A stretch of 32,942 bases of DNA from a bacterium (GTDB lineage Bacteria > Auribacterota > UBA3054 > JAPLST01), in contig JAPLST010000381.1 in assembly GCA_026398485.1 (NCBI GenBank), forward strand, positions 1 through 32,942, in the 5' to 3' direction. Below the pieces are notes generated by a model that saw only the letters and a program-made list of their open reading frames with translations, was not told the origin of the DNA and searched no databases. Position 1 is the stretch's first letter, and the number at the start of each line of letters is the position of its first letter. This document shows positions 1 through 32,942 of the stretch, piece by piece. A program made the position numbers and the translations under genes.

Positions 1-23
1 CGGCAGCCATGCTGCCGCTTTTC
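1..23 (+). terminator. Intrinsic terminator of an upstream gene
   Basis: A perfect 7-bp stem (CGGCAGC / GCTGCCG, 3-nt loop) is followed by CTTTTC. It sits at the window edge, so the stem may extend further upstream. It would end transcription of a + strand gene outside the window. The U-tract is short, so strength is uncertain. Confidence 0.5.
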
Positions 24-186
24 ATAGCCGAGCCGCGCTCGGCGTCGGATGGGCATCGCTACCGGCAGCATGGCCGCCGCACTCCAACGCGCCTCCGGCG
101 CACCCACGCAAGCAGCCACGTCATGCTGAACGTCACGACACAGCCGTATTCCTTAATCGCGGAATTCCAGCCTTTTTCATTTCCGG

Positions 187-215
187 TTGACATCCCGGCG
201 CGGATTTGCGAGAAT
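187..215 (+). promoter_or_regulatory. Sigma70-type promoter for purB operon
   Basis: TTGACA at 187-192 is a perfect -35 box. A 17-bp spacer leads to GAGAAT at 210-215 (4 of 6 matches to TATAAT). It lies about 36 nt upstream of the chosen purB start at 252. This position argues that the long N-terminal extension open from base 9 is not translated. Confidence 0.55.
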
Positions 216-251
216 AATCACGGTTATTTTACTGTTTCACACCCAACAGGT

Positions 252-1712
252 ATGTCACGATTCATGGCGCCACAACCCATTGAACGACCGGTCTACGAGA
301 ATCCCCTGGCGGAACGCTATGCCAGCGCGCGCATGGCCGCGCTGTTCGCGCCGCGCTATCGCATCCAGCTATGGCGGCGCATGTGGATTGCGCTGGCGGA
401 GGCGCAACGCGCGCTGGGCCTGCCCGTGCATGCCGCGCAGATCGCCGCACTGAAGCAGCACGCCGAGGATGTCAACCTCGACGTCGCGCGCCAGATCGAG
501 CGCGAGGTGCGGCATGACGTCATGGCGCACGTCCTTGCGTTTGGCCGGCAGGCGCCCGCGGCGGCCGGTATTCTGCATCTGGGCGCGACCAGCTGCGATA
601 TCACCGACAACGCCGACTTGATGATTTATCGCGACGCACTCGGGGTGATCAGCGACCGTCTGGCGGATGTCCTGCGCGCGCTGGCCGCCTTTGCCCACAA
701 AGAGCGCGCCCATGCCTGCCTGGGCTACACTCATTTGCAGCCCGCCCAAGTGACGACCATCGGCAAGCGCGCCAGCACCTGGCTGCAGGATTTTCAACTT
801 GATTTCGAACACATCCAGCATGTGCGCGCAACGCTGAAATTCCGCGGCCTGAAGGGCGCCACCGGCACGCAGGCTAGTTACCTCGAACTGTTCCACGGCG
901 ATGCGCGCAAAGTGCGCCAGCTCGAACAGCGCGTCATGCGCACCTGCGGTTTCACCAGCGTCTATGCCGTCTGCGGCCAGACCTATCCGCGCAAAGTCGA
1001 CGCGCAGATTGTCGCCGCGCTGACCGGCGTGGCGTTGTCGGTCAGCAAGATGACCAATGACATCCGCTATTTGCAAAGCGTGGGCGAGCTTGAGGAACCC
1101 TTTGGCGCGAAGCAGATCGGTTCGTCAGCCATGGCCTACAAGCGCAATCCAATGCGCAGCGAGCGTGCCGATTCGCTGGCGCGCCTGCTGATCTCGCTCT
1201 GCAGCTCGCCGCAGATGACGGCGGCGACCCAGTTTCTCGAGCGCACCCTGGACGACTCGGCCAATCGCCGGATCGTCATGCCCGAGGCGTTTCTGGCCTG
1301 CGATGCAATTCTGTTGCTGGCGCGCGCGCTCGGTGGCGGCTTGACGATCTATCCGCACGTCGTGGCGCGGCGCGTGCGCGAGGCCCTGCCGTTCCTGGCA
1401 ACCGAGGCGATCCTGATGCTGGCCACCGCCCAGGGCCGCAGCCGCCAAACGGTGCACGAGCGCATCCGCGTCCATGCCATGGCCGCCACGCAGCAAGTGC
1501 GCGCGGGCGGCGCGAATGATTTGCTCGAACGCATCGCCGCCGATGCGGAGATCGGCCTCGACCTGCGCACGCTCCAGCGCGAAATGCGGCCGCAACGCTT
1601 TGTCGGCTGCGCACCGGCGCAAGTAGCCGAGTATCTGGCCCATGACGTGCGCCCGTTGCTGCGGCGCTACCGCCGCGCCTTTCCCGACGACAACGCGCGC
1701 ATCAGCTACTGA
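252..1712 (+). CDS. purB: Adenylosuccinate lyase (animal-like type)
   Basis: Predicted to cleave SAICAR to AICAR and adenylosuccinate to AMP in cytosolic purine synthesis. The 486-aa product has the fumarase/aspartase-superfamily signature GSSAMAYKRNPM (residues 290-301), with Ala where the family usually has Pro in the AMPYKRNP stretch. RHDVMAH (88-94) and YTHLQPAQ (159-166) carry the conserved His residues. Length and motifs such as LGATSC, KGATGTQAS and FERTLDDSANRRI-like text resemble human ADSL (about 484 aa) more than the 430-456-aa Bacillus/E. coli forms. The start at 252 (MSRFMAPQ) is chosen because homology begins just after it and a promoter lies at 187-215; the Met at 264 is an alternative, since neither has a clear ribosome binding site. 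It is the first gene of an operon with the phosphatase and murJ. Confidence 0.93.
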   Translation: MSRFMAPQPIERPVYENPLAERYASARMAALFAPRYRIQLWRRMWIALAEAQRALGLPVHAAQIAALKQHAEDVNLDVARQIEREVRHDVMAHVLAFGRQAPAAAGILHLGATSCDITDNADLMIYRDALGVISDRLADVLRALAAFAHKERAHACLGYTHLQPAQVTTIGKRASTWLQDFQLDFEHIQHVRATLKFRGLKGATGTQASYLELFHGDARKVRQLEQRVMRTCGFTSVYAVCGQTYPRKVDAQIVAALTGVALSVSKMTNDIRYLQSVGELEEPFGAKQIGSSAMAYKRNPMRSERADSLARLLISLCSSPQMTAATQFLERTLDDSANRRIVMPEAFLACDAILLLARALGGGLTIYPHVVARRVREALPFLATEAILMLATAQGRSRQTVHERIRVHAMAATQQVRAGGANDLLERIAADAEIGLDLRTLQREMRPQRFVGCAPAQVAEYLAHDVRPLLRRYRRAFPDDNARISY

Positions 1713-1713
1713 C

Positions 1714-2148
1714 ATGCTCACGTTTTACCAGGTCCGCGAAGTGGCCGGCTGCAGCCAGCCGCATGCCATCGAGGACATGCAATGGCTCGCGCGCCAGGGC
1801 ATTTGCGCGTATTTGTCGCTATCGCACGCGCCGCTGCCGGCCGCGTGGATTGGGCAGCAACCATATTTGCACGTGCCGGTCGCGGATTTTACCGCGCCGA
1901 CCATTCCGATGATGTACCGTTGTGTTGAGTTTCTTGGAACGTGTGTGCGCGACCAGCAGCCGCCGGTGGTGCATTGCACGATGGGCTACGGCCGCACCGG
2001 CACGATCCTGGCCGCCTACCTGATTTATCATGGCGTGCCGGCCCAAGACGCCATCGCCGAAGTGCGCGTCGCGCGGCCCGGCGCGATCGAGACCGACCAG
2101 CAGGAGCACGCCTTGCACGAGTTTGCCGCCGATGTCCACCGAGCATAA
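1714..2148 (+). CDS. Dual-specificity/tyrosine-type protein phosphatase
   Basis: A 144-aa cysteine-based phosphatase of the compact DUSP23-like type. The P-loop HCTMGYGRTG (residues 87-96) matches HCxxGxxRTG with nucleophile Cys88 and Arg94. Asp58 in PVADFTAP is in the usual place for the general acid. It starts one base after the purB stop and its end overlaps the murJ start, so it is translated from the same mRNA. The substrate is unknown; some archaeal and bacterial members act on phosphotyrosine or phosphosugars. No signal peptide or membrane segment is visible, so it should be cytosolic. Confidence 0.85.
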   Translation: MLTFYQVREVAGCSQPHAIEDMQWLARQGICAYLSLSHAPLPAAWIGQQPYLHVPVADFTAPTIPMMYRCVEFLGTCVRDQQPPVVHCTMGYGRTGTILAAYLIYHGVPAQDAIAEVRVARPGAIETDQQEHALHEFAADVHRA

Positions 2149-3700
2149 ACACATTACGCGCGCCGCCGGCGTCAACAGCTTGGCGACTGGTCTCAGTCGC
2201 ATTCTCGGCCTGTTGCGCGACATGACCATGTCGTATTTTTTCGGCACCAGCGGCCTCAGTTCGGCCTTCTTTTTTGCATTTACCATTCCCAACACATTGC
2301 GGCGCCTGTTTGGCGAAGGCGCCATGTCCAGCGTCTTTGTTCCGCTCTTTGCCCATGAATTGCATCACAACGGCAAGGAGCCGGCGCGCCGGGCCGCCGA
2401 TGCCGTGCTGACGGTGCTGACCGTCGTGCTGACGGGCATCACCGTGCTGGTCAGCGCCGGCTGCCTGCTCGCCACGCTCTGGGTGCCATCGGCGCACGCA
2501 CGCCTGACCTTGTTCCTGACCGCGCTGATGATGCCCTACTGCATTCTGATTTGCCTGGCGGCCGTATGCGGCGCGATGCTCAACACCTTCGGGCATTTCT
2601 CGCGGCCGGCGCTCTCGCCCGTGCTGCTCAACCTTGCGATCATCGCCGCCGCGCTGCTGGCGGCCTGGCTCACGCCGGTCGAACAGATCCGCATTTATGC
2701 CGTGGCAGTCGGCGTGTTGGTGGGCGGTGCACTGCAATTGTGGCTGCAATTGCCGGCGCTGGCACAGCGCGGCTTCATGCCACGCCCGCTCTGGTCGCTT
2801 ACTCATCCGCTGGTGCGGCAATTGTTGCCGCTGCTTGCGCCGGCGATTATCGGCGTCGGCGTCGTGCAGCTCAATGTCATGGTGGATCGCATCATGGCCG
2901 CGGCGCTCAATGCGCGTGCCGTCTCGGTTTTGTTTTATGCCGACCGCCTGATCGAATTTCCGTTGGGCATTTTCGGCGTGGCGCTGGCGGTGGCCTTGTT
3001 GCCCACCATCAGTTTCTGCGCCGCGCGCGACGACAAACAGGGCTTTACGCGCGCCATCGCCTTTTCGCTGCGGCAGGTGTGCTTCATTATTGTGCCGGCA
3101 CTGGTTGGGCTGCTGGTCTTGGCCGAACCGATTGTGCAGCTCTTGTTTCAGCGCGGGCAGTTCACGCACGAAAGCACGCATTTTGTCGTGCGCGCCCTGC
3201 GCTGTTACGCGGCCGGCCTGGTGCCGTTTGCCTTTGCCAAGATTATTGTGCCGGCTTTTTATGCGCGCAAAGACACGCGCACGCCGGTACTCGTTGGCGT
3301 GACGGTCCTGATGCTGAATGTCATTCTGAATTTGATCTTGATGCGCACCTGGCTGCAAGAAGCCGGGCTGGCGCTCTCGACCACCATTTGCGCGTTCATC
3401 AATGTCGGCGTGCTGCTAATCTTGCTGCGCCGGGCCTGCGGGCCGATGGGCATGCGGGCGGTAACTGTGTCTCTGGCGCGCATCATGGTGCTGGCGGCGG
3501 CGATGGCGGTCAGCGTGTGGTGGACGAGCGATATCCTGAGCGCGTGGCGCGCCGCACCGCAACTGATATTGCGCGGTATGCACTGCGCGCTGGCGATTGG
3601 GGCGGGCGTTACGGTCTACGTGCTCCTGGCATATTTCACGCGCCAAACCGAATTGATGGAGCTCCTGGCCGCCTATTTCCGCAAGCGCGGCAGCGAATAA
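2132..3700 (+). CDS. murJ: Lipid II flippase MurJ
   Basis: A 522-aa polytopic membrane protein of the MVF/MOP flippase family, predicted to move lipid II across the inner membrane for peptidoglycan synthesis. The N-terminus has the family pattern TRAAGVNSLATGLSRILGLLRD and then a FFFAFTIPNTLRRLFGEGA stretch, which is highly characteristic of MurJ, followed by SSVFVPLF. About 13-14 hydrophobic segments are visible, matching the usual 14. The ATG at 2132 was chosen because it starts the homology and overlaps the phosphatase stop by 17 bases; the open frame upstream is only out-of-frame overlap. A hairpin at 3723-3745 follows. Confidence 0.95.
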   Translation: MSTEHKHITRAAGVNSLATGLSRILGLLRDMTMSYFFGTSGLSSAFFFAFTIPNTLRRLFGEGAMSSVFVPLFAHELHHNGKEPARRAADAVLTVLTVVLTGITVLVSAGCLLATLWVPSAHARLTLFLTALMMPYCILICLAAVCGAMLNTFGHFSRPALSPVLLNLAIIAAALLAAWLTPVEQIRIYAVAVGVLVGGALQLWLQLPALAQRGFMPRPLWSLTHPLVRQLLPLLAPAIIGVGVVQLNVMVDRIMAAALNARAVSVLFYADRLIEFPLGIFGVALAVALLPTISFCAARDDKQGFTRAIAFSLRQVCFIIVPALVGLLVLAEPIVQLLFQRGQFTHESTHFVVRALRCYAAGLVPFAFAKIIVPAFYARKDTRTPVLVGVTVLMLNVILNLILMRTWLQEAGLALSTTICAFINVGVLLILLRRACGPMGMRAVTVSLARIMVLAAAMAVSVWWTSDILSAWRAAPQLILRGMHCALAIGAGVTVYVLLAYFTRQTELMELLAAYFRKRGSE

Positions 3701-3722
3701 GCGGACGGGATCTGGCCGCGTT

Positions 3723-3745
3723 CAAACGACAATTATTGTCGTTTG
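3723..3745 (+). terminator. Perfect hairpin downstream of murJ
   Basis: CAAACGACAA and TTGTCGTTTG form a perfect 10-bp stem with a TTA loop, 22 bases after the murJ stop. It is followed by TAATG and not a U-run, so it may be a processing or Rho-related end and not a canonical intrinsic terminator. Confidence 0.45.
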
Positions 3746-3755
3746 TAATGCCTGC

Positions 3756-3782
3756 TGTGGCCACGCCGCCCGGCGTGGATGC
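3756..3782 (+). repeat. REP-like palindrome, copy 1
   Basis: TGTGGCCACGCCGC, then CCGGCGTGGATGC: a 7-bp stem CCACGCC/GGCGTGG around GCCC. A second copy at 11395-11421 shares 23 of 27 bases and carries a compensatory stem change. Confidence 0.55.
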
Positions 3783-3940
3783 TGCCGCTATCGCACCTCT
3801 TTCTTCCGCAATTCCTTGCTGCATGAAGTGCCGCCAAAGCGGTGTTCGCCATGCACCCCGGCTGGTGGCTGCTTTAGTAATGCGCGCCGCGCGAAATTTA
3901 TCAACCCCTGAAAACGTCGCGTCAGCCTCCTTTTCCAAAT

Positions 3941-3962
3941 GTCAAGTTTTCACGCCTGACCC
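3941..3962 (+). repeat. CACGCCTGACCC interspersed repeat, left half, split by IS
   Basis: The stretch begins GTCAAGTTTT and ends in CACGCCTGACCC. The continuation of the repeat (CCATTCCGCCCC) is found at 5612 onwards on the other side of the insertion element. Related copies lie at 6175-6204, 6240-6270, 26722-26752, 26818-26850 and 27054-27074. Confidence 0.7.
3952..3962 (+). repeat. Target-site duplication, left copy
   Basis: ACGCCTGACCC abuts the left inverted repeat and is repeated exactly at 5602-5612 next to the right one. Eleven bases fits IS4-group elements (9-13 bp). Confidence 0.8.
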
Positions 3963-4008
3963 GAATGGCACTAACTTAAGGCGCTCTTTCGGCTTATTCA
4001 CTGGGTTT

Positions 4009-4038
4009 TTGACCGCTGGTGGTTTGAGGGGCTAGATT
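4009..4038 (+). promoter_or_regulatory. Possible transposase promoter
   Basis: TTGACC (4009-4014), 18-bp spacer, TAGATT (4033-4038), inside the left end of the IS and about 87 bp upstream of the transposase. TATACT at 4056-4061 is an alternative -10 element lacking a good -35. Confidence 0.35.
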
Positions 4039-4124
4039 TTTCGCGAGGCAATGGATATACTGTGCCATGACGCGCGACTGCATGGTGCGAGCGCGCAGAT
4101 CAGTATACCAACACGGAGATTGCA

Positions 4125-5588
4125 ATGGCCCTCGTTTGTCCTTTCCTTCCCGGCCTTGAAACGACCCTGTGCGGTCGCGCGCGCGCGGCCACACTCCAAC
4201 GCATGCACACGCACGCGCAACGGCTGGGACGCGTCTCGCTTTCCCAACTTGAACACATCTTTGGCGCGCTCGTTCCCGCACGGCTGATCCAGCCCACGGC
4301 GTCAGGGCATCACAGCCGGCGGCGTCTGTTGAGCCTGCCGGTCATGTTCTGGGCGTTTCTCGCACAAACGCTTTCGCCACGCACGTCATGTCGCGAGGCA
4401 CTACGGAAAATCATCGCGTGGCGTGCGCGCCACGAACTGCCGCTGCTCAGTGCCAACACCGCCGCCTACTGCACGGCGCGCGTGCGCATGCCGCTCGCCA
4501 CGCTTGTCGCAGTGCATGACCACGTGGCGACCGCACTCGAACAGCGGGTGACGCATGACGAACGTTGGCATGGCCATCGCGTCTTGATTCCCGATGGCAC
4601 CGGCGTCTCCATGCCCGACACGCCCGCCAACCAAAAGTCCTTTCCGCAACCATCCGGTCAGAAAAAGGGCTGCGGGTTTCCGGTGGTCAAACTGGTCGCA
4701 CTGTACTCGCTCGCCAGTGGCGCGCTGATCGCGTGGGCGGAGGGAACATTACGCCAGCACGATGCCCGACTCTGGCGTGCGTTGTGGCAACGCCTGCGTC
4801 CGGGCGATGTCATTGTCGGTGATCGTGCTTTCTGCTCCTTCGCAATCTTGGCTGCCTTGGCCGCGCGCGAGGTTGCGTGTGTCGTGCGCCTCCATCAAGG
4901 TCGTGCGAAACCCCTGTTTAAAAAAGGAACGCGCGAATGCGTCGTCACCTGGCGCAAGCCGCAACGCTCCCCCGCATGGACGAAGCGTGACTGGCATGCA
5001 CTGCCGGAGTCTTGTGACGTGCGCATCATTAAGGTCGTCGTCGCCCAGACCGGCTTCAGAACGTGCGCGCTCTTACTTGCCACCACGCTGCTTGATCCCG
5101 TCGCCTATCCTGCCGATGATCTTGCCGAACTCTATTTGCGCCGTTGGGCGGTCGAACTCTTCTTCCGCGACATCAAAACCTCCCTGCGCATGGACGTGCT
5201 TTCCGGCAAATCGCCCGCCATGATCCGCCGCGAACTGTGTCTGTTTGCCATCGCCTACAATCTTGTGCGCGCGCTCATGCAGAAGGCGGCCCATACCTAT
5301 GCGCTCGACCTCACTCGTATCAGCTTCAAAGGTACCGTTGACACCCTCCGTCAATGGTGCGCCACCTGCGCCGACGCGCTCGCAAATCCGCGGCTCGGGC
5401 CGCGCCTGTATGCGCAACTCATCCACGTCATCGCCACCGACCGTGTCCCACTCCGCCCTGGCCGCACCGAACCACGCGCCGTCAAACGCCGTCCCAAATC
5501 ATACAAATTGCTCAACAAACCACGCCATCTAATCCATGTGCCAGCGCACCACAACCGTCCGAAACCACGTGCCCGTCGGCATCCTTAA
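4125..5588 (+). CDS. IS4-family DDE transposase
   Basis: A 487-aa cut-and-paste transposase. The first acidic residue is Asp157 in PDGTGV, the second Asp233 in VGDRAF, and the third Glu344 in the Y-(2)-R-(3)-E-(6)-K signature (Tyr337, Arg340, Glu344, Lys351), which defines the IS4 group. The N-terminal about 130 residues form the usual helical DNA-binding part. The ATG has a GGAG ribosome site at 4115-4118. The stop codon TAA lies inside the right inverted repeat, so gene and element end together. No frameshift or stop is seen, so the element should be active. Confidence 0.93.
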   Translation: MALVCPFLPGLETTLCGRARAATLQRMHTHAQRLGRVSLSQLEHIFGALVPARLIQPTASGHHSRRRLLSLPVMFWAFLAQTLSPRTSCREALRKIIAWRARHELPLLSANTAAYCTARVRMPLATLVAVHDHVATALEQRVTHDERWHGHRVLIPDGTGVSMPDTPANQKSFPQPSGQKKGCGFPVVKLVALYSLASGALIAWAEGTLRQHDARLWRALWQRLRPGDVIVGDRAFCSFAILAALAAREVACVVRLHQGRAKPLFKKGTRECVVTWRKPQRSPAWTKRDWHALPESCDVRIIKVVVAQTGFRTCALLLATTLLDPVAYPADDLAELYLRRWAVELFFRDIKTSLRMDVLSGKSPAMIRRELCLFAIAYNLVRALMQKAAHTYALDLTRISFKGTVDTLRQWCATCADALANPRLGPRLYAQLIHVIATDRVPLRPGRTEPRAVKRRPKSYKLLNKPRHLIHVPAHHNRPKPRARRHP

Positions 5589-5601
5589 GTTAGTGCCATT
5601 C

Positions 5602-5655
5602 ACGCCTGACCCCATTCCGCCCCCCATTCCGCCCCGTCTGACTCCATTCCGCCCA
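5602..5655 (+). repeat. CACGCCTGACCC repeat, right half, with CATTCCGCCC iterations
   Basis: Starts with the right target duplication ACGCCTGACCC (5602-5612). CCATTCCGCCC then occurs three times, at about 5612, 5624 and 5644. It is the continuation of the repeat broken at 3962. Confidence 0.65.
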
Positions 5656-5665
5656 CCAAAAAATA

Positions 5666-5992
5666 TCATTGTATTGCTGGCCAAGAACACTGGTGGTAAT
5701 ACAATAGATAAATTATGTAGATGGCTACAACTATTGAAATGATGGCGAATGAGGGTCGAAATGCTTTTTTCCACAATGATAGATATAGTGATAGAATGCT
5801 CAGCACAGTGTTTACAGCGGATACTGCAAACACGACAATCAAAAGGGTTTTGCCTTCCTGGGGAAGGTGTTGAAATTCACCTCCTGCGCAGATATGCACA
5901 CAGAGAAACACTCCCCATAGAGAAAGCGCCACGAAAATCGGTGGCAGAACCAAAGAGAAAAACGTGATAATCTTGTCAATACCTTTTTTCAT
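5666..5992 (-). CDS. Small integral membrane protein, unknown
   Basis: The 108-aa product has three hydrophobic segments (about residues 9-33, 47-70 and 79-98) and is otherwise unrecognised. A GGAG ribosome site lies 5 bases before the ATG. AT-rich codon use contrasts strongly with neighbouring genes and suggests recent acquisition. A gene remnant ends 14 bases upstream, so the two were probably co-transcribed. It lies between CACGCCTGACCC repeats next to the IS. Function unknown. Confidence 0.6.
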   Translation of the reverse strand: MKKGIDKIITFFSLVLPPIFVALSLWGVFLCVHICAGGEFQHLPQEGKTLLIVVFAVSAVNTVLSILSLYLSLWKKAFRPSFAIISIVVAIYIIYLLYYHQCSWPAIQ

Positions 5993-6006
5993 AGGTGCTC
6001 CATGTG

Positions 6007-6174
6007 CTAATTGCTGCTCTTGTTCTTGTCAGTGCGGTTTGTATTCTCTTTTGAACTATCCTTCGGCTGACTCAGTGCATCCATCGCCCTCGTGCGCAGT
6101 TCAAGTGCAGCGTCTGTAGCCGCAGTCGGCGGTGCCGATGGTGGATTGGCGGTTGTACCCGGTACACCAATAGT
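6007..6174 (-). pseudogene. 3' remnant of a truncated gene
   Basis: An open frame of about 55 codons ends at 6007 with a hydrophilic Pro/Ala/Thr-rich and then Lys/Asn/Ser-rich tail (ends KENTNRTDKNKSSN). It lies 14 bases before the next gene's start, as in an operon. Going upstream, the frame runs straight into inverted copies of the CACGCCTGACCC repeat (6175-6204 and 6240-6270) and then into the terminator of the next gene. It has no credible start codon or ribosome site. I read it as the end of a gene whose 5' part was lost when repeats replaced it; it could also be non-coding. Confidence 0.35.
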
Positions 6175-6204
6175 CCGAGTGGTGTCAGGTGTTCGGAATT
6201 GACA
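6175..6204 (-). repeat. CACGCCTGACCC-family repeat, diverged, minus copy
   Basis: On the minus strand this begins TGTCAATTCCGAACACC and ends in TGACACCACTCGG. It aligns to the 26722-26752 copy, which ends TGACCCCACTCAG, with a few changes. It forms an inverted pair with the next copy. Confidence 0.5.
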
Positions 6205-6239
6205 ATCATATGTCCACCGGTTCCACTCCAAACACCCGT

Positions 6240-6270
6240 GCCATTCACGCCTGACACCACTCCGCCCTTC
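6240..6270 (+). repeat. CACGCCTGACCC-family repeat, plus copy
   Basis: GCCATTCACGCCTGACACC followed by ACTCCGCCC. The GCCATTCACGCCTGAC part is identical to the junction at the right end of the IS (5596-5610), which suggests another IS end or excision footprint was once here. Confidence 0.6.
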
Positions 6271-6283
6271 TTCAGAAAGAGAA

Positions 6284-6310
6284 ACACCGGCAGAGTTGGT
6301 CTGCCGGTGT
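6284..6310 (-). terminator. Intrinsic terminator of the coiled-coil gene
   Basis: A perfect 11-bp stem, ACACCGGCAGA / TCTGCCGGTGT, with a 5-nt loop. On the minus strand it is followed by TTTCTCTTTC. It lies 25 bases after the stop of the gene ending at 6336. Confidence 0.85.
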
Positions 6311-6335
6311 GTATAGTTTAGCGCGCGGGTGAATG

Positions 6336-6992
6336 TTACTCGCTCAGCCAGAGCTTGTACCATTTTTTGCGCTTGGCCACCGGCGCCTGGCCTTGCTGCG
6401 CACCTTTGTCCGCTTCCTTCACTTCGCCGGGATTTTTCGTGGCGAGGCCGGGCGGGACAGCTTGCTCACGCTTGTCCTTCTCCTGCTGGGCGGCCTGTTC
6501 GGCGGCCAGCTCGGCTGCGGCAGCCACGGCCGCCGCGTTTTTGGCCGCTGCTTCGGCGACGTTCTTCTCGTCTCTGGCGATGCGCGCTTTGGCCTTATCG
6601 GCCGACTCGGCGGCGCGCTGTTGGGCCTGGCGTTCGTGCTCACCGGCTTCGGCTATGGGGTGGCCAGTCACTCTGTATGCATCGGCCTTGGCGCGATGTT
6701 CGACAGCTTTTTCGGCTGCCAGCCGGGCCTTTTCCAGGTCCCGCTCTTCGTTTTTTCTGGCCTCTGCAGCGACTTTTTCATCGGCCCTTTTGACTTCCTC
6801 AGCCACTTTTGCCTTGATGCGCAGGGCTTCCTCGGGGGTCTGGGGCACCTCGCGGTTGGGCGGCGGATTCTGCACGGAGCCGGCGAGCGAGCCGGCCGCG
6901 GTCCCGGGGGTGGTGTCGGCTGAAGTCTCGGCATAGAGCAGGCCCGCCAGCAGCAGCGCACCGGTCACACATAGCAGGTGCAACACGTTCAT
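6336..6992 (-). CDS. Secreted Ala/Glu/Lys-rich coiled-coil protein
   Basis: A 218-aa protein with a signal peptide (hydrophobic residues about 4-19, likely cleavage after residue 21, LLYA/ET). Residues about 52-175 are almost wholly Ala, Glu, Lys, Arg and Gln with heptad-like spacing, indicating a long coiled coil. The C-terminus is basic and aromatic (KRKKWYKLWLSE). The composition recalls TolA-like or cell-envelope spacer proteins, but no family can be named. The start at 6992 has a strong AAGGAG ribosome site 6 bases upstream. An extended -10 promoter (7054-7062) and a terminator (6284-6310) frame it as a single-gene unit. Confidence 0.8.
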   Translation of the reverse strand: MNVLHLLCVTGALLLAGLLYAETSADTTPGTAAGSLAGSVQNPPPNREVPQTPEEALRIKAKVAEEVKRADEKVAAEARKNEERDLEKARLAAEKAVEHRAKADAYRVTGHPIAEAGEHERQAQQRAAESADKAKARIARDEKNVAEAAAKNAAAVAAAAELAAEQAAQQEKDKREQAVPPGLATKNPGEVKEADKGAQQGQAPVAKRKKWYKLWLSE

Positions 6993-7053
6993 CGTTTCTC
7001 CTTGCGTTACAGTTAGGTGTGCCCGCCGCACCGTCGGCGAGCAATGCGAAAGG

Positions 7054-7062
7054 ATTATAGCA
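7054..7062 (-). promoter_or_regulatory. Extended -10 promoter
   Basis: TGCTATAAT on the minus strand is a perfect -10 hexamer with the TGn extension. No convincing -35 is present, which is normal for extended -10 promoters. The leader to the ATG at 6992 would be about 55 nt. Confidence 0.6.
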
Positions 7063-7096
7063 TTTGAGCGCACAAGATGCCGAATTATTAGGCACG

Positions 7097-8728
7097 TCAG
7101 GCCGGCCCGCGCCCGCGCGGCAGTGCCAGCGCCAGCAGCGCCACGCCAAGCGCCATGGCCGGTTCGGGCAGACACTCATATGCGCCCAGGTCAACGGTGG
7201 TGCCGAAGATGCGCGGATTGCCATCCAAGTCCCACGGCAACGGGGCATAGACATTCGTGCCGGCATTGATGCACGGCGAGCCCGCCATCAAACGCCAGTT
7301 TTTGTCGCCGGCACTGACAAAAATTGGATCGTTCGAAATGTTACCCACCCCGCTTGCCAGCGGATAGGCACAACTATACAGCAGCGTGCCACTGTAGTAG
7401 TTTGTGCCACTCGGTGCACTGTTGCCCCACACCACGCAATTAAAGAGCATGCTGAGGTAGGCCCCGCCGCCGGTCACCGCCGCGCCGTTGCCACTCACGG
7501 TGCAATTGTAGAGCGTGCCGAGATGTACCCCGCCGCCGTTGGTTGCCGTGTTTTCGCTGAGCAGACAGTTGTAACCCGTGCCCGAGGCAATACCGCCGCC
7601 GGTGTCGGCCGCCCGATTGCCTTGGATAACGCAGTTGCTGATGGTGCCGCCAAATACCGCGCCGCCCTCGGCCGCCGCGTTGCCGGTGAACGTCGCGCCG
7701 TACACGGTGGGATAATACGCCCCGCCGCCGCGCCCCGCCGCCGTGTTGTTGCTGACCGTGCAGTCGTTCATTATGCTCCAATAGGAACCGCCGCCGTGCA
7801 TCGCGGCCGTGTTGCCGCGCAGGATGCAATGGTTGACCGTGCCATAAAAGCTGCTGCCGCCATTGTTGGTCGCGGTGTTGCCGCTGATCTGGCAGTTGTT
7901 GGCCGTACCATAATACGCCCCGCCGCCATCTGCGGCGGTATTGCCGTCAAGCGTGCCACCATAGAGCATGCTGGAAAAAGAACCGCCACCATAGACCGCC
8001 GTGTTGTTGCTCAGCGTGCACCACCTCAACGTGCCGCCGTAGGCGCCCCCGCCGTATTGCCCCGCCACGTTGCCGCTGATCGTGCTGTTGCTCGACGTGC
8101 CGTTGTTCACCCCGCCGCCACTGGTCGCGGTGTTGCCGCTAATCTGGCAGGTGTAACTTGCGCCTTGGTACGTCCCGCCCCCGCCCGCCAGCGCCGTATT
8201 GCCCTGCAGCACGCAGTTGCTGAGCGCGCCGTAGCATGCCCCGCCGCCATTGTTAGCCCGGTTCCCGGTCATGACACAATTAATGGCAAGGCCATTACCG
8301 CCAAACATGTTGATGCCCCCGCCGCCGTCATAGATGCTTTCGCTGACCAGGGTATGCCCGTTGGAAAGCGTGAAGCCGTCCAAGAGGCCGGCCTTCATGT
8401 AGACGCAGCGCACGGCGTTGGAGCCCAGCGGGCCGGCGCCCACGATGATGGTCTCGGCGGGGCCTGCCACACTGCGCACGGTGATATTCGTGAGCAGGAC
8501 GAGACGATTGGTGCAGGCCCGCCCCGGAGTGGCACGCAGACCGCTGGCATACACACCATTGGACACGAGCACGAGATCGCCCGCAACCGCCGCGTCAACC
8601 GCCGCCTGAATGTTGGTGAAGTACGTGCCCGCCGGCGTGCCTTGGGGGCTGACATAATAGGTGGCGGCCATGACGGCCGGGCACATCCACGCGATCCACA
8701 ACAGTGTTCTGAACTTCGGGCGCATCAT
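7097..8728 (-). CDS. Parallel beta-helix exported protein with PEP-CTERM-like tail
   Basis: A 543-aa protein with a signal peptide (about 21 residues, ending AVMA/ATYYV). Residues about 150-450 hold some twelve imperfect repeats of the type NCxxxGNxAxxGGGAYxGT, typical of right-handed beta-helix and polymorphic outer-membrane-like proteins. After them comes a segment (SPCINAGTN ... DLDGNPRIFGTTVDLGAYE) of the kind called choice-of-anchor Q. The last 24 residues, LPEPAMALGVALLALALPRGRG, look like a PEP-CTERM sorting signal: PEP, hydrophobic helix, Arg-containing end. Export and exosortase processing to the surface is inferred. The second Met pair (8728) is chosen because AAAGGA lies 6 bases upstream; the frame opens at 8752. 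No catalytic residues are identifiable. Confidence 0.85.
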   Translation of the reverse strand: MMRPKFRTLLWIAWMCPAVMAATYYVSPQGTPAGTYFTNIQAAVDAAVAGDLVLVSNGVYASGLRATPGRACTNRLVLLTNITVRSVAGPAETIIVGAGPLGSNAVRCVYMKAGLLDGFTLSNGHTLVSESIYDGGGGINMFGGNGLAINCVMTGNRANNGGGACYGALSNCVLQGNTALAGGGGTYQGASYTCQISGNTATSGGGVNNGTSSNSTISGNVAGQYGGGAYGGTLRWCTLSNNTAVYGGGSFSSMLYGGTLDGNTAADGGGAYYGTANNCQISGNTATNNGGSSFYGTVNHCILRGNTAAMHGGGSYWSIMNDCTVSNNTAAGRGGGAYYPTVYGATFTGNAAAEGGAVFGGTISNCVIQGNRAADTGGGIASGTGYNCLLSENTATNGGGVHLGTLYNCTVSGNGAAVTGGGAYLSMLFNCVVWGNSAPSGTNYYSGTLLYSCAYPLASGVGNISNDPIFVSAGDKNWRLMAGSPCINAGTNVYAPLPWDLDGNPRIFGTTVDLGAYECLPEPAMALGVALLALALPRGRGPA

Positions 8729-8747
8729 CGTAAATCCTTTTTTTGAC

Positions 8748-8764
8748 GGCAAGGATCCCTTGCC
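8748..8764 (-). promoter_or_regulatory. Leader hairpin upstream of beta-helix gene
   Basis: GGCAAGG / CCTTGCC, a perfect 7-bp stem with a 3-nt loop, immediately before the AAAAAAAGGA ribosome site of the gene starting at 8728. A possible minus-strand -10 (TACAAT) lies at 8798-8803 without a good -35. The hairpin may stabilise the mRNA or tune translation. Confidence 0.35.
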
Positions 8765-8821
8765 AACCGTGACCGCGATTTTCTTCGCATCCGGTTTATT
8801 GTACTAAAAATGCCGATTCGC

Positions 8822-8850
8822 TTGACTTTCGCGCGCATTTCTGGCATTAT
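8822..8850 (+). promoter_or_regulatory. Promoter giving a near-leaderless mRNA
   Basis: TTGACT (8822-8827), 17-bp spacer, CATTAT (8845-8850). The coding ATG is at 8862, so transcription would begin only about 5 nt before it. There is no ribosome binding site. Confidence 0.55.
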
Positions 8851-8861
8851 TATAGCACAGC

Positions 8862-9326
8862 ATGAAAAGCGGCGACGATGTCATCCAGGAAATTCACGAT
8901 CTGCTTGCCACACAGTCGCTGGGCGTGCTGGCCACCTCGCTGGCAGGGCAGCCGTATACCAGCCTTGTGGCGTTTGCCGCCAGTACTGATCTGCGGCAGG
9001 TTTGGTTTGTGACGGAGCGCGCCACGCGCAAGTATCAAAATGTGCTGGCCGATGCGCGTGCCGCCATGCTGGTGGACAGCCGTTCCGGCGCCCACCGTGA
9101 TTTTGCGCAGGCGGTGGCGGTCACGCTGACCGGCTTGGTTCGGGAAGCGCGCGCCGAGGAGCGCGCCACCGCACAGGCAGTGTATCTGGCAAAGCATCCG
9201 GCGTTGCAATCGTTTGCCGGCGCGCCCACGTGCGCGCTGATGTGCCTGGCCGTGCAGCGCTGCCTGCTGGTGCGGCAATTCCAGCAGGTGCAGGAGCTGC
9301 TTTTCGATGCCGTGCCGCACGCCTGA
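8862..9326 (+). CDS. Pyridoxamine 5'-phosphate oxidase-like flavoprotein
   Basis: The 154-aa product begins IQEIHDLLATQSLGVLAT and continues with PYTSLVAFAASTDLRQVWFVT and a TRKYQNVLAD segment. This is the split-barrel FMN-binding fold of small PNPOx-like proteins. Such proteins bind FMN or F420 and reduce diverse substrates; the actual substrate here cannot be told. No Met lies between 8862 and residue 69, so the start is firm even though no ribosome site precedes it. Its 3' end overlaps a Cys-rich ORF by 20 bases. Confidence 0.8.
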   Translation: MKSGDDVIQEIHDLLATQSLGVLATSLAGQPYTSLVAFAASTDLRQVWFVTERATRKYQNVLADARAAMLVDSRSGAHRDFAQAVAVTLTGLVREARAEERATAQAVYLAKHPALQSFAGAPTCALMCLAVQRCLLVRQFQQVQELLFDAVPHA

Positions 9327-9522
9327 CGGCCCGCGCGCAGGCTGCGCGCAAATTGACGGGGTGTGGTACCGCGTCACGCGCCGGGGCTTGGTGATGCTGC
9401 CGGCCGCGGCGGCACCACGCAAACATCCCTGTCGCGATTGCACCGCCTGCCAATGGTGCAGCGATGAGCGTTGCCTTGCGTGCCGCCGCCGGCGCCGGCC
9501 TGGAACAACAACAACCCATTGA
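9307..9522 (+). CDS. Cys-rich mini-protein (CxxC array)
   Basis: A 71-aa ORF overlapping the flavoprotein end by 20 bases. Six cysteines are packed at residues 42, 45, 48, 51, 56 and 59 (CRDCTACQWCSDERCLACR), followed by an Arg run. The spacing suggests binding of Zn or an iron-sulfur cluster. I do not recognise a named family. Conservation of the Cys array and the otherwise unoccupied gap before rho support it as a gene; composition alone does not prove it. Translation could begin later, for example at a GTG near 9361. Confidence 0.5.
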   Translation: MPCRTPDGPRAGCAQIDGVWYRVTRRGLVMLPAAAAPRKHPCRDCTACQWCSDERCLACRRRRRPGTTTTH

Positions 9523-9559
9523 GTAACAATGAATGATTCTGAGATGGAGATGAACCCGC

Positions 9560-10663
9560 ATGGCATTTGATGTCACTGGCGTGCTGCAAGTCACGGAAAA
9601 AGGCAACGGCATTTTGCGTGATGCCAGCCGCTCGTTCAAGCCCAGCGGCGCGGATGCCTACGTGCCCAATCACATGATGAAGTCACACCGGCTGGTGGAA
9701 GGCGCGCTGATCGTCGGGCATGCGCACAAGCGCAAGCATTCGATTGAAGTGCATGACATCACCACGATCTCGGGTTTGAAGCCGGATGATTTTGCGCGCC
9801 GGCCGCGCTTCACGCAACTGACGGCGGTGAATCCCAGTGAGCGCTTCAAGCTGGGCGTCACCGGCAATGTCACGATGCGGATCGTCGAGATGCTGGCGCC
9901 GATCGGCAAAGGCACGCGCGGCATGATTGTCTCGCCGCCCAAAGCCGGCAAAACCCTGCTGCTGGAAGCCCTGGCCAACTCGCTGCGGGCCTGCGAACCC
10001 AACGCGCGCATCATTGTCCTGCTGGTCGATGAGCGGCCCGAGGAAGTCACCCACTTCCGCCGCGCGGTCAATGCCGAAGTGCTGGCCAGCTCGAATGACC
10101 AGACTTATCTTGAGCATTGCTCCCTGGTTGAATTGACTTTGTCGCATGTGCGGGTCGAGCTCGAATGCGGCCGGCACGTGGTGGTTTTGATGGACAGCTT
10201 GACGCGCACGGCGCGCGCCTTCAACATCAAGGGCTCAGGCACCGGCCGCACCTTGAGCGGCGGCCTCGAAGCCGGCGCGCTCGAAATCCCGCGCCGCTTT
10301 TTCGGCCTGGCCCGCAATATCGAAAATGGCGGCTCGGTCACCATTGTCGCCACCGCCTTGGTCGAAACAGGCTCGCGCATGGACGACCTTATTTTCGAGG
10401 AATTCAAGGGCACCGGCAACAGCGAAATCGTGCTCGACCGGCGCTTGGCCGATTTGCGCATCTTCCCGGCCATCAATATCACCGCCAGCGGCACCCGCCG
10501 CGAAGAACAACTGTACGGGCCGGAAGATATCATGAAGGTGCACAAGCTGCGCCGGATGCTGATGGAGCACCCGCCCGATGCCGCCATGGCACTGCTCAAG
10601 AACTTGTGCGAAAAGTACCGCGACAACACCACCCTCCTGAATCAGCTCGCCGCCCGGCCATGA
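9560..10663 (+). CDS. rho: Transcription termination factor Rho, short form
   Basis: The 367-aa product is an RNA-dependent ATPase/translocase. Walker A is PPKAGKT (residues 126-132), Walker B is VVVLMD (207-212), and the C-terminal RecA-like core is fully conserved (LEIPRRFFGLARNIENGGS, EEFKGTGNSE, SGTRREE). Compared with E. coli Rho (419 aa) it lacks the N-terminal helix bundle and starts directly with the cold-shock RNA-binding domain. There, the RNP1-like strand GFGFLR of E. coli reads GNGILR (15-20), losing two aromatic RNA-stacking residues. A GGAG lies 10 bases before the ATG. The downstream gene overlaps by ATGA, forming a unit with the YkgJ and YhcH proteins. Confidence 0.95.
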   Translation: MAFDVTGVLQVTEKGNGILRDASRSFKPSGADAYVPNHMMKSHRLVEGALIVGHAHKRKHSIEVHDITTISGLKPDDFARRPRFTQLTAVNPSERFKLGVTGNVTMRIVEMLAPIGKGTRGMIVSPPKAGKTLLLEALANSLRACEPNARIIVLLVDERPEEVTHFRRAVNAEVLASSNDQTYLEHCSLVELTLSHVRVELECGRHVVVLMDSLTRTARAFNIKGSGTGRTLSGGLEAGALEIPRRFFGLARNIENGGSVTIVATALVETGSRMDDLIFEEFKGTGNSEIVLDRRLADLRIFPAINITASGTRREEQLYGPEDIMKVHKLRRMLMEHPPDAAMALLKNLCEKYRDNTTLLNQLAARP

Positions 10664-10941
10664 AGCATTACGTTGTCGGCTACCTGAAAAAAACGCTGCG
10701 GTTTTTTACCGCGTTCCTGCCCGTGACGGCCAATCGGCGCAAGACCTGCACCGGTTGCGGTTCCTGCTGCAAACTGCCGACGCGCTGCCTGTTTCTGCGT
10801 GATCGCAGCGACGGCACGGCCTATTGCGCCATCTACCGCTTCCGCCCGCTCAATTGCCGCAAGTATCCCCGCACACGCGAAGAATGGCTGACCACCAAAA
10901 CCTGCGGCTACACCTTCGATGATCATCACCACCCTCACTGA
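10660..10941 (+). CDS. YkgJ-family Cys-cluster protein (UPF0153-like)
   Basis: A 93-aa protein with CTGCGSCC (Cys30, 33, 36, 37), Cys43, YCAIY (Cys56), RPLNCRKYP (Cys66) and Cys82. This matches the CxxCGxCC pattern of the YkgJ/UPF0153 metal- or iron-sulfur-binding family, whose role is not established. Its ATG overlaps the rho stop (ATGA). The last 23 bases overlap the next start. The C-terminus is a His-rich tail (DDHHHPH). Confidence 0.85.
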   Translation: MKHYVVGYLKKTLRFFTAFLPVTANRRKTCTGCGSCCKLPTRCLFLRDRSDGTAYCAIYRFRPLNCRKYPRTREEWLTTKTCGYTFDDHHHPH

Positions 10942-11380
10942 GCCGTGCGGCGTGCCGCGCCGCATTGGCCGGCTCGTGGGCGATTTCCTGCGCGCCGCGC
11001 CGGCCGCGCTTGCGGATGGCGCGTATCCGCTGCAGGGCGAGGCCGTTGTTGCGCGCGTCATGACTTATGTGACCCGCCCGCGCGCCGCCGCGCTGCTCGA
11101 AGTCCATCGCGCATTCATTGACGTGCAAATGATGCTCGACGGCGTCGAACGCCTGCAGTGGTATCCGGCGGCAACGCTGACCACGACGGCCGCGTACGAT
11201 CCCGACCGGGATGTCGAGTTTTTTGCAAAGCCCGCGGCCGCACTGCTGCAGGCCACGCTGGCACGCCCGCTCATGGCCGTCTTCTTCCCCGGCGATGCGC
11301 ATTGCACGCAAGTGCAGCTGCGCGCGCCGCGCACGGTGCGCAAGATCGTCGTCAAAATCCACCACGCCGCCTGGATCTAA
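10919..11380 (+). CDS. YhcH/YjgK/YiaL (EbgC-like) protein
   Basis: The 153-aa product has the family hallmarks EVHRAFIDVQMML (residues 61-73), FFPGDAHCTQ (121-130) and KIVVKIH (near the end). These residues line the cupin-like pocket and bind a divalent metal. The family acts on or senses sugars (sialic-acid pathway anomerase, EbgC), but no sugar operon is present here, so the substrate is unknown. It is the last gene of the rho unit; a REP-like hairpin follows at 11395. Confidence 0.85.
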   Translation: MIITTLTEPCGVPRRIGRLVGDFLRAAPAALADGAYPLQGEAVVARVMTYVTRPRAAALLEVHRAFIDVQMMLDGVERLQWYPAATLTTTAAYDPDRDVEFFAKPAAALLQATLARPLMAVFFPGDAHCTQVQLRAPRTVRKIVVKIHHAAWI

Positions 11381-11394
11381 CCCCGTTACGCTAG

Positions 11395-11421
11395 TGTGGC
11401 CACGGCGCTTGCCGTGGATGC
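11395..11421 (+). repeat. REP-like palindrome, copy 2
   Basis: A 7-bp stem CCACGGC/GCCGTGG around GCTT, flanked by TGTGG and ATGC as in the copy at 3756-3782. The stem differs from that copy by one paired C-G to G-C swap. It may also serve as the end of the rho operon. Confidence 0.55.
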
Positions 11422-11484
11422 AGATCGGCGCGTGGCATTTCCACACTGTTGCACACCTCGAAAACAAGGGGGAAAACCGGCTGC

Positions 11485-11513
11485 TTGACAGAAAAAGGAT
11501 AAAATGGTACTCT
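11485..11513 (+). promoter_or_regulatory. Promoter of the activase/HgdB gene
   Basis: TTGACA at 11485-11490, 17-bp spacer, TACTCT at 11508-11513, preceded by ATGG, so the -10 reads TGGTACTCT. It yields a leader of about 64 nt. Confidence 0.5.
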
Positions 11514-11538
11514 AATATAGTTTAAGTATCCTGGCGGC

Positions 11539-11556
11539 TGTGCGCTTCGGCGCACA
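11539..11556 (+). promoter_or_regulatory. UUCG-capped hairpin in mRNA leader
   Basis: TGTGCGC / GCGCACA with a TTCG tetraloop, an unusually stable stem, 26 bases upstream of the ATG at 11583 and inside the predicted leader. No U-run follows, so it is not a terminator. Confidence 0.5.
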
Positions 11557-11582
11557 CTGCTTCATGACGACCCGTTTGACCA

Positions 11583-13886
11583 ATGGAAAAGAACTACTTC
11601 CTCGGCATTGATATTGGCTCGACCACGCTGAAAGCCGTCCTGCTGACGCGCAAAGGCAAAGTCCACCACACCTTGTATCGCCGCACGCGCGCGCTGCCGG
11701 ACGCGCTGCTCAGTTGTTCCGGCCTGTGCCATCGCTGCGGCGCCTGCAACTTCGGCGCACTCACCAAAACGGTCGATGTGTTTCTCGCCACCGCCGGGAC
11801 CGGCCGCAAAGATATTGCCGCCACGGTGGTGACCGGCAGTCAGATTGTGGACGAGCTGAAACGCTTCCTTGAGTATGACGCCTACGTCAGCGAAGTCTCG
11901 GCGCATGTCGCCGGCGCGCGGCATTACTATCCCGACTGCAAGGCCATTCTGGATGTGGGCGGGCAGGACAGCAAGGCGATGCTGTTCAACGAGCGCATGC
12001 AGATGTGGATGTCGAAGATGAGCGGCATTTGCGCGGCCGGCACGGGCGCCTTTCTCGACAGTGTCGCCGCCAAACTGGACGTGCCGGTCGAGGACATGGC
12101 CGAGCGCGTCAATTATGATTCCGAGCTGCAGGTGTCGTCGATTTGCGCGGTCTTGAGCGCCACCTCGGTCAACAAGTTCAAGAACCGGCATCCGCTCGGC
12201 GACGTGATTGCGGCGGCCTGCCGCGCGCAGGCGCGCACGGTCATGTCAGGCGTCGGTGAGATATTCCTGGACTACAAGGGTGATATTGTCTTCCAAGGCG
12301 GGGTAGCCTCGAATCGCGCGGTGGCCTATTACCTTAACCAGATTACCGGCAACAAAATTATCATTCCGGAATTCCACCAGGTCATGGGCGCGCTGGGCGC
12401 CGCCTGCCTGGCGCGCGATATGGCGGCCATGTCCGGCGCCAAGCACGCCGCGCTGCGCGTCTTCGACATCAAACCGCGCTTTCGCATCACCCTGCCCGAA
12501 TTTCACGACATCATTGACGCCGTCGGCGATGCCGGCCTGAAACGCGAAGTCTTCAAGCTGCGCGACAAGTTGATCGTGCGCAAGACGCCGGATGGCAAAG
12601 AGAAAATCGGCATTCCCGAATTCCAGCAAGTGCGCGATGCCTTCACCGATCCCAAACTCGCGCACGAATTCGGCAAACTGATTGAGCGCTTGACCGCGCG
12701 CTCGTCGATCAACAAGGCCGTCGCCCTGCGCACCAAATTCACGCGCAGCGACTTCCTTACGCGCGACGGCCGGCCGATGGTCTGGCGCAATCTGTTTTAC
12801 CCGGCCGAGCTGCTCAACGCGCTGGACGTGCGCATGCTGACGCTCGAAACCTACGCCGCCCTGCGCGGCCGCAGCCAGAAGAAGCTGCGTCATTTCTTCG
12901 ACCGCGCCGCCTGCAAGGGCTTCTCCGCTGAAACCTGCTCGTTCCTGCGCGTGCTCGAGGGCGACGAACTTTTGCCCAAGGCCGATTTCGCCGTGACCAC
13001 CACCGAGCCATGCCAGCAAGGCGAACGCATCTTTGCCGACCTGATCCGCTCGAACAACATCAGCGACCGCTACTACACGCTGCACACCCCGTTCCATCAT
13101 GACGAGCATGCCGTCGAGCAAATCGCGGCCGGCCTCGAAGAATCAACGCGGCGGATGGAGCGCGCGCTCAACCTGAAAATGGACATGGGCCGCCTGCGCT
13201 ATGCCTGCGAGGTATCCAACCAAGCCCGCGCCTACGCCATGAAATGCCATGAGCTGCGCAGCGTCAGCCCGCCGCTGATTCGCGGCGGCGAGTCGGTCAT
13301 GTTCGCCAACATGTTCTCCCAATTGTGGGGCAAGCCCGAAATGATCGAGCTGCAGCGGACGTTGCTCGAAGAACTCGAGGAGCGCCGCAGTCAGTTGCAT
13401 GACGTGGCCATTGGCGACACACACCGCCTGGCCTGGCTGCATTTGCCGCCCTTCTATAGCTCGCGCCTGATGGATTTCATTGAATTGACGTGCAATGCGC
13501 CGATTGTCAGTGAGGAAGTCAATTATGTCGGCTGGGACGAATTGAACCCGGACGAGCCCTACCGCAGTCTGGCGCGCAAGCTCCTGACAGTCGGCTTCCT
13601 CGACCCGCAACTGCGCGTGCAGCACATCTGCAACTATGCCGTCAAGGCCAAACTTGACGGCTGCATCCTGTACAGTCACATGTTCGGGCGCTGCTCGAGT
13701 GCCGACACTAGTTTCATCAAGCACTTGCGCGAAGAAATGCAGCAGGTGAATACGGCGCTGCTGGTGCTGGATGGCGACTGCCTGGATGAGACGACCGACC
13801 CGTGCAGCACGCAGACCAAGGTCAGCTCGTTTGTCGAGGCGCTCAACACCAAGAAATACGGCAATCTGTTCGGCTACCGCAAGTAA
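11583..13886 (+). CDS. 2-hydroxyacyl-CoA dehydratase activase fused to HgdB-like domain
   Basis: The 767-aa product starts with a BadF/BadG/HgdC-type ASKHA ATPase (residues about 5-280): phosphate-1 GIDIGSTTLKAV, phosphate-2 LDVGGQDSKA, and GGVASN. The two cluster-binding cysteines are present, Cys150 in GICAAGTG and Cys188 in SSICAVL; in activases they hold a [4Fe-4S] cluster between two subunits. After a linker (about 285-400), residues 400-767 resemble the HgdB/BcrB-type dehydratase component. The family injects an electron by ATP hydrolysis for difficult reductions or dehydrations. A cluster Cys45, 49, 52 and 55 near the N-terminus is not usual for HgdC. No partner dehydratase or CoA-transferase gene is adjacent, so the substrate is unknown. 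Confidence 0.85.
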   Translation: MEKNYFLGIDIGSTTLKAVLLTRKGKVHHTLYRRTRALPDALLSCSGLCHRCGACNFGALTKTVDVFLATAGTGRKDIAATVVTGSQIVDELKRFLEYDAYVSEVSAHVAGARHYYPDCKAILDVGGQDSKAMLFNERMQMWMSKMSGICAAGTGAFLDSVAAKLDVPVEDMAERVNYDSELQVSSICAVLSATSVNKFKNRHPLGDVIAAACRAQARTVMSGVGEIFLDYKGDIVFQGGVASNRAVAYYLNQITGNKIIIPEFHQVMGALGAACLARDMAAMSGAKHAALRVFDIKPRFRITLPEFHDIIDAVGDAGLKREVFKLRDKLIVRKTPDGKEKIGIPEFQQVRDAFTDPKLAHEFGKLIERLTARSSINKAVALRTKFTRSDFLTRDGRPMVWRNLFYPAELLNALDVRMLTLETYAALRGRSQKKLRHFFDRAACKGFSAETCSFLRVLEGDELLPKADFAVTTTEPCQQGERIFADLIRSNNISDRYYTLHTPFHHDEHAVEQIAAGLEESTRRMERALNLKMDMGRLRYACEVSNQARAYAMKCHELRSVSPPLIRGGESVMFANMFSQLWGKPEMIELQRTLLEELEERRSQLHDVAIGDTHRLAWLHLPPFYSSRLMDFIELTCNAPIVSEEVNYVGWDELNPDEPYRSLARKLLTVGFLDPQLRVQHICNYAVKAKLDGCILYSHMFGRCSSADTSFIKHLREEMQQVNTALLVLDGDCLDETTDPCSTQTKVSSFVEALNTKKYGNLFGYRK

Positions 13887-13952
13887 GCTGGTTACTGGGT
13901 GCGGGATGCTGCCGCGGATACTTTGGCCACGAAGGCAGAACTGGTGCGTCGG

Positions 13953-13976
13953 CTGCTTGGAGTCCCGCCGACGGCG
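13953..13976 (-). repeat. GGCGGGACTCCAAGCAG repeat, minus copy
   Basis: On the minus strand, CGCCGTCGGCGGGACTCC followed by AAGCAG. Shares GGGACTCCAAGCAG with the copies at 14019-14051, 29280-29309 and 29327-29354. Confidence 0.65.
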
Positions 13977-14018
13977 TGGATGGTCAGTACGCCGGCACGT
14001 CGGCAGCAGTTAGCCAGC

Positions 14019-14051
14019 GATCCCGTCGTTGTTGGGACTCCAAGCAGCAGG
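14019..14051 (+). repeat. GGGACTCCAAGCAGCA repeat, plus copy
   Basis: GATCCCGTCGTTGTTGGGA, then CTCCAAGCAGCAGG. It faces the copy at 13953-13976, so the pair is an inverted, REPIN-like arrangement about 42 bp apart. Confidence 0.65.
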
Positions 14052-14401
14052 TGGCAAATACCTGAGCCCTTGCAACTGGCTGCAGCGCCGCGCGAGAACA
14101 GCGATTTCGCATGAATGAATAGCGAAGGTGGGCGAAAGCCCGGGGAGGACTAAGACGCGCATGGCGTACATCCCCGCCGAATGCGGGCGTGCGGTGCGGG
14201 AATGGATCCACCGCTTGCGTCGGGCCTCGTCCTGCATTTTACGCCAGGCGATTTGGTGCTCGTTGCATCTTCAAAATTGCCCTGCGAATCTGCTCCTTGC
14301 TGCATCGGCTTGCCCGTCATCGCCAGCTTCCCCACCAGGTCTTGCCTTTCGGCTCGCGCTTTCACCCTTCATGCGAAATTGCTGCCGCCAGCGGCTGGCG
14401 C

Positions 14402-14430
14402 TTGAAAATTCGACTGAAATTTGGTACACT
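14402..14430 (+). promoter_or_regulatory. Promoter of the DUF6754/MutL operon
   Basis: TTGAAA (14402-14407), 17-bp spacer, TACACT (14425-14430), preceded by TTTGG. It is the only strong promoter seen before the seven-gene operon and has the same TGGTAnnnT form as two other promoters in the window. Confidence 0.6.
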
Positions 14431-14466
14431 CGTGTTTTGTGACAGTATACCATTAGGATAGTGAAC

Positions 14467-14484
14467 ATGGAACTCTTGGGATAA
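14467..14484 (+). CDS. Five-codon leader ORF, coupled
   Basis: ATG-GAA-CTC-TTG-GGA-TAA (MELLG). It has its own AGGA ribosome site at 14455-14458, 8 bases upstream, and its TAA shares a base with the ATG of the next gene (TAATG). The best ribosome site therefore belongs to the mini-ORF, suggesting translational coupling. It could be chance. Confidence 0.4.
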   Translation: MELLG

Positions 14485-15251
14485 TGGAACACGCCAGCGC
14501 ACCAGTGATCATCTTGTTCGTGCTGTTTGCCGCATTCGTTTTGCTGCAAATCCAGCGCGCACGGCATGGCGCGCACATTTTCCTGCGGCGGATTGCCGGC
14601 CTCGAGGTGATTGACGACGCCATTGGGCGCGCGACCGAGCAGGATCGCCCGATCATGTTCAATCCCGGGCGCGATGATTTAAGTGTCAATTTGTTTTGCT
14701 CGCTGTCGGTGCTGGGCTATGTGACGCGCAAGGCGGCGAAATTGAACATGCCGGTGAACGTGCCGGTGTCGATGCCGCTGGCATACGCCATGGCCGAGGA
14801 ATATTGGAAAGACGCGTATGACGCGATGGGCCGCGGCGGGATGTTTGCGGTCGAGGACAACATCCGTTATTTGTCGGGCGATCAAAATGCGTTCGGCATG
14901 TCGTGCGCGGGCTGGATCAAGCGCGAGCGGATCGGCGCGAATCTTTTGTTTGGCTCGTACGGCTTTGAGGCGATGATCATCGCCGAGGCGGGTCAGCAGG
15001 CGGGTGCGATCCAGGTAGCCTGCACGCCGACGTTTTTCCAAGTGCCGTTTTTCATTGTCACCTGCGACTACACCGTCTTTGGCGAAGAATTCTACGCCGC
15101 CGGCGCCTATTTCAGCCATGACCCGGTGTTGACGGGCAGCCTGGCCGGGCAGGACTGGTGCAAACTGGTCGTGCTCGGTTTGATTGTGGCGGGCATCCTG
15201 GTGTTCACGCTGACGCAGCAGAACCTGCTGGCAAATCTCTTGTTGTGGTGA
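14484..15251 (+). CDS. DUF6754-like membrane protein
   Basis: A 255-aa protein with an N-terminal transmembrane helix (about 7-22), a soluble domain (about 30-222) and a C-terminal helix (about 226-246). Text such as FLRRIAGLEVIDDAIGRATE, RPIMFNPG, FGSYGFEAMIIAEAG, GAIQVACT, CDYTVFGEEFYAA and GSLAGQDW matches what I recall of the DUF6754 family; this was not searched. No enzymatic motif is recognised. It is the first gene of a seven-gene operon; its stop overlaps the next start (TGATG). Confidence 0.75.
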   Translation: MEHASAPVIILFVLFAAFVLLQIQRARHGAHIFLRRIAGLEVIDDAIGRATEQDRPIMFNPGRDDLSVNLFCSLSVLGYVTRKAAKLNMPVNVPVSMPLAYAMAEEYWKDAYDAMGRGGMFAVEDNIRYLSGDQNAFGMSCAGWIKRERIGANLLFGSYGFEAMIIAEAGQQAGAIQVACTPTFFQVPFFIVTCDYTVFGEEFYAAGAYFSHDPVLTGSLAGQDWCKLVVLGLIVAGILVFTLTQQNLLANLLLW

Positions 15252-17095
15252 TGAGCAAGCGCGGCGCATTAAAACTGTTGGCGTTCCTGGTTGGACTGTA
15301 CTTCGTGCTGGAGTATGTCCTGCCGGAAAAGCTGGGCGGGGATTTTGACAGCTATGAAGTGCGTGCGCCGGCCGGTTGTGTGCTGGGCACGAACACGCTG
15401 GCATTTTATGTCGGGCATTACCGTGCGGAGCAGTGCGGGATCGGGCGCCTGGTGCAAAGTGGCGCGAGCGGCACGTGGACGCGCACGCCGAACCAGCCGG
15501 TGCTGCAACCAGCGCTGTTTCAGGCGCACGAGCGCTATGGCATGAGCCAATTGGCGGTGCAGGCCAACGGTTCCGAGCTGACCATGGTGTATCTCGGCAA
15601 GAACATGCAACGCGAGCCGGTGCTGTGTTATGCGACGAGTGGCGACACGGGCCTGACGTGGCGGCGGCACGGGCCGGTGGTATTTTCTACCAACGGGCAC
15701 TATTGGTCATCGCATGAATATCCGAATGGCGACGTGCCGGGCGCCATTCAGTGGTATGCGGCGCAGTACCACGAGGGCTTGTGGCGGATGGCGCTGATCT
15801 GTGCGACCAAGGGCTTGGTGCTGGCGCAGGGGCCGACGCTGACGAACATGACGCTGCAGCCGACGGTGCTGCAGAGCATCGCGCAACTGCCGCTGGGGAT
15901 CACGGCGTTTGACGCGCGGCTGGTGTCGAATCAGTGGCGCGGGTATTTCGTGGCCGAGGGCCGGCTGCGGGTGCAGGACTTGGCGGACGGCGTGGACCAA
16001 ATGGACACAGTGGACTTGGTGGACAAAGACATCTGCGCGTACCGGCTGGGGCCGCGCGCGGACGAGGCGCTGATCTGCGTTGAGCGCGCGTCGGCGACGG
16101 CCCGCGCACCGGAGCAAGCGCCGGTGCTGACGGAATTGTATTGTGCGCCGGCGCGCTTGACGAGCACCGGGACGCTGATAAAATCGGTCGGCGCGCAAGG
16201 CCGGCCGACGTATCTGACCCGCGGGATCAAGTGGGCCGGCGACTTCACCATGATTGTCGGCGGGTTTGCCGTGTTCATGGCGGTGATCAATCTGTTTTTG
16301 TATCACAGCAAGCGGATTGCGCAGCGCCAGCCGGGCCTGCACAACAGCGTCCTGTTTTTCGTTTTTGCGGTGGTCATGGGCGTCTTCACTTTTTTTGGCA
16401 ACAAGCCGGGCGAGTATGGCACGCAGATTATTATGCGCGCGCCGACGCCGGCGGCGGTCGCACTGGAAGCGGCCCTGAAAAAGAGCATGTTGCAGGCGTT
16501 CACCACGCTGACCAATATCAATGACAAGCGCGTCACGGTCGAGGTGTGCTTGCAGCAGCAGGAGACGACCGTGACGGGCGCGTTGCTGCATGTGCGCTAC
16601 ATCGGTATATTTCCGGCGGCGCAACGCGCGCAGGTGCTGCCGCAACTGCGGGCCGCGGTGGCGAGCCAGGCCCGGATTGATGCGCGGGCGGTGCAGGTTG
16701 ATTGTGCGCCGGATGTGATGAAGACCGGGTTTGATTTTGTGTTCAAGGCGTTTCTGGTGCCGTTGGGGATCGCGACGTTTTCGACGATCACGTTTTACAT
16801 GATCAGCGCGGCGTATCGGGCGTTCAAGATCCGCTCGGCGGAAGCGGTTTTGCTGATGGTGGCGGCGTTTATCGTGATGATCGGGCAGTTGCCGCTGGGC
16901 GCGTGGCTGACGCATGGATTGCCGGACAATGTCTTCTTCCTGCAGCTGCCGTGGCTGGCGCAAAAGCTGTTGATGGTGGCCAATTCATCGGCGTTTCGCG
17001 GAGTGCTGATCGGAATCATGATCGGCGGCTTGGCGGCCGGCCTGCGCATCTGGCTGGGCATGGACGAGAGCGTCTATGCGGGGCTGGATAAATAA
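15251..17095 (+). CDS. Large membrane protein with propeller-like ectodomain
   Basis: A 614-aa protein. One helix (8-24) is followed by a soluble region (25-325) containing a perfect Asp-box, SGDTGLTW (residues 130-137), the S-x-D-x-G-x-T-W motif of sialidase-like beta-propellers. Two helices (331-350, 366-383) flank the return. A second soluble domain (385-495) and three more helices (about 498-522, 532-548, 583-600) follow. No catalytic sialidase residues can be assigned. The start overlaps the previous stop by one base, so it is coupled. It is likely a structural partner of the DUF6754-like protein. Confidence 0.75.
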   Translation: MSKRGALKLLAFLVGLYFVLEYVLPEKLGGDFDSYEVRAPAGCVLGTNTLAFYVGHYRAEQCGIGRLVQSGASGTWTRTPNQPVLQPALFQAHERYGMSQLAVQANGSELTMVYLGKNMQREPVLCYATSGDTGLTWRRHGPVVFSTNGHYWSSHEYPNGDVPGAIQWYAAQYHEGLWRMALICATKGLVLAQGPTLTNMTLQPTVLQSIAQLPLGITAFDARLVSNQWRGYFVAEGRLRVQDLADGVDQMDTVDLVDKDICAYRLGPRADEALICVERASATARAPEQAPVLTELYCAPARLTSTGTLIKSVGAQGRPTYLTRGIKWAGDFTMIVGGFAVFMAVINLFLYHSKRIAQRQPGLHNSVLFFVFAVVMGVFTFFGNKPGEYGTQIIMRAPTPAAVALEAALKKSMLQAFTTLTNINDKRVTVEVCLQQQETTVTGALLHVRYIGIFPAAQRAQVLPQLRAAVASQARIDARAVQVDCAPDVMKTGFDFVFKAFLVPLGIATFSTITFYMISAAYRAFKIRSAEAVLLMVAAFIVMIGQLPLGAWLTHGLPDNVFFLQLPWLAQKLLMVANSSAFRGVLIGIMIGGLAAGLRIWLGMDESVYAGLDK

Positions 17096-17097
17096 AA

Positions 17098-17130
17098 ATT
17101 TGAGATTTGAAATTTGAAATCTGAAATTCA
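17098..17130 (+). repeat. TTTGAAAT heptamer-type low-complexity repeat
   Basis: ATTTGAGATTTGAAATTTG followed by AAATCTGAAATTC, an AT-rich near-tandem of 7-mers, is the only spacer over 10 bp within the first part of the operon. Such intergenic repeats are familiar from PVC genomes. Confidence 0.6.
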
Positions 17131-17133
17131 AGC

Positions 17134-18009
17134 ATGAGTGCAACACGGGCAAATATGTTCTGGCAGCGGGTTTTGTACTGCGATCCGCGGATCCTGTACG
17201 CGCTGTTTGCGTGCCTGGTGGTGTTGTGCGAGTTCTGGCGGCCGCGCATGCCCGTGCCGATACCGCCGGCGGCGCGCAAGCTGTATGACTTGGTCGAGCG
17301 CCTGCCGCAGGACAAGCTGGTGATCATTGATTGCGAGCTGGCGGCCAGCATTCGCGCCGAATGCGAAGGGCAGTTCGTCGCGGTCGTGCGGCATTTGTTC
17401 AGACGCAACCTGCCGTTTGCCATCATGATGTGGACGACCCAGCCGGAAGGCATCAAGTTTGGCACCGACATCGCGATGAAACTGGCGCAGGAAAACGGCA
17501 AGGAATACGGGCGTGATTTTGTGATCTGGAATGCGATTACACCGCCGCCGGCGGGGGGCGCGATGTTGCAGGCCTTTTCCAAGGACATCCCGGGCATGAT
17601 CCAGAACGACATTTTCGGCACGCCGCTGGCGAAGATTGGCTGCATGCGCGGCGTCCAGGACATTTCCGACATCTCCTTGATATTCAAAGTGTCGTATGTC
17701 TGGAATCGCGCGGAAGTGCCGTGGATCGGCTTTGTGCAGAGCGTGTACGGCACGCCCTACGCCGCCGGCTGCGTGGCAATTCAAAGCTCGGATGCCTATC
17801 CGTATGTGGACGCGGGCCAGATCAGCGGGCTGTTGGCGGGCGCAGCGGGCGCGGCGGCGTATGAGCGTTTGCTGAACGCGCCAGGGATTGGCACGGCGAC
17901 GGTGAGCGTGCAGTCGTTTGCGGCCCTGTTCGTCTTTGTCGCGATTGTGTGCGGTAACATTGCGATGCTGATGTTGCGCGCGACGAGTGAGCCGGAGGCC
18001 GCGGCATGA
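17134..18009 (+). CDS. Membrane-anchored protein of unknown function
   Basis: A 291-aa protein with a helix at about 17-35, a soluble domain (about 40-250) and a C-terminal helix (about 258-281), the same N-TM/domain/C-TM plan as the 14484 product. The conserved-looking block DKLVIIDCELAASIRAECEGQ, then LPFAIMMWTTQPEG, and a Gly/Ala-rich AGQISGLLAGAAGAAAYE segment suggest a Rossmann-like or DUF6754-related fold, but I cannot name it. The stop overlaps the next start (ATGA). Confidence 0.7.
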   Translation: MSATRANMFWQRVLYCDPRILYALFACLVVLCEFWRPRMPVPIPPAARKLYDLVERLPQDKLVIIDCELAASIRAECEGQFVAVVRHLFRRNLPFAIMMWTTQPEGIKFGTDIAMKLAQENGKEYGRDFVIWNAITPPPAGGAMLQAFSKDIPGMIQNDIFGTPLAKIGCMRGVQDISDISLIFKVSYVWNRAEVPWIGFVQSVYGTPYAAGCVAIQSSDAYPYVDAGQISGLLAGAAGAAAYERLLNAPGIGTATVSVQSFAALFVFVAIVCGNIAMLMLRATSEPEAAA

Positions 18010-18806
18010 CCTACAATCGCAAACGCCAAATCGCGGCGGCCGTGCTGGTGCTGGTGACGGCCGCACTGGTCGCCAATGAAGTGCGCCTGCTGGTGACGGA
18101 TCCGGAGTACGACTGGTATCTGCGGATCCAGCGCTGGATTGCGGCGGTCTGCACGATGGCGATTTACACGTTTCTCTACCGCGAGAATCCGTTTTACCGC
18201 GCGTTCGAGCATGTGCTGCTGGGCGGCGCGACCGGGATGGGTTGCGCGGTCATTGTCCGGCAGCAATTGATTGACAAATGGTTTGCGCCGATGGTGCAAG
18301 GATTTCGTGACTGGTTCACGACCGGCATGACGCCCGAGGCGTTGAGCGGCGTCCTGTTGATTGTGCCGGGCATTGTCGGGCTGATGTGGTATTTCCAGTA
18401 CAGCAAGCGCTGGTTCTGGCTGAGCCGGATCACGTTCTGCATCACGCTGGGCGCCGGCGTCGGCCTGGGCTTCAAGGACACGTTCAACCAATTGCTGCCG
18501 CAGATCACCGAGACGTTCAAGCCGCTGTGGGTGGGCGCGCGGATTGAGCCGGGCTTGAGTTTGCTGGCGCGGGTCAGCCTGAGTTTTGAGAACATCATTT
18601 TCATCACCGGCACGATTTCGGTGCTGATGTATTTTTTCTTTGTCTTCGAGCGCAAGCATTTTGTGATCAAAGGACCGGCGCAATTGGGGCGCTGGTATTT
18701 GATGGTGGCGCTGGGCGCGTTTTTTGGGAACACGTTCATGACGCGCCTGAGCGCGCTGATTGAGCGCGTGCATTTCCTGGTGGCGGAGTGGCTGCAATGG
18801 GGATGA
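18006..18806 (+). CDS. Polytopic membrane protein, unknown
   Basis: A 266-aa protein with about seven hydrophobic segments (roughly 8-25, 44-58, 68-84, 117-134, 138-157, 196-217, 224-242). No recognisable motif for transport or catalysis. It overlaps the preceding gene by ATGA and lies in the MutL operon. The likely role is as a membrane-core subunit of the operon's complex. Confidence 0.7.
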   Translation: MTYNRKRQIAAAVLVLVTAALVANEVRLLVTDPEYDWYLRIQRWIAAVCTMAIYTFLYRENPFYRAFEHVLLGGATGMGCAVIVRQQLIDKWFAPMVQGFRDWFTTGMTPEALSGVLLIVPGIVGLMWYFQYSKRWFWLSRITFCITLGAGVGLGFKDTFNQLLPQITETFKPLWVGARIEPGLSLLARVSLSFENIIFITGTISVLMYFFFVFERKHFVIKGPAQLGRWYLMVALGAFFGNTFMTRLSALIERVHFLVAEWLQWG

Positions 18807-18812
18807 CAAGAA

Positions 18813-18842
18813 TGGGACCTATAGGACGGATGCGACCTATGC
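18813..18842 (+). repeat. GGACCTAT low-complexity repeat
   Basis: TGGGACCTATAGGACGGATG, then CGACCTATGC. It lies in the 46-base gap between two operon genes. GGACCTAT-type arrays are another PVC-style intergenic repeat. Confidence 0.5.
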
Positions 18843-18852
18843 GGAGCGGCAC

Positions 18853-19140
18853 ATGACGATGCAGACCGTACTGAGCGAGGCGGAACGCACGGCGCTGATC
18901 GAGCGCATTGCGCGCTGGGCGGTGCGCTACGGGCTGGGCGCGATTGTCGCCTTTCTGTTTGAGATCAACCGGCCGCTCGGGTTGCTGACCGGGCAGACCT
19001 GCATTGCCTGCGCGCCCTTGATTAATGCGGGTTTTCCCTGGCCGGTGCATCAATTTGGCCTGTTGCTGCAAGACAATGCGGCGCTCCGGCAATTGCAGGC
19101 ACGCATGGAGGAGTTGGCACATGCCGACGCGCACGCCTGA
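18853..19140 (+). CDS. Small protein with one hydrophobic segment
   Basis: A 95-aa protein. The start at 18853 is set by GGAG at 18843-18846. Residues about 23-60 contain hydrophobic GLGAIVAFLFEINRPLGLL and a CIAC pair. The C-terminus is a helical, Leu/Gln-rich tail (ALRQLQARMEEL). Its last codons overlap the start of the MutL gene by 20 bases, which argues for tight coupling and perhaps direct contact with the ATPase. Not recognised as any known family. Confidence 0.65.
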   Translation: MTMQTVLSEAERTALIERIARWAVRYGLGAIVAFLFEINRPLGLLTGQTCIACAPLINAGFPWPVHQFGLLLQDNAALRQLQARMEELAHADAHA

Positions 19141-20935
19141 GTACGAGGTTTTGTTGGCGACCGACTGCGGCAGCACGACCACCAAGGCGATTCTGGTCGA
19201 GCACACGCCGGACGGCTATCGCCTGGCCGGGCGCGGTGAAGCGCCCACGACGGTCGAGGCGCCCTTTGATGATGTGACGGTCGGCGTGCGCAATGCGGTC
19301 GAGGAGCTTGAGGAGATCAGCGGGCGCACGCTGCTGGAGGACGGGGTGCTGATCTGCCCGCGGCGCGGGGCGGCGGGTGTCGACGCATATTTTTCGACCA
19401 GCAGCGCGGGCGGCGGGCTGCAGATGGCGGTGATGGGCATCATTGGGTCGATTTCCGCGCAAAGCGCGCAGCGCGCGGCGCTGGGCGCGGGCGCGATTGT
19501 GATTGACAGCATTTCGATTGACGATCCGCGCGAAGACCACGAGCGGGTCGAGCGCTTGCGCCACATCCGCCCGGATATGATCTTGATGGCGGGCGGGATC
19601 AATGGCGGGACGCGCCGGCACGTGGAGATGCTGGCCGAGATTATCCGCGCGGCGCGGCCGCAGCCGCGCTTTGGCGAGACCTACCGCCTGCCGGTCATTT
19701 TCGCCGGCAACACCGGCGCGCGCGACGTGGTGACCAACATGCTGGAGAGCGTGGCCGCCGTGCGCTTTGTCGCGAATGTGCGGCCGGAGCTGGCGCGCGA
19801 GGATGTGCATGAGGCGCGCCATGCGATTCATGAATTGTTTCTCGAACACGTGATGCAGCAGGCGCCGGGCTATGGCAAGTTGATGAAGATGACCTCGGCC
19901 GACATCATGCCGACGCCGACGGCGGTGGGCGTGATCATCCAGCAAGTGGCGGCGGAGCGCGCGCAAAACGTGCTGGCGGTTGACATTGGCGGCGCGACGA
20001 CGGACGTGTTCAGCGTTTTTGACGGGCAATTCCATCGCACGGTCAGCGCCAATTACGGGATGAGCTACAACATTTGCAATGTGATGGCGGAGGCCGGCGT
20101 GGCGAACATCCAGCGCTGGCTGCCGTTTCCGTTTGCGGCCGCGACGCTGCGCGACATTTTGCGCAACAAGATGATCCGGCCGACGACGATCCCGGAGACG
20201 CGCGAGGAGTTGTTCATTGAGCAGGCGGCGGCGCGCGAGGCGTTGCGCTTGTCGTTGATCCATCACCGCCAGCTCGCGCTGCATTTGCGCGGCACGTCGA
20301 AGCAGCGCGATTTCAGCGACGCGTTTGTGATGGACGAGCTCAGCGTGGTGAACTTGATGAAACTGGATTTGTGCATTGGCAGCGGCGGCGTATTGTCGCA
20401 CGCGCCGGACCGGGCGCAGAGCGCGCTGATGATGCTGGATGCGTTTCAGCTGGAAGGCGTGACACAGCTGGCGGTTGACAGCATCTTCATGATGCCGCAA
20501 CTGGGCGTGATGTCGCAATTGTGCCCGACGGCGGCGCGCGAGGTGTTTGCCCACGATTGCATGGTGATGCTGGGCACGGCCATTGCGCCGGTGGGTACGG
20601 CCAAGCCGGGTGCGCGCGTGCTGCAGGTGACGATTGAGACGGAAGACGGGCGGCGGGACGAGCGCACGCTGGTGTGCGGCGACCTGCAGCGGCTGGCACT
20701 GGCGCCGGGCACGACGGCCCGGGTACTGCTGCGCCCGTATGGAAAATTTGATGTCGGCGCGGGCCCCGGCAAGGAGCGCGCGATCGTGGCGCAGGGCGGC
20801 ACGGTCGGGTTGATTCTCGACGGGCGCGGGCGGCCGTTGCCGTTCAGCGCGCAGATGGCCGACAACGCGACGCGGCGGCGCGCGGATGCGCAAGCAATGG
20901 ACTTGCTGGCGCCGGGCGAAACGGTGACAAGCTGA
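19121..20935 (+). CDS. MutL/GlmL-type ASKHA ATPase
   Basis: The 604-aa product matches the family annotated as glutamate mutase L (not mismatch-repair MutL). Phosphate-1 is TDCGSTTTKAIL (residues 14-25), phosphate-2 is AVDIGGATTDVFSV (286-299), and the adenosine loop is CIGSGGVLSHAP (418-429). LICPRRGAAGV (78-88) and SSAGGGLQM (94-102) are family-typical blocks. In clostridia GlmL is proposed to service the B12-dependent glutamate mutase GlmS/GlmE; neither is present here. Instead the gene lies between membrane-protein genes, so I infer a chaperone-like or energising role in that complex. GGAGGAG precedes the ATG at 19121 by 7 bases. Soluble, cytosolic. Confidence 0.88.
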   Translation: MPTRTPEYEVLLATDCGSTTTKAILVEHTPDGYRLAGRGEAPTTVEAPFDDVTVGVRNAVEELEEISGRTLLEDGVLICPRRGAAGVDAYFSTSSAGGGLQMAVMGIIGSISAQSAQRAALGAGAIVIDSISIDDPREDHERVERLRHIRPDMILMAGGINGGTRRHVEMLAEIIRAARPQPRFGETYRLPVIFAGNTGARDVVTNMLESVAAVRFVANVRPELAREDVHEARHAIHELFLEHVMQQAPGYGKLMKMTSADIMPTPTAVGVIIQQVAAERAQNVLAVDIGGATTDVFSVFDGQFHRTVSANYGMSYNICNVMAEAGVANIQRWLPFPFAAATLRDILRNKMIRPTTIPETREELFIEQAAAREALRLSLIHHRQLALHLRGTSKQRDFSDAFVMDELSVVNLMKLDLCIGSGGVLSHAPDRAQSALMMLDAFQLEGVTQLAVDSIFMMPQLGVMSQLCPTAAREVFAHDCMVMLGTAIAPVGTAKPGARVLQVTIETEDGRRDERTLVCGDLQRLALAPGTTARVLLRPYGKFDVGAGPGKERAIVAQGGTVGLILDGRGRPLPFSAQMADNATRRRADAQAMDLLAPGETVTS

Positions 20936-20944
20936 CGGCTATAC

Positions 20945-22060
20945 ATGGGTTCCGCATTTACACCAGGATTGATTGTCAGCGATCATGTGCTGATCCGCAA
21001 GGCGCGCCGGCTGCCGGTCAAGGGCCGGGTGGTGGTTGACGTTGGCGCGCAAGTCGTGGCCGACACGGTGATTGCGCAGGTGAATTTACCGGGGACGCTG
21101 GCGGTGGTGAAAGCGGCGCCGCAGTTGGGTTGTCCGGCAGACCGGGTCAAGCATTATTGCCTGGTGCAAGAAGGCGCGCCGGTGCGCAAGGCGCAGGTGC
21201 TGTGCGAGCGCAAGACGCTGTTTGGCCTGATGACCAATCGCGCGGCAAGTCCGATTGACGGGACGGTCGAGTACATCTCGGCCTTGTCCGGCAACATGGG
21301 GGTGCGCGGCAAGCCGAAGCCGATTGTATGCACGGCCTACCTGAGCGGCACGGTGGTTGAAGTGCTGCCGGAAGAGGGCGTGGTGGTGGAGGCGGAAGGC
21401 GCGCTGATCCAGGGCATTTTCGGCGTGGGCGGCGAGCAGCACGGGCAGATCCAATGGGTGGAAACCGGCGCGCGCGTGCTGACGGCCGAGCACCTGACGC
21501 CGGTGATGCAGGGCCAGATCATCGTGTGCAACGCGCGCATTGCGGCGTCGGCCCTGCAGGCGGCAGTCACGCTGCGGCTGGCCGGGCTGGTGGGCGCCAG
21601 CATCATTGATGCGGAACTGATGACCTTTCTCGGTTTTGACATCGGTGTGGCGGTGACCGGCGATGAGAATATTCCGTTCAGTGTGATGGTGACCGAGGGC
21701 TTTGGCGAACTGGCCATGCCGGCGCGCACGTGCCAGCTTTTGCAGACGCTGTCGGGGCGCATGGCGGCGATGAATGGCGCCACCCAGATCCGGGCCGGAG
21801 TCATTCGCCCGGAGCTGATTGTTCCGGGTGCGCAGACGACGCAGACCGCGCGGGTAATCAGTCATGAGTTGGGCGTGGGCACGCCCGTGCGCTTGATCCG
21901 CCGGCCGCATTTTGGCGCGCTGGGCAAGGTGTGCGCGCTGCCCGAGCAAGCCGTCAAAATCGAGACTGGCTCGCTGGTGCGCGTGGCGATCATCACGCTG
22001 GCGGATGGCCGGCAGGTGACCGTGCCGCGCGCGAATCTCGAGATCGTCAGCGCGCTGTAG
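20945..22060 (+). CDS. Barrel-sandwich (lipoyl-like) protein with KOW-like C-terminal domain
   Basis: A 371-aa soluble protein. Residues about 20-165 look like barrel-sandwich/RnfC-type beta hairpins (SPIDGTVEYIS, GTVVEVLPEEGVVVEAEGAL). The middle contains IQGIFGVGGEQHG (about 155-167) and a segment with ILTAEHLTP-like text. The last 60 residues (GTPVRLIRRPHFGALGKV ... DGRQVTVPRANLEIV) resemble a KOW/SH3-like domain of the NusG type. No lipoyl- or biotin-attachment Lys motif is visible. It begins 9 bases after the ATPase stop without a good ribosome site, implying coupling. It is the last gene of the operon; function unknown. Confidence 0.72.
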   Translation: MGSAFTPGLIVSDHVLIRKARRLPVKGRVVVDVGAQVVADTVIAQVNLPGTLAVVKAAPQLGCPADRVKHYCLVQEGAPVRKAQVLCERKTLFGLMTNRAASPIDGTVEYISALSGNMGVRGKPKPIVCTAYLSGTVVEVLPEEGVVVEAEGALIQGIFGVGGEQHGQIQWVETGARVLTAEHLTPVMQGQIIVCNARIAASALQAAVTLRLAGLVGASIIDAELMTFLGFDIGVAVTGDENIPFSVMVTEGFGELAMPARTCQLLQTLSGRMAAMNGATQIRAGVIRPELIVPGAQTTQTARVISHELGVGTPVRLIRRPHFGALGKVCALPEQAVKIETGSLVRVAIITLADGRQVTVPRANLEIVSAL

Positions 22061-22391
22061 TTCCGGCCTTTTTGCACAAATTCAGCGCCGGCATTCCACC
22101 AACAATCCACCAGTTATCCACCACGTTTGCGGCGTGGTTGTCAAGATATTGTGGCTGATGCGGCACGCGCACCCATGATATGGAAGCGGCTGGTGCAACG
22201 CGAAAAACGCGCGCGCAACACTTGCAATTGCACGCCGGATTTGGTATAGTAGACAAGCTCTATTTTGTTTGCGCAGTTGATAGTGCGGTTTGTGATTTGG
22301 AATTCGGGCATCAACAGACATTGATGATTGCACTAGCATTGCGCGCAGGCATGGAGCCGCGTCGCAGTCACTTGTTGATGGAGTAATTGTT
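22061..22391. other. Intergenic and leader region upstream of bamA
   Basis: No gene is supported. It contains a weak hairpin (ACCACG/CGTGGT near 22119-22140) that may end the MutL operon, then the bamA promoter at 22222-22250 and a leader of about 135 nt. Confidence 0.55.
22222..22250 (+). promoter_or_regulatory. Promoter of bamA unit
   Basis: TTGCAA (22222-22227), 17-bp spacer, TATAGT (22245-22250), preceded by TTTGG. It resembles the promoters at 11485 and 14402. The long leader (about 135 nt) could hold regulatory structure. Confidence 0.6.
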
Positions 22392-24977
22392 ATGGGATCA
22401 GGAACTGCACGCCGTGCCGCAGGCTTGAGTATCTGCTTGCTCGCGATGGTTTGCGCCGGGCGCGTGCGCGCCGAGGCGACGTCCAACATTGTGGCCGACA
22501 TCCTTATTGTGGGCAACAATCGTGTGGCGGAAAAAGTGATTCGCGACCAATTGCAGACCAAGGTCGGCGAGTATTACGACAACGAGACAGCCAAGAAAGA
22601 CAGTGAGGCGCTGATGAAGCGCGGCGACTTCGCCGAGGTGCTGATCGAGCAAGAGCCGCAAGACGGCAAAGTCGTGCTGACCTATCGCATCACCGAGCGG
22701 CCGCTGATCGGCACGCTGTCGATTGTGGGCGCCAAGTTCATTAAACTGGCCAAGATCGAGGCGGTGATCAAGTCGAAGGTGCGCATGACGGCCGACCCGT
22801 CGGTGTTTAAGAACGACGTTGAACGCATCAAGGAATTGTACGCCAACAAGGGCTATGCCCAGGCCAAGGTCGCGTATACGGTGACGGCGGGCACGAATGC
22901 GGCCAGCGTGGCGGTGGTGTTCAACATCGTTGAGGGGAATCCGTCGTATGTCAAGCAAGTGACGATCAGCGGCAACACCAACATCAGCACGATGCAGATT
23001 GAGTGGGCGATGGAGACGAAGCCGCGCCTGCTGGTGCTGTTCCGCACGGGCGTGTTTGATGAGTACACCTTGAAAGAGGACATGTACCGGATCACGGAGC
23101 TGTACCAGAAAGCGGGCTACGTCGAGGCGCGGGCGATCTACGCGTTTGAGCCGACCAAGGAAAAGGACGGCTTGGCGGTGCGGGTGCGGATCATCGAGGG
23201 GCCGCCCTACACGGTCGGTAAAATCAAGATCACGCAACTCCGGATGAAAGGCGGCATGGCCACCAATCTGTTTTATGAAGTGGGTTTGTACCGGGGCGGG
23301 AAGTATTCGCCGCAGGCAATGGAGAACGACGCCGACGCGCTGCGCAATTATTACCGCGCGTTTGGCTATGCCGACGCGATGGTCACCACCAAAGCGATCA
23401 TGTCGCCCAAATCGCGCCCCGGGCAGAAAGTGGTGGATGTGCAGTATGTGGTCAAGGAGCGCACCATTTACGATTTCGGCAATGTCGAGGTGACAGGCAA
23501 CAGCAAAACCAAGCGCGAAGTCATCTTGCGGGAGCTGAACGTGAAGCCGGGTGATCGCTACAATTTCTACCGGCTCGAGACCAGCAAGCAACGCTTGATG
23601 AACCTGGATTATTTCGACAAGGTGGACGTGCGCGACGTGACCAGCAAGAGCGTGCCGAATGCCAAGGACGTGTATGTTGATGTGAAGGAGAAAAACACCG
23701 GCAAGCTCGGGTTTGGCGCGGGCTATTCCTCGGTTGACTCGTTTGTCGGCTTCGCGGAAGTGTCGCAGTCGAATTTCGACGCGCTCAACTGGAACAAATG
23801 GTTTGTCGGCGGCGGACAGAAAGTGCGGCTGCGCGCCGAGATCGGCAACAAACGCCAGGACATCGTCTTCAGTTTCACCGAACCGTATTTCCTGTACGAC
23901 ACGCTGCATGGCCGCAAAGTGTCGGCCGGCTTTGATCTGTTTGCGCGCAACTGGGACTTTCTGGCGCCCGACTACCGCATCCAGCGCCTGGGTGGCGATC
24001 TGCGCCTGGGCACGCCGGTCAATTTTGATTGGGTGCCGTACTTGGGCAAATACATCGGCTCGATCCGCGCGGACTTGACGGCCATTGGCGAGATCATCAA
24101 AGTGGATGTCGGCGACACGCTCGATTACGGCAATCGCGTGCTGAACAGCGATGCGCGCCTGATCCAGTGGGTGAATCCCAACACCGGCCGGCTGCGCATG
24201 ATTTATCCCGGCTGGGCCTTTGCCACCAAGGACAAGTATCTGGAGGAAGACGCCGGCACCTTTGTCCAGTTTGCCCCGGTGCTGACCTTCACGCGCGACA
24301 CGCGCGACAGCATTACCCTGCCCACCAGCGGCGGCGAATCAAAGCTGATCGGCAAGGCCGGCATGGGCAGCACGTTTTATGGCTTGGGCGAACTCAAGCA
24401 CGAACAGTATTTCAAGATGTTTGAGACGTTTCAGCGCAAACCCAACACGGTCATGGGGGTCGGCAACCTGTTTGGCGGGCCGCACGTGCTGGAAGTGCGC
24501 GGCGCAGTCGGCTTTGCGACACCGAACACGCCGATGTTCGACCGCTTCTTCATGGGCGGCCCGTACGAAATGCGCGGCTTTGGTTATCGCATGGTCGGCC
24601 CGAAGGATTTCATCGGGCAGAATCCGCTGGGCGGCACGTCCAAGCTGTTCGGCTCCGTGGAATACACGTTTCCCATCTATGAGTACAGTGAAAAATTCAG
24701 CGTGCGCGGCGCAATCTTCATGGACGTCGGCAATGTCTGGTACAAGTCCCGCAAATACACGCTGGGGACGATCGACCAGAACGGCAATTGGTATGCCTAC
24801 AATGAGACGCGCGACAATTTCGGCGAGATCAACCTGACCGGCGGCATGGGCCTGCGCGTGAATTTGCCGATTGGGCCGCTGCGCTTTGACTATGGCATCC
24901 CCTTCATTCGTGACAGTGAATCACAAAACTGGAAGCCATTTGACGGCTTCTCCTTCAACGCCGGAGCATCCTTCTAA
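22392..24977 (+). CDS. bamA: Outer-membrane assembly factor BamA
   Basis: An 861-aa protein with a signal peptide (cleavage about residue 27, VRA/EA), five POTRA repeats (about 33-430, with ITERP, IVEGNPSYVKQVTISGNTN, IIEGPPYTVGKIKI and DFGNVEVTGNSKTKREVI-type ends) and a 16-strand barrel (about 440-861). MRGF near residue 727 is the loop-6 (V/I)RGF motif essential in Omp85 proteins, and the chain ends in Phe, the usual barrel signal. GGAG lies 8 bases before the ATG. It inserts beta-barrel proteins in the outer membrane, confirming a diderm host. The stop overlaps the next start (TAATG). Confidence 0.95.
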   Translation: MGSGTARRAAGLSICLLAMVCAGRVRAEATSNIVADILIVGNNRVAEKVIRDQLQTKVGEYYDNETAKKDSEALMKRGDFAEVLIEQEPQDGKVVLTYRITERPLIGTLSIVGAKFIKLAKIEAVIKSKVRMTADPSVFKNDVERIKELYANKGYAQAKVAYTVTAGTNAASVAVVFNIVEGNPSYVKQVTISGNTNISTMQIEWAMETKPRLLVLFRTGVFDEYTLKEDMYRITELYQKAGYVEARAIYAFEPTKEKDGLAVRVRIIEGPPYTVGKIKITQLRMKGGMATNLFYEVGLYRGGKYSPQAMENDADALRNYYRAFGYADAMVTTKAIMSPKSRPGQKVVDVQYVVKERTIYDFGNVEVTGNSKTKREVILRELNVKPGDRYNFYRLETSKQRLMNLDYFDKVDVRDVTSKSVPNAKDVYVDVKEKNTGKLGFGAGYSSVDSFVGFAEVSQSNFDALNWNKWFVGGGQKVRLRAEIGNKRQDIVFSFTEPYFLYDTLHGRKVSAGFDLFARNWDFLAPDYRIQRLGGDLRLGTPVNFDWVPYLGKYIGSIRADLTAIGEIIKVDVGDTLDYGNRVLNSDARLIQWVNPNTGRLRMIYPGWAFATKDKYLEEDAGTFVQFAPVLTFTRDTRDSITLPTSGGESKLIGKAGMGSTFYGLGELKHEQYFKMFETFQRKPNTVMGVGNLFGGPHVLEVRGAVGFATPNTPMFDRFFMGGPYEMRGFGYRMVGPKDFIGQNPLGGTSKLFGSVEYTFPIYEYSEKFSVRGAIFMDVGNVWYKSRKYTLGTIDQNGNWYAYNETRDNFGEINLTGGMGLRVNLPIGPLRFDYGIPFIRDSESQNWKPFDGFSFNAGASF

Positions 24978-25642
24978 TGCAGGCAGACCATTACAGGCCG
25001 CGCGGGCGGCGGCTGGCTGCGCTGGGCTTGGCGGGCGTGCTGCTGGCCGGCTGCGCGATGATCACCAGCGAGAACATCAACGACGCGGCGGACTTTCAGA
25101 GCGATCATGTCAAACTGGCGGTGCGGGCGCAGTATCGCTCGATGGCGATATTGCCGTTTGAAAACCAGACCGATTACTCGAGCGCAACCCAGTATGCGCG
25201 CCAATCATTCTTCGGCTGCATGGCGGCCTACAAACGCTACGCCCTGCAGACCTTGGACGAAACGGATGCGCGACTGGCCAGCCTGCCGCGCTCGGCCGTG
25301 GACCCGGCGCAGTACGCCAAGCTGCGCGCCGCGCTGGACGTCGATCTGCTGGCCTTCGGCTATGTGATTGAGCAAGACCACACGTACGGCGTGGTCTATG
25401 GCCGGAATGCCGTGCGGGTCAAGCTGCTGCTGGTGGATGCCGCCACGGGCGCCACCGTCTGGCAGTCGGAGGAAGGCCGCTCGCGCACCTTGCTGGGCAT
25501 GAGTTTTATGTCAACCTTCGATAATGAATATATGTGGGGACGCGAGATCATGAACCGCTACAATGAACTGTTCCGCGACATGATTGCGACCTTGCCGGAC
25601 TGCACGGTTAAACCAACAGGCCAACTGCGGGAGAAACAATGA
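24977..25642 (+). CDS. GNA1162-like lipoprotein
   Basis: A 221-aa protein with lipobox LLAGC (Cys26), so lipid-anchored. After it, AILPFENQTDYSSATQYAR is the typical start of the GNA1162 (DUF799) fold, which is related to TolB/CsgG N-terminal domains. The rest (LDVDLLAFGYVIEQDH, VRVKLLLVDAATGATVWQ) fits. It is co-translated with bamA and the next gene (overlaps of 1 and 4 bases), so it may belong to an outer-membrane assembly or export unit. Function of the family is not settled. Confidence 0.78.
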   Translation: MQADHYRPRGRRLAALGLAGVLLAGCAMITSENINDAADFQSDHVKLAVRAQYRSMAILPFENQTDYSSATQYARQSFFGCMAAYKRYALQTLDETDARLASLPRSAVDPAQYAKLRAALDVDLLAFGYVIEQDHTYGVVYGRNAVRVKLLLVDAATGATVWQSEEGRSRTLLGMSFMSTFDNEYMWGREIMNRYNELFRDMIATLPDCTVKPTGQLREKQ

Positions 25643-26364
25643 ACAAGCAAGCAAGAAGTGCGCGGCTGGCCGTGCTGGGTGTGCTGGTGGCGCTGCTGCC
25701 GCTGGCGGCGTCAGCCTTGAAAATGACGGATTATATCGGCGTGTTTTATTTCAACGGCGGCGCCTTTACCAATGCCACGCTGATGCTGAACCGCTACAAG
25801 ATCGTGACCAAGCACGGGCGCACGGCGGATGCCCATCCGATCCCGGGCCTGTGGAAATGGCGGCCGGTCAAGAAAAACATCCTTCTGTTCTGGCCGGATG
25901 CGCAGATGGAAGTCCACGCCCTCGACCTGGACAATCTGACGGGCTCCTACACCAAGACCGGCTTTGCGCCGTTCAACTGCACCTTGACGCGCACGAACCT
26001 GACCGTCGTGGACGTGGTCGTCAACCGGACGCGCAAGCATAATATGTTTGGGATGGCCTTGTCGAGCGAGATCAAATACCTGCCGCTGCCGCAATTGCGG
26101 ATTGTGGTCTATGCCCGTTTTGGCACGAATGCTTTTCTGCAAACGCCCGCGCATTTGTTCCGTCCGCTCGGCGCGTTCGTTCATGCGCTGCCCGTCGGCT
26201 ATGATTTTGTGGAAGCGTACGTGATCAGCAACGGCTTTGTGCCGCCGCCCGTGCTGCTCAATCCGCTGCCGGTGGATGGCTCGAACGTGTGGGCCTTTGA
26301 CTGGGCCACCAACAATTTCAAGTATTTCGACCGCAGCACGACCAACAATCCGAACGTGTTCTAA
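25639..26364 (+). CDS. Exported protein of unknown function
   Basis: A 241-aa protein with a signal peptide (MNKQARSARLAVLGVLVAL..., cleavage about residue 26, ASA/LK). The mature part is beta-rich with no recognised domain; it contains a calycin-like N-terminal stretch (YIGVFYFNGG, GLWKWRPVKKNILLFWP). A GGGAG ribosome site overlaps the end of the GNA1162-like gene (ATGA overlap). A 9-bp stem hairpin follows directly after the stop. Probably periplasmic or outer-membrane associated. Confidence 0.7.
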   Translation: MNKQARSARLAVLGVLVALLPLAASALKMTDYIGVFYFNGGAFTNATLMLNRYKIVTKHGRTADAHPIPGLWKWRPVKKNILLFWPDAQMEVHALDLDNLTGSYTKTGFAPFNCTLTRTNLTVVDVVVNRTRKHNMFGMALSSEIKYLPLPQLRIVVYARFGTNAFLQTPAHLFRPLGAFVHALPVGYDFVEAYVISNGFVPPPVLLNPLPVDGSNVWAFDWATNNFKYFDRSTTNNPNVF

Positions 26365-26365
26365 C

Positions 26366-26386
26366 ATTCTTGCGGAGCGCAAGAAT
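26366..26386 (+). terminator. Hairpin after the bamA unit
   Basis: ATTCTTGCG / CGCAAGAAT, a perfect 9-bp stem with GAG loop, starting 2 bases after the stop at 26364. Followed by TATGTTTGC, only moderately U-rich. Confidence 0.5.
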
Positions 26387-26447
26387 TATGTTTGCAGTGA
26401 TTGGGAGCGCCCGCCGCGTCGCGAAGTTTGTGCTTTGCGAAGGGAAC

Positions 26448-26494
26448 GCCGATCGCCAGATCGGCTGAAGGTAAGTGCGATCGCCCGATCGCAC
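26448..26494 (+). repeat. Two adjacent hairpins
   Basis: GCCGATC/GATCGGC with a 4-nt loop (26448-26465), then GTGCGATCG/CGATCGCAC with a 2-nt loop (26475-26494). The second is flanked by AAGG and CCTT. Possible structured RNA or repeat. Confidence 0.5.
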
Positions 26495-26664
26495 CTTCTG
26501 CAGGAAGGCGCCGCGCACGCGCGGCCGGCATATCATAAGTAGCACGGGCTTGCCGCGTTCCCCGCGGTGATGACGATGCCGCACAGCAAACGTGGCGAAC
26601 CTTCGCATCTACCAATAGAGCTTTGCGTCCTATAGTCGATCTGCATGCTCTCTCAGCGGGATCT

Positions 26665-26856
26665 ACTGTCAATGCATGCCGCTGCCCTAACCTCTGCATG
26701 CACTCTGCTGCAAAAAAAATTAAGTGTCAAGTGTTCACGCCTGACCCCACTCAGCCCTCAACTGTCAATGCATGCCGCTGCCCTAGCCTCTGCATGCACT
26801 CTGCTGCAAAGAAAATTAAGTGTCAAGTGTTCACGCCTGACCCCACTCGGCCCCCT
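26665..26856 (+). repeat. 96-bp tandem duplication with CACGCCTGACCC repeats
   Basis: Two units, 26665-26760 and 26761-26856, differ at only a few positions. Each begins ACTGTCAATGCATGCC, contains TGCATGCACTCTGCTGC, an A-rich AAATTAAGTGTCAAGTG and the CACGCCTGACCCCACTC core. The core spans 26722-26752 and 26818-26850. 96 is a multiple of 3, so both copies read as a 32-residue repeat, but nothing shows that it is translated. Confidence 0.85.
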
Positions 26857-27053
26857 CGATTGTAGTCGCCTGCATGTGCCGACGGACTTGGCTCAATCGG
26901 CGCACGGATTCAAACGGCGCGGCCTGTCGTCAGCGCAGCTCAGGCAGGCAATTTCACTGTGCAGATCAGGCTGGTAAGGTCTACAAACGGCCTGTTGTGA
27001 AGCTAAGTAACTCATGGCTATGCTTTGCCATGGTCCGCCCTCAATGGTCTGGT

Positions 27054-27074
27054 GTACACTGCACGCCTGACCCA
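27054..27074 (+). repeat. CACGCCTGACCC repeat, short copy
   Basis: TGTACACTG followed by CACGCCTGACCC (27062-27073). A third copy in this region, 45 bases before the end of the low-GC lipoprotein gene. Confidence 0.55.
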
Positions 27075-27118
27075 ATTTCTCCTCTTGAACGTCCGACCTC
27101 GCTGTCCCTCTTTGGGTG

Positions 27119-27574
27119 CTACTCGGAGCCAGAACTGACATGGCCGATTGCCAGGTTTGTTATATTGTGCGCGTTTAATTCCTCAATTAGTTCACATACC
27201 ACATTGCTTGCCTCCTCTGAAAATGTTCCTCTAGGAAACTCAAACACGTCTATCTTGACCTGATTCTCTTTTGCCATTCTGAGGTTTATGCTTATAGTTC
27301 CTCCCACCGCTCTGCGCCGCCACCACTTACATGTTACAATATAGTCACCCTCTTGATATCCATTGTGTTCTATGTATCCTTTTCGCGAGGCGTAGTCTGC
27401 ACATATATCTCTAATGTTCTTAAGTGCGACACTGGTCGCAACGTTTTTGCCAGGAGAACCTGTCGTACTATCCTGCACATCTAGTACAGAAATGGTCTGC
27501 ACACGACCAAAGTCGCATGCAGTCAATAATGAAATGCTGGACATTAGAACTACTGATTTAATGTATGTTTGCAT
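27119..27574 (-). CDS. Low-GC lipoprotein, unknown
   Basis: A 151-aa product with a lipoprotein signal (MQTYIKSVVLMSSISLLTAC, lipid-bearing Cys20). The mature part has no recognised domain; it holds a few Cys (DICADYASRKG, VTCKWWRRR). AAGG lies 8 bases before the ATG. Codon use is AT-rich compared with all neighbours except the 5666-5992 gene, and like that gene it abuts CACGCCTGACCC repeats. Probably transferred DNA. Confidence 0.7.
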   Translation of the reverse strand: MQTYIKSVVLMSSISLLTACDFGRVQTISVLDVQDSTTGSPGKNVATSVALKNIRDICADYASRKGYIEHNGYQEGDYIVTCKWWRRRAVGGTISINLRMAKENQVKIDVFEFPRGTFSEEASNVVCELIEELNAHNITNLAIGHVSSGSE

Positions 27575-27613
27575 ATTTAGACCTTGCGCAGGTGCCTGGC
27601 GCGGTTTTTGTCC

Positions 27614-27709
27614 TTAAGGATGCTCGCGCGTCAGATCAAGCGGCGTGTTATAAATGCTGTTATGCACTGCCTTGGCACTCAGTTTTGCACCAGCTTTGCT
27701 GTAGCTCAT
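27614..27709 (-). CDS. 31-aa ORF with strong ribosome site
   Basis: The minus strand has AGGAG 6-7 bases before the ATG at 27709, then an ORF of 31 codons (starts MSYSKAGAKL, ends LDLTREHP). It lies 32 bases after the broken psd and before the low-GC lipoprotein. Too short to recognise; it may be a real small protein or a fragment left by rearrangement. Confidence 0.4.
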   Translation of the reverse strand: MSYSKAGAKLSAKAVHNSIYNTPLDLTREHP

Positions 27710-27741
27710 CGTTCTCTCCTATGCGTCCGGATAGTGCTGTA

Positions 27742-28418
27742 CTAACGCCAGACACCGAGGCGCTCGCCGATTTTGACCGGCGCGCCGCTTGCCAGGTCGG
27801 CGCGCAGCGTGATGGCATCGCGCGCAAACAGCAGCAGCACCATCGAGCCGAATTCAAAGCGGCGGCGAACAACACGCGTCCGTGCGGATGCGCCAACTCG
27901 GTGATGATGCGCTGGTTGCGTATGGGCGTGTCGGGCCGGCGCTGCAGTGCGGCAGGATAGACCGGATGCAATGCCGCGCCCATCCGCCAGGTGCGCACAA
28001 CTCGTCCGGCACACGGCGTGTACAAGCGATGACAATCGGCGGGGGACAGATAGATGCCGATGAATGCGCCGCCGCGAAACGCATCATCCAACGGGCCGAA
28101 TACATCCGCCAGTGTTGCCGGATGCCCTTTTACCAAGACAAGTTCACCATCGCGCGCATAGCCGCAGGCGACAATCCGGCCATCCACGGGCGCGACAATT
28201 GCGGCCGGATCCGGATCGCACAAGCGCGCGCCCGGCTTGAGGGTACGGGTGAAAAACTGCATCAGGGAGGCATACTGGTCGAGCGGCTGAGCCGCCTCGC
28301 CCATGTTGATGTGGTAGAACCAGGCGAAACCGCGGATCAGCAGGCGCACCAGCCAGCGCGGCCGCTGCAATTGCGCGAGGGTGTGGGCACACGTGCCAGA
28401 AAACGTGCTGAAGATCAT
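27742..28418 (-). pseudogene. psd: Phosphatidylserine decarboxylase, broken by internal deletion
   Basis: The enzyme would make phosphatidylethanolamine in the inner membrane. From 28418 the frame reads a good N-terminal part: Asp79 in APVDG, His130 in SPADCHRLY, GALHPV-like text and IITELAHPHGRVLF (residues 171-184). It then runs into nonsense (SARWCCCC). The true C-terminus, RFEFGSMVLLLF with LASGAPVKIGERLG, is in another frame, ending at 27742. About 30-50 codons, including the VGATxVGSI block, are missing between, so an out-of-frame deletion is likely near 27862. The pyruvoyl-forming site reads FGSM instead of LGST/GST. It starts with an ATGA overlap on ispH. Confidence 0.7.
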
Positions 28419-29249
28419 GTGAACGATTCCAAGCGGGTGATGACGGCGGCGATCAGCCAATCCGGCGTGGACGAGCCGGCGGTGACGCCAACGGCGGCGC
28501 AGCCGGTAAAGTCGCCCGGCTGCAGGTCGTCGGCATGCTCAACGTGGAACGTGCGTGCGCCGCATTCGCGGCAGATCTGCTCGAGCCGGTTGGTGTTGGC
28601 GCTGTGCCGGTCGCCGATGATGACCATGGCGGCGACGCGTGCACACAGCGCGCGTGCTTCGGCTTGCGTGCGCGAGGTGGCGTGGCAGCGCGTGTCTTCA
28701 ACAATGACGTTGGTGAAGCGCGCGGTGATGGCGCCGACCAGCGTAGTGAAGGTGGTCGCGTCGAGGGTGGATTGGGCCACGACCGTGATGGGTGTCGCCG
28801 GCGGCAGGTTTGGCAGATCCGCCGCCGCGGTATGCACGACATGGCCGCGCGTGTCGCAGAAACCCAGCAAACCGATCACCTCGGCATGCGCGGCATCACC
28901 CAAGATGAAGACGGTGCGGCCGGCCTGGTGCGCCGCGGCAATCAGGTGCTGGATTTTCTCGACATGCGGGCAGGTGCCGTTGACCAGCGCAAAGCCGGCC
29001 TGCTGCAGCCGCGCGGTGGCGTGCGGCTGCACGCCATGGGCGCGAATGATGATGAGCGCGTCCGGCGCAAGCCGCGCGAGGGCGGCATCGTTGGCATCCG
29101 GCGGAATAACGCGGATGCCATGCTGGGTCAAGCGCTCGATAACGGCATTGTTGTGAATCAACGGGCCGAAGGTGTAGACCGGCCGGGTGCCGGACGACGC
29201 GCCGGACGCCCCAGCAGAAGCCGGCATGCTGTGCGAGCAGGATCGTCAT
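28415..29249 (-). pseudogene. ispH: 4-hydroxy-3-methylbut-2-enyl diphosphate reductase, broken near N-terminus
   Basis: IspH is the last enzyme of the MEP isoprenoid pathway, with a [4Fe-4S] cluster on three Cys. One frame from 29249 gives MTILLAQHAGFCWGVRRVVR (with Cys12 of GFCxGV). The rest, RPVYTFGPLIHN through TCPHV, RCHATSRTQA, HSANTNRL and AGSSTPD, is in a second frame ending at 28415. About 12 residues between GVxR and PVY expected from E. coli IspH are absent at the junction (about 29190). This fits a small out-of-frame deletion. All other motifs are intact, so the lesion is recent or an assembly error. The end overlaps psd (ATGA). Confidence 0.72.
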
Positions 29250-29279
29250 GGTTCAGGGAATGCGAATATCGAATATCCA

Positions 29280-29309
29280 ATCCCGCCTTTGACGGGACTC
29301 CAAGCAGCA
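29280..29309 (+). repeat. GGGACTCCAAGCAGCA repeat copy
   Basis: ATCCCGCCTTTGACGGGACT, then CCAAGCAGCA. CCCG..CGGG forms a stem, with the conserved GGGACTCCAAGCAG tail. Confidence 0.7.
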
Positions 29310-29326
29310 AGGAATAACCAATGATG

Positions 29327-29354
29327 ATCCCGCCGCTGGCGGGACTCCAAGCAG
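29327..29354 (+). repeat. GGGACTCCAAGCAG repeat copy
   Basis: ATCCCGCCGCTGGCGGGACT, then CCAAGCAG. Stem CCCGCC/GGCGGG around a short loop. Directly repeated with the copy at 29280-29309, 47 bp apart. Confidence 0.7.
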
Positions 29355-29556
29355 AGTTCTGCGCAGATACTTCGCACTTGGATATTGAGTGTTCGATATG
29401 GAATATTCATCAGCGGTTCAGCTATGCTGGAGGAAAAACCTTCGCAACGATAGTTTTTTAGTGCAGCGCTGGTCTTCTTCGTGTCTTCTAAATTCTCGCG
29501 CGGCGCGATAATTTATAAAGCGGCCGGGGGTCGCATGAAAGTAGTGCCGTGCCTGC

Positions 29557-29595
29557 TGTTCAATGTTCAATGTTCGATGTTGAATGTTCAATGTT
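29557..29595 (+). repeat. TTCAATG heptamer array
   Basis: About five imperfect 7-mers, TGTTCAATGTTCAATGTTCG then ATGTTGAATGTTCAATGTT. It gives the NIQHRTLNIEQ-type translation often annotated by mistake in PVC genomes. Confidence 0.7.
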
Positions 29596-29644
29596 AATCT
29601 CTGCTTCGTGGCCATAGTATCTGACCTACGGCGGGATTCAGGGG

Positions 29645-29700
29645 AAAATGATTTTGGTGCAAAATCATTTTGTGCAAAATGAATGGCGACAATTCATTTT
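29645..29700. repeat. Nested AT-rich inverted repeats
   Basis: AAAATGATTTTG / CAAAATCATTTT (perfect 12-bp arms, 29645-29671) is followed by AAAATGAAT / ATTCATTTT (9-bp arms, 29676-29700). The second lies 19 bases beyond the UvrC-like stop and could act as its terminator on the minus strand. Confidence 0.6.
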
Positions 29701-29718
29701 TATAGCATTGAATATTCA

Positions 29719-30378
29719 TCAGGGTTCCGGATTCTTGGCGGCCTGCGGCTCGACAAGCTGCAGTTCCTGCGCGCGCTGGACATGCAACATGGCCTTGTGG
29801 ACGCGGGCCAGATACTCGTCTTTGGGTATGCGGCCGGCGCACGGGGCGCTGCAGGCGTCAATCTGGGCATACATGCACGGGCCGTTGGCGCGGCAGTGCG
29901 CGCCGGTGCAACGCCGCAGCTGGAATTTCTCAAGGACGGCGCGCACGAGGGCGCGGGCCGTGGCTGTCACGGTAAACGGGCCGAAATACAGCGCGCCATC
30001 ATCGGTGCGCTGATGCACCAGCAGCACGCGCGGGAATTCTTCCTGCAGGGTCACTTTCACGGAAATAAAGCGCTTGTCATCCTTGAGATCAATATTGTAG
30101 CGCGGTTGATATTCCTTGATCAGCTTGTCTTCGAGCAGAGCGGCCTGCTGGTCGGTGCGGGTCGTGACATACTCGACGGTGCGCACCTTGTCGCGCAGGA
30201 TGGCAACGCTGGGGCGCCCATCGCCTTTCTCGCGAAAGTACGAACGGACGCGGCTGCGCAAGTCATGCGCTTTGCCGACATACAGCACCTGGCCGGCGGT
30301 GTCTTTCATGATATACACGCCCGGGCAGCGCGGCGCGGCCACGGTATCCTGCGGGCCATCAGGTGAAGCGGTCGTCAT
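29719..30378 (-). CDS. Stand-alone UvrC N-terminal (GIY-YIG) nuclease domain
   Basis: A 219-aa protein corresponding to the first third of UvrC: CPGVYIMKD (residues 18-26), LYVGKAHDLRSRVRSYF (32-48), LLEDKLIKEYQPRYNI (81-96), YFGPF (131-135), and the Cys-rich CTGAHCRANGPCMYAQIDACSAPC. UvrC in E. coli is 610 aa; here the UVR motif, RNase H-like and helix-hairpin-helix parts are absent. The GIY-YIG domain makes the 3' incision in nucleotide excision repair. It could be a Cho-like auxiliary nuclease. Start at 30378 is favoured by a promoter whose -10 overlaps the alternative ATG at 30387, giving a nearly leaderless mRNA. Confidence 0.85.
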   Translation of the reverse strand: MTTASPDGPQDTVAAPRCPGVYIMKDTAGQVLYVGKAHDLRSRVRSYFREKGDGRPSVAILRDKVRTVEYVTTRTDQQAALLEDKLIKEYQPRYNIDLKDDKRFISVKVTLQEEFPRVLLVHQRTDDGALYFGPFTVTATARALVRAVLEKFQLRRCTGAHCRANGPCMYAQIDACSAPCAGRIPKDEYLARVHKAMLHVQRAQELQLVEPQAAKNPEP

Positions 30379-30385
30379 GGGCGTC

Positions 30386-30414
30386 ATTGTAGCACAGGCG
30401 CGCGGGAAGGTCAA
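30386..30414 (-). promoter_or_regulatory. Promoter of the UvrC-like gene, leaderless
   Basis: On the minus strand TTGACC (30409-30414), 17-bp spacer, TACAAT (30386-30391). The ATG at 30378 is 7 bases beyond the -10, about at the expected transcription start. The -35 overlaps the stop of the upstream gene. Confidence 0.6.
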
Positions 30415-32834
30415 ATGAAAAGGTTGACGTTGCCGCTCTCGGCACTGTGCAAATAGGCCGCCACGCCGCCGACCTCGACGTCGTCGAGTAGCTCTTCGCG
30501 GGTAATACCCATCACGTCCAGCGACATGGTGCAGGCGACCAGCCGCACGCCGGCCGCGCGCGCACTGGCGATCAAGGCCGGCAGCGAGTCCACGTGCTTG
30601 CGGCGCATCACCCATTTGATCATGGCTGCACCCAGGCCGCCCATGTTCATTTTCGAGAGTTGCAGGCGGGCCGCGCCGCGCGGCATCATCATGCCAAACA
30701 TGCGGTCGAGCAGCGGCTTGCGCACGGCCACGCGCTGCGGCTTGCGAATGATGTTCAAACCCCAGAAGGTAAAGAAAAGGGTGACGGAACTGCCCATCGC
30801 GGCGGCGCCGTTGGCAATAATAAACGCCGCCATGGCCTTGTCGAAATCGCCACTGAAGACCACAATGGTTTTGTTTTTTGCGAGCGTGGTGACGGTGGTA
30901 GCGGCGGCTGGTGCGGGCGCCGCGGCGCGCTTCTGAATCAAGGCCGTGATAACCCCTTTGTCGTGCGTGACCGAGACAAGTTGCTGGCCAACACTGGCGC
31001 ACCAGCCGGCGATGTCCTTGGCAAAGCCACAATCGCTGGCCAGCACTTTAAGGCATTGGCCCGGCTGCATGGTATCCAGGGCTGCCTTGACGCGCATGAT
31101 CGGCCCGGGGCATTGCAGGCCGCAGGCATCCAGCGTGATGTCGGACTTGTCGGACGAGTCAGACCTGTCGGACAACTGTGCGGCGGCCGGCGCGTGCGGC
31201 GTCGCTGCCACGTAGGTCAGATAGCCGCCGGATAAATTGCGGCAGGCTATCCCGTGCTGCATTAGCACGCGGCAGGCCAGATAGGCGCGCACGCCGGATC
31301 GGCAATAGACCAGATATTCTTTGTCGCGATCCACTTCGGCGAGGCGCCCGCGCAGCTCATCCACGGGAATGCTGATGGCCTGCGGGATCATGCCGGCGGC
31401 GACCTCCTCGGCTTCGCGCACATCCAGAACCACTTGCTTGGCCTGCGGGTTCACTATCTCCGCGACATGGCACAGCCGCACATCGCCGTGCATCACGTTG
31501 GCGGCGACAAAGCCGGCGTAATTGACCGGATCCTTGGCCGAGCCAAACGGCGGGGCATAGCATAATTCAAGATCCTCAAGGTCGTAGACTGAAAGGCCGG
31601 CGCGCAGGGCCGTGGCGAGCACGTCAATGCGTTTGTCAACGCCATCCATGCCGACCGCTTGGGCGCCGAGCAGCGCGCCGCTTTCTGGATCAAACACAAT
31701 TTTGAGCGTCAGCGTATGCGCGCCGGGATAATAGCCGGCATGACTGTTGGGATGAATCGTGACGGTTTCACAGCGGCGGTTGAGGCGCGTGAGCGCCTTT
31801 TCACTGGCGCCGGTCATGCCGACGGCGAGGTCGAACACTTTGCAGATCGCAGTGCCTTGCGTGTTCTTGTAGGTGCGCGGACGACCGCAGATGTTGTCGG
31901 CGGCGATGCGGCCCTGGCGGTTGGCCGGGCCGGCCAGTGGAAGCAGCGTGGCGGTTGCGGTGACAAAATCAGTCACTTCAACGGCGTCGCCCACGGCGTA
32001 GATGTGCGGATCACTGGTGCGCATATGCGCGTCGACGGCGATGCCGCCACGCGCGCCGATGGTCAGACCCGCGGCGCGCGCCAGGCCGGCGTCGGGCCGC
32101 ACACCGATGGCCAGCACGACCAGGCCGCAGGTCAGCGTTTCGCCAGTGCTAAGGCTGACGACCAACGCGCCAGCCTGCGCGGCAAAGCCGGTCACGGACG
32201 TTTGTAGCCGGAGTTCCACGCCGTTGCGCAGCAGTTCGTCGTGCAGCGGCGCGGCAATCTCCGGATCGGCCGGGCTCATCACTTGCGCCGCCAGCTCGAC
32301 CAGCGTGACGCGCACATTGCGGGCGCGCAGCGCCTCGGCCATTTCCAATCCGATGTAGCCGCCGCCAACCACGACGGCATGTGCCGGCGTTTCTTCATCA
32401 ACAATCTTTTTGATGGCGTCCATGTCCTCAAGCGTGCGCAGCGTCTTGACCTGCGGCAGGTCAATGCCGGGCAGCGGCGGGCGGATCGGCGCGGCGCCCG
32501 GACTGAGCACCAGCGCGTCGTAGGATTCCGTGTAGGTGTGATTGCGGACGAGGTCGCGCACGGTCACCGACTTGGCGGCGCGATCAATGGAAGTGACCTC
32601 GTTGCGTACGCGCACGTCAAGGTGCAGGTGGGCATGCAGTGATTCCGGCGTCTGCACCAGCAGGCGGTCACGGTCGGCGATGGCGCCGCCGATATGATAC
32701 GGCAGGCCGCAATTGGCAAACGAGACATGCGGGCCGCGCTCAAAAAGAATGATCTCGGCCTGTTCGTCAAGGCGGCGGGCGCGCGCGGCAGCGGACGCGC
32801 CACCGGCAACCCCGCCAACAATAAGGATCTTCAT
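30411..32834 (-). CDS. CoA-disulfide reductase-rhodanese-TusA-DsrE2 fusion
   Basis: The 807-aa product has four domains. Residues 1-450 are an FAD/NAD(P) disulfide oxidoreductase of the CoA-disulfide reductase type (GGVAGGASAAARARR, SFANCGLPY with Cys42, VVVGGGYIGLEMAEAL, IYAVGDAVE). About 460-545 are a rhodanese (DVREAEEVAAGMIPQA, active Cys511 in VYCRSGVRAYL). 566-635 are TusA-like (DACGLQCPGP; Cys575 in CPxP). 655-807 are DsrE2-like (VACTMSLDVMGI, Cys768). Such chains pass sulfane sulfur from cysteine to cysteine and reduce persulfides or CoA disulfides. Residues 555-565 (SDRSDSSDKSD) form a repeat-encoded linker. The start overlaps the ArsR-type stop (ATGA). Confidence 0.92.
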   Translation of the reverse strand: MKILIVGGVAGGASAAARARRLDEQAEIILFERGPHVSFANCGLPYHIGGAIADRDRLLVQTPESLHAHLHLDVRVRNEVTSIDRAAKSVTVRDLVRNHTYTESYDALVLSPGAAPIRPPLPGIDLPQVKTLRTLEDMDAIKKIVDEETPAHAVVVGGGYIGLEMAEALRARNVRVTLVELAAQVMSPADPEIAAPLHDELLRNGVELRLQTSVTGFAAQAGALVVSLSTGETLTCGLVVLAIGVRPDAGLARAAGLTIGARGGIAVDAHMRTSDPHIYAVGDAVEVTDFVTATATLLPLAGPANRQGRIAADNICGRPRTYKNTQGTAICKVFDLAVGMTGASEKALTRLNRRCETVTIHPNSHAGYYPGAHTLTLKIVFDPESGALLGAQAVGMDGVDKRIDVLATALRAGLSVYDLEDLELCYAPPFGSAKDPVNYAGFVAANVMHGDVRLCHVAEIVNPQAKQVVLDVREAEEVAAGMIPQAISIPVDELRGRLAEVDRDKEYLVYCRSGVRAYLACRVLMQHGIACRNLSGGYLTYVAATPHAPAAAQLSDRSDSSDKSDITLDACGLQCPGPIMRVKAALDTMQPGQCLKVLASDCGFAKDIAGWCASVGQQLVSVTHDKGVITALIQKRAAAPAPAAATTVTTLAKNKTIVVFSGDFDKAMAAFIIANGAAAMGSSVTLFFTFWGLNIIRKPQRVAVRKPLLDRMFGMMMPRGAARLQLSKMNMGGLGAAMIKWVMRRKHVDSLPALIASARAAGVRLVACTMSLDVMGITREELLDDVEVGGVAAYLHSAESGNVNLFI
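31140..31176 (-). repeat. In-frame 9-bp repeat encoding SD-rich linker
   Basis: Four imperfect repeats of the GTCGGAC/GTCAGAC type encode LSDRSDSSDKSD, the linker between rhodanese and TusA domains. The array reads like the intergenic GACGAGTC microsatellites of PVC genomes captured inside a gene. Confidence 0.5.
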
Positions 32835-32942
32835 TGCGTGATTCCTGTGGGGGATGAAAGAAGGGCATCGGCCACGCGTAGAAGGCGGCGCACGCGCGGG
32901 TCAACAATGCGATAACAGCGGCGCGTGCCGTCATGGCGCGCG
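32831..32942 (-). CDS. ArsR-family regulator, C-terminal fragment (partial)
   Basis: The minus-strand frame entering from the window edge reads ARHDGTRRCYRIVDPRVRRL and continues LRVADALL to a TGA at 32831. This is the end of a winged-helix repressor (GRRCYRIVDPRV corresponds to the wing strand and last helix). The 5' part lies outside the window. Overlap ATGA with the sulfur-fusion gene suggests it controls that gene, perhaps sensing sulfide, persulfide or metal. Confidence 0.65.
   Translation of the reverse strand, partial: ARHDGTRRCYRIVDPRVRRLLRVADALLSSPTGITQ

Follow-up and report, generated by a model that had tools for sequence, protein, structure and literature searches.

A conserved two-module bacterial gene system combining a membrane quartet with a predicted ASKHA ATPase

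The window, i.e., the whole stretch of 32,942 nucleotides analysed here, contains seven co-directional genes, which we term A to G (Table 1). As described in the initial annotation, all are open reading frames that overlap or lie at most 46 bp apart: A and B share a TGATG and C and D an ATGA overlap, E and F overlap by 20 bp, and the gaps between B and C, D and E, and F and G measure 38, 46, and 9 bp, respectively. Comparison with other genomes indicates that the seven genes are not chance reading frames, since all seven have homologues that keep this gene order in distant genomes. The "one clear promoter" previously assigned to the operon is reduced to a candidate, as the site matches the consensus at 9 of 12 positions and is one of six such matches (2.4 ± 1.9 expected) in a consensus scan; by this match, it is a plausible operon promoter. 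A further promoter-like site (22222–22250) lies between G and the abutting bamA gene (22392), which is therefore probably a transcription unit apart from A to G. No known ncRNA or riboswitch was found within the window.

Table 1. Genes and sequence features of the A–G operon in the window.
Feature	Position	Strand	Size or detail	Basis
A, DUF6754 protein	14484..15251	+	255 aa	PF20539, E 1.7e-76
B, N-terminal TM, ectodomain, and polytopic core	15251..17095	+	614 aa	sequence reading, homologues
C, TM-alpha/beta-TM protein	17134..18009	+	291 aa	AF2 pLDDT 92.8, charge bias
D, polytopic membrane protein	18006..18806	+	266 aa	homologues, charge bias
E, small ATPase-module protein	18853..19140	+	95 aa	conserved position in homologues
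F, predicted MutL-family ASKHA ATPase	19121..20935	+	604 aa	PF13941, E 1.2e-113
G, cytosolic barrel-sandwich protein	20945..22060	+	371 aa	RnfC_N/NQRA_N in homologues
Asp-box in B	15638-15661	+	SGDTGLTW, residues 130-137	read from sequence
Promoter-like site	14402..14430	+	TTGAAA-17-TACACT, TG before second hexamer	consensus scan only

A belongs to DUF6754 (PF20539; 257.2 bits against a cut-off of 27, profile positions 11–252 of 257), a family without described function, of which no mention was found in the literature searched (outside subscription journals). The charge bias of its homologues places a cytosolic alpha/beta domain between two TM segments. This N-out topology is fixed by A homologues of four loci (L026, L028, L033, and L112) that carry an N-terminal signal sequence and an FN3-like sequence; the signal sequence of L026 contains a lipobox-like LSGC, while the FN3-like part, recognized by eye, has no Pfam match. 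C likewise consists of a TM segment, an alpha/beta domain, and a second TM segment, and its N-in/C-in orientation (charge bias of 98 homologues) positions this domain in the extracytoplasmic space, opposite to that of A. AF2 models show a confident alpha/beta domain between two TM helices for both A (pLDDT 95.7, pTM 0.88) and C (pTM 0.89). Against the PDB, neither model has a match at E ≤ 0.001, and the resemblances found are loosely Rossmann-like with TM-scores of about 0.35 or less. Homology between A and C, which their common layout might suggest, was rejected by profile comparison (probability 5.8%). B starts with a TM segment, followed by an ectodomain of about 340 aa with one canonical Asp-box and a C-terminal polytopic part; the latter is the conserved core of B, the ectodomain being added only in the window's clade or homologue subset. 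B, C, D, and E display no credible Pfam or NCBIfam match, and sequence searches revealed no solved relatives of A, C, D, or F.

The four membrane genes form a quartet of nearly invariant order. PF20539 was detected in 19 of the 59 genomes searched, where 22 loci were taken around the matches, and in none of 14 well-known control genomes. Searching GTDB contigs with an A profile yielded at least 476 relatives, of which 80 were retained. Applied to 103 loci with 118 A genes, iterated profiles recover the order A-B-C-D for 108 of these genes. Of the 10 exceptions, six are truncated at a contig end, and L023 has the rotated arrangement B-C-D-A. The quartet spans more than 12 deep bacterial lineages, nearly always in the same gene order. 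By record names, mostly of MAGs, these include Armatimonadota, WOR-3/Stahlbacteria, Zixibacteria, Edwardsbacteria, Eisenbacteria, Poribacteria, Planctomycetota, Dadabacteria, Binatia, Coatesbacteria, Latescibacterota, Fermentibacteria, a Bdellovibrionales MAG, and Fermentithermobacillaceae (Bacillota). Pairwise distances of A, B, C, and D are correlated (r 0.76–0.86), as shared ancestry alone would also produce. Tandem double or triple arrays, ABCDABCD(ABCD), at L033, L047, L052, L067, L068, L071, L074, L098, and L099 offer a better, internal control: across multi-quartet loci, the nearest paralogue according to A is also the nearest according to B, C, or D in 491 of 750 comparisons (342 by chance), which argues that quartets are inherited as units. 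In one lineage (L016, L019), each operon contains four C genes, which suggests that C may form a hetero-oligomer.

A to G comprise two modules, the membrane quartet A-B-C-D and an ATPase module E-F-G. F matches PF13941 (MutL) with 380.7 bits (gathering cut-off 27) over residues 44–512 of the 636-aa ORF and contains the phosphate-1 and phosphate-2 motifs DCGSTTTK and DIGGATTD, which are at least 80–90% conserved over 24 F proteins. By family and phosphate motifs, it is a predicted ASKHA ATPase. Over the 24 homologues, 165 columns are at least 90% conserved, and F is among the most conserved proteins. G combines an RnfC/NqrA-type barrel-sandwich (BSH) domain with a middle domain and a C-terminal KOW-like domain. 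While the window's G shows weak matches (biotin/lipoyl, E 0.0017; NqrA_N, E 0.1; NusG KOW, E 0.14), RnfC_N is found in 16 of 20 homologues (best 4.8e-8), NQRA_N in nine (best 8.2e-8), and KOW in two. E usually directly precedes F; where F-G lies elsewhere, it precedes A. An eighth component, H, of about 150 aa and usually with two TM segments, has a weak match to the bacterial PH domain (E 0.036); its gene directly precedes E at 28 of 46 E loci and was never encountered in the absence of E, and none was seen beside the window operon. The ATPase module adjoins the quartet as EFGABCD, ABCDEFG, or EABCDFG, or is encoded elsewhere in the genome. Further, F and G are fused into paralogues of about 920–940 aa in G072, G077, G098, and G099. 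The single seven-gene unit proposed initially holds in that its genes are conserved together, but it divides into two modules, and H is a component from outside the window operon.

Both modules occur together across genomes. Among the first 59 genomes, A and G are both present in 19 and both absent in 39; the lone G-only case is a contig-edge match in a 76%-complete genome, and a marginal G match in G031 (4.5e-4) was scored as absent. In 38 further genomes of the phylum of G050, 14 have both, 22 have neither, and two are discordant, and family f37 shows joint presence of A and G in a patchy fashion. Pooled, A and G coincide in 33 of 36 genomes with either (Fisher p 2.2e-22, a value inflated by shared phylogeny), and G is present in 40 of 41 other named quartet genomes. 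Co-occurrence, fixed order, fusions, and quartet co-inheritance strongly support the earlier proposal of one conserved membrane/ATPase system without described function, and the homologues are not scattered, the finding that would have spoken against it. In contrast, the stoichiometric complex that had been read from the gene overlaps is a conjecture: in G026, G050, and G052, four, three, and three quartets, respectively, stand alongside one G, and one lineage has the operons with four C genes.

The surroundings of the operon in the window's phylum suggest a role at the cell envelope. Besides bamA at the window operon, L018, L021, and L035 carry an orthologous quartet oriented divergently to skp-skp-lpxD-lpxC, a cluster extended by fabZ-lpxA in L018 and L021 and cut by the contig end in L035, and in L025 a pair of Omp85 and DUF748/AsmA-like genes follows about 1 kb downstream of D. 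As L018, L021, and L035 are orthologous, these amount to about three independent outer-membrane contexts, all within the window's phylum, compared with about 0.2 by chance (a rough estimate from about 225 kb of flanks and two loci per 3-Mb genome). In other phyla, the quartet neighbours mostly housekeeping genes such as glmU and prs, and no recurring outer-membrane gene was found beside it there. Omp85 is encoded in 49 of 51 carrier genomes. The two carriers without it, both Fermentithermobacillaceae with additional F-G pairs (one of them in an FtsX-ABC-FtsX operon), also lack LpxC, indicating that the function is not strictly bound to the outer membrane; strict outer-membrane specificity was therefore rejected. 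A link to LPS synthesis was likewise discarded, as relatives that lack the system have LpxC equally, and it does not separate them from carriers. The BadF/HGD-D gene upstream of the operon (11583–13886) was not found beside the system elsewhere and was dismissed as a member, and anti-phage defence was rejected because none of the seven proteins matches PADLOC-DB at E ≤ 0.01.

Building on gene content, order, co-occurrence, topology, and fusions, we propose, with slightly less than even confidence, an ASKHA-ATPase-energized two-module inner-membrane machine that works on the cell envelope. A, B, C, and D would form one membrane complex with B and D as its polytopic core, A presenting its conserved alpha/beta domain to the cytosol and, in many lineages, an added FN3-like part to the periplasm, while C would offer its alpha/beta domain to the periplasm. 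F would hydrolyse ATP and work via the adaptor G, aided by E and often H, to drive or reset the quartet from within the cytosol, most likely through contact with the cytosolic domain of A. ATP-driven changes may then pass through B and D to C, so that a component of the envelope is moved or assembled, a task that would probably belong to envelope or outer-membrane biogenesis. A single EFG module would serve one or several quartets, which would differ in substrate. More tentatively still, this would represent a new class of primary-active envelope machine, in which an ATPase of the ASKHA (actin/Hsp70) fold and a barrel-sandwich adaptor drive a four-subunit complex of the inner membrane to move or insert an envelope component, with one motor for several paralogous complexes, widespread in uncultured diderm phyla and absent from the usual model organisms.

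Among the alternatives, the ASKHA fold would also suit an assembly with a structural or regulatory rather than a transport role, i.e., an actin-like scaffold or envelope sensor that organizes the inner membrane in the manner of PilM/FtsA, where C and the ectodomains of A and B would sense the envelope. The variable additions on the extracytoplasmic side (an Asp-box domain in B, an FN3-like part in A), the STAS-like and SpoIIE-GAF genes following the quartet in L018, L021, and L035, and the lack of transporter family matches are in line with this reading. We nevertheless consider it unlikely: F is closest to the MutL/hydantoinase branch, neither F nor the membrane proteins match the PilM, PilN, FtsA, or MreB families, and no component of a type IV pilus/T2SS platform (PilM, PilN, PilO, or Gsp) was matched by A to G in Pfam or NCBIfam. 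Moreover, substrate diversification better accounts for tandem, diverged quartets with a common EFG.

An ATP- or ion-coupled redox enzyme, in which F energizes electron transfer into a membrane reductase as BadF-type activases do, and G docks onto it as RnfC/NqrA do in Rnf/Na+-NQR, is less probable again. Its appeal lies in the cytosolic BSH subunit with RnfC_N and NQRA_N matches, the ASKHA class of F, and the Rnf-like arrangement of two polytopic subunits and one with an extracytoplasmic domain. However, Rnf/Na+-NQR differ from the present system in its ATPase and in its lack of Fe-S and flavin motifs: A has one conserved Cys and B, C, D, E, and G have none, and the C, D, and G members scanned show no Rnf-Nqr, FMN_bind, SLBB, or Fe-S Pfam match. 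PF13941 is, in addition, not the BadF family, and a BcrAD_BadFG domain was not found in F, where CoA_E_activ reaches just E 0.1. Of the two functions initially considered, an envelope apparatus is thus favoured over a membrane reductase, as no family has a conserved Fe-S cysteine motif. Very improbable is a cobalamin-enzyme service operon in which F is GlmL, serving a B12-dependent aminomutase as its chaperone or reactivase, and the membrane genes are mere companions. F does share the PF13941 domain and ASKHA phosphate motifs with the GlmL/MutL accessory proteins of glutamate mutase and ornithine 4,5-aminomutase (NF040745, NF040744) and matches GlmL families weakly, but it stays below every NCBIfam cut-off (195.4 bits against 475 for the GlmL equivalog, 139 against 204 for glmL_fam) and has a conserved C-terminal extension. 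F-G tracks the quartet, whereas no glutamate or ornithine mutase gene recurs as a neighbour in the 103 loci, where rare neighbours were not all annotated; literature searches on glutamate mutase/MutL retrieved nothing relevant.

By sequence, the fold of two subunits, domain content, and the literature outside subscription journals, A to G belong to no described system, while the individual MutL, BSH, KOW, and Asp-box domains are already known. A to E, G, and H are without a described role; the near-fixed order of an eight-component system across many phylum-level lineages, together with the strong conservation of F, points to an important one. Even without a mechanism, several hypothetical families and one DUF become a single testable complex, and a widespread system can now be examined as a unit. 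If F drives the quartet, the resulting ATP-driven membrane engine would be unlike ABC, ECF, P-type, or PilM systems. In Group II ECF transporters, one energizing module is common to several membrane units; the likeness concerns this working principle only, with no sequence relation and another ATPase class. ABC systems with FtsX-type permeases (MacB, LolCDE) share the concept of ATPase action relayed to an extracytoplasmic domain, although F is an ASKHA rather than a P-loop protein and A to D match neither FtsX, MacB, nor ABC permeases. A further tie to FtsX-type ABC systems is found in L126, where a second, paralogous F-G pair lies inside an FtsX-ABC-FtsX operon.

Directly 5′ of the small-protein gene E, 28 of 46 loci carry a further small gene, H, which is conserved across these loci and whose product is the eighth component of the system; the window operon lacks H. 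Operon composition also varies in the membrane quartet A-B-C-D. In L016 and L019, four paralogues of C, the protein with an extracytoplasmic α/β domain, occur per operon in the gene order EFG-A-B-C-C-C-D-C. Moreover, the genome of the window itself contains a second EFGABCD operon (L013, G000:C421), in which a frameshift, perhaps an assembly error, seems to break C in two. At L018, L021, and L035, whose quartets are orthologous to that of the window, genes for a STAS-like protein and a SpoIIE-GAF phosphatase lie downstream of D.

The MutL-family protein F and the barrel-sandwich protein G are fused in a single protein of about 920–940 residues at L115, L116, L117, L118, L119, L120, L121, and L122, with up to four such paralogues per genome in Fermentibacteria. 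Most of these fusion genes have no adjoining quartet, and two-component or secreted-protein genes are often close by. A divergent F-G pair (L126) belongs to a Bacillota genome apparently without Omp85.

Among the other window genes, the activase–dehydratase fusion 0.6 kb upstream of the operon showed no link with the system at other loci.

Coordinates of component H, the divergent F-G pair, and other window genes
Feature	Location	Description
H	L078:5857-6324 (example; 27 further loci)	Two-TM, PH-like
Divergent F-G pair	L126:8452-14516	Closes FtsX permease–ABC ATPase–FtsX permease operon
Activase–dehydratase fusion	window 11583-13886	BadF/BcrA-type activase fused to HGD-D (2-hydroxyacyl-CoA dehydratase), 767 aa
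Rho-like protein	window 9560-10663	Only 367 aa; RNA-binding and ATPase domain
CoA-disulfide-reductase-like multidomain protein	window 30411-32834	807 aa; Pyr_redox, rhodanese, TusA, DsrE
Transposase	window 4125-5588	DDE_Tnp_1, 487 aa
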